A stretch of DNA of 48,365 bases from Pseudomonadota bacterium (GTDB lineage Bacteria; Pseudomonadota; Gammaproteobacteria; Steroidobacterales; Steroidobacteraceae), in assembly GCA_025351005.1 (NCBI GenBank), contig JANXWS010000016.1:1-48365 (forward strand), in the 5' to 3' direction. A program made the position numbers and the translations under genes. The notes under the pieces are model-generated. The model did no database searches and was not told the origin of the DNA. It worked only from the letters and a program-made list of their open reading frames with translations. Below, in pieces: positions 1-48,365 of the stretch (its first letter is position 1; each line of letters starts with the position of its first letter).

Positions 1-1287
1 CTGCACATGGATCAGGTGCGCGCGGCGGGCTTTCGCGGCGGCGGCGTTCGCGTCGGCGTGATCAGCACCGGGATCGTCCATCTCGCGTCCTACCAGGCGG
101 CGAGCCTCATTCCCGGCTCGCTCTACGTCAGCCAGAACACCCTGGGCTCGCTCGATGAAGGCAGCTGGATGCTGGAGCTCGTCCACCAGCATGCGCCCGA
201 CGCCGTGCTCGGCTTCTGCGACGGAATCGATCTCGACTTCGACGGCTGCATCAGGGACCTCGCCACCAACTTCCACGCGGACGTCATCGTCGACGACATT
301 CTCTTTTCAGGGCAGTTCTACCCCGACGCGACCGCGGACATCGTCGGCCAGCTCGAGGCAGCCAACGATCGGCTCGTGTTCGTTCACCTGGCCGGCAACG
401 AACAGGCGGGCGGCTACTGGCAGGGACCTTTCGTGACGACGCACGCGTCTCCGGGCGGTGCGCCCGCGACCGTGCTCGACTTCGGAGCGGCGAGCGGTAG
501 CAGCAGCGATCCCTTCAACGCCGTGACGCTACCCTCCGGCGCGCGCCTCGTCCTGATCCTCAACTGGAACGACCCGCCGCACGATGCGACCAACCACGCG
601 CTGACGGCGTACCTGCTCGACGCCGGCCTGCAGGTCCTGAGCCAGGCGGCCGGTCAGTCGGATCCGACGCTCATCCTCGACTACACGAACAATTCCGGTG
701 CCACGCAGACCGTGCGTCTGGCGGTCGCACTCGAGGCCGGCGCGTCAGCGAGCGGTCTCGCGCTGCAGGTCACCCAGGGCCACCGCACCTGCAACATGGC
801 TTGCCTGCCGCTGACGTATTCCACGTCCGGACTTGCGGGCGGCTCGGTCGGCGACTTCCCCGACGCATTGGTCGTCGGCGCGACGATGGTCTCGGCACCG
901 CGCGAACTCGAGCCCTGGACGAACCATGGCCCGTTTCGCCTCGACTTCACCGCGACCGCGGATCCGACCTCGCCGGATGGCTACGACTACACGCGCCTGG
1001 TGACGCCGATGGCGGTGGCGAAGCCCGATCTGGTCGCCCCGGACTGCGTCACGGTGGGATTCAGCGACGGCGCGACGGTGGCGAACGGGGCGTTCTGCGG
1101 GACGTCGGCCGCGGTACCGGCAATCGCAGGGGCGGCGGCGCTGCTCCAGAGCGCAGGGTTCAAGCGCGTGCAGGTGCTGAAGGCGCTCCGCAGCACCGCC
1201 TCCCCGCTCGGCGGGGCGACCTGGGACCCGGGTTATGGTTTCGGTCTCGCGGACGTCGCTGCCGCCTGGCGTTCCGGCGGAACGTGA
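1..1287 (+). CDS. Subtilisin-fold (S8-like) protein, 5' partial, probably catalytically incomplete
   Basis: The frame is open to the window edge; the first Met codon (7) lacks a signal peptide, so the true N-terminus is probably outside. Numbering is from that Met. The S8 fold is shown by VGVISTGI (about 16-23), an oxyanion-hole-like AGNE (129-132), KPDLVAPD (339-346) and GTSAAVP (365-371) with the nucleophile Ser367, followed by the hydrophobic helix typical of the family. The catalytic Asp that normally lies in VIDTG is Ser20/Thr21, and the His expected in HGTH corresponds to DEGSWML (50-56), with no His. Family knowledge says both are needed for proteolysis, so this may be a pseudoprotease or a divergent subfamily. 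A domain of about 110 residues (150-260) is inserted before the C-terminal part and resembles a beta-sandwich appendage. The product is probably secreted. Confidence 0.8.
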   Translation: MHMDQVRAAGFRGGGVRVGVISTGIVHLASYQAASLIPGSLYVSQNTLGSLDEGSWMLELVHQHAPDAVLGFCDGIDLDFDGCIRDLATNFHADVIVDDILFSGQFYPDATADIVGQLEAANDRLVFVHLAGNEQAGGYWQGPFVTTHASPGGAPATVLDFGAASGSSSDPFNAVTLPSGARLVLILNWNDPPHDATNHALTAYLLDAGLQVLSQAAGQSDPTLILDYTNNSGATQTVRLAVALEAGASASGLALQVTQGHRTCNMACLPLTYSTSGLAGGSVGDFPDALVVGATMVSAPRELEPWTNHGPFRLDFTATADPTSPDGYDYTRLVTPMAVAKPDLVAPDCVTVGFSDGATVANGAFCGTSAAVPAIAGAAALLQSAGFKRVQVLKALRSTASPLGGATWDPGYGFGLADVAAAWRSGGT

Positions 1288-1315
1288 CCGACGGCAGCCA
1301 ACCCGCCACTGCCAT

Positions 1316-1331
1316 GCGGAGCCGCCTCCGC
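1316..1331. terminator. Small hairpin between convergent genes
   Basis: GCGGAG and CTCCGC are separated by four bases, in the 57-bp gap where a rightward and a leftward gene meet. There is no clear T-run, so this is only a candidate bidirectional terminator. Confidence 0.25.
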
Positions 1332-1344
1332 CGCTGTTCCCGCC

Positions 1345-1839
1345 CTACGGGCTGACTTCCGCTCGATCCGGGGCGCGTGCCTGATTCCACATTTCCCGCT
1401 GCATGCGCCATTTGCCATCGGCGCCACGGTGCAGGACGAGGAGCATCTTGCCCCAACCCTCGAAGGGCGGCTTGCCGTTCGGGAGCTCAACCACCTGGTG
1501 TTCCTCGCACCACTCGGACGCCCAGTCACCCGACGCCGCGACGTCGAAGCACTTCATCTCGAATGTCGCCATGCGAGCGCCCGCGAGCGTCGCCGTGACG
1601 TCATCCAGGAACCTCGCGATGGCCTGCTTGCCGACGATCGGCGGGGTCGAAGGGAGGAGGCTCACACTATCGTCGTCCCAGAGCGCGACGGTCGCCGTGT
1701 TATCCATCGCCGTCGTCGCCGCCGTCAAAGCCCGATTGAAATCCTCGATGCCGGCACGCGCCGGGGCCCTCGCCTCGCCGGCGACGACGACCCCGACATG
1801 GAGACTGAGCAGGAAAAGCGTGCCGCTCCGCGTCATCAT
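1345..1839 (-). CDS. Secreted SnoaL/DUF4440-like (NTF2-fold) protein
   Basis: The product has 164 residues. The start was chosen at the ATG at 1839 because GGAGGGG lies a few bases upstream and a signal peptide follows at once (MMTRSGTLFLLSLHVGVVVAG). The mature part has the pattern of the NTF2-like SnoaL/DUF4440 superfamily: an N-terminal helix with FNRAL and TAMDN, then a strand VALWDDDSVSLLP, GKQAIARFLDDV, and C-terminal strands ending in GKMLLVLHRGADGKWRMQREMWN. Members bind or hydrolyse small molecules, and many have no known function. The signal peptide places it in the periplasm or outside. The stop faces the stop of the S8-like gene. The specific ligand cannot be read from the sequence. 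Confidence 0.7.
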   Translation of the reverse strand: MMTRSGTLFLLSLHVGVVVAGEARAPARAGIEDFNRALTAATTAMDNTATVALWDDDSVSLLPSTPPIVGKQAIARFLDDVTATLAGARMATFEMKCFDVAASGDWASEWCEEHQVVELPNGKPPFEGWGKMLLVLHRGADGKWRMQREMWNQARAPDRAEVSP

Positions 1840-1879
1840 CTCGCCCCTCCATTCGCCGGACCGACTCGAGCGTATAGCC

Positions 1880-2365
1880 TCACGCCCAGCGTGACACGTG
1901 CATTCTGCACTTGAGCGGCGGCCTGACACGTTCCTCGATCGTCAGTCGCGTGGTCGCGTAGAGATGTGCGTGGACGTTCCGCTGATCGCCATGCCGGTGC
2001 GGCTTGTGGAGCGCGACGTCGACCGCGCACTGGTGCTGGTTCGCCAGATCCTGCGCGAACGCGCGGGCAGGCTCGATCCGCTGCGCCCTGCTGAGCTCGT
2101 GGGGCAGCGCGACCTCGTACTCGCGCGCGGGTCTCCCATCCTTGCGCAGCTCCGCCGCCTCCGCCGCGTTCCAGAGCTGATGCCGGTCGCGTGCCCACTG
2201 AGCGCACGATCTCCGCGTGCTCGAAGCCGCGCTTGGGGCGTAGTCGTGGATCTCGCCGGTCCGCTCGTCGAGGAGCTTCGAGCACGACCGGTACGCCGCA
2301 CCCGCCGTGCTGCCCTGCTCCTTTTTCCGGGACAATGGCTTCTCCTGGCCGTGGTAGATCGCCAC
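1880..2365 (-). pseudogene. Truncated MobA/MobL-family relaxase remnant
   Basis: This 161-codon frame starts with MAIYHGQEKPLSRKKEQG and contains AAYRSCSKLLDERTGEIHDY, WNAAEAAE, AREYEVALPHEL, HKPHRHGDQRNVHAHLYATTR and other segments typical of the nicking domain of MobA/MobL relaxases, including the His-rich metal motif. Complete relaxases are several hundred residues long; this one stops soon after the metal motif. Between about 2197 and 2236 the expected KRGFEHAEIV-like segment is in the adjacent frame, which implies two compensating indels. It begins 3 bp after the stop of the upstream GFA gene and ends next to the DUF4440 start. I infer a decayed mobilisation module left by an integrated plasmid or ICE. 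Confidence 0.75.
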
Positions 2366-2368
2366 GTC

Positions 2369-2794
2369 TTACTCGGGAGGCTCGGAGAGAACGAGCGGCG
2401 TCCAGCCTCGCCGGCGCCTGGCATTGCGTAGCTCGGCCGTCTCCTCGTCGACGTCCATCGGCTGCGCCTTCGTAAGGTCGAGCTCGATGCCCTCGAGCAC
2501 GCGGACGTTTAGCACCGCGAGTTTCGTTCCCTCGATCTCGCACGCTGCACCGAAGTAGACCCCGCACGTCGGGCAGAACAGAAAATCCGCCGTCCGTTGC
2601 CCGAACCGGTAGCGCCTGAGCTCGAGGCTGCTGTGGATCTCGACCTGGCCTGACGGGTCCGAAGTGTAGACGCCCCCGAACCGGACGCAGAACGAACAGG
2701 TGCAGCGCCGAAGCGGCCACTGCCTCGGCACGTTCTCCGTCCGGAGCGTCGCGCGCACCGCGCCGCAGTGACAACGCCCGGCGTAGTCGACCAT
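2369..2794 (-). CDS. GFA/CENP-V family zinc protein
   Basis: The product has 141 residues. The start at 2794 is supported by a purine-rich AAGGGGGAAGAGGG leader just upstream. The zinc motifs of the glutathione-dependent formaldehyde-activating (GFA) family are present: GRCHCGAV with Cys8 and Cys10, CTCSFC with Cys31, Cys33 and Cys36, and CPTCG with Cys74 and Cys77. The C-terminal part (VRVLEGIELDLT) is the usual GFA strand. The founding family member catalyses S-hydroxymethylglutathione formation from formaldehyde and glutathione, though many paralogues have unknown substrates. The protein is cytosolic, with no signal peptide. It lies directly upstream of the relaxase remnant, and the tail after residue 115 is Arg-rich. 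Confidence 0.8.
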   Translation of the reverse strand: MVDYAGRCHCGAVRATLRTENVPRQWPLRRCTCSFCVRFGGVYTSDPSGQVEIHSSLELRRYRFGQRTADFLFCPTCGVYFGAACEIEGTKLAVLNVRVLEGIELDLTKAQPMDVDEETAELRNARRRRGWTPLVLSEPPE

Positions 2795-3181
2795 CGCCCT
2801 CTTCCCCCTTGCCGAACCTCTTCCGCCGCCGCCGCGGCGTTGCTCGCCGAGCCGAGGTCGCCGCGCGCAGCCACTGTCGTGCCGCAGGCACGCGCACGCG
2901 GCCCGCCGGGCCGGAGTCGCGGAGCGAGTCTTCGGGCGGCGCGACTCATATGTGCGCCCTTGCGACCAATGCCGGGGCAGCGTACGTTTCGCGCGCCCCC
3001 GCCGCAACCGCGTCCGGGCTGCTCTTCGTTCCCCGCGGCGGCTCGGCGGAGGGTTTGGCACGAGCTGGAGATGCCGTCGTCGCGGGGCGGTTCACACCCC
3101 ATCAAGGCGCGGCGACCGCGCAGCGGTCGGGGACCCGGACGGGCGTGGGCGAGCTCGCGGGGTCAGACCGAGGAGTCAACG
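2795..3181. other. Divergent intergenic region without recognisable gene
   Basis: 387 bp of very GC-rich sequence separates the leftward GFA gene from the rightward DUF1579-like gene. Open frames here encode only Arg/Ala/Pro-rich translations with no motifs, as expected from base composition. It must hold the promoters of both genes. I see no RNA gene or repeat array. Confidence 0.5.
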
Positions 3182-3745
3182 ATGCCGATGCCGGCCACCA
3201 GACCTTGGGAGCTCAACACAGCCGCGCGCCGCCGGCGCGCTGCAACAGTGAACATTGCCGCGGCGCTCCTCATCCTGATCCGTTCGGCCGCTTACGCCGA
3301 ACCTCCTTCCTCGCCGGCGCGCGATCCGTTCCTCGCACAGCTGGCCGGCCACTGGGCACTCGTCGGCCAGGTTCTGGGCAAGCCGGTCGTCTACCGCGGT
3401 GAGGCAACCTGGGTTCTAAGCGGCGGCTGGCTGCGCCTCGCTCTCCTCGATCGCGCGCGGCCACCCGGTTACCAGGCGGATGTGTTCCTCGGCTTCGATG
3501 CGAATGCCGGCGACTACGTCGCGCACTGGCTCGATCAGTTCGGCGCCGCTGGCGCTCGCGTCGTCGCGACCGGCCATCGCGACGGTCTGACGCTCGTGCT
3601 CCTGTTCCCGTATGAGGGCTCGCCGTTCCGGGACACACTCACGCTATCGACCGACGGCAAGAACGCATCGCTGCTCCTCGAGGCCCAGAAGCCCGACGGC
3701 AGCTGGTCGACGTTCGCGTCTTACACGCTGACCCGGAGACGTTGA
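3182..3745 (+). CDS. Secreted DUF1579/lipocalin-like hypothetical protein
   Basis: The product has 187 residues. The frame is open further upstream, but the ATG at 3182 has GAGGAG about eight bases before it and is followed by a basic stretch and a hydrophobic segment ending AAYA-EPP, a plausible signal peptide. The mature region starts with FLAQLAGHWALVGQV and goes through alternating strands (GEATWVLSGGWLRLALLD, DVFLGFDANAGDYVAHWLDQFG, DTLTLSTDG). This pattern is seen in DUF1579 and related small beta-barrel proteins. No catalytic residue is evident. It probably acts in the periplasm. The stop codon overlaps the start of the next small frame (TGATG). Confidence 0.6.
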   Translation: MPMPATRPWELNTAARRRRAATVNIAAALLILIRSAAYAEPPSSPARDPFLAQLAGHWALVGQVLGKPVVYRGEATWVLSGGWLRLALLDRARPPGYQADVFLGFDANAGDYVAHWLDQFGAAGARVVATGHRDGLTLVLLFPYEGSPFRDTLTLSTDGKNASLLLEAQKPDGSWSTFASYTLTRRR

Positions 3746-3957
3746 TGCCATCGTCTGCCGCCACCGACGAGCTCACTGCCGCCGAGCGCCGGCTCGCACA
3801 GCTCAGGGCGAGGCAGGAGCGCCTCGACGCCCGCCTCGCTACTCAAAAGCGGGGGGACGTCGGGGGTCCCCTCGTTTGCGCCCTTGTTGAGCCGTGCGGA
3901 GCAACGGCAACCGCCGCGCATGGCATCGGTGGCACGGCCGTTGCTGCGGCACAGTAA
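3745..3957 (+). CDS. Small coiled-coil protein, probably truncated
   Basis: The ATG at 3745 overlaps the preceding TGA. The first 36 residues (SSAATDELTAAERRLAQLRA and on to about TQKR) are a regular amphipathic helix rich in Ala, Arg, Glu and Leu, as in a coiled coil. From about 3850 the composition changes abruptly and the translation becomes Gly/Ala/Thr-rich without pattern. That position is also where the GC content drops. I read this as the 5' end of a gene cut by an insertion or recombination. Function unknown. Confidence 0.35.
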   Translation: MPSSAATDELTAAERRLAQLRARQERLDARLATQKRGDVGGPLVCALVEPCGATATAAHGIGGTAVAAAQ

Positions 3958-3988
3958 CATCTGGTGTGAAATTGTTGGTGTGCAACCC

Positions 3989-4531
3989 ATGACAAATCGA
4001 CCTTCGAATGGCAACTCGACAACTGCAGAGACACTCTTTGCTTCGGCCAACCTTTTCGAGGAGAAGCGCCAGTTCAAGAAGGCGTTCAAATGTCTATTAG
4101 CCGCGGCAGCACTCGGCCACAGCAGCAGCCAACTTAACCTCGGAAATTTCTATTCTGCGGGCACCGGCACCAAGAAGAGTCTGAAGAAAGCGGAGTACTG
4201 GTACAGAGCCGCGTTTCGTCGAGGAGATATAACTGCTGCAAGAAATTTGGGCATCGACATGCTTGCGCGAGGGGATAGAGAAACCGCCATTCGCTGGTTT
4301 AAAAAAGGCGTTGACCACAAAGATGGCGGATCGTTCGTACAGCTTGCCCGCATGTTGTCTCATCGCCGTCGGGGGACAAAGCAGGCACTAGCGTTGCTAA
4401 TGCGCTTGCGCAAATTGGGTCGAGACTATGCCAGTGAACTCGACCAAGAGCAGGCCGAAGAGTTGCGCAGAGACATACGTGGGCGCACCGTGAAAACAAC
4501 GATGGCCGGGAGAAAAGCACTAAAAGGGTGA
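3989..4531 (+). CDS. Sel1-like repeat protein in a low-GC patch
   Basis: The product has 180 residues. The ATG at 3989 begins MTNRPSNGNST. From about residue 15 to 130 there are TPR-like helical hairpins of the Sel1 class: FKKAFKCLLAAAALGHSSSQ, LNLGNFYSAGTGTKKSLKKA, EYWYRAAFRRGDITAARNLG and AIRWFKKGVDHKDGGSFVQL. Sel1 repeats mediate protein-protein contacts. Base composition is clearly lower in GC than in neighbours and AAA/AAG lysine codons are frequent, which suggests recent transfer. Its stop TGA (4529-4531) lies inside an Rhs core-end coding sequence read in another frame. A gene placed directly before an orphan Rhs tip is typically the immunity gene of the displaced toxin, so an immunity role is a reasonable but unproven inference. 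Confidence 0.7.
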   Translation: MTNRPSNGNSTTAETLFASANLFEEKRQFKKAFKCLLAAAALGHSSSQLNLGNFYSAGTGTKKSLKKAEYWYRAAFRRGDITAARNLGIDMLARGDRETAIRWFKKGVDHKDGGSFVQLARMLSHRRRGTKQALALLMRLRKLGRDYASELDQEQAEELRRDIRGRTVKTTMAGRKALKG

Positions 4532-4769
4532 CCTCAGCCTCTACACATACGTCGGGAATGATCCGCTGGACAGGACGGACCCCAGCGGGCTCTCTGGATG
4601 TGCGCTCGCGTTCGCGCTACTGGAAATAGAGCTACTCAATCGCCTCGTACCCGAGCGCTGTCGCGCTCGCCAACGCCACGCACCCTTGCTGAATGACTGC
4701 CTTACTCAGCTCGCACGACTCGGCGGCTACCTGAATTGCGTCGGTGATCGGTTCGAGCTGCATCAGTAA
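4524..4769 (+). pseudogene. Orphan Rhs core end with 59-residue variable tip
   Basis: The frame opens after a stop at 4521-4523 and has no start codon near its beginning. It encodes KGDLSLYTYVGNDPLDRTDP, then SGL. This is the hallmark end of the Rhs-repeat-associated core, where the conserved shell meets the variable toxin. The remaining 59 residues up to the TAA at 4767 include a hydrophobic helix (ALAFALLEIELL) and four Cys. The rest of an Rhs protein (over 1000 residues) is absent. In Rhs loci such promoterless tips sit downstream of the main gene and can recombine into it. Here no full rhs gene is in the window, so it is a silent cassette or a remnant. The toxin family of the tip is not recognised. 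Confidence 0.75.
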
Positions 4770-5022
4770 ATCAACCGGCCCGGATCACACAGAAATCCTG
4801 ACACCCCCGCCATTCACGCCTACTGGCTTTCGCATCGATCGGCGCACCGTAGGCACCTGGAGCGCGATCGCCGTCACTGAACGCTTCGCCCCCCCGGATC
4901 GGCCGCGGCCGGCCACGTGCCGGCGATGGCTCGTGCTACGCGCGAGGCTGCCAACGATCCACGACTCTCAGTCCGGCCATCTCAACCCCAAGCCTTCCGT
5001 CGGGACCCGGTAGACTCGCGTC

Positions 5023-5562
5023 GTGGCCACCGAGCTCGAAGTTCTCCGCCTCGTCAGCGACCGGCTGACCTCGGCCGGGATCCCCTTCATGCTGACGGGG
5101 TCCTTCGCCCTCGCCTATTACGCAACACCCCGGATGACGCGCGACCTCGATCTCATCACGGCCCTCGACGAGGCTGCGATTCCCAGGCTCGTCGCCGCCT
5201 TCGCGCGCGACTTCTACATCGACGAGGAGTCGGTCAGGGACGCGGTCCGTTCGCGGCAACTCTTCAATCTGATGCACCTCGAGAGTGGCATCAAGGTGGA
5301 TCTGATCATTCGCAAGGACTCGGAATTTCGGCAGGTAGAGTTCGCGCGCCGCCAGCCGGTCAACCTCGGCGGTGTCGAGACCTGGATCGTCAGTCGGGAG
5401 GATCTCATCCTGTCGAAGCTGGCCTGGGCGAAGGATTCGGGTTCCGAACTCCAGCGGCGGGACGTAGTCTCTCTTCTCGAGAGTCCGGTCGACGTGGCGT
5501 ACCTGCGGCTCTGGGCGCCTCGCCTGGGCGTCGCGGACGAGCTGGAGCAGTTGTTGCCGTGA
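5023..5562 (+). CDS. Nucleotidyltransferase-fold protein (AbiEii/DUF6036-like)
   Basis: The product has 179 residues with a GTG start. The minimal nucleotidyltransferase signature is present: TGSFAL (Gly26-Ser27), then TRDLDLI with Asp41 and Asp43, and KVDLII with Asp93 as a third metal-binding acid. The later segment (WIVSREDLILSKLAWAKDSG) is the helix found in AbiEii and DUF6036-type proteins. These enzymes transfer nucleoside monophosphates to proteins or RNA, and AbiEii members are toxins of type IV toxin-antitoxin systems. The stop overlaps the start of the next gene (TGATG), so the two are translationally coupled. No N-terminal signal is present, so it is cytosolic. Assignment to a true toxin is uncertain because the partner is not a typical AbiEi antitoxin. 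Confidence 0.75.
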   Translation: MATELEVLRLVSDRLTSAGIPFMLTGSFALAYYATPRMTRDLDLITALDEAAIPRLVAAFARDFYIDEESVRDAVRSRQLFNLMHLESGIKVDLIIRKDSEFRQVEFARRQPVNLGGVETWIVSREDLILSKLAWAKDSGSELQRRDVVSLLESPVDVAYLRLWAPRLGVADELEQLLP

Positions 5563-5798
5563 TGGACACGTCCCCTGCCGTGACCGCGATCGTTTCGGCC
5601 CGCTACCGGGAAATGACCCCGGAGGCGCGCCTTGAGGCGGCAGCGTCCTTGTTCGAGTCAGCCCGTGCCATCGTGGAGTCTTCGCTGCCGCAGAACCTCT
5701 CTCCGGTGGAACGCCGCCTGGCCTGGGCGAAGCGGTTCTACGGTTCCGAGCTCCCCGACGCGGCCCTGCGCGCGTACGCGAACTTTCGCGCTCGTTAG
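5562..5798 (+). CDS. Small helical partner of the nucleotidyltransferase
   Basis: The product has 78 residues; the ATG at 5562 shares its A with the TGA of the upstream gene. The sequence is predicted all-helical: ARYREMTPEARLEAAASLFE, RAIVESSLP, LSPVERRLAWAKRFYGSELP. I do not recognise a characterised family, although the LSPxERR...RFYGxELP pattern looks conserved rather than random. Its tight coupling to a nucleotidyltransferase suggests a two-gene module in which the small protein is a partner or antitoxin. There is no DNA-binding motif that I can identify. Confidence 0.6.
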   Translation: MDTSPAVTAIVSARYREMTPEARLEAAASLFESARAIVESSLPQNLSPVERRLAWAKRFYGSELPDAALRAYANFRAR

Positions 5799-5817
5799 CT
5801 TCGCGTCCGAAGTCCGA

Positions 5818-5885
5818 TTCCTGGACGTCCCCGACAGCGGACGGGCCCAGGAACGAGAATGGGGCCGGCGATCGCCACCGGCCCC
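5818..5885. terminator. Two hairpins between convergent genes
   Basis: The first hairpin pairs TTCCTGG (5818) with CCAGGAA (5847), with an inner CGTCC/GGACG stem. The second pairs GGGGCCGG (5861-5868) with CCGGCCCC (5878-5885). They lie in the 206-bp gap between the rightward two-gene module and the leftward TonB receptor. There is no long T-run, so rho-independent termination is only possible. Confidence 0.4.
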
Positions 5886-6004
5886 GGAACTGTCACCGGC
5901 CGATTGCTCATGCTCATCATGGTCCGGGTCCGACAGCGCCTCGGGGAAACTGGCATACCCGTCGCAGCCGCCGACTGGCCGATGTCGGACGCCCGCTGAC
6001 ATCC

Positions 6005-8777
6005 CTACCTGTTCGCGTAGCGATAGTTGAAGGCGAGCCCGATCGTCCGCGGCCGGAGCGTGTAGGCTTCTGACGCAAAGTTCAGAGTCGGCCTTTGAAT
6101 CACCGCGGCGGAATTGTTGAGGTTGCGCCCGAACAACGACACTTCGAATCCGGCGTATGTCAGGCCGGCGCTCGCATCCCACGTGCCGTACGCCGGCCGG
6201 GAGTAGTCGGGAGCGCCGAGGACCAGGGTTCCGCGGCTCGAACCGACGATCTGTATCGAGCCGCGAATAAATCCGGCCAGTCGTCCGGAATGAATGACCG
6301 TGTATTCACCGGCCACGGACGCATTGAACTTCGGAACTCCCGGGACCGCGCTGCCCTTCGCGACGTACAGCAAGCCGCCATTGCTGCCCAGTCCGGGTAC
6401 GTCGTCCGTAAATGACGCGTGATTGTAGCCACCGGCAAACGTCGCCGACAGATCCGGCACCGGGCGTCCCTTCAGCTCCACTTCCACGCCGTAAGACGTA
6501 ACGTGGCCGGCGTTCCAGTCGAAGTCGGCCTCCGTCTGCGGGAGAACGACGTTCTGCTGCGTATCGTTCCATTTGAGAACGTACACGGCGGCGTCCACTG
6601 ACAGCCGATCGCCGAGGAACCGGGATTTGCCGCCGAGCTCGTAGCTCCACAGGGAATCCGGCTTGAAGGCGGTCGGCGCGACCCCGGCGCAGCCGGCGGG
6701 CGTACCGTCGCAAAAGCCGAGAGTCTGCAGGTCGCTCAGGATCCCGTAGTGGACCGGCAGCAGCCGGTTGGAGCCCCCTTCGCGGTAACCTTTGGTGGCA
6801 CTCGCGTACAGGAGCTTTGATTCGTCCACCTCCCAGGTCGCGGCAAGGCGCGGCGTCGTGGCACTGAAGTACTGGTCGGGGGGCGCGTCGTGGGTCGGGC
6901 ACCCGAGCGTATTGCCGAGCGCGTCGGGACGCCCGCAGGCGATGTAATACGTAGTTGCCGTCGTGCTCGAAGGTATCCTTCGCCGACTCATATCGAAGGC
7001 CGAGTGTGAGCCGGATCGCCGGCTGAATGTAGTAACTGACTTCCCCAAAGACCGCGCGCTGCGACGGGTTGTAGTAGCGGTGGTTGTACAGGGAGGAATC
7101 GCCGGCGGGCCATGCGCCTGGAAAGCTGCCCGGAAAGACGGCGGGGTCGTTGATGTTGAGGCCGATCTGGTTGAAGAGCCGGGTGATGCCGATCACCGGC
7201 TCGTCGTCGTACAGATCGGTCACGCTGCTCAGATAGAACGCTCCGGCGATCCAGCTGAGCGCAGCGCCGTTGCCGGAATACGGCGTCGACGCCAGCCTCG
7301 CCTCGAAGGACTTCTGCGCCTGCCGCGTCGACAGGTAGATCACCGAGTTGAGCGCCGCGATGCCGTTTGCGGGCGCGGAGCCGGGCGGAAACAAGGTCGC
7401 CAGACCCTGGACGTTGGCCAGCGTGCCATCCATGTTGCGGTCGAAGTCCCGCCGATAGAGGCTCCCCACAAGCGTCAGGTCGGCAACGCCGACGTTACCC
7501 TCGATCGTCAGACTTGGGATGGTGATGCGGTCCGTCCCGGGTTCGCGAACGGTCTTCGAGGTCTGGAAGGGCTGCAGCGGCTGGCCGGCAGCGGCCTGGT
7601 CGGAGAGCACCGCGGGGAAGAATGCGTCGATGTCGTCGCTGCTGAAGCGCTGGTAGAAGACCGCCGGCGTCGCGAACCAGGCGTCCGCCACCTGCCACTT
7701 CAGGGCGGCCCTGGCGACGGTCCAGCGATTGCCATTGATGCCCTTGGCGATGATGCTCAGGTCCGTCGGGCTGACCTGATCGATGTAGCCGCTGTCGTGA
7801 CCCTGCTGCGCTCCGAGGCGTAACGCCAACCGGCCATCGATCAGCGGCAGGTTCAGGACTCCTTCGCTGTTGTAGTTCACGCCGCCATGCTGCGTCTCGG
7901 ACGACTCGGCGGCGGCGGTTGCGTCGAACTCCCGCAGATCCGGCTGCCTGGTGATGAACCGGACGACGCCGCCGAGAGTGCCGCCGCCGTACAGCGTCCC
8001 CTGAGGTCCCCGCAGCACCTCCACCCGGTCGAGGTCGAAGAAGCGCGGCTCCGCGATCCCCTGGGAATACAGGTTCCGCGTCGTCAGCGAGACGTCGTCC
8101 TGGTAGACGCCGATCGCGGCCGTGCCAGCCAGTGAACTGACACCGCGAATCTCCAGGGTGTTGAGCCCGGGGCCGCCCTGTGTCGTGAACGAGACGTTGG
8201 GAACGGATCGGGACAGATCCGGAATGCTCGTCATGTGCCCGCGCGACAGGTCGGCGGCCGAGACGACCGAGATGCTGATCGGGACCGTGCTGACGTGCTC
8301 GCTGCGCAATTGCGAGGTGACGATGACGTCGTCAAGTACGCCGGTATCCTTGACCGCGTGCGTCGAGTCGAACGAACTTGCGCCCCGCGGGCCCGGCGCG
8401 TCGCCCGCCTTCGGCGGCGCGGCGGAAGCCGTCGCAGCGGCCCCGAAGATGCGGACGGTTCGCGCATTCAGGAATTCGAAGCTGAGTCCGGTTCCGTCGA
8501 GCAGGCGCGAGAGCGCATCACCTGGCCCGAGGCCCGCCGACACGTCCCGCGACGTGCGCGCGCGCACGATCGTCGTGACGTAGACCAACTGCAGGCGCGT
8601 CTGGTGGGCGAACTCAGCGAGCGCCGCTGCCAGTGGCTGCGACGGGATCGGGCTCGAGAGCACGGGCGCCGGTTCGACGGCAGCGGCCCCTGCGCCGAAC
8701 AGCATCCCGAGCAGGACGCCGGCGAGCCATCGCCTGGCGGCTGCAACGCGCGGTCTCTCCGTCGATCCTGGCTCCAT
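6005..8777 (-). pseudogene. TonB-dependent receptor with STN domain, broken by a +1 frameshift
   Basis: The start at 8777 has GGGAG about nine bases upstream and is followed by a signal peptide (RWLAGVLLGMLFGAGAAAVE). An STN domain (SSPIPSQPLAAALAEFAHQT to about SFEFLNARTVRIF) comes next, then the plug (DDVIVTSQ, VEVLRGPQGTLYGGGTLGGV) and a beta-barrel. The frame holds to about 6950 (EHDGNY), where one extra base moves the rest into another frame: YIACGRPDALGN to the C-terminal strand (TLRPRTIGLAFNYRYANR), which ends in Arg rather than the usual aromatic. The coding length is 3n+1, consistent with a single insertion. STN receptors usually signal through a FecR-type anti-sigma factor, and a FecR scrap lies just upstream. 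The substrate could be a siderophore or another large ligand. It may be a real null allele or a sequencing error. Confidence 0.85.
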
Positions 8778-8809
8778 CCCCGACTCCCGGCGGCCGGTCG
8801 ACCGCCGTT

Positions 8810-8956
8810 CTACTGTGTACAAGGAGTCTGCATATCGACGGTGGCAGCGCGTTCGTGACGCGAATACCGCACCGTGGCCTCCGCGTCCACATTGAGGTGC
8901 CGGACCGCGCCGTCCGGCAGCGTCCGGGTGCGTTGCTCGCCGAAGGCTGTGCCGTA
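8810..8956 (-). pseudogene. FecR-like anti-sigma factor fragment
   Basis: About 48 codons read YGTAFGEQRTRTLPDGAVRH, then LNVDAEATVRYSRHERA, then a TAG at 8810. This matches the beginning of the periplasmic FecR domain (typically GEQRxVxLxDGSxxxLNTxSxxxVRY). The rest of FecR is missing and no FecI-type sigma factor is visible upstream. It sits directly before an STN-type TonB receptor in the same orientation, the usual place for fecR. I infer a decayed fecIRA locus. Identification rests on a short match. Confidence 0.5.
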
Positions 8957-9417
8957 GGTGTGGGGCAAGCCGAGCCATTCACCGCCGCGCTGAGCGACAG
9001 ATTTTGGTGCCCTTATCGCCCAAAGCCCACTCATACCCCACCACACGGGCACGGCAAAGTCACGTCGGCCGGGCGGAGCGCAGCTGCGCGGCGCGGAATC
9101 TGGCGATGGGGGGGCGGATGTCGCAACGCAACAGGCCGGCCGCAGCCTCACGGCGGGGGCAGGGCCGTAGCGGCGTCGCGTGCCGGGACGTCACGTACAC
9201 CGCGAGACGAGCTCGGTGAACGAAGCCGGTGAGGTCGTCGGCTGGTCCGAATCCTCCCACCGGTTCGACGGGGTGCTGTCGACGGACGGCCGCACGATCG
9301 ATCCCGGCAAGCGGCCCGGAGACTGTCACAGCCAGCCGCGATCGATCCATTCGCATGGCCGGAGCGTGGGCAATGCAGGACTCATCCCCGAGGGGCGCCA
9401 GGTCGAGGAGGGCGAAA
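8957..9417. other. Intergenic stretch with no intact gene
   Basis: Apart from the FecR scrap to its left, I find no intact gene here. On the plus strand, 9213-9308 reads SVNEAGEVVGWSESSHRFDG and VLSTDGRTIDPG, which resembles one HAF-type extracellular repeat, but it has no context and may be chance. The promoter of the pectate-lyase-like gene must lie here. Confidence 0.35.
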
Positions 9418-10497
9418 GTGAAAATCATGCTCGTAAGCGCTGTTGTCTGGACACTGCTCGCCGGTTACGGAACTTCCGCGCAGGCCGTGTGCATCGGCGC
9501 CTCGGTCCATTCGTTCGGTGCCAAGGGCGACGGCCACAGCGACGACTCCGCGGCGATCCAGAGTGCCATCAACGCCGCGGCCACCGCCGGAGGGGGCTCC
9601 GTGGTATTCAGCGTGGCCCGCTATTTCACAACCGCGCGGTTCGTGGTGCCGAGAGGCGTCGTCCTGTGCGGGGCGATCGAAGGCCCGTTCGATGTCGCCG
9701 GAATCAACCCCGCCAACACCGCGGTTGCTCCCACGCTCCTGATCACGAACACCAGCGGCCCGTTCATCACCCTGAATGACCTCGGCGCCGGAGTCACCGA
9801 CCTGCTGTTCCATTACCCGAACCAGGTGGCCAGCAGCGCTGCGGCTCCGACGGCCTATCCCTATACGATCCTGGTGCTCGCCCCGGGCACGAAGGTCGCC
9901 CGCTCGACGGTGACCAACGCCTACAACTTCCTTGACATTGAGGTCGGGCGGACCATGGCCCAGGACCTCTTCATCGGAGCGTTCAACACCGGCGTCAACA
10001 TCGACCACACGCTGGACCATGTGTCGTTGCGCAATCTCCTCCACTCGGTGTTCTGGGACGTCGTGGAGGGCGCAACCTATCCGCGTCCGATCGATACCTG
10101 GGTGCTGAACCACGGGACGGCGCTGGTCGTGAACCGCATGGACAGCCTCGATGTGCATGGCTTCTTCGCGTTCTCGCGCTACACCGGAATTCTGCTCACC
10201 GACTCGCCCGACAAGTCGCAGAATCCCACGTGCGGATATGGCGCGGGAAGCGACATCGACCTGGATACCGTTCAATACGGCATCGTGATCAGCGCCTCCA
10301 ATTTCCCGGGTTACAAGTTCTCGAACGTGGACATCGGAGCCGCGCCGTCGCTCGGCCAGGCGGCGGTGCAGGTGCGGTCCGGCGGATCCATGCCACCCAA
10401 TATCGCGATCGTCGGCGGCTCGCAGCGGGGGACGTGGGCGAGTGGTGCCTACCCGGCGCCGGGCCCGTCGACGATCGTAGTGGACATCCTGCCCTGA
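9418..10497 (+). CDS. Secreted pectate-lyase-3/GH55-type beta-helix protein
   Basis: The product has 359 residues. The GTG at 9418 was chosen because GAGGAGG ends six bases upstream and MKIMLVSAVVWTLLAGYGTS with AQA gives a clean signal peptide; an ATG three codons later is the alternative. The mature protein begins VHSFGAKGDGHSDDSAAIQS, the classic Pectate_lyase_3 entry (right-handed beta-helix, D-D-x-x-A-I-Q). It continues with repeated short strands, Asn and Asp turns, such as NFLDIEVGRTMAQDLFIGAF. Relatives cleave or bind polysaccharides, or form phage tailspikes. No lyase catalytic motif can be pointed to with certainty. It shares extensive identity with the following gene and is probably a tandem duplicate. 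Confidence 0.8.
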   Translation: MKIMLVSAVVWTLLAGYGTSAQAVCIGASVHSFGAKGDGHSDDSAAIQSAINAAATAGGGSVVFSVARYFTTARFVVPRGVVLCGAIEGPFDVAGINPANTAVAPTLLITNTSGPFITLNDLGAGVTDLLFHYPNQVASSAAAPTAYPYTILVLAPGTKVARSTVTNAYNFLDIEVGRTMAQDLFIGAFNTGVNIDHTLDHVSLRNLLHSVFWDVVEGATYPRPIDTWVLNHGTALVVNRMDSLDVHGFFAFSRYTGILLTDSPDKSQNPTCGYGAGSDIDLDTVQYGIVISASNFPGYKFSNVDIGAAPSLGQAAVQVRSGGSMPPNIAIVGGSQRGTWASGAYPAPGPSTIVVDILP

Positions 10498-10553
10498 GCC
10501 CTGCCGCGTGGAGGCTGCCGGTGAGTGAAGGCCACCTGCGGAGCGTGGAGATC

Positions 10554-11942
10554 ATGACGAAGATCTGGCCGCATCTCGTCCTCGCCGCCAGCGTGGGGCT
10601 CCTCGGTGGCTGCGGCGGCGGCGCCGGGGGCGGTGGCTCCGCCGGCGGCGGATCAGCCACGCATCTCTCCGTCACCGGGCCACCGGTCAGCGGCGCCGGC
10701 GTTGCCTTCACCGTCACCGTGACCGCTCTCGATGGAGCGAACAACGTGGTGGCGGGCTATGCCGGGACCGTGCACTTCACTAGCAGCGACCCGGCGGCGG
10801 TGCTTCCGCCCGACGCGACGCTCGTGAATGGAACCCGCGCCCTCGCGGCGACGCTCGCGGATGCCGGCGTCCAGACGATCACGGCGACCGACGTGGCGTC
10901 CTTGCAAGGGTCGCTTGAGGTCAATGCCATCGCCGACGCCTTTCCAGTCGCGTCGTTCGGGGCCAAGGGCGATGGTCAGACCGACGACACGGCGGCCATC
11001 CAGAGCGCCATCAATGCCGCGAGCGCCGCCGGAGGCGGGTCGGTGGTCTTTGCCGTGGCCCGCTACTTCACCGCCGGCACGCTCGTGGTTCCGGCGGGCG
11101 TCGTCCTGTCCGGTTCGGTCGAAGGTCCATTCGATGTTGGAGGGCCGAGTCCGGCGGTTGCCCCTCTCGCGCCCACGCTGCTGGTCACCAGCACGAGCGG
11201 TCCCTTCCTCACCTTGAACGGAGTCGGGGCCGGAGTCACCGACCTGCTTTTCCATTACCCCGACCAGGTGAAGGTCAGCGCTGCCGCTCCCCGGGTCTTC
11301 CCCTACACGATTCTCCTCACCGCTCCTGGCACGAAGGTCGTCCGTTCCACGGTGACGAACGCCTACAACTTTCTGGACATCGAGGTTGGGCGCAGCATGG
11401 CGCGTGACCTCTTCGTCGGTGCCTTCAACGTCGGCATCAACATCGACCACGCGCGCGACCACGTCACGCTGCACCACATCGTCCAGACCGTGTTCTGGGA
11501 CGTCGTCGAGAACGCACCGTTCCCGAGCCCGATCGATACCTGGGTGATGAGCCACGGGACGGCCTTGGTCGCGGGCCGCGTGGACAGCCTCGAAGTGAGC
11601 GATTTCTTCGTCTTTGAGCGTTACACCGGCATGCTGCTGACGGATTCACCCGACGCCTCGCAAGGCGTTCGCTGCGGCTATGGCACGGGCAGCGGCATCG
11701 ACGTGGAGGGAGTGGTGTACGCCATCGTCGTCACCGCCTCGAACACGCCCGGTTACAAGTTCACCGGCCTGTTCCTGCAGTCTCCGTCGGGCGGCGGCCA
11801 GGCGGCGGTCCAGGTACGAGCGGGCGGATCGATGATGCCGAAGATCCTGATCAACGGAGGATCGCGGGGCGGCGGGCCCTGGGTCAGCGGCGGTTACCCG
11901 CCGCCCGGCCCGGACGCGATCGTCGTCAACATGCTGCCCTGA
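10554..11942 (+). CDS. Lipoprotein with Ig-like and pectate-lyase-3 domains
   Basis: The product has 462 residues. The N-terminus MTKIWPHLVLAASVGLLGGC is a lipoprotein signal with lipobox LGGC (Cys20), followed by a Gly/Ser linker. Residues about 33-120 (HLSVTGPPVSGAGVAFTVTV, HFTSSDPAAVLP, AGVQTITATD) form an Ig-like (Big-type) domain common in surface proteins. From about 127, VASFGAKGDGQTDDTAAIQS opens a Pectate_lyase_3 beta-helix that runs to the end and closely matches the upstream gene along its whole length, including DLLFHYPDQV, TNAYNFLDIEVGRSMARDLF and CGYGTGSGID. It is therefore a membrane-anchored paralogue. The spacing of 56 bp suggests a common transcript. Both may act on an external polysaccharide. 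Confidence 0.85.
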   Translation: MTKIWPHLVLAASVGLLGGCGGGAGGGGSAGGGSATHLSVTGPPVSGAGVAFTVTVTALDGANNVVAGYAGTVHFTSSDPAAVLPPDATLVNGTRALAATLADAGVQTITATDVASLQGSLEVNAIADAFPVASFGAKGDGQTDDTAAIQSAINAASAAGGGSVVFAVARYFTAGTLVVPAGVVLSGSVEGPFDVGGPSPAVAPLAPTLLVTSTSGPFLTLNGVGAGVTDLLFHYPDQVKVSAAAPRVFPYTILLTAPGTKVVRSTVTNAYNFLDIEVGRSMARDLFVGAFNVGINIDHARDHVTLHHIVQTVFWDVVENAPFPSPIDTWVMSHGTALVAGRVDSLEVSDFFVFERYTGMLLTDSPDASQGVRCGYGTGSGIDVEGVVYAIVVTASNTPGYKFTGLFLQSPSGGGQAAVQVRAGGSMMPKILINGGSRGGGPWVSGGYPPPGPDAIVVNMLP

Positions 11943-12020
11943 CTCATCGTCCCTGCCGTCCTGCGCGTTGGCGGCCGGCCGACCGACCGCGTACCAGCGA
12001 CGGCGCGCTGTCGTCGGCAC

Positions 12021-13214
12021 TCACCACGGAGGCGGAGGCGTCGCGCGACGGCGCGGCGGCTGGTAGAACGCGCCCTCGACGACGCGGCAGCGCGCGTTGA
12101 AGCGGTTCCACTTCAGCTCCTTCTGGTAGTAGATCTCCGCCCACAACTCGTCTCCCGGCCGGCCCCACGGCTGCCGGACGCTGGCGAGCGCGATGCTGGC
12201 CTTGGCCATCGGCGACCACATCGACGAGGTCACCGCTCCGATCACGTTGCGCTTGTCGTCGTAGACGTAGGCGTCGCGAGCGGGCTTGTTGCCTTCGACG
12301 TCGAGGCGCACCAGGCGGTAACGCGGGCCGATGCGGCTCTCCTCGAGCAGGGCGCGCCGGCCGGTGAAGTTCGGCTTCGACAGATCGACCAGCCAGCCAA
12401 GGTCGAGCTCGAACGGTGAGCGCGTCCGGTCGGTGCGCACCGCGTGATCGGCCGGCAGGAAGTCGACGCCGGCCTGGATGAACCCGGCCTCGATCCGGCT
12501 CATCTCGAGCGCGTGCGTGCCCATCGGCTTCAGGCCGTACGCGGCGCCCGCGGCGAACAGCGCGTCCCACAGCGCCTCGGCGTGCGCGGGCGCGATCCAC
12601 AGCTCGTAGCCCAGGTCGCCCGTGAAGCCGGTGCGCGACACGAGCAGTTCCGCGCCGGCGAACGGGAAGCTGCGCATCGCGAACGGCGCCAGGCCCGCGA
12701 CGCCCTCGAGGCCGAGCGCAGCGAGCACCGCGCAGCTGGTCGGGCCCTGCAGCGCGAGCGCCGCGACCTCGGCCGTTTCCTCGCGGATCGCGACGTCGAA
12801 GCCGAGCGAGGAGCGCAGCAGCCAGTCGAGCTGCCGTTCCTGCGAGCACAGCCGGAACTCGTCGTCCGCGAAGCGGAACAGGGTGCCGTCGTCGATCACC
12901 TGGCCCCGGTCGTCGCACCAGACGCAGTAGCCGACGCGGCCGGGCCTGAGCCGTGTCAGGTCGCGCGTCACCAGCCGGTCGACGAATGCGGCCGCGTCCG
13001 GCCCGCTGATGCGGTGCTTGGTCATCGGCGACAGGTCGAACACGGCGCAGGCGTTGCGCAGGGCCACGTACTCGAGCCCGACGTCGACGTACGCGTCCGC
13101 GACCGTGTAGTCGCGCCAGCGGTGCCACAGGTTGAGCGCGTTGGCCGCGGCGGTGCGCGAGTGGAACGGCGTCCTCTGCACGACCTCCCGATAGTGCTCG
13201 CGCGCGGGCCTCAC
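12021..13214 (-). CDS. GcvT-family aminomethyl/methyltransferase
   Basis: The product has 397 residues. The GTG at 13214 overlaps the TGA of the preceding gene (GTGA). The GcvT fold is clear: LRNACAVFDLSPMTKHRISG, AAAFVDRLVTRDL, VWCDDRGQVIDDGTLFR, SRTGFTGDLGYELWI, ALEMSRIEAGFI and the C-terminal barrel (TGRRALLEE, VIGAVTSSMWSPMAKASIAL). Proteins of this family bind tetrahydrofolate and accept a one-carbon unit from a methylated donor: glycine cleavage T-protein, DmdA and LigM are members. At this length it is a stand-alone enzyme, not a fusion. Coupling with two flavoproteins suggests demethylation of an amine, thioether or aryl ether, with C1 transfer to folate. The substrate is not known. 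The C-terminus (PPRRRATPPPPW) is Pro/Arg-rich. Confidence 0.85.
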   Translation of the reverse strand: MRPAREHYREVVQRTPFHSRTAAANALNLWHRWRDYTVADAYVDVGLEYVALRNACAVFDLSPMTKHRISGPDAAAFVDRLVTRDLTRLRPGRVGYCVWCDDRGQVIDDGTLFRFADDEFRLCSQERQLDWLLRSSLGFDVAIREETAEVAALALQGPTSCAVLAALGLEGVAGLAPFAMRSFPFAGAELLVSRTGFTGDLGYELWIAPAHAEALWDALFAAGAAYGLKPMGTHALEMSRIEAGFIQAGVDFLPADHAVRTDRTRSPFELDLGWLVDLSKPNFTGRRALLEESRIGPRYRLVRLDVEGNKPARDAYVYDDKRNVIGAVTSSMWSPMAKASIALASVRQPWGRPGDELWAEIYYQKELKWNRFNARCRVVEGAFYQPPRRRATPPPPW

Positions 13215-14758
13215 GGCGAGCCTCCGGCGAGCAGCACGCGGGCGGCGTTGCGGCCAGCCGCGCCGATGACGCCCCCGCCCGGGTGGCAGCCGGCGCCGCA
13301 CAGGTAGAGCCCGGCGACCGGCATCGCGTAGCGCGCCGCACCGGGAACCGGCCGCAGCATCAGCGCCTGGTCGAGCGCGAGTTCACCGTGGTGCCAGTGC
13401 CCGCCGCTGATGCGGAAGTCGCGCTCGATGTCCTGCGGCGTCAGCAGCTCGGCCGCGAGCACCTGGCCGCGGATGCCGGGCGCGTGGCGCTCGAGCAGCT
13501 CGAGCACGCATTCCTGGAAACGCCCGCGGGCGGCATCCCAGCCCGCGGCCAGGTCGTAGGGCGCGAACTGCACGATCGCCGACAGCACGTGCTGGCCGGC
13601 GGGCGCGAGCGTGCCGTCGTGGACCGTCGGCACCGTGATCTCCATGATCGGCTGCGACGAGTAGCGGCGATACTTGGCGGCGTTGAACGCCTCGTCGACG
13701 TAGGTCGCGCTCGGTGCGAGCACGAGGCGCTCGCCCGCGTCCCCGGCCGCGACGCCGCGGAACCGCGGCAGCCCGGACAGCGCCAGGTGCAGCTTCGCCG
13801 CCGTGCCGGTCGAGCGCAGGTGATGGACGCGCTGCGCGAGCTCGGCCTCGAGATGCCGGGCACCGAGCAGCCGCAGCAGCGTCGTCTTCGGATCGGCGCT
13901 CGAGACGACCGCCGCCGCCGCGATCGACTCGCCGCTCTCGAGCCGCACGCCCGCGACGCCCCCGCCGCCGACCGTGATCGCCGCGACCGGGCTGTCGAGG
14001 CGGATCTCGGCGCCGGCGCTGCGGGCGGCCGCCGCGAGCGCGTCGCAGACCGAGCCGACGCCGCCGCGCGGCAGCGCCGGCCCGCCGCCGCCCAGCCGGT
14101 GCAGGTAGCTGAACACGCTGTTGCCCGAGCGCGAGCCGAGCCGCGTGCCGAGCACGGCGTCGACGGCGAGCGCGCCCTTGAGCGCCGGGCTTGCGAACGA
14201 CTCCTCGAGCACGTCGTAGATCGCCATCGTCACCACGCGCAGGAACTCGCGCATGTCGTCGCGGCCGAGCCTGCGGATGTCGAGGCCGAGTGCCGCCGCC
14301 GGCAGCGCGTCGCGCCAGCGGGCCCACGCGAGTCGCGGCGGCACGCGGTGGTGCTGGCGCGCGAGCACGGCCGCGAAGCGCCGCATCCGGTCGATGAACG
14401 GCCCGTAGGCCGCGCGGTCGGCGTCCGGAACTGCGCCGGCGACGATGCGGTTGCCGTCGAGCACGAGCGCCTCGCCCTGCTCGGCCAGCGCGACGGTCCT
14501 GAGGCGGGTCCGCGCGAACTCGAGACCATGCCGCCGGAGCCCGAGCTCGCGGACGATTTCGGCGTCGAGCAGGTGGGTCAGGTGCGCGACCGACGACACC
14601 CTGAACCGCGGCGCGAACTCGCGCGTCACGGCCGCGCCGCCGACGTGCCCCTGCGCCTCGACGACCAGCACGCGGCGGCCGGCGCGCGCCAGGTAGGCCG
14701 CCGCCGCGAGGCCGTTGTGGCCGGCGCCGATCACGACGACGGGCGGCCCCTCAGTCAT
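13211..14758 (-). CDS. Phytoene-dehydrogenase-like FAD oxidoreductase (COG1233)
   Basis: The product has 515 residues. The N-terminal Rossmann motif VVVIGAGHNGLAAAAYLARA and GG AAVTREF region bind FAD, as in CrtI-type amine-oxidase-fold flavoproteins. The middle (GGVGSVCDALAAAARSAGAE, then SSADPKTTLLRLLGA) and the C-terminal FAD-contact segment (MPVAGLYLCGAGCHPGGGVI, then GAAGRNAARVLL) are characteristic of COG1233. Carotenoid desaturases share the fold, but no crtB or crtE is present. The ATG at 14758 overlaps the upstream gene by eight bases (ATGACTGA), so the two are coupled. Substrate unknown; the GcvT partner suggests oxidation of a methylated compound. Confidence 0.85.
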   Translation of the reverse strand: MTEGPPVVVIGAGHNGLAAAAYLARAGRRVLVVEAQGHVGGAAVTREFAPRFRVSSVAHLTHLLDAEIVRELGLRRHGLEFARTRLRTVALAEQGEALVLDGNRIVAGAVPDADRAAYGPFIDRMRRFAAVLARQHHRVPPRLAWARWRDALPAAALGLDIRRLGRDDMREFLRVVTMAIYDVLEESFASPALKGALAVDAVLGTRLGSRSGNSVFSYLHRLGGGGPALPRGGVGSVCDALAAAARSAGAEIRLDSPVAAITVGGGGVAGVRLESGESIAAAAVVSSADPKTTLLRLLGARHLEAELAQRVHHLRSTGTAAKLHLALSGLPRFRGVAAGDAGERLVLAPSATYVDEAFNAAKYRRYSSQPIMEITVPTVHDGTLAPAGQHVLSAIVQFAPYDLAAGWDAARGRFQECVLELLERHAPGIRGQVLAAELLTPQDIERDFRISGGHWHHGELALDQALMLRPVPGAARYAMPVAGLYLCGAGCHPGGGVIGAAGRNAARVLLAGGSP

Positions 14759-16367
14759 CGCTCCAGCCCTCCGGCACGGTGGCCGGACGCCGCAGGTCGA
14801 GCAGCACCTCGCGGGCGGCGTTGGCGCCCGGCGCCGCCATCACGCCGCCGCCCGGGTGCGTCGCCGAGCCGCACAGGTACAGGCCCCTGACCGGGCCGCG
14901 GTACTGCGCGAGCCCCGGGAACGGCCGGTTGAACAGCAGCTGGTCGAAGGTCAGCTCGCCCTGGAAGATGTTGCCCTCGGTGAGCCCGACCTCCGCCTCA
15001 AGCTCGCGCGGCGTGCGTACCTCGGCGTGCAGCACGAGCCGCTCGAAGTCCGGGCTGTAGCGCGAGATCTGCTGGAACACCGTGCGGCGGAACGCGTCGC
15101 GATCGGCATCGGTCCAGTCGCGGCCCTCGACCTTGGGCGGTACGTACTGGACGAACACCGACATGTAGTGCTTGCCGGGCGGCGCCATCGTCGGGTCGGT
15201 CATGGTCGGAATCAGCAGGTCGAGGTACGGGTCCTTGGACCACGTGCCGGCCTTCCAGTCGTCATAGGCCTTCTCGAAGCGCTCGAGCGAGTCGAGGACG
15301 TGCATGTCGCCGGCCAGCAGCGGGTGCCCGGGCCCGAGCGCCGGGAACGACGGCAGGCCGTCGAGTGCGATATTGAGCTTGCCGGACGAGCCCCTGATCT
15401 TGAAGTCCCTGGCGCGCTTGACGATCTCGGGGGGCAGGTCCGCCTGGTCCATCAGGCCCAGAAAAGTGCGCTTCGGGTCGAGCGCCGAGAGCACGACCGG
15501 CGCGAAGACCTCGTCGCCGTTCGCTAGTGCTACGCCGGTGACGCGACCGCGGCGCACGAGGATGCGCCCGACCGGCGCGTCGACCCGGACCTCGCCGCCG
15601 GACGCCGTGCAGGCACTGGCGATCGCCTTCGCCACGGCGCCCATGCCGCCGCGCGCGAAGCCCCACGCGCCCATCTGGCCGTCAACCTCGCCCATGTAGT
15701 GGTGCAGCAGCACGTACGCGGTGCCGGGCGACTGCACGCCGAGCGCCGTGCCGATGATGCCGCTGCCCGCGAAGTTCGCCTTGACGACGTCCGACTCGAA
15801 ATACTCGCCGAGGTAATCGGCGATGCTCATCATGTAGAACCGGAGCGTGTCGTAGATCGCGGCCTCGCCGAGCTTCCCGAACTCGCTGGCTACGTGCACG
15901 AGCTCGCGCAGGTCGCGCGGCCGGAGCGAGGTGGGGTCCGGCGGCGTGCGCATCAGCAGCGCCCGCACCAGCCGGCACTGGCGCATCACGTCGCGGCCGT
16001 AGCGCAGGTAGGCATCGGCGTCCTGCCTGCTGAAGCGCGCGATCTCGCGGCGCTTCACGTCCTTGTCGACGTAGCCGCCGAGCACGTCGCCGTCGCGCGT
16101 GAACGTGACGCCGCCGCCGTAAGGCACGACCTGCAGGCCGTGCCGGCCGAGCTCGAGGCTGCGGTAGATCTCGGGCCGGAGCAGGCTGCAGACGTAGGAG
16201 CAGTTGGAGTAGATCCAGTTCGGATGCAGCTCGCGGCTGACGGTGGCGCCGCCGATGTAGGGGTTGCGCTCCAGCACCAGTACGCGAAGTCCGGCGCGCG
16301 CGAGGAATGCCGCGCTCGTCAGGCCGTTGTGGCCGGCGCCGACGACGATGGCGTCGTAGCGGGTCAT
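14751..16367 (-). CDS. Second phytoene-dehydrogenase-like FAD oxidoreductase (COG1233)
   Basis: The product has 538 residues. The ATG at 16367 immediately precedes the FAD motif (TRYDAIVVGAGHNGLTSAAF), so the longer upstream frame is not needed. It is homologous to the following gene over its length: GGATVSREL, GGMGAVAKAIASACTASGGE, LSALDPKRTFLGLMDQADLP, MSVFVQYVPP and the C-terminal GLYLCGSATHPGGGVMAAPG. It is the first gene of a three-gene leftward operon with overlapping ends. Two related but diverged copies in one operon suggest a heteromer or two successive oxidations. It is a soluble flavoprotein with no signal peptide. Confidence 0.85.
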   Translation of the reverse strand: MTRYDAIVVGAGHNGLTSAAFLARAGLRVLVLERNPYIGGATVSRELHPNWIYSNCSYVCSLLRPEIYRSLELGRHGLQVVPYGGGVTFTRDGDVLGGYVDKDVKRREIARFSRQDADAYLRYGRDVMRQCRLVRALLMRTPPDPTSLRPRDLRELVHVASEFGKLGEAAIYDTLRFYMMSIADYLGEYFESDVVKANFAGSGIIGTALGVQSPGTAYVLLHHYMGEVDGQMGAWGFARGGMGAVAKAIASACTASGGEVRVDAPVGRILVRRGRVTGVALANGDEVFAPVVLSALDPKRTFLGLMDQADLPPEIVKRARDFKIRGSSGKLNIALDGLPSFPALGPGHPLLAGDMHVLDSLERFEKAYDDWKAGTWSKDPYLDLLIPTMTDPTMAPPGKHYMSVFVQYVPPKVEGRDWTDADRDAFRRTVFQQISRYSPDFERLVLHAEVRTPRELEAEVGLTEGNIFQGELTFDQLLFNRPFPGLAQYRGPVRGLYLCGSATHPGGGVMAAPGANAAREVLLDLRRPATVPEGWSDD

Positions 16368-16473
16368 GCGGCAGTATCGGCGTGGTCGGCTGGCGCGGTG
16401 TTCACGGTGCGGATGGTCGTCGCGTGAGTCGCCTGCGGCAGCGCGGCGCGCCCGGTACGTTAGCATGATCGGA

Positions 16474-16503
16474 CCGGGCCGCGGGCGGATGCCCGCGGCC
16501 CGG
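16474..16503. promoter_or_regulatory. 13-bp perfect hairpin in the leader of the D-amino-acid-dehydrogenase-like gene
   Basis: CCGGGCCGCGGGC (16474-16486) pairs perfectly with GCCCGCGGCCCGG (16491-16503) around a GGAT loop. It ends 24 bases before the ATG at 16528, inside the 160-bp divergent region. It could act as an attenuator, an mRNA stabiliser or an operator. No T-run follows. Confidence 0.5.
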
Positions 16504-16527
16504 CCGCGATACTGTCGCAGGCGGTTC

Positions 16528-17670
16528 ATGGAAACAGCGGACATCTGCATCGTCGGCGGCGGCATGGCCGGCGCTTCGATCGCGTACCACCTCGCGCCGC
16601 AGGCGCGCGTGCTGCTGCTCGAGCGCGAGCCGCACGTCGCCTATCACAGCAGCGGCCGCTCGGCAGCGATGTACACGCCGCAGTACGGCAGCCCCGTGAT
16701 CCGCCAGCTGACCGCGGGCAGCGGCCCGTTCGTGCGCGAGCCGCCGGCCGGGTTCACGGCGACGCCGCTGCTGAGCGAGCGCGGCTTCCTGACGATCGGC
16801 GCAGCCGACGAGCGCGCCCTGCTCGAGCTGCACGTGGCGCGCGCCGCGGCGACCGCGGCGACGCTCGTGCGCCTGACCGGCGCCGAGGCGCGCGCGCTCG
16901 TGCCGGTGCTGCGACCCGCGGCCGTCGACTGGGCGCTCTACGATCGCGACGCGATGGACCTCGACGTCGAGGCGCTGTTGCAGGGCTTCCTCAGGGGCGC
17001 GCGCAGCAATGGCGCGCGCGTCGCGACCTCGGCCGAGGTGCTCGAGATCAGGGCCGACGGCGGACGCTGCCGCGTGCGCACGGCGGAGCTCGAGGTGCAG
17101 GCCGACGTCGTCGTCAACGCCGCGGGCGCCTGGGCCGACGAGCTCGCGATGCGGGCGGGGGTCGCGCCGCTCGGCCTCGTTCCGCAGCGTCGCACCGCGT
17201 TCGTCTTCGACGCACCGGCCGGCGTCGACTGCGCGCGCTGGCCGATGGTGTCGGACGTCGAGGAGCGGTTCTACTTCAAGCCGGACGCCGGCCGCCTGCT
17301 CGGCTCGCTGGCGGAGGAAGTGCCGAGCCCGCCGTGCGACGCGCAGCCGGACGACCTCGACGTCGCGACGGCGGTCGACCGCATCGAGCAGGCCACTGAT
17401 TTTCCGATCCGCCGGGTGGTGCGCTCGTGGACGGGGCTGCGCACCTTCGCCCCGGACCGCGACCCGGTGTCCGGCTTCGAACCGGGGACGCGCGGCTTCT
17501 ACTGGCACGCCGCGCTCGGCGGCTACGGCATCCAGACGGCGGCGGCGCTCGGTGAGTTCGCGGCGTCGCAGATCCTCGGCCGCGAGCTGCCGGCGGCACT
17601 CGCCGCGCGCGGCCTCGACGCCGCACAGCTCGCGCCCGCGCGCCTGCGGGGCGGGGAGCGGCTGCGCTAG
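16528..17670 (+). CDS. D-arginine-dehydrogenase-like FAD oxidoreductase (DAO family)
   Basis: The product has 380 residues. The FAD-binding DICIVGGGMAGASIAYHL is followed by YHSSGRSAAMYTPQYG, then PLGLVPQRRTAFVF, RFYFKPDAGRLLGS, SWTGLRTFAPDRDP and WHAALGGYGIQTAAALGE. This segment order matches Pseudomonas DauA, which oxidises D-arginine and other D-amino acids to 2-oxo acids. Compared with the DauA sequence as I remember it, carboxylate-binding Arg (221 and 304) and Tyr248 are retained and Tyr53 is present, but His48 is Met48 and the cation-binding Glu87 is Phe87. I infer a different, perhaps neutral or hydrophobic, D-amino acid or N-methyl amino acid. It is divergent from the flavoprotein/GcvT operon. 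Its TAG overlaps the stop of the next leftward gene. Confidence 0.85.
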   Translation: METADICIVGGGMAGASIAYHLAPQARVLLLEREPHVAYHSSGRSAAMYTPQYGSPVIRQLTAGSGPFVREPPAGFTATPLLSERGFLTIGAADERALLELHVARAAATAATLVRLTGAEARALVPVLRPAAVDWALYDRDAMDLDVEALLQGFLRGARSNGARVATSAEVLEIRADGGRCRVRTAELEVQADVVVNAAGAWADELAMRAGVAPLGLVPQRRTAFVFDAPAGVDCARWPMVSDVEERFYFKPDAGRLLGSLAEEVPSPPCDAQPDDLDVATAVDRIEQATDFPIRRVVRSWTGLRTFAPDRDPVSGFEPGTRGFYWHAALGGYGIQTAAALGEFAASQILGRELPAALAARGLDAAQLAPARLRGGERLR

Positions 17671-17999
17671 CTCTTCGGCACGACGCCGTTCGGCGTCAGC
17701 CGGTCGACCGCCTGCGGCAGCAGCTCGGCGAGCTTGGCGGTCAGTTCCGGCACCGAGAGGCCCGCCTTCTGCGCCAGCTCCTGCAGCGCCGGGCTGCCTA
17801 GCACCTGCTGCAGCTGGGCCGGCGAGATCGGCTGGTTGGCGCCGGTGCCGACCCAGGAACGGACCGTGGCACCGAGACCGTTCTGTTCGAACTGGTTGAC
17901 GACGCCCTGGACGCCGCCGTTCTGCTGCAGGACGTGGTCGATGACGCTGACCATGCCGGCGCCGACGATGCCGCCGAGCAGTCCGTCGAATAATCCCAT
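17667..17999 (-). CDS. YidB-like DUF937 protein
   Basis: The product has 110 residues. It begins MGLFDGLLGGIVGAGMVSVI and has the two helical segments of the YidB/DUF937 family (GVQGVVNQFEQNGLG, LQQVLGSPALQELAQKAGLS, ELTAKLAELLPQAVDRLTPN). The family is small, helical and of unknown function. The stop codon forms CTAG with the stop of the rightward upstream gene, so the two converge without a spacer. It is divergent from the YeeE-like transporter 150 bp away. Confidence 0.9.
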   Translation of the reverse strand: MGLFDGLLGGIVGAGMVSVIDHVLQQNGGVQGVVNQFEQNGLGATVRSWVGTGANQPISPAQLQQVLGSPALQELAQKAGLSVPELTAKLAELLPQAVDRLTPNGVVPKS

Positions 18000-18152
18000 C
18001 TGCCGTCTCCTCGGTGCGGTAATCCCGGCGCGGCGCCGGAGGCCCGGGTCATTCTACGGCCAGGCGAGCGGCGACGGACAGCGGACGATGCGGGACAGGC
18101 ACCCGGCGCGGTACGCTCGCGGCAGTGTCCGAATCCAGGGACGGTCGCGCCG

Positions 18153-19109
18153 GTGTCGATGGCCTTCGATCTGCTGCTGCTCGGGCTCGCCTTCGCGCTC
18201 GGCGCCTGCCTCTCCCACACGAGCCTGTGCCTCGTCGCCGCGCTGCAGGCGGCACTCGTCGGGCGCCGGCTGCAGGGGCTCTGGACGCAGCTCATCGCGC
18301 TCTGCACGGCCGGCGCCGTGCTGACGCTGCTGGCCGCGGCGCTGCCCGCCGTCGTGCACCTGCCGGCCGAGCGCGGCGTCTCGCTCGCCGTGATCGGCGG
18401 CGCCGCGATCCTCGGCGTTGGCGCGCTCGTCAACGGCGGCTGCTACCTGGGCAGCATCCTCTACCTCGGCCGCGGCCGGTCGGATTTCCTGTTCACGCTG
18501 GCCGGCATCGCCGCCGCCAGCCGGCTTGCGCCAACCTCGTACTGGCGCTCGATGCAACCCGGCGACACGGTCCGCAGCCTCATGGGCGATGCCCCGTACC
18601 TCGCGGCGGCGGTGTTCGCGTCGGTCGCCGCACTCGTCGTCGCACTGGCGCTCGCCGGTGCCGTCGACGGCCGGCGCACGCGGGCCCGGACACTGGCCGT
18701 CGCCGCGCTCACCGGCACCATCGCCGCGCTCCTGTACGCCCGCCATCCGCACTGGACCTACGGCAGCGTGCTCGAGTCGCTCGCGCACGCCGACGTCCGG
18801 GCGATCGACTGGGTTGCGAACGCCGCGGCCGTCGCGCTGTTCGCGGGCGCGCTCACCGGCAGCCGGCTCGGCGGCGACTGGCAGCCGCGCCGGCCCTCCC
18901 TGGTGCAATCGTTGCGCTGCCTCGCCGGCGGCGCGTTGATGGGCACGGGCGCCGCGCTGATCCCGGGTGGCAACGACCTGCTGCTGCTGTGGGCGGTGCC
19001 GGGGCTCACGGCCTACGGCCTGGTCGCCTTCGCGACACTGCTCGTGACCATCGGCCTGCCGATCGCGGTCGCGGCCCGGCTCCCGGCACGCCGGGCGAGC
19101 GGCCCGTGA
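18153..19109 (+). CDS. YeeE/YedE-family (DUF395) membrane transporter
   Basis: The product has 318 residues and is almost wholly membrane-embedded, with about nine hydrophobic segments. Family signatures are FALGACLSHTSLCLVAAL (Cys19, Cys26), NGGCYLGSILYLGRG (Cys97) and LAGGALMGTGAALIPGGNDL. Characterised YeeE proteins import thiosulfate through a chain of conserved cysteines. The third site (usually GCN in the last motif) is GGN here, so the Cys is missing. No tusA-like gene is adjacent. A GTG at 18153 is used; an ATG two codons later is an alternative. It probably carries a small sulfur compound, but the substrate is uncertain. Confidence 0.8.
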   Translation: MSMAFDLLLLGLAFALGACLSHTSLCLVAALQAALVGRRLQGLWTQLIALCTAGAVLTLLAAALPAVVHLPAERGVSLAVIGGAAILGVGALVNGGCYLGSILYLGRGRSDFLFTLAGIAAASRLAPTSYWRSMQPGDTVRSLMGDAPYLAAAVFASVAALVVALALAGAVDGRRTRARTLAVAALTGTIAALLYARHPHWTYGSVLESLAHADVRAIDWVANAAAVALFAGALTGSRLGGDWQPRRPSLVQSLRCLAGGALMGTGAALIPGGNDLLLLWAVPGLTAYGLVAFATLLVTIGLPIAVAARLPARRASGP

Positions 19110-19116
19110 CGCGGCC

Positions 19117-19626
19117 TCAGGCGAGCGGCGGACGCCACTCCCGGCGGCGCCACAGCAGCAGCGCGAGCAGCGCCGTGACGGCGACCAGCAGCAGGTCGCG
19201 CAGGCGAGCGGCCGACGAGAAGCCCTGCACGAAGACGGGGCTGCTCTCGTTGTAGGCCCAGAGCCCGGCCGCGAGCAGCACGGCGGCGGCGAGCGCGCCG
19301 ACCGCAACGCGCTGCCGGCGCAGGACCTGCACGCAGACCGTGACGTACACCGCGCAGAGGCCGAGCTCGAGCACCCCTTCCCAGGCGGGCGTCAGGTCCA
19401 GGATCGGCACGAATCGCCGGTAATCATCGCCCTCGGTGCGCAGGCCCAGGAACTCGGTCAGGCCGAGCCAGCGGAGCTTGTACGAAAGCACGAAGGCGGC
19501 GTTGAAGAGGCTCTCGGCGGCCCGCAGTGCGAGCCAGCCGGCGATTGCCCAGCGCGCGAGCCTGAAGTCCAGCAGCTCGAGGAGCCGGAATCGCGCGACG
19601 GGACCGGCGACCGGGCGGGGCGTCAT
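19117..19626 (-). CDS. Hypothetical inner-membrane protein
   Basis: The product has 169 residues with four predicted membrane segments: AIAGWLALRAAESLFNAAFV, VLELGLCAVYVTVCVQVL, VGALAAAVLLAAGLWAY and LRDLLLVAVTALLALLLW. I do not recognise a family. Its ATG overlaps the TGA of the DUF2059 gene (ATGA), so the two are likely translated together. It converges with the YeeE-like gene seven bases away. Basic residues flank the helices, and a soluble loop of about 25 residues (LRTEGDDYRRFVPILDLTPA) lies in the middle. Confidence 0.65.
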   Translation of the reverse strand: MTPRPVAGPVARFRLLELLDFRLARWAIAGWLALRAAESLFNAAFVLSYKLRWLGLTEFLGLRTEGDDYRRFVPILDLTPAWEGVLELGLCAVYVTVCVQVLRRQRVAVGALAAAVLLAAGLWAYNESSPVFVQGFSSAARLRDLLLVAVTALLALLLWRRREWRPPLA

Positions 19627-20147
19627 TTCGCGGTGTCCGCGGGCTGCGTCGCCTTGAACCGCTCGCGGCCCTCGCGCTCGATCTGCATGAGCTTCGGAAA
19701 CACGGTCGCCGCCGCGCGCGCCTGCATCCGCTGCATCATCTCCTGCATGGCGCCCGGCATCTTCTCCATGTACGCCGCCCCGGCCTCCGACCGGTAGAAG
19801 GCGATCAGGCCGTCAACCTCATGCTGAGTGAAGGTCCGGGCGTAGACGTCGGCGAGCAGCGGCTCGAGCTTGTCCCAGGCGATCTCGTCGGTGACGAGGG
19901 CGGCGACCTGCTGCCGCATGTCGTCGACGATCCGCTGCTGCTCCGGGGTCAGCTTCGCATCACCGAGGCGCGGGCGGAAGTCCGCCTGAATGATCACGTC
20001 CAACTGCGACTTCATCATCTCCATCAACCTGCTCGAGTGGGAGAGAGCGAGCAGCTCGCGGATCGAGTCCGCGGTGGGCGCGGCATCGGCGGCCGACGCC
20101 GGTTGGGCTGCGAGGGCGAGCAGCAGGGCAGCGAGTGGCAGCTTCAT
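19623..20147 (-). CDS. Secreted DUF2059 protein
   Basis: The product has 174 residues. The ATG at 20147 has GGAG about ten bases upstream and starts a clear signal peptide (MKLPLAALLLALAAQPASA). The mature part carries the DUF2059 pattern: IRELLALSHSSRLMEMMKSQ, then LEPLLADVYARTFTQHEVDG, LIAFYRSEAGAAYMEKMPGA. Members are periplasmic helical proteins of unknown role. It is the first gene of a pair with the membrane protein that follows. Confidence 0.9.
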   Translation of the reverse strand: MKLPLAALLLALAAQPASAADAAPTADSIRELLALSHSSRLMEMMKSQLDVIIQADFRPRLGDAKLTPEQQRIVDDMRQQVAALVTDEIAWDKLEPLLADVYARTFTQHEVDGLIAFYRSEAGAAYMEKMPGAMQEMMQRMQARAAATVFPKLMQIEREGRERFKATQPADTAK

Positions 20148-20221
20148 CGCAGGTCGCTCCAAGCCGTGACGTCGTCGTTCATGATACGGCAGCTGCCCGG
20201 ACCCGGCGCGCGCGCGCAGCA

Positions 20222-21493
20222 TCAGCCGTCGCGGGCGAGCGTGCCCAGCAGGCCGAGGATCGTGTCGACCTCTGCGAGCGTGTTGTAGTGCGCGAAGCCG
20301 ATGCGGACGACGCCGCCGTCGTCGCGGACGCCAAGCGTCGTCGCGAGCTCGTAGGCGTAGAACGACCCGTCCCAGACGTAGATGTTGCGTGCCGCGAACG
20401 TGCGCGCGATCTCGGCCGGCGACCGCCCGCCGATGCGCAGGCTGAACGTGGGCACGCGTCCGGCCACGTCGCGTGGCTCCGCGATGCCGTAGAGCCGGAC
20501 GCCCGGAAGCTCCTTGAGCCCGGCGAGGAACCGCGTCGCCAGCGCGGCCTCGTGCGCGGTCGCGGCCGCGAGCCCGGCCGCGAGCCGCACCCGCAGCGGC
20601 GCGTCGGGCGCCGCGTTGCCGAAGCGTTCGCCCAGCCACGCGAGGTGCTCGAGCGCACCGACCGTGCCGAGCTCCGCCTCGAACGAGGGTGTGCCGGGCG
20701 CATGGCGGAATGGCATCGAGTCCGGGGCCGGTCGCACCTTGAGCGGCGCGAGCCGGTCGGCGAGCTCGCGGCGCACGTACAGCAGGCCCGCATGCGGCCC
20801 GAAGTACTTGTAGGGCGAGGTGGCGAGCAGGTCGCAGCCGAGCGCGCGGGCGTCGAGCGCCAGATGCGGCGCCGACTGCACCGCGTCCACGACCGTCACC
20901 GCGCCGACCTCGCGACCGGCGGCGACGATGCGGGCGACGTCGTTGATGGTGCCGAGGAAGTTGCTGGCGTGGTTGCAGGCGACGAGCCGCGTCCGCGCCC
21001 CGATCAGCGCCGGCAGCGAGTCGTAGCGGTACTGGAACGAGTCCGTGTCGATTTCCAGCCAGCGCACCGTGACGCCGCGCTCCCTGGCCGAGATCAGCCA
21101 CGGCGCAACGTTGGCGTCGTGGTCCATCCGCGTCAGCACGATCTCGTCGCCGGCGCGCCAGTCGCGCGCGAGCATCCGCGAGAAGTGGAACAGCAGGCTC
21201 GTGGTGTTGAGCCCGAACACCACCTCGTCCGCGGCGGCGCCGAGGAACTCGGCCGCGTCGGCGTGCGACCGGTCGCGCCACTCGGTCGTCAGGCGCGAGG
21301 TGCGGAACGCCCCGCCGTCGTTGGCGCAGTGGTCGACCATCGCCGCGCGCATGCGCAGGAGCACCCGGCCGGCCACCTGCGTGCCGCCCGGCGCGTCGGC
21401 GTACAGCCGCGGAATCCCCCCGTCCATGAGCGCGAGCGCGGGGAACGCGGCGCGCACCTCCGCGTCATCCCAGCGGGCCGGCGTGCCGGGCAC
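20222..21493 (-). CDS. Cysteine-desulfurase-like class V aminotransferase (VC1184 type)
   Basis: The product has 423 residues. The fold-type I PLP enzyme pattern is clear: ADEVVFGLNTTSLLFHFSRM, a His-Asp segment (TRMDHDANVAPW, 122-133), NHASNFLGTIND, VVDAVQSAPH with Asp203, and SPYKYFGPHAG with the Schiff-base Lys229. The sequence matches the subgroup named after Vibrio VC1184 (class V aminotransferase related to SufS/CsdA). The substrate of this subgroup is not established. It ends ten bases after an amidohydrolase gene in the same direction, so they form a probable operon. It is cytosolic. Confidence 0.85.
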   Translation of the reverse strand: MPGTPARWDDAEVRAAFPALALMDGGIPRLYADAPGGTQVAGRVLLRMRAAMVDHCANDGGAFRTSRLTTEWRDRSHADAAEFLGAAADEVVFGLNTTSLLFHFSRMLARDWRAGDEIVLTRMDHDANVAPWLISARERGVTVRWLEIDTDSFQYRYDSLPALIGARTRLVACNHASNFLGTINDVARIVAAGREVGAVTVVDAVQSAPHLALDARALGCDLLATSPYKYFGPHAGLLYVRRELADRLAPLKVRPAPDSMPFRHAPGTPSFEAELGTVGALEHLAWLGERFGNAAPDAPLRVRLAAGLAAATAHEAALATRFLAGLKELPGVRLYGIAEPRDVAGRVPTFSLRIGGRSPAEIARTFAARNIYVWDGSFYAYELATTLGVRDDGGVVRIGFAHYNTLAEVDTILGLLGTLARDG

Positions 21494-21503
21494 GGCTGCG
21501 CCG

Positions 21504-22802
21504 CTACTGCGGCCGCGCGACGATCACACCGCGCGCGACGACCAGCAGCGGGTGCTCGGTCGCGGCGATGTTGTCGAGGACGTTGCCGGGCACGGCCACG
21601 ATGTCGGCGGACTTGCCGGGCTCGAGCGTGCCGGTGACGGCGTCGACGCCGAGCAGCCGGGCGGCGTCGCGGGTCGCGGCCAGCAGCGCTGCTGTCGGCG
21701 TCATGCCGAGCTCGACGAGCAGCGAGAACTCCTTGGCGTTCATGCCGTGCGGCGAGACGCCCGAGTCGGTGCCGAACGCGATCGGCACGCCGATGCGCAT
21801 GGCGTTGCGCATCATCTCGGCGTGGCTGTCGGCGATCATCCGGGCCTTGGCGGCGATCGGCGGCGGATAGCCGTCGGCGTGCGAGTTGACGAACCACGCC
21901 GCGAGCCGCGTCGGCACCAGGTAGACGCCCTTCTGCTTCATGAGCTTCAGCGTCTCGACGCTGAGGAAGCTGCCGTGCTCGATCGAGTCGACGCCCGCGT
22001 CGATCGCGAGCCGCGCCGCCTCGTCGCCGTGCGCGTGCGCGTGCGCGGCGACCTTGCGTCCCCAGCGGTGCGCCTCGCCGATGATCGCCTCGAGCTCGGC
22101 GACCGTGAGCTGCGGCACCTTGAGCGGATCGGCCTCGGACAGCACGCCGCCGGAGGCGCAGATCTTGATGACGCTGGCGCCCCACTTCATCTGGTCGCGG
22201 ACCGCCTCGCGGCAGGACTCGGGGCCGGAACAGATGCCGTGGATCGGGTCGAGCGGCGCCACCTTCTCCGGCGGGAACGCGCCCTGGTCGCAGTGGCCGC
22301 CGGGGGAACCGACCGCGTGCGCCGCGACGATCATGCGCGGCCCCTGCACCAGGCCCGCCTCGATCGCATTGCGGAGCGCGACGTCGACCCAGTCGGCCGA
22401 GCCGAGCACGCGCACCGTCGTGAAGCCGGCGGCGAGCGTCGCGTGCGCGTAGCGCTCGGCGTAGAAGCTCTGCTCGACCGGGAAGCGCAGCATGCTGTGG
22501 TAGAAATCCCGGTAGTGGTCGCCGGAGAACTCGTCGGTGATGTGCACGTGCGCGTCGATGAAGCCGGGCAGCAGCGTCGCGTCCCCGACGTCGATGACCC
22601 GCGCACCCGCCGGCAGCGCGGCGCTGGCACCGACCGCGGCGATCGTCGTGCCGCTGACGACCACGAGACCCGGTTCTACCAGTCGGCCGCTGGTCGCATC
22701 GAACAGGTGGCGGGCCCTGATGACGGTCGCGGTCTCGGCACCCGCGGCAGCCGCACTGCACAGCAGCGCGATGGCGGCGATCGTCAGTGGCCGGGTCGGC
22801 AT
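21504..22802 (-). CDS. Secreted metal-dependent amidohydrolase
   Basis: The product has 432 residues. The ATG at 22802 begins a signal peptide (MPTRPLTIAAIALLCSAAAA, then GAE). All metal-site residues of the amidohydrolase superfamily are visible: HVH (His85, His87), VIKICASGG with the probable carboxylated Lys213, AAHAHAH (His254), EHGS (His276) and GTDSG (Asp346). The arrangement matches the imidazolonepropionase-like/prolidase group that hydrolyses dipeptides or similar amides. Secretion suggests a periplasmic nutrient-processing role. It precedes the class V aminotransferase by ten bases. The substrate is not determined by the sequence. Confidence 0.85.
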   Translation of the reverse strand: MPTRPLTIAAIALLCSAAAAGAETATVIRARHLFDATSGRLVEPGLVVVSGTTIAAVGASAALPAGARVIDVGDATLLPGFIDAHVHITDEFSGDHYRDFYHSMLRFPVEQSFYAERYAHATLAAGFTTVRVLGSADWVDVALRNAIEAGLVQGPRMIVAAHAVGSPGGHCDQGAFPPEKVAPLDPIHGICSGPESCREAVRDQMKWGASVIKICASGGVLSEADPLKVPQLTVAELEAIIGEAHRWGRKVAAHAHAHGDEAARLAIDAGVDSIEHGSFLSVETLKLMKQKGVYLVPTRLAAWFVNSHADGYPPPIAAKARMIADSHAEMMRNAMRIGVPIAFGTDSGVSPHGMNAKEFSLLVELGMTPTAALLAATRDAARLLGVDAVTGTLEPGKSADIVAVPGNVLDNIAATEHPLLVVARGVIVARPQ

Positions 22803-22974
22803 GGGAATGCCTCGCGCTCGTTGTTCCGGACGGCGATGGCGGCGGCCGTGCTGGCCGCCACTATACGCGACCGGCCCGCCCGCCGGCGCCGGCCGGCGTG
22901 CGGCTGGCGCCACAACGGTCACGGTCTGCGATTACACTGGCGCCCCTTCCCGTCCGCCCATCCTGGAGAGCCAC

Positions 22975-23484
22975 ATGTCGATGTCCCTGTACGACGTCTC
23001 GATCCCGGTACTCAAGCTCGGCCTGACCAACCTGTCCGCGGTCCTCGACAAGGGTGCCGCGCACAGCGAGGCGCGCAAGGTCGGCCCGGACACCTTCCCC
23101 AACGCGCGGCTGATCATCGACATGTTCCCGCTGAAGCGGCAGGTGCAGATCGCCTGCGACACCGCGAAGGGCGCTGCCGCGCGCCTCGCCGGCGTCGAGA
23201 CCCCGAAGCACGAGGACAACGAGGCGACGTTCGCCGAGCTCAAGGCGCGGATCGCGAAGACGGTCGACTTCGTCGGCAGCATCAGGCCCGCCCAGCTGGC
23301 CGGCGCCGAGACGCGCGAGGTGGTGCTGGAGTTCCCGAACCAGACGCTGCGCTTCAACGGCCTCAGCTACCTGAACATGTTCGTGCTGCCGAACTTCTAC
23401 TTCCACACGACGATGGCGTACGCGATCCTGCGCCAGAACGGCGTCGAGGTCGGCAAGATGGACTTCCTCGGCAAGATCCAGTAG
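22975..23484 (+). CDS. DUF1993 protein
   Basis: The product has 169 residues. The ATG at 22975 is preceded by GGAGA. The protein follows the DUF1993 layout: SLYDVSIPVLKLGLTNLSAV at the start, FPNARLIIDMFPLKRQVQIA, DFVGSIRP, and a C-terminal SYLNMFVLPNFYFHTTMAYA, ILRQNGVEVGKMDFLG. The fold is the DinB-like four-helix bundle, which often binds a metal through His residues. No biochemical role is known for the family. It is divergent from the amidohydrolase, and a TACACT at 22933 is a possible -10 element. Confidence 0.9.
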   Translation: MSMSLYDVSIPVLKLGLTNLSAVLDKGAAHSEARKVGPDTFPNARLIIDMFPLKRQVQIACDTAKGAAARLAGVETPKHEDNEATFAELKARIAKTVDFVGSIRPAQLAGAETREVVLEFPNQTLRFNGLSYLNMFVLPNFYFHTTMAYAILRQNGVEVGKMDFLGKIQ

Positions 23485-23529
23485 CCGGCGCGGGCGATCC
23501 GCAGCGGTCGCGCACCACGGCGGTTGCTT

Positions 23530-24300
23530 ATGACCTGGAAGGCCGTCCGGATCGCGCTGCTGCTCGTGGTGCTCGCCGTCGTCGCGAGCGATGCCTGGTT
23601 CGAGCGCGCGCGCAGCGTGAGCTGGCGCGTGACCTTCGACGTCGCCGTCTATCCGATCGCAGCCGACGACAGCCCCGCGACCCGCGCCTACATCGCGACG
23701 CTCGGCCACGCGGCGCTGGCGCCGGTCGAGGTGTTTTTCCGCGACGCGGCGCGCGCCTACGGCGTGCCGCTCGCGGAGCCTGTGCACCTCGGACTCCAGC
23801 CCCCGCTCGCCACGCCACCGCCGGCACCGCCGGCCGATCCCGGCCCGCTCGGTGCGCTCTGGTGGCACCTGCGCATGCGGGTCTACGCGGCCGGGATCCA
23901 CGGCGCAGGACCCGCGCCGCACGTTCGTCTGTTCGTGCTCTACCACGACCCGGCGCAGAGCCCGCGCGTGCCGCACTCGCTGGCGCTGCGCAAGGGACAG
24001 ATCGGCCTGGTCCATGCGTTCGCGCACGACGACCTGGAAGGCAGCAACGACGTCGTGATCGCGCACGAGCTGCTGCACGTCTTCGGCGCGAGCGACAAGT
24101 ACGACCCCGCGACCAACGCGCCGCGCTTCCCGGAGGGATATGGCGAGCCGGAGCTGCTCCCGCGCTACCCGCAGCGCCTGGCCGAGATCATGGCCGGGCG
24201 CCGCGCCATGAGCGCGACCGAGTTCGAGACGCCGGTGTCGCTCGCCGACTGCGTGATCGGTCCCGCGACCGCGGCCGAGATCCACTGGGCGCGGCCGTGA
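23530..24300 (+). CDS. Membrane-anchored zinc-metalloprotease-like protein
   Basis: The product has 256 residues. An N-terminal hydrophobic segment (VRIALLLVVLAVVASDAWF) serves as an anchor or uncleaved signal. A zinc motif HELLH (179-183) within IAHELLHVFGASDKYDP resembles metzincin-like proteases, with a downstream acidic residue (Asp189 or Asp192) as possible third ligand. The segment before it (LYHDPAQSPRVPHSLALRKG, then IGLVHAFAHDD) is the usual edge strand. The family is hypothetical, and the catalytic assignment rests on HExxH alone. It ends before the methyltransferase in the same direction. Confidence 0.65.
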   Translation: MTWKAVRIALLLVVLAVVASDAWFERARSVSWRVTFDVAVYPIAADDSPATRAYIATLGHAALAPVEVFFRDAARAYGVPLAEPVHLGLQPPLATPPPAPPADPGPLGALWWHLRMRVYAAGIHGAGPAPHVRLFVLYHDPAQSPRVPHSLALRKGQIGLVHAFAHDDLEGSNDVVIAHELLHVFGASDKYDPATNAPRFPEGYGEPELLPRYPQRLAEIMAGRRAMSATEFETPVSLADCVIGPATAAEIHWARP

Positions 24301-24379
24301 ACGTTTGGGCGGTCAGTCCGGCGGCGCGGCCGGCCGACCATCGTCGCAGCGGCGGCCCGCTCCGCCGCCGGGAGGGCTC

Positions 24380-25180
24380 GTGACGGCGAGGAGCGGCGAG
24401 CCGAGCGTGGCCGGGGAATACGACCCGGCGATGCAGGCGCTGCTGCAGCTGCTGTGGGGCGAGGGGTTCCTGTCGCCGGGCGGCGCCGGCGAGGTCGAGC
24501 GGCTGCTCGAGGGCAGCGACATCCGCGGCTGCAGCGTGCTCGACATCGGCGCCGCGCTCGGCGCCATCGACGAGCTGCTCGTGACCGTCCACGGCGCCGC
24601 GGCCGTCGTCGCCATCGACGTCGACCCGGCGCTGCTCGCACAGCTGGACCTGCGCATCCGGCGGGCGGGACTCGGCCGTCAGGTCACGAGCCGCTGCGTG
24701 GTGCCCGGGCCGCTGCCGTTCGCGGCGGAGAGCTTCGACGTGGTGTTCTCGAAGGATGCGATCGTGCAGATCCCGGGCAAGGCCGCGCTGTTCGCCGAGG
24801 TCCACCGCGTGCTCCGGCCGGGCGGCCGGTTCATCGCCAGCGACTGGCTGCGCGGGAGTACGGGGCCGCACTCGGCGGAGATGGTCGAGTTCTTCCGGCT
24901 CGAGGGCATCGCCTATAACATGGCCTCGCTCGAGGAGAGCGCCGCGGCGCTGCGCGCGGCGGGGTTCAGGGCGGTCGAGGTGCGCGACCGGAACGCCTGG
25001 TATCTCGACCTCGCGCAGCGTGAGCTCGCGGCGATGACCGGACCGCTCCTGCCGGTGATCGTAGAGCGCATCGGCCGCGAGCGCGCACTGCACTTCGTCG
25101 CGAACTGGCGGCAGCTGGTCGTCGTGCTGGAGCGGGGCGACCTGCGTCCGGGCCACCTGAAGGCGACCAAGGCGAACTGA
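24380..25180 (+). CDS. SAM-dependent methyltransferase
   Basis: The product has 266 residues. The GTG at 24380 has GGAGGG three bases before it. The class I Rossmann methyltransferase pattern is visible: VLDIGAALGAIDELL (motif I), VVAIDVDPALLAQL (acidic end of strand 2), LPFAAESFDVVFSKDAIVQI, FAEVHRVLRPGGRFIASDWL. The closest similarity is to phosphoethanolamine N-methyltransferase-like enzymes (motif SKDAIVQI). The usual Cys-Gly of motif I is Ala-Ala here (GAALGA). No membrane part. It lies 14 bases before the AlaX gene. The acceptor is unknown. Confidence 0.8.
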   Translation: MTARSGEPSVAGEYDPAMQALLQLLWGEGFLSPGGAGEVERLLEGSDIRGCSVLDIGAALGAIDELLVTVHGAAAVVAIDVDPALLAQLDLRIRRAGLGRQVTSRCVVPGPLPFAAESFDVVFSKDAIVQIPGKAALFAEVHRVLRPGGRFIASDWLRGSTGPHSAEMVEFFRLEGIAYNMASLEESAAALRAAGFRAVEVRDRNAWYLDLAQRELAAMTGPLLPVIVERIGRERALHFVANWRQLVVVLERGDLRPGHLKATKAN

Positions 25181-25194
25181 GGCACTGGAGCAGC

Positions 25195-25908
25195 ATGGCT
25201 ACCGAACTGCTATTCCGCGCGGATGCCTATCTGCAGACGGCGACCGCGCGGGTCACGGCCGCCGGCGACGGCCGGATCGAGCTCGACCGGACGATCTTCT
25301 ACTCGACCGGCGGCGGCCAGCCGGGCGACACGGGCGTCCTCGTCCGGTCCGGCGGCGAGCGGCTGCGGATCATCGACACCCGCAAGGGCGACGCGCCAGG
25401 CGCGGTGCTGCACGTCGCCGAACCGGGAGCGGCGCTGCCCGCCGCCGGCGAGGCCGTGGAGCTTGAGATCGACTGGCCCCGCCGCCATGCCCTGATGCGG
25501 CTGCACACCGCGCTGCACGTGATCTCCTGCGTCGTGGTGGCACCGGTCACCGGCGGCCAGATCGCCCCCGACAAGGCGCGCCTGGACTTCGACATCGACA
25601 TGGCGCTGCTCGATGCCGCCCACATCGAGCGGGAGCTGAACGCCATCAGTGCCAGGGGGCTCGCGACCGAGACCGTCTGGATCACGGACGCGGAGCTCGA
25701 CGAGCGACCGGAGCTGGTCAAGACCATGAGCGTGCAGCCGCCGCGCGGCGCCGGGCGGATCAGGCTCCTCAGGATCCCGGGTGTCGACCTGCAGCCCTGC
25801 GGCGGGACGCACGTGCGCAATACCGCCGAGATCGGGACGCTGCGCGTGGTCCGTATCCGCAACGAGGGCAGGCGCAACAAGCGCGTCGAGATCGCCTTCG
25901 GCGCCTGA
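25195..25908 (+). CDS. alaX: AlaX-type alanyl-tRNA editing protein
   Basis: The product has 237 residues. The editing domain of alanyl-tRNA synthetase occurs without the synthetase. FYSTGGGQPGDTG (36-47) and the zinc site (HTALH at 104-108 and CGGTH at 202-206) are intact. AlaX deacylates Ser-tRNA(Ala) or Gly-tRNA(Ala) in trans and so protects translation fidelity. It follows the methyltransferase by 14 bases and is probably in the same transcript. It converges with the next leftward gene. The length (about 237 residues) fits the AlaX-M type. Confidence 0.9.
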   Translation: MATELLFRADAYLQTATARVTAAGDGRIELDRTIFYSTGGGQPGDTGVLVRSGGERLRIIDTRKGDAPGAVLHVAEPGAALPAAGEAVELEIDWPRRHALMRLHTALHVISCVVVAPVTGGQIAPDKARLDFDIDMALLDAAHIERELNAISARGLATETVWITDAELDERPELVKTMSVQPPRGAGRIRLLRIPGVDLQPCGGTHVRNTAEIGTLRVVRIRNEGRRNKRVEIAFGA

Positions 25909-25933
25909 CGCGGCGCCGGCGCGGACTCAGGCG
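25902..25933. terminator. Inverted repeat spanning convergent stops
   Basis: CGCCTGA (25902-25908) pairs with TCAGGCG (25927-25933), with the stop codons of both convergent genes inside the stems and a GCGCCGGCGC palindrome in the loop. A bidirectional terminator is plausible, though no T-run is present. Confidence 0.35.
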
Positions 25934-26349
25934 GTGGCCGCGAACTCGACCGAGAGCTCGCGCTGCTGGAACACGAAATCCAGCAGCCTGGTCTCGATGT
26001 CCTCGCGCAGGCCCGCGAGCGCGAAGCCGAGTTCCTTCGCGAGCTCGCCGACGGTCTCGGACCGCTCCAGGCCGCGGCCCGGATGGTTGGCGGACGCGAG
26101 GCGCTCGGTCACGCTGCGCAGGCGGCGGGCCGCCTGGATGGCGCCGATCGTCTGCAGGGCGTCGGCGATCGCGATCAGTTCACCGAGCGGGGCGTCGCCG
26201 AGCACCCGGTCGAGGGTGCGGTCGTCGAGCGCGTGCATCAGGTGGCTGATGCGGAGCAGGTGCCACTCCGCCTCGCTCAGCGAGCGCACGCCCTGCGCGA
26301 CGAGCTTGCCGCGAAGCGCCTTGCTGATCAGTTCGATGATGCTGTCCAT
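25927..26349 (-). CDS. Hypothetical helical protein
   Basis: The product has 140 residues. It is predicted all-helical: MDSIIELISKALRGKLVAQG, LSEAEWHLLRISHLMHALDD, RTLDRVLGDAPLGELIAIAD, ALQTIGAIQAARRLRSVTER. The pattern faintly resembles the DMP19/DUF4375 type, but I would not assign it. There is no signal peptide. Its start codon faces a 272-bp gap before the MetX-like gene, so the two are divergent and their promoters share that gap. Nothing else is seen in the gap. Function unknown. Confidence 0.55.
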   Translation of the reverse strand: MDSIIELISKALRGKLVAQGVRSLSEAEWHLLRISHLMHALDDRTLDRVLGDAPLGELIAIADALQTIGAIQAARRLRSVTERLASANHPGRGLERSETVGELAKELGFALAGLREDIETRLLDFVFQQRELSVEFAATA

Positions 26350-26621
26350 GTTTCCCTCGGCCAGCGGCTGAATGCACTTGATTACGATTCCACTCTAAGG
26401 AATCCGTGAACCCCGTCGCAATCGTGGAACCGTGTAGAAGGGCATGGAGAAGAACCCTATTTTGCTGGCCGCTCGTACACTTTCGCCGCCAAGGCGCCAG
26501 ATTCTGGTAAATCAGGCCGCCGGCGACGCACGAGCGGCGGCTGGCCGACCGCGCCGCGGTTCAGGGACTCCGGCGCATCGGCGCGATGCGAGGCTCGGAC
26601 CGGGATCCGGGAGGGATGACG

Positions 26622-27707
26622 ATGCGCAAGCACTACACCGGCCTGTTGCTGTTGCTGGCCGCGACCGGCCTCGCCCACGGCGATCCTGCACCGCTCGCGA
26701 CCAGCGAAGGCGACTATGTCGCGAGGGATTTCCACTTCGCGAACGGTGCCACGCTGCCCGAGCTCAGGCTGCACTACACGACGCTCGGCCGGCCGCAGCG
26801 CGATGCGGGTGGCCATGTCCTCAATGCCGTGCTGCTCCTGCATGGCACCGGCGGCGACGGTCATCAGTTCCTGCGCCCGCAGTTCGCGGGCGAGCTGTTC
26901 GGACCCGGCCAGCCGCTCGACGTCGCGAAGTACTACGTGATCCTTCCGGACGGCATTGGCCACGGCAGGTCCGCGAAGCCGAGCGACGGCGCGCACGCGC
27001 GCTTCCCCGAATACGCCTACGCCGACATGGTCGCCGCGCAGCACCAGCTGCTGACCGCCGGGCTCGGCGTCGATCACCTGCGCCTGCTGCTCGGCACGTC
27101 GATGGGCTGCATGCACGGCTTCCTGTGGGGCGAGCGCTACGGTGGGTTCATGGATGCGCTGATGCCGCTCGCCTGCCTGCCGGTGCAGATCGCCGGGCGC
27201 AACCGGATCTGGCGTCGCATGCTGATCGAGGCGATCCGCGACGATCCGGCCTGGTCCGGCGGCGACTACCGCGAGCAGCCGCGCAATGCGCTGCGCACGG
27301 CGTCCGACCTGCTGCTGCTCGCCGGCAGCGCGCCGCTGCCGATGCAGGCCGCCTATCCGACCCGCGACGCCGCCGACCGGCGCGTCGCGGAATACACGAC
27401 CGCCTCGCTCGCGACGCTCGATGCCAACGACCTTCTCTACCAGGTCAGCGCCTCGCGCGACTACGACCCGTCGGCCGGGCTCGAGGACATCGTGGCGCAG
27501 ACGGTGTGGATCAACTCGGCCGACGACTTCATCAACCCGCCGGAGCTCGGCATCGCCGAGGCGCAGGCGAAGCGGCTGCGGCACGGCCGCTTCGTGCTGC
27601 TGCCGGGCGGCGAGCACGGGCATGGGCACGGCACGCACACGTGGGCGGCGGTCTGGAAGCCGGAGCTGGTCGCGCTGCTCGCGGCGAGCGAGCGGCCGGT
27701 GCGCTGA
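26622..27707 (+). CDS. Secreted alpha/beta hydrolase, MetX-like
   Basis: The product has 361 residues. The ATG at 26622 is preceded by GGGAGGG, and the protein starts with a signal peptide (MRKHYTGLLLLLAATGLAHG). The alpha/beta hydrolase order is LLLHGTGGDGHQFL (oxyanion region), ILPDGIGHGRS, nucleophile elbow LGTSMGCMHG with Ser160, an acid strand WINSADDFINPPE and a His near the end (GHGHGTHTW). It resembles homoserine O-acetyltransferase (MetX) but is exported, so a biosynthetic role is unlikely; a secreted esterase or acyltransferase fits better. It converges with the GST gene. Substrate unknown. Confidence 0.8.
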   Translation: MRKHYTGLLLLLAATGLAHGDPAPLATSEGDYVARDFHFANGATLPELRLHYTTLGRPQRDAGGHVLNAVLLLHGTGGDGHQFLRPQFAGELFGPGQPLDVAKYYVILPDGIGHGRSAKPSDGAHARFPEYAYADMVAAQHQLLTAGLGVDHLRLLLGTSMGCMHGFLWGERYGGFMDALMPLACLPVQIAGRNRIWRRMLIEAIRDDPAWSGGDYREQPRNALRTASDLLLLAGSAPLPMQAAYPTRDAADRRVAEYTTASLATLDANDLLYQVSASRDYDPSAGLEDIVAQTVWINSADDFINPPELGIAEAQAKRLRHGRFVLLPGGEHGHGHGTHTWAAVWKPELVALLAASERPVR

Positions 27708-27715
27708 CGGCGGCG

Positions 27716-27735
27716 GGACCGGCGCTCGCCGGTCC
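27716..27735. terminator. Strong hairpin between convergent genes
   Basis: GGACCGGC and GCCGGTCC form a perfect 8-bp stem with a four-base loop (GCTC). It sits in the 74-bp gap between the MetX-like and GST genes, which converge. No U-tract follows on either strand. Confidence 0.4.
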
Positions 27736-27781
27736 GCGTCCGGGCTTGAGATGCGCGGCGTGCGCGCGATCTGTTCAGCCG

Positions 27782-28378
27782 CTATGGCACTTCGGCGGCG
27801 GTGGCGCGCTGCGCGGCCGGCCGGGCCATGCAGCGGTCGGCGTAGGCGAACAGCGCCGGCTCGTCCTTGGTGAGCCCGAACTGCCGCAGGAAAAAACATG
27901 CCGTCCCGAGCATGACGTCGGCGGAGAACCGCTGGCCGAGGATCCACGGTCCGCCCGCCGTACCGAGCCCCGCGCGCAGCGTGTCGAGCATCAGCTCGTA
28001 GGTGCCCCAGCCGTGCGCCGCCGCGCTCGCCGGTGCGTTCGTGAACTTCTCCGCCATCGCGGGTTCGATGACCGAGTTCGTGTACAGCAGCCACTGCAGG
28101 TAGCGTCCGCGGTCGGGATCGCCAATCGCGGGCGCGAGCTCCGCCGCCGGGTACTGGTCGGCGAGGTACAGACAGATCGCACCCGAGTCCCACAATCGGG
28201 TCGCACCGTCCTCGAGCGCCGGTACCTTGCCCATCGGCGAGACCGCCCGGAAGGCCGGGTCCGCCTTCGCCTTGGCATCGCGGATGTCGATGAACACGAG
28301 CTCAAACGGCGCGCCGAGCTCGTGCAGCATCCACAACGCGCGCGTGGCGCGTGTCTTCGGGCACCAGTACAGTTTCAT
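27782..28378 (-). CDS. Glutathione S-transferase family protein
   Basis: The product has 198 residues. The ATG at 28378 has GAGGAG about nine bases upstream. The thioredoxin-like N-terminal domain is typical of GSTs: MKLYWCPKTRATRALWMLHE, VSPMGKVPALEDG with the cis-Pro, and LWDSGAICLYLAD for gamma-glutamyl binding. The C-terminal helical domain follows (RGRYLQWLLYTNSVIEPAMA, GGPWILGQRFSADVMLG). Class assignment and substrate cannot be fixed. It is a cytosolic detoxification or conjugation enzyme. Confidence 0.9.
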   Translation of the reverse strand: MKLYWCPKTRATRALWMLHELGAPFELVFIDIRDAKAKADPAFRAVSPMGKVPALEDGATRLWDSGAICLYLADQYPAAELAPAIGDPDRGRYLQWLLYTNSVIEPAMAEKFTNAPASAAAHGWGTYELMLDTLRAGLGTAGGPWILGQRFSADVMLGTACFFLRQFGLTKDEPALFAYADRCMARPAAQRATAAEVP

Positions 28379-28445
28379 GGCCGACACTCCTCGGTTGAGC
28401 GACCTGGCGCCGTGCGGCGGCGCCACGCGCCCGGTGACATTCGAA

Positions 28446-29129
28446 TCAGGATCCGTCGAGGCGCAGCGCGATGCGCTCGGCGACCGTCATGATCGCCGCA
28501 TCCATGCACCCCCACAATCGCGCCCGGTCCTTCGGAAAGGCGTCGAAGGACTGCCACTCGCAGTCGCCGGTCGCGGCGATGACCTCGCCTCCCCTGCCCA
28601 TGTCCTTCGGCGCATTGTAATGAATGCGCCGGCTGCTGCGCTGCAGGTCGCCCTTCGCGCCGAGCAGGCGATAGCTGACCGCCAGCAGCGGTCGGTACGA
28701 CTCGAGGGCGCCGCTGCGATAGAGGCCGAACCACTCGACGCTGACGTCGAGCAGGGATCCGGGCAGCGCGGTCTGCGGCAGGCGGTCGCGCGCGAGCGGA
28801 CCGGGCACCAGTTCCGCCGGGCGGCTGACGGTCAGCGGCAGCGCGACGTGGCCGCGGCCGGCGAGCGCCTCGAGCAGGCCCTGCTGGACGCGCTTCGCGA
28901 GGTCGAAGCGGTCCTCCTTCGCCATGCGCTTCAGCTGCGACGCCTTGCTCTCGTCCCCCCACGGATCGACGAGCTGCATCAGCCCGCCTGCGACCGCCGA
29001 CCAGCGCGTCGGCGTCGCGGGCGTGACGACGCTGATCGTCTGCAGCCCCTCGCCGCTCGCCGCAACGCCGGGAAGCAGCAGCGCCACTGCCACGATCAGG
29101 AGCGAGGTCGGGACGTTCACGGCGGCCAT
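28446..29129 (-). CDS. Secreted hypothetical protein
   Basis: The product has 227 residues with a signal peptide (MAAVNVPTSLLIVAVALLLP, GVAASGE). The mature part alternates helices and strands (RFDLAKRVQQGLLEALAGRG, SLLDVSVEWFGLYRSGALES, YRPLLAVSYRLLGAKGDLQR) and has two Cys near the end (GDCEWQ, WGCMDA) that could form a disulfide. I do not recognise a family, and no catalytic motif is visible. It is probably periplasmic. It lies between the GST and GFA genes in the same direction. Confidence 0.6.
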   Translation of the reverse strand: MAAVNVPTSLLIVAVALLLPGVAASGEGLQTISVVTPATPTRWSAVAGGLMQLVDPWGDESKASQLKRMAKEDRFDLAKRVQQGLLEALAGRGHVALPLTVSRPAELVPGPLARDRLPQTALPGSLLDVSVEWFGLYRSGALESYRPLLAVSYRLLGAKGDLQRSSRRIHYNAPKDMGRGGEVIAATGDCEWQSFDAFPKDRARLWGCMDAAIMTVAERIALRLDGS

Positions 29130-29151
29130 CGGCCGTACGCTCTAACTCGGC

Positions 29152-29583
29152 TCAGGAGGCCGACGCGGGCGGCGGGATCGGCGCCGGCTGACCCTCATGC
29201 GCCGGCAGCTCCACGTCGATGCAGGCCCAGCTCGGCGCCGCGTCGATCCAGACGGTCATCGCCGGTGCCGCGATCTCCGGGTCGTCGAGCGTGCCGGCGC
29301 GCAGGAACACGGCGTGCGGGCGCGATTCGGCGGCGCTCGAGACCGGCGTGCTGCAGACCGGGCAGAAACGCCGGTGCATCACGTTGCCGCTGTCGGCAAC
29401 GCTGCGATAGTCGCTGAGCGTGCCGCTGATCGTGACCGCCGCGGCCGGGAAGGCGACGTTGACCGTGCCGCTGCCGGCGCCGAGGTACTGGCACACGCGG
29501 CACCAGCAGGCGCGCGTCGTGATCGGCTCGGCCGTGACGCGATAGCGCACGGCACCGCAGAGGCATCCACCGGTGATCTCCAT
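29152..29583 (-). CDS. GFA-family zinc protein downstream of soxG
   Basis: The product has 143 residues. The zinc cysteines of the glutathione-dependent formaldehyde-activating family are complete: GGCLCGAVRY (Cys7, Cys9), CWCRVC (Cys26, Cys28, Cys31) and CPVC (Cys74, Cys77). A strong GGGGGGAG lies before the start. It begins 33 bases after the soxG stop, in the same direction. Sarcosine oxidase can release formaldehyde, so a formaldehyde-handling role would fit, but many GFA proteins have other or unknown substrates. A hairpin separates it from soxG. Confidence 0.8.
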   Translation of the reverse strand: MEITGGCLCGAVRYRVTAEPITTRACWCRVCQYLGAGSGTVNVAFPAAAVTISGTLSDYRSVADSGNVMHRRFCPVCSTPVSSAAESRPHAVFLRAGTLDDPEIAAPAMTVWIDAAPSWACIDVELPAHEGQPAPIPPPASAS

Positions 29584-29600
29584 GGCACTCCCCCCGAGAA

Positions 29601-29629
29601 CCCGTCCGGGACTCCGCTAGCCGGACGGG
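29601..29629 (-). terminator. 9-bp hairpin around the soxG stop codon
   Basis: CCCGTCCGG (29601-29609) and CCGGACGGG (29621-29629) form a perfect 9-bp stem with an 11-base loop that contains the soxG TAG. It could terminate or attenuate the sox transcript before the GFA gene. Confidence 0.45.
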
Positions 29630-30120
29630 CGGTGCCGCTCGACGGCGGCGGTGAAGTCGCAAGCGTAGCTCGCCCGCACCCAAAGTGCGAAGCCGCCGGT
29701 GACGCGCGCGAGCACCAGCGGGCAGTCGAAGAGCACCAGCGCCGCGCAGCCGCGACCGGCCAGCACCGCGTCCAGGTCGACGGCGCTCGCGAGCACGCGC
29801 GCCGCGCCCGGACCCGTCAGCTGCATCGCCTGCCACTTGCCGGAGACGTCGACGAGCGTGCCCGCGCCGGCGTCGACCGCGGCCGCGACCAGCGCCGTCA
29901 GCGCCTCGTCGGGATCCGGCAGCAGCCAGCGCGCCGGCGCGAAGTGCAGCAGCGTCGGCCGGTCGTCCGGACCGAGGCTGACCGCACCCGGTTCGACCGG
30001 CCAGGCGGCACGGAGCGCGCCGTCCGGCGGGAACGCGAAGGCGACGAACTCGAGCGTGCGGACGGCAGCCCCGCGCTCGAGCCGGACGCCGGCCAGCGCG
30101 TCTGCGGCGACGGCGCTCAT
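29617..30120 (-). CDS. soxG: Sarcosine oxidase gamma subunit
   Basis: The product has 167 residues. The start overlaps the soxA stop (ATGA). The sequence has the small GcvT-like fold of SoxG: LLHFAPARWLLPDPD, GAGTLVDVSGKWQAMQLTGP, GAARVLASAVDLD, and a C-terminal VTGGFALWVRASYACDFTAA. In heterotetrameric sarcosine oxidase gamma contacts alpha and contributes to the shell of the enzyme. Similarity of SoxG proteins is always weak, but the position at the end of soxBDA makes the call secure. Confidence 0.88.
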   Translation of the reverse strand: MSAVAADALAGVRLERGAAVRTLEFVAFAFPPDGALRAAWPVEPGAVSLGPDDRPTLLHFAPARWLLPDPDEALTALVAAAVDAGAGTLVDVSGKWQAMQLTGPGAARVLASAVDLDAVLAGRGCAALVLFDCPLVLARVTGGFALWVRASYACDFTAAVERHRPSG

Positions 30121-33059
30121 GCCCTCATCCTCAGGCCGTCCGGATCGACATGCACCGGCGGCACCAGCCGCACCGTCGTATTCCCGCCGCGCAGCGGATC
30201 GCAGGCGGTCAGGACCGTGCCCTCGATCGCGGTCCGCCGCGCGACGAGCGCGAGCCCGATCCACTCGCCGAGCGTCGGGCTGTAGACGCTGGACGTCACG
30301 TAACCGCAGGGCCGCGTCTGCGCATCCGCGGTCACGAGCTGCGCGCCGGCGAGGAACTTCGCGCAGCCGTCGCTGGCGCGGATCCCGATGAGGCACCGTC
30401 GCGCCGGCTCGTGAAACGCGGGCCGGTCGAGCAACTCGTGGCCGACGCAGGCGTTGCCGAGACTGGCGAGCCCAAGGTGGAGATCCATCGGGGTCGTCTC
30501 GCCGTTCAGTTCCGAGCCGACGAGATAACCCTTCTCGACGCGCAGGATGTCGAGCGCCTCGAGGCCATACGGTGGCAGCCCCACGTCGACGAGCGCCTGC
30601 CACAGCGGCACGGCGAGCGACGGCCGGCAGTGCAGCTCGAACGCGAGCTCGCCCGAGAAGCTCGCCCTGAGCACCGTCAGCCCGGCGCCCGCGAAATCCC
30701 CGGCCACGAACTCCATGTGCGCGATCCGCGCCAGCGCCTGCTGCCAGCCGGCGCCGAGCACCTGGCCGAGGCCTGCGCGGCTCTGCGGCCCGGCGACCAC
30801 GATGACCGCCCAGGCCTCGGTGACGTCGGTGAGCGTGATGGCGCGGCCGCTCCACTCGGTGTCGCGATAGTGCTCGAAGTGCGACAGCACGTGCGTCGCG
30901 TGGCCGGAGCCGGTCGTCGCCAGATACCGCTCCGGCGCGAGCCGGAGCACGAGGCCGTCGTCGAGGACCATGCCATCCTCGCGCAGGTTCACCATGTAGC
31001 GGCTGCGGCCGGTGCGGATCGTGCTGGCCCGCGTCAGGTACATGCGATCGAGGAACGCCGCCGCGTCGGCGCCTGCGACCTCGATCTTGCCGAGCGTCGA
31101 GCCGTCGAGGATGCCGCCGGTCGTGCGCACGCGCAGCGCCTCCGCGATCGCGGCCGCATGCGCGTCCGCGCCGCTCGCCCGGTAGTAGCGCGGCCGCAGC
31201 CACAGCCCCATCGGCTCGAGCACGCCGCCGTGCGCCAGGTGCCAGTCGTGGAGCGGCGTCCGCCGCGCCGGCCTGAGCGCCGCACCGACGCGGTCACCCG
31301 CGAGCGAGCGCATCGTCACGGGCTGGTAGGGCTGGCGCAGGCGGCTCGTGCCGACGGCGGCCGGCGTCACGCCGCGAAGCTCCGCGACGATCGCGGCGCC
31401 GAGGACGCCCGAGGTGCGGCCCTGCTCGGTGCCGACGCCGAGCGTCGTGTAGCGCTTGACGTGCTCGATGTCCTGGAACCCCTCGGTGAGCGCGCTGCGC
31501 AGGTCCGCGACCGTGACGTCGTTCTGCAGGTCCACGAACTGCCGCCGCTCGTCCACGCGCCGCGCCGGCGAACGGCAGAACGGCACGAGCCGCGGTGCGT
31601 CGTCACCGCGCCCGGCGGGCGCCACGCCCGCATCACCGCTCGCACCGGCGCGCCGCGCCGCGCGCGCACCGGCCGCCCAGCCGTCGGCGAGCGCGTTGTT
31701 GAGCTCGAGCGCACCGTTCGCGGCGCCCGCGCTGCGGCGCCAGTCCGGCTCGGCGCCGGCCACGAACGCGCCGAGCTCCGGCGCGTAGCGCGGCGCGCCG
31801 CCCTCGTGCAGGCTGGCGTGCAGCAAGGGTGTCCAGCCACCGCTGACCAGGATCGTGTCGCAGGCGATCGTCCGGCGCGCATCGGCTGCAGCGAGTGGCG
31901 CGATGACGGCCGCACGCACGCCGCGCCCGCCTTCGGCCGCGAGCAGCGCGTGGCCGGGCAGGCACTCGGTCCCGTCGCGCCGGAACTGGTCGCGGAGCGA
32001 CACCGCGGTGCCGGACGCGCCGAACTCTGCCTCCGTGCGGCAGTCGATGATCGCCCGCACCCGCATGCCGCCGGCCCGCAGCCGCGCGGCGGCGGCGTAG
32101 GCGCGGTCGTGGTTCGCGAACAGCACGAGCTCGCGGCCGGCGTGCGCACCGTAGCGCGCGAGGAAACGCTCGGCGGCGCCGAGCAGCATGACGCCGGGTC
32201 GATCGTTGTCGGCGAACGCGATCGGGCGCTCGACGGCGCCGGTCGCGATGACGAACTCCCGTGGCCGGATCCGGTAGATCGCATTGGCGCCGGCCACTCC
32301 GCCGGGCTCCGCATGCGCGATCACCAACCCGCCGGATCCGCCGACGACGGCCGTGTCGGTCAGCACGCGTGCGCCGCGCGCGGCCAGCTCGGCGAGCGTG
32401 GTCCGGACCCAGTCGGCCGCCGCCAGCGCCCCGATCGTGCCGCCCTCGAAGTCGAGCTCGCCGCCGCACACCGGTTCCCGCTCGCAGAGGACGACGCGCG
32501 CACCGGCGCGGGCGGCGGCGAGGCCCGCGGCGAGCCCCGCGGGCCCGGCGCCCGCGACCAGCACGTCGCAGCAGAGGTGCTCGGTCGAGACCGGCGGCAG
32601 CTCGCAGGCGCGCGGGGCGCGGCCGAGCCCGGCGAGGTTGCGAATCATCGGCTCGTAGCTACGCCACGACGGCCACATGAACGTCTTGTAGTAGAAGCCG
32701 GCGCCGAGCAGGCCCGCGCCGGCCTGCAGGAGCGCGGCCAGGTCGAGGGCGAGCGTCGGCCAGCGGTTCTGGCTCCAACACACGAGCCCGTCGCGGAGTG
32801 CGAGCTGCGGGGCCGGCACGTTCGGGATCACGTCGCCGGCCGCTCCGACCGAGAGCAGGGCGCAGGGCTCCTCCGGTCCCGCCGCGAAGAGCCCGCGCGG
32901 GCGACGGTACTTGATGCTGCGCCCGAACAGGCGTACGCCGTTCGCGAGCAGCGCCGATGCCGCGGTGTCGCCGGCCTGGCCGCGGTACTCGCGGCCGTCG
33001 AAGGTGAAGCGCACAGTGGTGGCGCCGAGGCGCGATCCCCGTCGCGCGGGGACGTTCAC
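30117..33059 (-). CDS. soxA: Sarcosine oxidase alpha subunit
   Basis: The product has 980 residues, the usual length. The GTG start overlaps the soxD stop (GTGA). Domains in order: an N-terminal Fer2_4-like fold (FTFDGREYRGQAGDTAASAL, YRRPRGLFAAGPEEP); a Rossmann dinucleotide domain (CDVLVAGAGPAGLAAGLAAA, then VVLCEREPVCGGEL) that binds NAD; a second part that contributes to the FMN/FAD interface; and a C-terminal GcvT-like domain from about 590 (GGILDGSTLGKIEVAGADAA, SFSGELAFELHCRPSL, LRVEKGYLVGSELNGETTPM). The complex oxidises sarcosine to glycine and passes the methylene group to tetrahydrofolate or releases formaldehyde. The C-terminal part is the folate-binding site. Confidence 0.95.
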   Translation of the reverse strand: MNVPARRGSRLGATTVRFTFDGREYRGQAGDTAASALLANGVRLFGRSIKYRRPRGLFAAGPEEPCALLSVGAAGDVIPNVPAPQLALRDGLVCWSQNRWPTLALDLAALLQAGAGLLGAGFYYKTFMWPSWRSYEPMIRNLAGLGRAPRACELPPVSTEHLCCDVLVAGAGPAGLAAGLAAARAGARVVLCEREPVCGGELDFEGGTIGALAAADWVRTTLAELAARGARVLTDTAVVGGSGGLVIAHAEPGGVAGANAIYRIRPREFVIATGAVERPIAFADNDRPGVMLLGAAERFLARYGAHAGRELVLFANHDRAYAAAARLRAGGMRVRAIIDCRTEAEFGASGTAVSLRDQFRRDGTECLPGHALLAAEGGRGVRAAVIAPLAAADARRTIACDTILVSGGWTPLLHASLHEGGAPRYAPELGAFVAGAEPDWRRSAGAANGALELNNALADGWAAGARAARRAGASGDAGVAPAGRGDDAPRLVPFCRSPARRVDERRQFVDLQNDVTVADLRSALTEGFQDIEHVKRYTTLGVGTEQGRTSGVLGAAIVAELRGVTPAAVGTSRLRQPYQPVTMRSLAGDRVGAALRPARRTPLHDWHLAHGGVLEPMGLWLRPRYYRASGADAHAAAIAEALRVRTTGGILDGSTLGKIEVAGADAAAFLDRMYLTRASTIRTGRSRYMVNLREDGMVLDDGLVLRLAPERYLATTGSGHATHVLSHFEHYRDTEWSGRAITLTDVTEAWAVIVVAGPQSRAGLGQVLGAGWQQALARIAHMEFVAGDFAGAGLTVLRASFSGELAFELHCRPSLAVPLWQALVDVGLPPYGLEALDILRVEKGYLVGSELNGETTPMDLHLGLASLGNACVGHELLDRPAFHEPARRCLIGIRASDGCAKFLAGAQLVTADAQTRPCGYVTSSVYSPTLGEWIGLALVARRTAIEGTVLTACDPLRGGNTTVRLVPPVHVDPDGLRMRA

Positions 33060-33298
33060 AGGGGCCCCCCGCCCAGCAGCTCGGTGCCGAGCACGTCGCC
33101 GGTGGAGGGATTGCGGTGAACGAGCAGCCAGCCGCGGCAGCCCTCGACGTGCTGCCAGTGCTCGACGCTGAGCGCCGGCCGCTCGATGCGCTCGTAGACC
33201 TGCGCGAACGGCGTGCCGCCGGGCTCGGGCAGCGTCTTGCGGAACTCGAACTCGCCGAGCTCGCGCGCCCCGCAGAACGGGCAGACGAGGCGCGTCAC
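33056..33298 (-). CDS. soxD: Sarcosine oxidase delta subunit
   Basis: The product has 80 residues. The GTG overlaps the soxB stop (GTGA). The family's zinc site is intact: LVCPFCGARELGEFEF with Cys6 and Cys9, and a downstream HWQHVEGCRGW segment with the remaining His and Cys ligands. Delta is a small zinc subunit that packs on alpha. Length is normal (80-110). Confidence 0.93.
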   Translation of the reverse strand: MTRLVCPFCGARELGEFEFRKTLPEPGGTPFAQVYERIERPALSVEHWQHVEGCRGWLLVHRNPSTGDVLGTELLGGGPL

Positions 33299-34572
33299 AG
33301 CCGCACCGGGAACGGGCCGCCGCCGCGCTCGTCGAGCAGGTGGCCGGTCGCGAAGCGCGACAGCCGGTAGGCCCTGATCAGGTCGGGGGCCGTGCCCGTC
33401 GCGACCAGCGTCGCGCAGGCGCTGCCGGAGGCCGGGATCGCCTTGAAGCCGCCGTAACACCAGCCGGCATTGATGAACACGTTGTCGTAGCGGAGCCGGT
33501 CGATGATCGGGCTGCCGTCCATCGTCATGTCGTTGGTGCCCGCCCACTGGCGGAGAATCCTGAGGCCGGCGATCTGCGGCAGCAGGTCGACCGCGCCCTG
33601 CACCACCTCCTCGAGCCGGTCCCAGCGTCCCTCGCGCGTATACGACGGGAACCCGTCGAGGTGGCCGCCCATGACGATGCCGCCGCGGTCGGACTGGCAG
33701 ACGTAGGCCTCGCCGTGGCCCGGAAAGACGTGCACCAGCACCGTGTGGAGCAGCGGCTTGATGGGCTCCGTCACCATCGCCTGCAGCAGGTGCGTCTCGA
33801 TCGGCAGCGGCGTGCCGAGCATGGTACCGATCAGGCCGCTGTGGCCCGCGGTCGCGAACACGATCCGTCCGGCGCGCACGAACCCGCGCGTCGTCTCGAC
33901 GCCGCTCGCGATGCCGGCCGCGGTCGCGACGCCCGTGACCTCGCAGTCCTCGATGATGTCGACGCCGAATGCGCTCGCGGCACGCGCGTAGCCCCAGGCG
34001 ACGGCGTCGTGGCGCACCGTGCCGCCGCGGCGCTGCAACAGCCCGCCGAGCACGGGGAAGCGCCGCGCCCGGCGCGGCGCGAGCTCCGGGACGAAGCGCT
34101 CGAGGCCGGCGCGGTCGAGCAGCTCGGCGTCGATGCCGGCGAGCCGCATCGCGTTGCCGCGGCGCGCGAGCGCCGGCCAGTCGTCGTCCGACAGCGCCAG
34201 GTCGACGACGCCGCGCGGGCTGTACATCACGTTGTAGTTGAGGTCGCGCGACAGCGACTGCCAGCGACGCAGCGAGTCCTCGTAGAAGTAGTGGTTCTCC
34301 GGCAGCAGGTAGTTGGAACGGACGATCGTCGTGTTGCGCCCGACGTTGCCGTAGCCGACCAGCCGCTTCTCGAGCACCGCGACGCGGCGCACGCCGTGGT
34401 CGCGGGCGAGGTGGTAGGCGGTCGCGAGCCCGTGTCCGCCGGCGCCGACCACGACGACGTCGTAGGCGTCGGCCAGCACGCGGCCGCTCCACAGCGGCCG
34501 CCAGTAGCCGTCGCCGGCGATGCGCGCCCGCAGCAGCGACCACGCCGAGTAACGCGGGTCCGGACCGCTCAC
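33295..34572 (-). CDS. soxB: Sarcosine oxidase beta subunit
   Basis: The product has 425 residues. The GTG at 34572 starts VSGPDPRYSAWSLLRARIAG, which matches the usual SoxB beginning; the longer frame is not needed. FAD-binding DVVVVGAGGHGLATAYHLAR is followed by GRNTTIVRSNYLLPENHYFY, LNYNVMYSPRGVVDL, and the GGTVRHDAVAWGYARAA segment (His188), where I believe the covalent FMN His lies. The C-terminal GWCYGGFKAIPASG completes FAD contact. It oxidises sarcosine's N-methyl group. It is the first gene of the leftward soxBDAG operon. The usual glyA and purU neighbours are absent. Confidence 0.95.
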   Translation of the reverse strand: MSGPDPRYSAWSLLRARIAGDGYWRPLWSGRVLADAYDVVVVGAGGHGLATAYHLARDHGVRRVAVLEKRLVGYGNVGRNTTIVRSNYLLPENHYFYEDSLRRWQSLSRDLNYNVMYSPRGVVDLALSDDDWPALARRGNAMRLAGIDAELLDRAGLERFVPELAPRRARRFPVLGGLLQRRGGTVRHDAVAWGYARAASAFGVDIIEDCEVTGVATAAGIASGVETTRGFVRAGRIVFATAGHSGLIGTMLGTPLPIETHLLQAMVTEPIKPLLHTVLVHVFPGHGEAYVCQSDRGGIVMGGHLDGFPSYTREGRWDRLEEVVQGAVDLLPQIAGLRILRQWAGTNDMTMDGSPIIDRLRYDNVFINAGWCYGGFKAIPASGSACATLVATGTAPDLIRAYRLSRFATGHLLDERGGGPFPVRL

Positions 34573-34646
34573 GCGGCAGCGCCGGCGCGCGGTGAGCGGT
34601 TCGTTCGGCGGGGATTCATCGCAGGCGCGAGCATACACCGCGCGCG

Positions 34647-34681
34647 CTGGCACGCGCCCGTGGCGGCGCATAATGCGCCGC
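34647..34681 (+). promoter_or_regulatory. Promoter with perfect 19-nt palindrome in the sox/dimethylglycine-dehydrogenase divergent region
   Basis: GCGGCGCAT-A-ATGCGCCGC (34663-34681) is a perfect inverted repeat. Its centre is CATAAT (34669-34674), a good -10 hexamer, with CTGGCA (34647-34652) 16 bases upstream as a -35-like element. The palindrome therefore covers the -10 of the rightward gene and could be an operator. The regulator is not in the window. Confidence 0.5.
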
Positions 34682-34700
34682 TGGCGTGGAGGGTCGGCGC

Positions 34701-37118
34701 TTGCAGAATCATTACCGGGTCGTCGTGATCGGCGGCGGCATCGTCGGCAGCAGCGTGCTCTACCACCTCGCGCGTGGCGGCTGGACCGGGATCGCGCTGA
34801 TCGAGCGCGCCGAGCTGACGGCCGGATCCACCTGGCACGCGGCCGCGGGCTTCCACGCGATCAACGACGATCCGAACATCGCCGCGCTGCAGGCCTACAC
34901 CATCCGCCTTTACCGGCAGATCGAGGCCGAAAGCGGCCAGAGCGTCGGCCTGCACATGCCGGGCGGCTACAGCCTGGCGACGACGCCGGCGCGCTGGGAG
35001 TGGCTGCAGGCGCAGTACGCCATTCACCAGACGCTCGGGATGGAGGCGCGCCTCGCGACTGCCGACGAAATCGTCGCCGACTGCCCGATCGTCGATCCGG
35101 GCGGGCTGCTGGGCGGGTTGTTTGATCCGCACGAGGGTGCGGTCGACCCGCACGGCGCGACGCATGCGTTTGCGATTGCCGCCCGCCGGCGCGGGGCCGA
35201 GGTGGTGCTGCGCAACCGCGTGCTCGGGCTCGCGGCGCAGCCGGACGGCGGCTGGCGCCTCGACACGGAGCGGGGTCCCGTGACGGCCGAGCACGTCGTC
35301 AACGCGGGCGGGCTGTGGGCGCGGCGCGTCGGCCGCATGGCCGGCATCGACCTGCCGCTGACGCCGATGCAGCACCACTACCTGGTCACCACCGACCTTC
35401 CCGAGCTCGTGGCGCGCCGCGACGAGATGCCGTGCGTGACGGACCTCGAGGGCTGCACCTACCTGCAGCAGGAGCGCAAGGGCGTGCTGCTCGGCGTCTA
35501 CGAGCGCAACCCGCGGCACTGGAAGACCGCGGGCGCGGAATGGGACTACGGCATGGAGTTGCTGCCGGAGGACATCGACCGGATCGGCCCGGAGCTGGCC
35601 ATGGGGTTCGCGCGCTTCCCGGCGCTCGCGCAGGCCGGCATCCGCCGCTGGGTCAACGGCGCGTTCACGTTCACGCCGGACGGCAACCCGCTGGTCGGTC
35701 CGGTGCCCGGGCTCCGCAACTTCTGGGCCGCCTGCGGCTGCATGTCGGGGTTCTCGCAGGGCGGTGCCATCGGCCTTGTGCTCGCCAACTGGATCATCGA
35801 GGGCGACCCGGGCAGCGACGTGTTCGGCATGGACGTGGCGCGCTACGGCGCGTTCGCCTGCAACGACCGCTACCTCTGCGACACGACCGCGCAGTTCTAC
35901 GCGCGGCGCTTCGTGATCGCCTACCCGAACGAGGAGCTGCCGGCCGGGCGGCCGCTGAAGACGACGCCGAGTCACGACGCGCAGGCGGCGGCCGGCGCGC
36001 GCTTCGGCGTCGTCTGGGGCATGGAGACGCCGCAGTATTTTGCGCCCGGCGAGCCCGGCTTCGTCGACGCGCCGACGCTGCGTCGCTCGGCCGCGGAGCG
36101 CCTGGTCGCCGCCGAGGTCGCGGCGACCCGTGCCGCTGCCGGCGTGCTGGACACCGGCGTCTACGCCCGCTACGAGGTGGCCGGTCCGGGCGCCGAGGCC
36201 TGGCTCGACTTACTGCTCGCGAACCGGTTGCCAGCGCCCGGGCGGCTGCGGCTCGCACCGATGCTCGCGCCGAGTGGCCGGCTGATGGGCGACCTGACGG
36301 TGACGCGACTGGCCGCGGACCGCTTCTGGCTGGTCGGCTCCTATTACCTGCAGGAGTGGCACCTGCGCTGGTTCCGCGACCACCTGCCACGAGCGGGCGT
36401 GACGCTCGAGAACCTGTCCGAGAGCTGGCTCGGGTTCTCGCTGTCCGGGCCGCGCTCGCGCGAGGTGCTCGCCGGCGTCACGCGCGAGGACGTCTCGAAC
36501 GAGGCCCTGCCGTTCCTCGCCTGCCGGCGCATGGACATCGGCACCGGCAGCGCCGTCGTCGCGCGCGTGTCGTTGACCGGCGAGCTGGGGTTCGAGATCA
36601 CGGTGCCGGCGCCCCGGCAGCGCGCGCTGTGGGACGCGCTGCTGCGGGCCGGCGGCGAGTCCGGCCTGCGGCCGATCGGCATGCGCGCGCAGGACAGCTT
36701 GCGGCTCGAGAAAGGCTACGGCGTCTGGTCGCTCGAGTTCACGGCGTCGTGCACGCCCTCGATGTGCGGCCTCGACCGCTACGTGGCGCTCGACAAGGGC
36801 GAGTTCATCGGCCGCGACGCGGCACGGCGCGACCGCGAGACGCCGTCACCGCAGCAGCTCGTGCTGCTCGCGGTCGAGGCCAGCGATGCGGACGCGACCG
36901 GCTACGAGCCGGTGTTCGCCGATGGCCGCCGCGTCGGCCACGTGACCTCGGGCGCCTACGGCCACCACCTGCGGCAGAGCCTTGCGCTCGCCTACCTCGA
37001 GCGCCCGCTCGCAGAGGTGCCGGTGCCGCTGACCGTCACGGTGGTCGGTGAGCGGCGCGCGGCGCGGATCCTGGCCGAGCCTCCGTACGATCCGCGCGGC
37101 CTGCGACTTCGCGCCTAG
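34701..37118 (+). CDS. Dimethylglycine/sarcosine dehydrogenase-like flavoprotein with GcvT domain
   Basis: The product has 805 residues. A TTG at 34701 is preferred over a GTG at 34686 because GGAGGG lies seven bases before it and the protein then begins with the family's usual few residues ahead of RVVVIGGGIVGSSVLYHLAR. The DAO-type FAD domain has GSTWHAAAG with His46, the position of covalent FAD in dimethylglycine and sarcosine dehydrogenases. A linker (FAO_M) follows, then the GcvT domains (about 420-800: VYARYEVAGPGAEAWLDLLL, SLTGELGFEITVPAP, RLEKGYGVWSLEFT). It oxidatively N-demethylates a methylated glycine and transfers C1 to folate. It is divergent from soxBDAG, so the two enzymes could act in series. 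Exact substrate undetermined. Confidence 0.9.
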   Translation: MQNHYRVVVIGGGIVGSSVLYHLARGGWTGIALIERAELTAGSTWHAAAGFHAINDDPNIAALQAYTIRLYRQIEAESGQSVGLHMPGGYSLATTPARWEWLQAQYAIHQTLGMEARLATADEIVADCPIVDPGGLLGGLFDPHEGAVDPHGATHAFAIAARRRGAEVVLRNRVLGLAAQPDGGWRLDTERGPVTAEHVVNAGGLWARRVGRMAGIDLPLTPMQHHYLVTTDLPELVARRDEMPCVTDLEGCTYLQQERKGVLLGVYERNPRHWKTAGAEWDYGMELLPEDIDRIGPELAMGFARFPALAQAGIRRWVNGAFTFTPDGNPLVGPVPGLRNFWAACGCMSGFSQGGAIGLVLANWIIEGDPGSDVFGMDVARYGAFACNDRYLCDTTAQFYARRFVIAYPNEELPAGRPLKTTPSHDAQAAAGARFGVVWGMETPQYFAPGEPGFVDAPTLRRSAAERLVAAEVAATRAAAGVLDTGVYARYEVAGPGAEAWLDLLLANRLPAPGRLRLAPMLAPSGRLMGDLTVTRLAADRFWLVGSYYLQEWHLRWFRDHLPRAGVTLENLSESWLGFSLSGPRSREVLAGVTREDVSNEALPFLACRRMDIGTGSAVVARVSLTGELGFEITVPAPRQRALWDALLRAGGESGLRPIGMRAQDSLRLEKGYGVWSLEFTASCTPSMCGLDRYVALDKGEFIGRDAARRDRETPSPQQLVLLAVEASDADATGYEPVFADGRRVGHVTSGAYGHHLRQSLALAYLERPLAEVPVPLTVTVVGERRAARILAEPPYDPRGLRLRA

Positions 37119-37187
37119 CGCGGACTGCACCGGCGAGGCGATGCCATACTGGCGCGTCATGCCGGCACACCGCGTGGGGGACTGACG

Positions 37188-38477
37188 ATGCCGCTGCTGC
37201 GCCAGCCGGTGCGGATTCGCTGGTGGATCTTCTCGTTCCTGTTCGGCTTTGCGACGCTGTCGTACCTGCAGCGCACGAGCCTCGGCATCGCGGCCAAGGA
37301 GATGATGCCGGCGCTGCACCTGAGCCAGCTGCAGATCGCGGCGCTGGCGTGGGCGTTCACGACCGCCTACACGCTCGCCCAGGTGCCGGGTTCGGTGTTC
37401 GGTCAGCGCTACGGGGCGCGGCTCACCTACGTCGCGGTCGGGATCGTCGGCCTGCTGGCAACGCTCGGCGCGCCGCTCGCACCGGTCGTGCTCACGGGCG
37501 CGGCGCTCTTCGGCGTGCTGCTGCTCGCGCAGGCGGTGCTCGGCGCGTCCCAGGGCCCGGTGTTCCCGGTGTTCGCCGCCGCGATCGAGGTGTGGTTCCC
37601 GGAGAACCGCTGGGCGGTCGCGAACGGGCTGCAGACGGCCGGCATGAACATCGGCGGTGCGGTGGCCGCGCCGCTGATCACGCTGTTGACCGCAGCGTTC
37701 GGCTGGCAGGGCGCGCTCGTCTGCCTCGCCCCGATCGCCGCGGCGCTGACGATCGGCTGGGCCTGGTACGGGCGCAATTCGCCGCGCGAACACCCGTCCG
37801 TGACGGCGGCGGAACTCGCGGAACTGCCGGAGCCGGGCGACGGGGTTGCGGCGCCGATGACGATGCGGCGCCTGCTCCGCGTCGCCGCCAACCGGGACGT
37901 GCTGCTGCTCGCCGTGTCCTATCTCTGCATGAACTACGCCTTCTATCTGCTCAGCTTCTGGTCCTACCTGTACCTCGTCCAGGTGCGGCACTTCGACGGC
38001 GTCGAGAGCGGCCTCGTCGGCGCCGCGCCGTGGATCGGTGCCGGCATCGGCGCCGCCGGCGGCGGCTACCTGTCCGACTGGCTCGCCGCGCGGCTCGGCG
38101 CGCGCTGGGGTTACCGGCTGGTGCCGCTCGTGGCGCTGCCGATCGCCGCCGCATTGCTGCTGCTGACGATCGAGGTCCGGACGGCGTACGCCGCGGTCGC
38201 GGCACTGACGGCCGCGTTCGGCGCGATCGAGATGACCGAGGGCGCCTACTGGGCGGCGACGATGCGGGTGGCGCGCGCCGACACCGGCGCCGCGACCGGG
38301 ATCCTCAACACCGGCGGCAATGCCGGCGGCATCATCACCCATCCAATCGTCGGTGCCCTGTCGAGCGCAGGCTCGTGGGACGGGGCGTTCGTGACCGGCA
38401 CCGTGTTCGCACTGGTCGCGACCGGCCTGTGGTTCCTGATCGACAGCGACCGCGAGGCGCCGGCCACGGCGCTTTAG
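37188..38477 (+). CDS. MFS transporter (ACS-like)
   Basis: The product has 429 residues and about 12 membrane segments, with the MFS A-type loop between helices 2 and 3 (GSVFGQRYGARL). A GGGGGA precedes the ATG. It resembles the anion:cation symporter (ACS) family, which carries organic anions such as sugar acids. It lies 69 bp downstream of the dehydrogenase and in the same direction, so it probably takes up the substrate or exports a product of the methylglycine pathway. The substrate is inferred only from this context. Confidence 0.85.
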   Translation: MPLLRQPVRIRWWIFSFLFGFATLSYLQRTSLGIAAKEMMPALHLSQLQIAALAWAFTTAYTLAQVPGSVFGQRYGARLTYVAVGIVGLLATLGAPLAPVVLTGAALFGVLLLAQAVLGASQGPVFPVFAAAIEVWFPENRWAVANGLQTAGMNIGGAVAAPLITLLTAAFGWQGALVCLAPIAAALTIGWAWYGRNSPREHPSVTAAELAELPEPGDGVAAPMTMRRLLRVAANRDVLLLAVSYLCMNYAFYLLSFWSYLYLVQVRHFDGVESGLVGAAPWIGAGIGAAGGGYLSDWLAARLGARWGYRLVPLVALPIAAALLLLTIEVRTAYAAVAALTAAFGAIEMTEGAYWAATMRVARADTGAATGILNTGGNAGGIITHPIVGALSSAGSWDGAFVTGTVFALVATGLWFLIDSDREAPATAL

Positions 38478-38506
38478 CAGCGGTGCGTCCCGCCATCCGT
38501 CATCGT

Positions 38507-38526
38507 GGCGCGGCCATTCGCGCGCC
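38507..38526. terminator. Hairpin between the MFS gene and the second TonB receptor
   Basis: GGCGCG and CGCGCC pair across an eight-base loop in the 64-bp gap where the two genes converge. It is a weak candidate; no T-run. Confidence 0.25.
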
Positions 38527-38541
38527 CGACCCCATCGGCCG

Positions 38542-40650
38542 TCAGTGCCACGTATACGCGGCACGCAGCCAGGCTTGCCTGGCGGGCAACAGGTAGAACG
38601 ACTGGCTGCCGAATTCGCTCGAGGTCACCGGTGGCCGCTGGTCGGTGAGATTGGTGCCGGCGAGCGTGATCCGGTATCGCCCCCACGCGTAGCCCAGGCT
38701 CGCATCGAGCGTCGCGTAGCCGCCGACCGGGGCGAGGTTCTCCTCGTCCAGATAGCGCCGACCGACATAGCGGACGACCGCCGTCGCGCTGAACCCGCGC
38801 GAGGGCGTCAGCAGGATGCCGGCGGCTGCCAGCACGTGGGGTGACAGCGGCAGCTGCCGACCCGCGACGTCGACATAGGCGACGCCGTCGAAGAACCGGT
38901 ACCGCGAAAACGCCGCGTCATGGTAGGAGGCGCTCGCGAGCACGGCGAGATCGGCAGTGGCCCGGTAGCGCAGTTCGGCCTCGATGCCCTTCAGCCGCTC
39001 ACCGGCGGCATTCGCGAGCGCACCGGAACTCGTCCTGACGACGAGGTTGGCGAAGTCGAGCAGGAACAGCTCCGCCTGGTAGCCGAGCCGGCCGCCGTCG
39101 ACGCTACCCTTGACGCCGACCTCGGCGCTTCGCGCCGTCTCCGGGCTCAGCAGGTCCGGCGTGTAATCCGGGCCGAAGTCGATCGCGGCCGGCTTGAAGG
39201 CATTGCGTACGTCGGCGTAGACGACAGCCTCGTCCTTGCCGTCGAGCCACGCGCGGTAGCTGGCACCGAGGGTCTCGGTCGGCCGGATCATGGTCTTGCT
39301 GACGTCGCCGGAGGAGAGCTGCGGCGGCGGCAACACGAGATCGGTCGCCCGCTTGTGCTCATAGGCCTCGTTGACGCGGAGGCCGCCGATCACGTCCCAC
39401 CGGTCGTTCGCCTTCCAGTCGACCTGGGCGTACTGCCCGACGAACACGCGCCGATCATCGACGGTGCCGATCTCGGTGACCGGTATCGCCGCCGTCGAGG
39501 GCGGCAACACGGAGCCGTCGAGCGGTACCGTGAAGCCGCTGTTGCCGTTCAGCGTCGTCTGGCGGCCGTGTCCGTAGAGCACGTCGACGCCCACGATCAC
39601 CGTCGCATCGTCCGCCCATGGATGGGCCAAGTGGCTGTCGAGGTAGCCGTCGTCGATGTGGCGACGCTGATTCTGGGTGTCCGCTGTACCGCTCAGGTCG
39701 GGGTGCAGGAACGCGCGGATGTCCGTGACGTTCGAGCGGGCAAAGGAGACCAGCGTGTCCCACGTTCCCCAGTCGATCGGCCGCGTCAGGCCGAGAGCCA
39801 GGTGGTACCGGTCCTCGTCGATGCGGGCGTCGGCGGGATTGAAGTTGGCGTCGGTCGGCGTCAGCGCCGTCAATCCGGTACCCGCCCGCAGCACCGGGCT
39901 CGGCGGGACGTCGCGGACCCGCGTGACGTCCGCATCCACCCGCAGCGTGCCGGCGTCCAGATCGAGCGCCCCTCTGTACAGGATCCGCTCGTTCGACACC
40001 TGCTCGCGGCGGTCATCAAATCCCATGCTCTGCCCGTCGACTGCGAGCGACTGCCGGTAGCCGCCGGCGGGCGGGAGCGCAAGGGATGCCGAACCGCGGA
40101 TCGAACCGTGGTTGCCGAACGCAACCTCCGCCGCATCTTCCGCCTCACCGGCCGGATAGTGGATCGCCTGCACGACCCCGACGAACGACGTCGCGCCATA
40201 GAGGACGGGCGCCGCGCCCTTCAGTACTTCGACCCGCTCGACATCCGTGAAATCAAGCGTCGTGATCGCCGGATTGAACGCGCCGCCCCACGGGACACCG
40301 TCGACGACCAGCAGGAACGCGTCGAATTCATGCAGCCCCCAGAACGCGGGCACCGCGCTCGATGGGCCGGCGTCGCCGCCGGCCGGGGCTTCGACGCCCG
40401 ATACCAGGCTGAGCGCGGCCGCCAGGTCCCTCGCCCCGCGAGCCACGAGCTCCTCGCCCGAGACCACCGAGATCGCCGCCGGTATCCGGTCCGCGGGCTC
40501 CGGGATCCGCGTCGCCGTGACGACGATGTCGTCGAGGCCTGCCGCGGCAGCGGCAGCCACGATCGAAGACACGCTCATGATCACCGCAACACTGGCGCCC
40601 GCGATGGCGGCAAGCCTCGCGTTCCGTCTTTTGGGGTCGGCCCTGCTCAT
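38542..40650 (-). CDS. TonB-dependent receptor
   Basis: The product has 702 residues. The ATG at 40650 precedes a basic and hydrophobic signal (PKRRNARLAAIAGASVAVIM, SVSSIVAA); an ATG at 40710 would add 20 residues and has no better leader. The plug begins DDIVVTATRIPEP (TonB-box-like) and has VERVEVLKGAAPVLYGATSF. The barrel follows, with the conserved ALGLTRPIDWGTW and FLLDFANLVV strands, and ends LPARQAWLRAAYTWH, whose last residue is His where Phe or Trp is usual. No STN domain, so it does not signal through FecR. The substrate may be a metal chelate or a small organic molecule; no ligand-specific motif is visible. It lies between the methylglycine genes and an aldo/keto reductase. Confidence 0.85.
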   Translation of the reverse strand: MSRADPKRRNARLAAIAGASVAVIMSVSSIVAAAAAAGLDDIVVTATRIPEPADRIPAAISVVSGEELVARGARDLAAALSLVSGVEAPAGGDAGPSSAVPAFWGLHEFDAFLLVVDGVPWGGAFNPAITTLDFTDVERVEVLKGAAPVLYGATSFVGVVQAIHYPAGEAEDAAEVAFGNHGSIRGSASLALPPAGGYRQSLAVDGQSMGFDDRREQVSNERILYRGALDLDAGTLRVDADVTRVRDVPPSPVLRAGTGLTALTPTDANFNPADARIDEDRYHLALGLTRPIDWGTWDTLVSFARSNVTDIRAFLHPDLSGTADTQNQRRHIDDGYLDSHLAHPWADDATVIVGVDVLYGHGRQTTLNGNSGFTVPLDGSVLPPSTAAIPVTEIGTVDDRRVFVGQYAQVDWKANDRWDVIGGLRVNEAYEHKRATDLVLPPPQLSSGDVSKTMIRPTETLGASYRAWLDGKDEAVVYADVRNAFKPAAIDFGPDYTPDLLSPETARSAEVGVKGSVDGGRLGYQAELFLLDFANLVVRTSSGALANAAGERLKGIEAELRYRATADLAVLASASYHDAAFSRYRFFDGVAYVDVAGRQLPLSPHVLAAAGILLTPSRGFSATAVVRYVGRRYLDEENLAPVGGYATLDASLGYAWGRYRITLAGTNLTDQRPPVTSSEFGSQSFYLLPARQAWLRAAYTWH

Positions 40651-40816
40651 TCCATCGATGGTGCTGGCGGTCGCGAGCGACGCGCCGGTGAAAGTGTGGT
40701 TCGCAAGCATAACGTTCGGGAGAAATCGCCGCGAGTCTACGCAGTCGGTGCCCGCTACTACCAGCGCTCGTCGTCGCTGTCGTCGCGCCCTGGCCGCGGC
40801 CCGCCGGCCGGCGTCG

Positions 40817-41728
40817 TCAGGGCATGCGCGCGCCGCGTGAGGCCTCGAGCACCCGGTACCACTCGGCGCGCGTCAGCACCACGCGGTAGGCGCCCGCCGC
40901 CTCGCGGATGCGTTCCGGCGACTGCGTACCGACCAGCGGCACCGGCCGCGCCGGGTGCGCCATGACCCAGGCGTAGGCAGCGGCGCTGCGGGAGACGCCG
41001 CTGCGGCCCGCGATCTCGTCGAGCACGGCGATCACCGCCGACTCGCGCGCATCGCCGCCGCCAGCCGTCAACCGGCCCTGCCCGAGCGGGGACCAGGCGA
41101 GCACGGCGATCCCGGTCTCGAGCGCCAGGTCGAGGATGCCGTCCGTGAGCGGCGCAATCGCAAGCGGGGAGAACTCCGGTTGCAGGCTCGCGAGCGGCAG
41201 CGTCAGGTGCGCGAGCAGTGCACGCGTTTGCGCCGCGCTGTAATTCGACACGCCGGCGGCGCGGATCTTGCCCTGCCGGTGCAGCGTCTCGAACGCCTGG
41301 GCCACCTCCGCCGGGTGGGCGAGCAGGTCGGGGCGGTGCACCTGCAGCAGGTCGACCTGCTCGAGGGCGAGCCGGCGCAACGAGGCCTCGCACGCCCCGA
41401 CCAGGTAGGCGGCCGAGGAGTCGTAGGGCACCGGGGGCACGATCCCGGCCTTGGTCGCGAGCACCATGCGCTCGCGCAGCGCGGGCGAGCCGCGCAGCAC
41501 CCGCCCGAGGAGCTCCTCGGCGGCGCCGAACCCGGTCTCGCCGCCGTAGCCGTAGATGTCCGCCGTATCAAAGAGCGTACAACCGATCTCGAGTGCCGCC
41601 TCGATCCTCTTGCGGGCCGCCGCGACGTCGGCCCCGGCGAGGCGCCACATCCCCCAGCCGAGCGGCGCGACCGACAGGCCGCTGCGGCCGAGCGGGATCC
41701 GGGTCTGGGCGTTCGTGTCGGCAGCCAT
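40817..41728 (-). CDS. Aldo/keto reductase
   Basis: The product has 303 residues. The catalytic tetrad of the AKR superfamily is present: Asp54 and Tyr59 (DTADIYG), Lys93 (LATKAGI) and His131 (LLQVHRPD). The TIM barrel continues with RAAGVSNYSAAQT and the C-terminal cofactor region (VPLVGTQSPERIREA), which binds NADP(H). The substrate aldehyde or ketone is unknown. It begins 47 bp downstream of hyfI in the same direction, so it may be read from the same transcript, though it has no known link with that complex. Confidence 0.9.
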   Translation of the reverse strand: MAADTNAQTRIPLGRSGLSVAPLGWGMWRLAGADVAAARKRIEAALEIGCTLFDTADIYGYGGETGFGAAEELLGRVLRGSPALRERMVLATKAGIVPPVPYDSSAAYLVGACEASLRRLALEQVDLLQVHRPDLLAHPAEVAQAFETLHRQGKIRAAGVSNYSAAQTRALLAHLTLPLASLQPEFSPLAIAPLTDGILDLALETGIAVLAWSPLGQGRLTAGGGDARESAVIAVLDEIAGRSGVSRSAAAYAWVMAHPARPVPLVGTQSPERIREAAGAYRVVLTRAEWYRVLEASRGARMP

Positions 41729-41775
41729 GCAAGAAGAACTGTACCCGAGCGCGCGGCCAGGCGCCGGGGCCGCGC

Positions 41776-42309
41776 TCAGCGCTCGGCCGCTTGCGCGCCG
41801 CGGACGGCGGGACTGATCGCCGTCAGGATCGCCTGCAGCAGCCGCTCCGGCGACGGCGGGCAGCCGGGTACCGCAACGTCGACCGGGATCACCGCGGACA
41901 CCGGGCCCGCCGTGGCGTAGCCGGCACCGAAGATCCCGCCGGTGCAGCCGCAGTCGCCGACCGCAACGACCAGCTTCGGGTCCGGGGTCGCATCGTAGGT
42001 GCGGCGCAGTGCCACCGCCATGTGCCAGGACACGGGGCCCGTGACGAGCAGCAGGTCGGCATGGCGCGGGCTCGCGACGAAACGGATGCCGAGGCCCTCG
42101 ATGTTGTAGATCGGGTTGTTGAGGGCGTGGATCTCGAGCTCGCAGCCGTTGCAGGAGCCCGCATCGACCTGGCGGATGCAGAGCGCCCGGCCGAGGCTCG
42201 CGAGGATCTCGGCCTGCAGCACCTCGCGCAGCCGCAACGTCTCGTCCGGCTCGGGAGCGGGCTCCGAGACGATGCCGATCCCGGCGATGGTGCGCAGTGC
42301 CTTGAGCAT
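41776..42309 (-). CDS. hyfI: HyfI/NuoB-like iron-sulfur subunit
   Basis: The product has 177 residues. The start at 42309 is the first Met after the large-subunit stop. Cluster-N2-type cysteines are all present: DAGSCNGCELE, GDCGCTGG and VPGCPPSP. This is the small subunit of group 4 hydrogenases and of complex I (NuoB), which carries one [4Fe-4S] cluster next to the large subunit's active site. A Pro-rich N-terminus (SEPAPEPDE) precedes the domain. It is the last gene of the hyf-like run. Confidence 0.88.
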   Translation of the reverse strand: MLKALRTIAGIGIVSEPAPEPDETLRLREVLQAEILASLGRALCIRQVDAGSCNGCELEIHALNNPIYNIEGLGIRFVASPRHADLLLVTGPVSWHMAVALRRTYDATPDPKLVVAVGDCGCTGGIFGAGYATAGPVSAVIPVDVAVPGCPPSPERLLQAILTAISPAVRGAQAAER

Positions 42310-42314
42310 GGGCG

Positions 42315-43859
42315 CTAGAGGTCGTGGCCGCTGTAGGCCAGGTTGAACGACTTGTTGATCAGCGGGAAGTCGGGAACGATGTTGCCGATCACCGCGTGCT
42401 CGAGGACGGGCCAGTTCTGCCACGAGGGATCGTGCGCATGGCAGCGGTGGATCCGGCCGCGCTCGCGGCTCTCGAGCGCCACCAGCACCGGACCCCGCCA
42501 GCCTTCGATGACGCCGACGGCCGGCGGGCCGGGGTCCGGTGCCGCGAGCGGAGCACGGAGCGCACCACCCGGCAGCTCGCTCAGCAGCGCGCGGGCCAGC
42601 CGGCAGGATTCCTCGACCTCGTCGAACCGGACGGCGACGCGGGCGGCGACGTCGCCATCTCGCCGCAGGCAGCGCTTTGGCGTCAGGACGTGGTACGGCG
42701 GCCAGCTCGAGTCGATGCGCAGGTCCGCCGGCTGCCCGCTGGCGCGGCCGGCGAGGCCGGTCAGCCCGAGGCGCCGAGCGAGTTCCGGCAGGACGGTGCC
42801 GGCGCCGGCGAAGCGGTCGCGCACGCCCGCGTGGTCGTCGTAGATCGCCCGCAGCGCGCGGACCGCGGCCGCAAGCTGGCCGAGCCGGGCGGCGAGCAGG
42901 CCGGCAGCCTCGTCGTCCGCGTCGGCGGCGACGCCGCCTGGCACGACCGCATCCAGCAGGTAACGCTGGCCGAACACCTGTTGCACGCTGCGCAGCAGCT
43001 CCTCCTTGAGGCGCGAAAACTGCGACAGTCCGAACGCGAAGCCGGCGTCGTTGCCGAGCGCGCCGAGATCACCGAGGTGGTTCTGCAGTCGCTCGATCTC
43101 GAGGTACACGCCGCGCAGCCACACGGCTCGCGGCGGCGCCGTCGCGCCGCAGAGGCCCTCGAGCGCCTGGCAGTAGGCCCAGGCGAACGCCACGGCGGAG
43201 TCACCGCAGATGCGGGCAGCGAGGCGATGGCCTTCCAGTATCGGCAGCTCCGTGAAGCGCCGCTCGATGCCCTTGTGCGCGTAGCCGAGCCGTTGCTCGA
43301 GCCTGAGCACCTTCTCGCCGACGATCGAGAGCCGGAAGTGGCCTGGTTCGATGATGCCCGCGTGCACGGGCCCGACCGGCACCTCGTGCACGCCGTCACC
43401 GGCGACGCGCACGAACGGGTAGTCGTCGGCCGCAGGCACCGCGACCCGCGGCACGGCCGTCGGCGCTGCCAGCGGCCACTCGTCCGCCCGCCACGCGGCG
43501 TGCCGCAGCCACGGGCGCTGGTCGGCAGCGTCGGAGCGGATGCCGGTCAGGTCGGTCACCGCACGCTGCATGCGGGCCGCGGCCGGGAAGACCTCGTGCA
43601 GGCCGCGATAGGGTTGCGCCGGATCCGCGACCGCCAGCTCGAGCACCAGCAGGCCACCGTCGACGAAGAGCGCCGCGCGCACGGCGGCGGCCGGCACCGA
43701 CTCCGGGTACAGCGTGCCCCACAGCGCGAGCAGCTGCCCGCCCGAGGCCGCGACATCGGCCGCAGCGTCGACCCACTCCGCCGGCCCGACGTGCAGCAGG
43801 CCGCCGGCCCGCCTGCCGGCTAGCGCGGCGGCCTTCTCCCACCGTCGCTGCAGCGCCAT
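42315..43859 (-). CDS. hyfG: HyfG/HycE-like large subunit lacking nickel ligands
   Basis: The product has 514 residues. A NuoC-like N-terminal part (about 1-130) is followed by a NuoD/HycE-like part (VPVGPVHAGIIEPGHFRLSI, LGYAHKGIERRF, EIERLQNHLGDLG, DGDVAARVAVRFDEVEESCR). In [NiFe] hydrogenases the L1 motif has two cysteines (CxxC); here it reads RICGDS, keeping only Cys218 with Ser221 in the second place. The C-terminal L2 pair (DPCxxC) is absent: the end reads VIGNIVPDFPLINKSFNLAY. Nickel-iron binding is therefore unlikely. It matches energy-converting-hydrogenase-related (Ehr) large subunits. Confidence 0.88.
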   Translation of the reverse strand: MALQRRWEKAAALAGRRAGGLLHVGPAEWVDAAADVAASGGQLLALWGTLYPESVPAAAVRAALFVDGGLLVLELAVADPAQPYRGLHEVFPAAARMQRAVTDLTGIRSDAADQRPWLRHAAWRADEWPLAAPTAVPRVAVPAADDYPFVRVAGDGVHEVPVGPVHAGIIEPGHFRLSIVGEKVLRLEQRLGYAHKGIERRFTELPILEGHRLAARICGDSAVAFAWAYCQALEGLCGATAPPRAVWLRGVYLEIERLQNHLGDLGALGNDAGFAFGLSQFSRLKEELLRSVQQVFGQRYLLDAVVPGGVAADADDEAAGLLAARLGQLAAAVRALRAIYDDHAGVRDRFAGAGTVLPELARRLGLTGLAGRASGQPADLRIDSSWPPYHVLTPKRCLRRDGDVAARVAVRFDEVEESCRLARALLSELPGGALRAPLAAPDPGPPAVGVIEGWRGPVLVALESRERGRIHRCHAHDPSWQNWPVLEHAVIGNIVPDFPLINKSFNLAYSGHDL

Positions 43860-43860
43860 G

Positions 43861-45318
43861 TCACGGGCCTCCGATCAGTCGCGCCGCGTCGCGATACCAG
43901 CCGGCGAGGTAGGGAGGAATGAAGACGCCGAGCATCAGCACGATCGCGAGGTGCAGGAACACCGGCAGCAGTGCGGGTGCATGCGGCAGGCGCCGCACGT
44001 TCGTCTCGCCGAACACCATCGGCTGGACCTTGCCGAAGATCGCCGCAAACGCGACCCCGAGTGCCAGCAGCAGCAACGGCGTCGCCCAGGGCTGCTGCTT
44101 CATCGCCGTCGTCAGGATCAGGAACTCGCTCGCGAACACGCCGAACGGCGGCAGGCCGAGGATCGCGAGCGTCCCCAGCATCAGTCCCCAGCCGATCGTC
44201 GGGCTGACCGTGATCAGGCCGCGGATGTTCTCGATCAGCTGCGAGCCGGACTTCTGCGCCGCGTGGCCGACCGCGAAGAAGATGGCCGACTTGGTCAGCG
44301 AATGCACCGTCATGTGCAGCAGGGCCGCAAAGTTGGCGACCGCTCCGCCCATGCCGAAGGCGAACGTGATGATGCCCATGTGCTCGATCGACGAGTACGC
44401 GAACAGCCGCTTGATGTCTCGCTGCCGCCACAGGAAGAACGCCGCCAATATCACCGACAGCAGGCCGAAGCCCATCAGCATCTGTGAGGGCAGCGTCGAG
44501 CGCAGCGAACCCTCGACGAGCACCTTGCAGCGCACGATCGCGTAGATCGCGACGTTGAGCAGCAGCCCGGACAGCACCGCCGAGATCGGCGTCGGACCCT
44601 CCGCATGCGCATCGGGCAGCCAGTTATGCAGCGGCGCCAGCCCGACCTTGGTGCCGTAGCCGACCAGCAGGAATACGAAAGCTAGGCTGAGCACGGTAGG
44701 CTCGAGCTGCGCCTTGACGACGTTGAGATGCGTCCAGAGCAGTGCCGTCACGCCCTCGGCGCCGAGCACGCGCTCTGCCGCGAAGTACAGCAGGATCGTG
44801 CCGAACAGCGCCTGCGCGATGCCGACGCCGCACAGGATGAAGTACTTCCAGCCGGCCTCGAGGCTGGCCGGCGTGCGATAGAGCGTCACCAGCAGCACGG
44901 TCGAGAGCGTCGCCGCCTCCATCGCCACCCACAGCAGGCCGAGGTTGTTCGTGGTCAGGGCGAGCAGCATGGTCGCCGTGAACAGCTGGTACATGCTGTG
45001 GTACAGGCGCAGCCGGCCGTGCCCGAGGCGTCCGTGCTCCGCCTCGACGCGCATGTACGGGCGGGAGAAGAGCGCCGTCGTCAGGCCGATCAGCGCGGTC
45101 AGTGCCACGAGGAAGACGTTGAACGGGTCGATGAAGAGCTGCTCGCGCGCGACCAGCACCGGGCCGCTCGCGATCACCCGCGCGGTCAGGGCGCAGGCGG
45201 CGGCGAAGGTCGTGAAACTGAAGAACGCGTTCAGCTCGGGCGCCCAGCGTCGCGAGCCGTACAGGCCGAGCAGCACGGCTCCGGCGAGCGGCGAGGCCAG
45301 CAGCAGCAGCACCTCCAC
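43861..45318 (-). CDS. hyfF: HyfF-like proton-translocating membrane subunit
   Basis: The product has 485 residues and about 14 membrane helices. Key charged residues of the NuoL/M/N antiporter-like family are visible: WVAMEAATL (Glu134), GYGTKVGLAPLHNWLPDAHA (Lys224), and HSLTKSAIFF in the later half. AHAEGPTPISAVLSG is the family signature loop. It would pump protons or sodium ions in the complex. Its stop lies one base before the hyfG start. Confidence 0.9.
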   Translation of the reverse strand: MEVLLLLASPLAGAVLLGLYGSRRWAPELNAFFSFTTFAAACALTARVIASGPVLVAREQLFIDPFNVFLVALTALIGLTTALFSRPYMRVEAEHGRLGHGRLRLYHSMYQLFTATMLLALTTNNLGLLWVAMEAATLSTVLLVTLYRTPASLEAGWKYFILCGVGIAQALFGTILLYFAAERVLGAEGVTALLWTHLNVVKAQLEPTVLSLAFVFLLVGYGTKVGLAPLHNWLPDAHAEGPTPISAVLSGLLLNVAIYAIVRCKVLVEGSLRSTLPSQMLMGFGLLSVILAAFFLWRQRDIKRLFAYSSIEHMGIITFAFGMGGAVANFAALLHMTVHSLTKSAIFFAVGHAAQKSGSQLIENIRGLITVSPTIGWGLMLGTLAILGLPPFGVFASEFLILTTAMKQQPWATPLLLLALGVAFAAIFGKVQPMVFGETNVRRLPHAPALLPVFLHLAIVLMLGVFIPPYLAGWYRDAARLIGGP

Positions 45319-45319
45319 G

Positions 45320-45988
45320 CTAGTCGCCCTCCCGCAGCGACTCGAGGTGGTGCAGGTCGAGGCTGTCGAACTGCTCGCGGATCTGGAAGAAGAACACGCC
45401 GAGCACCAGCACCGCCACCAGCACGTCGAGCGCGACGCCGAGCTCGACCACCATCGGCATGCCGTAGGTCGCGCTCATGGCGCCGAAGAACAGCCCGTTC
45501 TCCATGGACAGGAACGCGACGACCTGCGACATCGCCTTGCGGCGCGTGATCATCGTCAGGAAGGCGAGCAGGATGACCGCGATCGCTATCCCGAGCGTAC
45601 TGCGCGTCGCGGTGCTGGCGAGCGCCGAGATCGGCTGCGCCAGGCCGAACGAGAACACGACGATCAGCAGGCCGAGCAGCATCGTGGCGGACGGGTTGAT
45701 CGCCGGCTCCGCGTCCCAGTAGACGTTGAGGCGCCGGATCAGGCGGTGCAGCAGCCACGGCAGGCCGACGACCTTGAGCGCGAGCGTCAGCAGCGCCGAC
45801 AGGTACAGGTGCACTTCACCGGTCCGCCACGCGAGCAGCAGGGTCGCTGCCAGCAGCAGCGCACCCTGCAGTGCGAGCAGGTTGACGAGGCTGACGATGC
45901 GCCGCTGCGCGAGCATCGCGAACGACAGCAGCAGCAGCAGCGTCGCGCAGGCGTTCAGCAGTTGCAGGTCGATGGAGAGCGCGGTCAT
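45320..45988 (-). CDS. hyfE: HyfE-like membrane subunit
   Basis: The product has 222 residues. Hydrophobic segments include LLNACATLLLLLSFAMLAQR, NPSATMLLGLLIVVFSFGLA and a last helix VELGVALDVLVAVLVLGVFF. The arrangement, with FLSMENGLFFGAMSATYGMP, matches HyfE, related to the NuoK/MnhC type. It is one base from hyfF. It belongs to the membrane arm. Confidence 0.85.
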   Translation of the reverse strand: MTALSIDLQLLNACATLLLLLSFAMLAQRRIVSLVNLLALQGALLLAATLLLAWRTGEVHLYLSALLTLALKVVGLPWLLHRLIRRLNVYWDAEPAINPSATMLLGLLIVVFSFGLAQPISALASTATRSTLGIAIAVILLAFLTMITRRKAMSQVVAFLSMENGLFFGAMSATYGMPMVVELGVALDVLVAVLVLGVFFFQIREQFDSLDLHHLESLREGD

Positions 45989-45995
45989 CGGGTCC

Positions 45996-46946
45996 TCAGG
46001 TGCCGAGCAGCAGGTGGACCAGCAGGCCGAGCACGGCGAGCAGGAACGCCGTGGCGAGGAACTCCGGTGCCCGGAACACCCGCAGCTTGGCGGACAGCGT
46101 CTCGATCAGCGCGAGGCCGACGCCGGCGAAGCCGAGCTTGAGTACCAGCAGCGGCACGGCCAGCAGCAGGCCCGCGGGGCCCGCGGCCTCGGTGCTGGTG
46201 CCCCACGGGACGAAGAGCGCGAAGCCGATGCAGGCATAGTTGAGGAGCTTGAGCGCGGACCCCCACTCCATGAGCGCCAGGTGCCGCGCCGAGTACTCGA
46301 GCAGCATCGCCTCGTGGATCATCGTCAGCTCGAGGTGCGTCGCCGGGTTGTCGACCGGGATGCGGGCGTTCTCGGCGAGCAGCACCAGCAGGAAGGCGAC
46401 GGCGGTGAAGGCGAGGCTCGGGTAGAGCCCGATGCTGCGGGTCGCGAGTCCCTCGGCGATCAGCGGCAGCGACGTCGTCTTGGAGATCATCGCGGCGACG
46501 AACAGGACCATCAGCAGCGCCGGTTCGGCGAGGAACCCGACCATCATCTCGCGGCGCGCGCCAAGGGTGCCGAACGCGGTGCCGACGTCCATCGCGGCGA
46601 GCGACAGGAACACCCGGGCGGTTGCGAGCAGGCCGACCAGTGCGATCCCGTCGGCGGCCATCGACAGCGGCAAGCCGGTGCCCATCGACGGGATGATCGC
46701 CGCGGCGACCACCATGGCACCGAACACGACGTACGGGGCGACGCGGAACAGCGGCGAAGCGGACTCGGCGAGCACGGCGTCCTTGCGAAACAGCTTGCTC
46801 AGTCCGTAGTACGGCTGCAGCAGGGAGGGTGCGCTGCGGTTCTGCAGCCACGCGCGGCACTGGTTGACCCAGCCGAGGAACGCCGGCGCCGCGATCGCCG
46901 CGCAGATCATCTCGAGCAGCTGTGTCGCGGCGCCGAGCGAGGTCAT
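45996..46946 (-). CDS. hyfC: HyfC-like (NuoH/HycD) membrane subunit
   Basis: The product has 316 residues. Its ATG overlaps the hyfB stop (ATGA). NuoH/HycD hallmarks are seen: LLQPYYGLSKLFRKDAVLAE, GTLGARREMMVGFLAEPALL, AENARIPVDNPATHLELTMI (with the conserved Glu and Asp of the quinone-side loop) and a long helix at the end. It anchors the iron-sulfur arm to the membrane. Length is as in HycD (about 310). Confidence 0.93.
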   Translation of the reverse strand: MTSLGAATQLLEMICAAIAAPAFLGWVNQCRAWLQNRSAPSLLQPYYGLSKLFRKDAVLAESASPLFRVAPYVVFGAMVVAAAIIPSMGTGLPLSMAADGIALVGLLATARVFLSLAAMDVGTAFGTLGARREMMVGFLAEPALLMVLFVAAMISKTTSLPLIAEGLATRSIGLYPSLAFTAVAFLLVLLAENARIPVDNPATHLELTMIHEAMLLEYSARHLALMEWGSALKLLNYACIGFALFVPWGTSTEAAGPAGLLLAVPLLVLKLGFAGVGLALIETLSAKLRVFRAPEFLATAFLLAVLGLLVHLLLGT

Positions 46947-48365
46947 AGCACGAGCGCCAGCAGCACGAGCAGCGTCACGAAGCTGTACATCAGGTAGGTA
47001 GCAATGCGGCCCTGCTGCAGTCGCGCGACCCGATCGGCCACCCAGTGCACCGACGCGCCGAGCGGCTCGTAGAGCACGCTCCAGGCACGGTCGCCGATCG
47101 TGACCTGGTAGCGGGGCGCAACGTCGAACGGCGTCGGCACCTCGCGCTTGATCAGGAAGAACGGCTCGAATATGTGGCGGATGGGCTGGCCGAAGCCCTC
47201 CGCCGTGTCCTGCATGCGGGCGTCGAGCCGGACGAAGCCGCAGTCCCAGGCCGGGCCGCGCCGCACCGCGCGCCGGTACAGCCGCCGAACCAGCAGAATC
47301 GCGAGCGCGACGATCAGCACCGTCATCGCGAACAGCACGACCGGGCCGTAGGACGCCTGGCGCGCGGCCGCCGGCGCCAGCAGCCACCAGTGCGCGCCCC
47401 AGCTGCCCGGCGCCAGCCCGAGCAGCTGGCGCTGGACCGCGTCGAGGCGCTCGATGACCTGCACCGGGAACAGCCCGAGCAGTACGCACCCGAGCGCGAG
47501 CCAGCCGAGACCGATGCGCTCGATGGGACCCGCATCGCGCGCGCGGGCCAGCGAGCGTTCGCGCGGCTGGCCGAGGAAGATGATGCCGAAGAACTTCACC
47601 ATGACGTAGCCGGCGAGCGCGGTGGAGAGCGCCACGACCGCCGCCCCCACCGGCAGCAGCATGTTGAGGAAGGTCTTCGGCACGTCGCCGGCGAACAGGA
47701 ACGCCTGCAGCAGCAGCCACTCGGAGACGAAGCCGTTCAGCGGCGGCAGCCCGGCGATCGCGAGCGCCCCGACCAGCGTCAGCCAGGCGACCCAGGGCAT
47801 GCGGTGGATCAGGCCGCCGAGCCGGCCCAGGTTGCGCTCACCGGTCGCGTGCAGCACCGAGCCCGTGCCCAGGAACAGCACGCTTTTCATGAAGGCGTGG
47901 TTGAGGCAGTGATAGAGCGTCGCGATCAGCGCGAGCGCCGCCAGCGGTCCCATGCCGACGGCCTTGAAGACGATCGTCAGCCCGAGCCCGGTGAAGATGA
48001 GCCCCATGTTCTCGATCGACGACCACGCCAGCAGGCGCTTCATGTCGGTCTGCACGGCGGCGAAGATGACGCCGTAGAAGGCCGCGACCAGCCCGAGACC
48101 GAGCGCCAGCAGCCCCCACCACCACTGCAGCGAGCTCAGCAGGTCGAAGGCGACGCGCAGCATCCCGTACACGGCGGTCTTCAGCATCACTGCGCTCATC
48201 AGCGCCGATACCGGCGAGGGCGCCGCCGGGTGCGCTTCCGGCAGCCACACGTGCATCGGCACGAGCCCGGCCTTGGCCCCGAAGCCGAAGAGCGCGAGCA
48301 CGAACGCAGCGCTCGCCCACGGCGGGCTCAGGTGCGCAGCCCGCATCGCGTCGAACGTGAACTGC
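46943..48365 (-). CDS. hyfB: HyfB-like proton-translocating subunit, 5' partial
   Basis: The frame runs off the end of the window; about 474 residues are present of a family norm near 670, so roughly 200 N-terminal residues are missing. The antiporter signature GFGAKAGLVPMHVWLPEAHP, NHAFMKSVLFLGTGSVLHAT and RLLAWSSIENMGLIFTGLGL identify it. The Lys of AKAGL and AFMKS are the expected proton-path residues. The C-terminal part (PAWDCGFVRLDARMQDTAEG) is the extended HyfB tail. It is the first visible gene of a leftward run hyfB-C-E-F-G-I. Confidence 0.92.
   Translation of the reverse strand, partial: QFTFDAMRAAHLSPPWASAAFVLALFGFGAKAGLVPMHVWLPEAHPAAPSPVSALMSAVMLKTAVYGMLRVAFDLLSSLQWWWGLLALGLGLVAAFYGVIFAAVQTDMKRLLAWSSIENMGLIFTGLGLTIVFKAVGMGPLAALALIATLYHCLNHAFMKSVLFLGTGSVLHATGERNLGRLGGLIHRMPWVAWLTLVGALAIAGLPPLNGFVSEWLLLQAFLFAGDVPKTFLNMLLPVGAAVVALSTALAGYVMVKFFGIIFLGQPRERSLARARDAGPIERIGLGWLALGCVLLGLFPVQVIERLDAVQRQLLGLAPGSWGAHWWLLAPAAARQASYGPVVLFAMTVLIVALAILLVRRLYRRAVRRGPAWDCGFVRLDARMQDTAEGFGQPIRHIFEPFFLIKREVPTPFDVAPRYQVTIGDRAWSVLYEPLGASVHWVADRVARLQQGRIATYLMYSFVTLLVLLALVL

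Follow-up and report, generated by a model that had tools for sequence, protein, structure and literature searches.

Six adjoining hyf-like genes that very probably encode an Ehr complex without nickel ligands

The window, meaning here the whole 48,365-nt stretch of DNA that was analysed, carries six adjoining genes on its minus strand, hyfB-C-E-F-G-I, and their products very probably form an energy-converting hydrogenase-related (Ehr) complex, not a hydrogenase. Features by which Ehr complexes are recognized are present, namely a group 4-like large subunit (HyfG) devoid of the Ni-Fe ligand motifs and Mrp/NuoL-like antiporter subunits (HyfB and HyfF) encoded alongside. That the run specifies a complete, selected, Ni-free Ehr pump served directly by a soluble donor is an overall explanation to which about even chances are given. 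Relatives of the HyfG large subunit are widespread, and the reaction of Ehr complexes was stated to be unknown in a passage of PMC4378227. The comparison yields specific tests, which concern the residues replacing the Ni site, the lack of an entry subunit nearby, and a sister clade under fluoride control.

Layout of the run and its relatives

The run and the gene that follows it are as follows.
hyfB, 46943..48365, minus strand: antiporter-like ion pump subunit, truncated at its 5' end where the contig stops; NCBIfam NF005086
hyfC, 45996..46946, minus strand: NuoH/HycD-like membrane subunit; Pfam NADHdh, 9e-30
hyfE, 45320..45988, minus strand: hydrogenase-4 membrane subunit; NCBIfam NF008556, 4e-26
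hyfF, 43861..45318, minus strand: second antiporter-like ion pump subunit; NCBIfam NF005045
hyfG, 42315..43859, minus strand: NuoC+NuoD-like large subunit, Ni ligands gone; Pfam Complex1_49kDa
hyfI, 41776..42309, minus strand: NuoB/HycG-like small subunit with one [4Fe-4S] site; Pfam Oxidored_q6, 2e-31
aldo/keto reductase, 40817..41728, minus strand: Pfam PF00248, 2e-55; 47 bases downstream of hyfI

The coordinates confirm the contiguous run, with overlaps or gaps of at most 7 bases, that the sequence-only reading had described: hyfB and hyfC overlap by 4 bases, and the gaps that follow are 7 (C/E, the largest), 1 (E/F), 1 (F/G) and 5 bases (G/I). For hyfI, the ATG at 42309 is preferred as start over the GTG at 42423. 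HyfF scores 858 bits against the NCBIfam model of hydrogenase 4 subunit F (cut-off 543) and HyfB 670 bits against that of subunit B (cut-off 667), while HyfE, with 92 bits, falls below the cut-off of 136 for the hydrogenase 4 membrane subunit.

The truncation of hyfB is repaired by another contig of the same assembly (C1, 7,148 bp), the terminal 141 bases of which exactly overlap the window end. It supplies the ~194 codons missing from the window, giving a protein of ~667 aa provided that translation starts at the TTG at C1:6427. The completed gene is preceded, at a distance of 382 bases, by a CBS-domain-like ORF, and a divergent aminotransferase also lies upstream. The extension past position 48365 that had been proposed for finding hyfA or hyfH was thereby made, and neither was seen among the C1 ORFs. 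A missing flank as an artefact of the contig end is therefore rejected, and the lack of a ferredoxin-like HyfH/HyfA subunit, which had been remarked on earlier, is real and common to the relatives.

All six genes occur in the same order in 72 of the 80 named relatives among the matches listed, and the B-C-E-F-G-I order is also found in further genomes and plasmids. Among the matches listed, no run has a homologue of HyfA, HyfH or HyfJ next to it. Of 185 genomes sampled from the class to which the window belongs, 26, the window's own among them, gave large-subunit matches at E 1e-60 or better, although the weakest of these may belong to other groups.

No widely recurrent partner gene emerged from the neighbourhoods. 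Of the 38 neighbour clusters with at least three members, the largest reaches 10 of the 80 loci (among the matches listed). The 19 annotated representatives of these 38 clusters are mostly housekeeping (MetG, ScpA, RecG, UbiA, RlmL, MFS, DUF1275, CLC and similar), three of the 19 having no Pfam match. In L006, L007 and L008 the gene directly downstream is an aldo/keto reductase homologue; as a same-strand neighbour it is confined to some of the closest relatives. Spermidine-synthase-like genes turn up repeatedly, before or after the run (13 ORFs from 9 loci, among the matches listed), and also neighbour it in L085, L100 and L101, with no convincing link.

Two candidate features upstream of hyfB were discarded. 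A conserved small gene is suggested by ORFs of 80–200 aa in many loci, but these are probably shadow ORFs: many of the 22 compared are arginine-rich and mutually unlike, and the one scanned, from L004, has no Pfam match. The few that look real differ by locus (ArsR-type in L037, OmpA-like in L068 and L080). Regulation through FNR boxes gave no clear signal, though counts lean upward. Sites with at most two mismatches were found in 19 of 75 upstream regions against 9.1 expected, those with at most one mismatch numbered 4 against 1.4, and exact sites 0, the control being random, mostly coding windows of the same loci.

The altered large subunit and the conserved pump

When HyfG is aligned to HycE, RICGDS falls on RVCGIC and NLAYSG on DPCYSC, so that the group 4 [NiFe] motif RxCGxC ... 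DPCxxC is lacking and the four Ni-cysteine positions read C218, S221, A508 and G511. The earlier statement that one of four Ni cysteines is kept is thus correct for the window, but does not hold as a meaningful trait. In a set of 81 sequences (the window HyfG plus the 80 named relatives among the matches listed), 63 have S at position 218, 9 have C and 9 have A, and neither L2 position carries a cysteine in any member, which speaks for the Ehr reading. Judged from this alignment, the surviving cysteine is incidental and no family feature, since 71 of the 81 listed sequences have no Ni cysteine and 10 have one.

The old pocket holds other residues. D220, R455, C473, H474, H476 and D477 are invariant in the 81 listed sequences; as replacement motifs, D220 and HDPSWQNWP are invariant and NKSFN nearly so in the same set. 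Patterns derived from HyfG of the window served to find the 80 loci, so this invariance describes close relatives. The CHxHD motif varies: it reads CHxRD in alpha relatives, LKIVD in Rhodococcus, YWPRD in Methylococcales and VHCHD in L109. The best PDB match of HyfG is HycE (7z0s_E), both by sequence and by fold, and the model reproduces the overall HycE fold with a TM-score of 0.81 by query and a mean pLDDT of 81.8. The pocket-lining stretches 134–174 and 492–514 have pLDDT <50 in this model of HyfG alone, and the pocket geometry is therefore unproven.

Signs of nickel maturation are likewise lacking. HyfG ends 32 residues short of E. coli HyfG, presumably about where the maturation protease cuts the latter, and this tail is missing from 79 of the 80 relatives among the matches listed. 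Neither HypD, by which hyp genes were judged, nor a NiFe hydrogenase large subunit (PF00374) was matched in the window's own assembly (85.8% complete), a result in keeping with the Ehr reading. Among other genomes, 25 have a large-subunit match, and HypD is missing from 13 of these.

The remaining subunits retain their cluster and pump residues. HyfI cysteines 68, 71, 135 and 165 (P0002 numbering) are conserved in 80 of 80 sequences among the matches listed. Conservation among those matches is equally complete for HyfB K31, H156, K160 and E215 (P0006 numbering; 69/69 to 72/72), for HyfC glutamates 135, 143, 194, 208, 214 and 219 (P0005 numbering; 77/77), for HyfE K72, E163, E182 and D188 (78/78), and for HyfF E134 and K224 (78/78) and H335, K343 and E398 (80/80). 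The pump role of these residues in B, C, E and F is assumed from the antiporter-like family. The complex probably translocates ions.

A decayed or mis-sequenced hydrogenase 4 would account for the single Ni cysteine and for the missing D, H, J and A genes, but is extremely improbable. The six frames are open (hyfB once completed on C1) with tight junctions, the same loss extends across the 81 listed sequences together with invariant replacements, and conservation of the HyfI cluster cysteines and of the pump residues in B, C, E and F argues for a live Ehr.

Retention of a NuoD/NuoB/NuoH-like arm and of the HyfC glutamates would also fit a complex I-like quinone reductase, in which electrons from the HyfI cluster pass to quinone at the HyfG/HyfI/HyfC junction. 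This is rather unlikely, as the run, where all six genes are assigned, contains no identified NADH-module gene, and the quinone-site His and Tyr of NuoD are lacking from HyfG. In 81 of 81 listed sequences, I170 and G219 align with Thermus His38 and Tyr87, which we take to be the quinone head-group contacts. Quinone may nevertheless be bound differently from complex I. With no electron-entry subunit, no Ni ligands and no complex I quinone residues, the complex could instead be a non-redox ion valve or antiporter in which HyfG and HyfI merely gate HyfB and HyfF. A purely structural arm would hardly need the HyfI cluster cysteines conserved in all 80 listed sequences, however, and the valve is quite unlikely.

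A sister clade under fluoride riboswitches

In the tree, a fluoride-riboswitch Ehr clade is the sister of the window clade, with long branches. It comprises five loci, about three of them independent (M. branderi, Alicyclobacillus, B. cenocepacia, B. multivorans and Caballeronia plasmids), and its large subunit retains at most one of the four Ni cysteines. Gene order is C-E-F-G-I-B in four of the five loci, and in those four HyfI is fused to a ferredoxin-like domain; L091 has the large subunit alone. EASFGL or DASLGL stands where the window clade has NKSFNL. The window's close relatives, in contrast, show neither fluoride riboswitch control nor a ferredoxin domain fused to HyfI.

A custom riboswitch model was scanned against 91 sources (L107–L114 lie outside the scan, and several sources lack sequence upstream of hyfB; 75 window-type loci had hyfB with upstream sequence). 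Matches at E <1e-5 occurred only in L083, L090, L091 and L093, the last three being training loci of the model. In L083, P. piptadeniae, a divergent DUF1275 gene separates hyfB from two riboswitches ~2.5–3.8 kb upstream of it. At gathering score, no fluoride riboswitch was found in 6 window-type loci, nor was one found in the window's own assembly. Riboswitch control of the window clade was accordingly rejected, since none stands directly before hyfB in the loci searched.

The sister clade may serve homeostasis under anion or acid stress (fluoride-like), but such a role is for the same reason decidedly unlikely here, even though that clade is under fluoride riboswitches, P. piptadeniae has its distant pair upstream, and B. 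multivorans has both types, together with crcB, eno, ppa, mutS and DUF190, on a single stretch. For the sister clade itself the result has a further meaning. Passages of PMC2864571 and PMC11139923 place formate hydrogen lyase among the enzymes most commonly associated with fluoride riboswitches, and the present comparison suggests that in the five loci (about three independent) the enzyme so named is a Ni-free Ehr and no formate hydrogenlyase.

Electron supply, proposed mechanism and known systems

The ferredoxin-like HyfA/HycB and HyfH/HycF subunits of formate hydrogenlyase are missing. The sole HyfH-like protein found in the assembly (C46:4258) is very probably NuoI of complex I, because NuoD lies on the same contig, as does a molybdopterin protein. 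Other molybdopterin proteins are encoded on C76 and C83, and these would allow a formate dehydrogenase (FDH-Ehr) or other dehydrogenase encoded elsewhere to act as feeder. Such a partner was proposed for Riflemargulisbacteria and Saganbacteria in a passage of PMC6349859, and a table in PMC6131200 lists FdsA/B/G and an FhlA activator beside six Hyf subunits of Nitrospira moscoviensis. The phyla of PMC6349859, however, pair the FDH gene with NuoE/NuoF-like genes in the passage concerned, no HyfA/HyfH-type connector is present in the run or its flanks, and no FDH gene is found among the annotated neighbours, which are part of all neighbours. A feeder of this kind is thus very unlikely.

The run encodes no electron-entry subunit, and a soluble carrier that hands electrons straight to the single HyfI cluster is therefore a plausible donor, though it falls short of an even chance. 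Under the direct-donor explanation, HyfB and HyfF would be two ion-pumping channels, HyfC and HyfE membrane linkers (HyfC is the likely link of soluble arm to membrane), and HyfG with HyfI a short soluble arm of formate hydrogenlyase/complex I fold with one iron-sulfur cluster site only. A one-electron carrier of the ferredoxin or flavodoxin type would dock at the place of HyfH and reduce the HyfI cluster. Electrons would then reduce a small acceptor in the HyfG pocket (D220, R455 and D477, with C473, H474 and H476 in close beta/gammaproteobacterial relatives), and movements of the pocket would pass through HyfC to HyfB and HyfF, so that H+ or Na+ is moved.

A bolder joint reading has a modest chance. 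Among ion-pumping relatives of complex I, the window clade might be the most pared-down, its Ni-Fe cavity now a polar pocket of Asp/Arg/Asp (plus Cys-His-x-His-Asp in most beta/gammaproteobacterial members), with one Fe-S cluster and no dedicated entry subunit. It would accept soluble-carrier electrons directly at the proximal cluster or be a stress-gated pump, the fluoride-riboswitch clade being its stress-specialised sister. As to earlier work, Marreiros 2013 is said to deal with Ehr and Baker 2012 reportedly with fluoride switches; a structure of Pyrococcus MBS exists.

E. coli hydrogenase 4 (hyf) and the Azospirillum formate hydrogenlyase have B, C, E, F, G and I in the same relative order as the window. 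Unlike it, both possess A, D, H and J, as the sequence-only reading had held for E. coli, together with all four Ni cysteines; the Azospirillum locus also has hycI, hypA and hypC, and the 32-residue C-terminal tail, as measured for E. coli HyfG, is missing from HyfG of the window. The NuoEFG and NuoI module of complex I does not figure among the six identified genes of the run, and the sole HyfH/NuoI-like match in the assembly is on C46. The Rhodococcus relative is arranged I-B-C-E-F-G, matching what we take to be the mycobacterial Rv0082–Rv0087 order. According to a passage of PMC2799521, the mycobacterial hyc cluster has hycP/hycQ.

The earlier description of a hyf-like complex without nickel is real, but its emphasis shifts: the lone cysteine is meaningless, and the set of six genes (B, C, E, F, G, I) has been published before, in passages of PMC6131200 and PMC4378227. 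For Nitrospira moscoviensis exactly these six are listed and, as in the window, no HyfA, D or H, a likeness by gene list alone; there the set is named formate hydrogenlyase and listed with FdsA/B/G (passage of PMC6131200). FDH with a NuoE/NuoF-like partner, as proposed for Margulisbacteria/Saganbacteria in part of PMC6349859, is seen in neither run nor flanks. In a passage of PMC4378227, catalytic subunits of group 4 that lack Ni motifs and come with six syntenic genes are likened to Sulfobacillus Ehr. Likened by description in these passages, the Ehr of Sulfobacillus (PMC4378227) and Riflemargulisbacteria (PMC6349859) share with the window a group 4-like large subunit without Ni motifs and NuoL/HyfB/HyfE-like or antiporter-like subunits.

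The operon and its relatives

The window carries a real, intact, nickel-free energy-converting hydrogenase-related (Ehr) operon of a widespread type, laid out as follows.

41776-48365, minus strand: hyfB (cut)-hyfC-hyfE-hyfF-hyfG-hyfI, with a 4-base overlap, then gaps of 7, 1, 1 and 5 bases

This spacing bears out the contiguous six-gene run, with overlaps or gaps of at most 7 bases, described in the sequence-only reading. HyfB and HyfF matched hydrogenase 4 subunit models above cut-off and HyfE did so below it; Pfam assigned HyfC to NADHdh, HyfG (the large subunit) to Complex1_49kDa and HyfI (the small subunit) to Oxidored_q6. An aldo/keto reductase gene (40817-41728) lies 47 bases past hyfI and is also the first downstream gene in relative loci L006, L007 and L008.

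That reading had also advised extension past position 48365 in search of hyfA or hyfH, which encode ferredoxin-like electron-entry subunits. The window is contig C41 of its own assembly (2.71 Mb, 90 contigs, 85.8% complete), and a query with a segment of the closest relative's hyfB placed the remaining 5' portion where contig C1 (7,148 bp) ends; the final 141 bases of C1 are identical to the window end. The matter is answered because C1 joins the window and displays its upstream genes: the putative hyfB start, a TTG, lies near base 6427, adding ~194 codons for a protein of ~667 amino acids, and neither hyfA nor hyfH was seen on C1 upstream of it. The ORF that ends 382 bases before hyfB is CBS-domain-like at a score under the Pfam threshold and has a homologue in L004 only; farther upstream is a divergent aminotransferase gene with close homologues upstream in L004, L005, L007 and L008.

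Comparison was made with the best 80 of at least 559 confirmed relatives. An unbroken part of B-C-E-F-G-I was found in 78 of the 79 loci in the order check, which left out L063 (Accumulibacter; the same order on separate inspection); L082 reads B-C-F-G-I, its hyfE call being missing or merged. All six genes occur in 72 of the 80 loci, and in 56 of these the flanking sequence exceeds 1 kb at each end; in seven of the remaining eight, the contig stops where the absent genes would lie. Eight further loci from genomes of the window's class (L107-L114) hold the same six genes, and a Rhodococcus relative has the order I-B-C-E-F-G. Among 185 sampled class genomes, 26, including the window's own, matched the large subunit with an E value of 1e-60 or less (the weakest at ~240-275 bits, in genomes G040, G118 and G148); one other genome of the family and one of the order in this sample had no such match.

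Neighboring genes vary. Spermidine-synthase-like genes lie before hyfB or after hyfI near window-type operons in L085, L100, L101, L064, L065, L010 and L020. A small HTH regulator directly precedes hyfB in four of five alphaproteobacterial plasmid loci (L086, of HTH_3 type, L104, L105 and L106; not L087), and an ArsR-family gene overlaps hyfB in L037 (560-946), a MAG titled as Acidobacteria. Straight after the operon in L063 (12242-21476), more antiporter-like genes surround a 1,113-residue protein, perhaps, as a guess, an inorganic-carbon transporter cluster.

Nickel site and pocket of the large subunit

Alignment with HycE shows RVCGIC replaced by RICGDS at motif L1 of window HyfG and DPCYSC by NLAYSG at L2. 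The earlier count of one nickel cysteine in four thus held, and the L2 pair is restored in none of 81 sequences (80 loci plus the window). Position 218 is Ser in 63, Cys in 9 and Ala in 9; position 221 is Ser in 70, Thr in 9, Ala in 1 and Cys in 1; position 508 is never Cys; and position 511 is Gly in 79, Ala in 1 and Arg in 1. Because 71 of the 81 have no nickel cysteine and ten have one, the window's lone cysteine is, judged from sequence, drift rather than a relic under selection.

In hydrogenases, a C-terminal tail is removed after nickel insertion, in HycE after Arg537. HyfG of 79 of the 80 relatives stops at the window HyfG C-terminus and E. coli HyfG is 32 residues longer, so HyfG seems to be encoded already at mature length. 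Hyp maturation genes had been named as potential counter-evidence to a nickel-free complex; neither HypD nor a PF00374 match was found in the 85.8% complete assembly. Of the 25 other genomes that matched the large subunit, 13 lack HypD and 12, which may own other hydrogenases, have it.

Residues I170, G219, D220, W454, C473, H474, H476, D477, P478, S479, W480, Q481 and N482 are invariant (81/81), as is R455, at the position of the arginine close to the Ni-Fe site in hydrogenases; N502, K503, S504, F505 and N506 are kept in 79 or 80. Distant members retain D477-P-S and N-K-S and differ in the residues before D477, for example CHxRDPSW (alpha), LKIVDPSF (Rhodococcus) and YWPRDPSV (Methylococcales); the added class genomes have CHxHD (L107, L108), VHCHD (L109), CHxRD (L114) or FPRD (L110-L113). 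Overall, the predicted HyfG structure is similar to that of HycE (TM 0.81 by query), with poorly predicted pocket loops.

I170 and G219 align with the quinone-binding residues His38 and Tyr87 of Thermus Nqo4. The pocket thus has neither the nickel ligands nor the usual quinone contacts; a reaction with quinone is considered unlikely.

Ion path and electron entry

In antiporter-like membrane subunits, charged residues of the kind listed here form the ion path. HyfF E134, K224, H335, K343 and E398, HyfB K31, H156, K160 and E215 (P0006 numbering), HyfE K72, E163 and E182, and six HyfC glutamates are invariant in all counted sequences and identical in E. coli; thus the ion-movement machinery looks to be under selection. 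The HyfI cluster cysteines 68, 71, 135 and 165 (P0002 numbering) are kept in 80/80. A complex acting as a non-redox valve is considered rather improbable.

In E. coli formate hydrogenlyase (FHL), the small subunit receives its electrons from HycF/HyfH-type proteins. Three E. coli subunits, HyfA, HyfH and HyfJ, were used as queries against all ORFs of at least 60 residues in the collected loci. HyfJ matched only in L084 (E. coli) and L094 (Azospirillum FHL), the two true systems that served as positive controls. HyfA and HyfH matched in both controls, and in L047 and L056 they matched proteins ~4.7-4.8 kb downstream, that of L056 being a multi-ferredoxin protein; HyfH also gave weak matches in L051 and to the HyfI fusions of L090 and L093. 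None of the three had a homologue next to a window-type run among these ORFs, and HyfD matches were the expected paralogues HyfB and HyfF. The sole HyfH-like protein found in the own assembly (C46:4258) lies beside complex I genes. The reported absence of HyfH and HyfA therefore extends from the run to its flanks, C1 included, and to the relatives' window-type runs.

The favored donor route is one in which a soluble carrier would dock directly at HyfI. A dehydrogenase encoded elsewhere would be favored by the Nitrospira table in PMC6131200 and by the FDH-Ehr proposal in PMC6349859, and is considered very unlikely. Separately, a reading frame for a molybdopterin oxidoreductase in the own genome (G000:C76:38982-40634; L096, L098) contains a single in-frame TGA, which would mean either that the enzyme has selenocysteine or that the frame is in error.

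Fluoride-riboswitch relatives and published systems

Plasmid searches recovered a sister clade of Ehr genes, from Mycobacterium branderi, Alicyclobacillus, Burkholderia cenocepacia, B. multivorans and Caballeronia. A fluoride riboswitch (Rfam RF01734) precedes sister-clade Ehr genes in all five loci fetched (L090, L091, L093, L100, L103), or about three independent cases, because L093, L100 and L103 are close kin by sequence. L091 yielded the large subunit alone; between riboswitch and hyfC of L090 lies a NUDIX gene. Sister-clade HyfI (L090, L093, L100, L103) matches ferredoxin domains or HyfH. In a tree with long branches flagged, three sister and 20 window-type rows group together, separate from true HyfG (support 98/97).

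No fluoride riboswitch was found over the window clade as far as searched, nor in the Thermales relative L102 or the Variovorax locus L101. Both Ehr types occur within one gene stretch in B. multivorans, whose plasmid (L100:1-34000) carries nine fluoride riboswitches, crcB, two each of eno, inorganic diphosphatase, mutS and DUF190 genes, NUDIX and dynamin genes, and next a window-type hyf operon. The Variovorax plasmid (L101:1-12000) carries, in tandem, portions of two distinct Ehr complexes; in the first, HyfI is fused to ferredoxin-like domains and an NKSFD motif is present.

Riboswitch-linked genes of this sort are called formate hydrogen lyase in PMC2864571 and PMC11139923. The large subunits in the five loci have 0 or 1 of 4 nickel cysteines, so this "formate hydrogen lyase" looks, from its sequence, like nickel-free Ehr. 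The window's operon type is itself already in print in outline: PMC6131200 names the identical six subunits, and PMC4378227 describes a nickel-free catalytic subunit with six syntenic genes. The present analysis adds the common absence of an entry subunit, the shortened C-terminus, the rebuilding of the pocket, and the differences from the fluoride-riboswitch clade.
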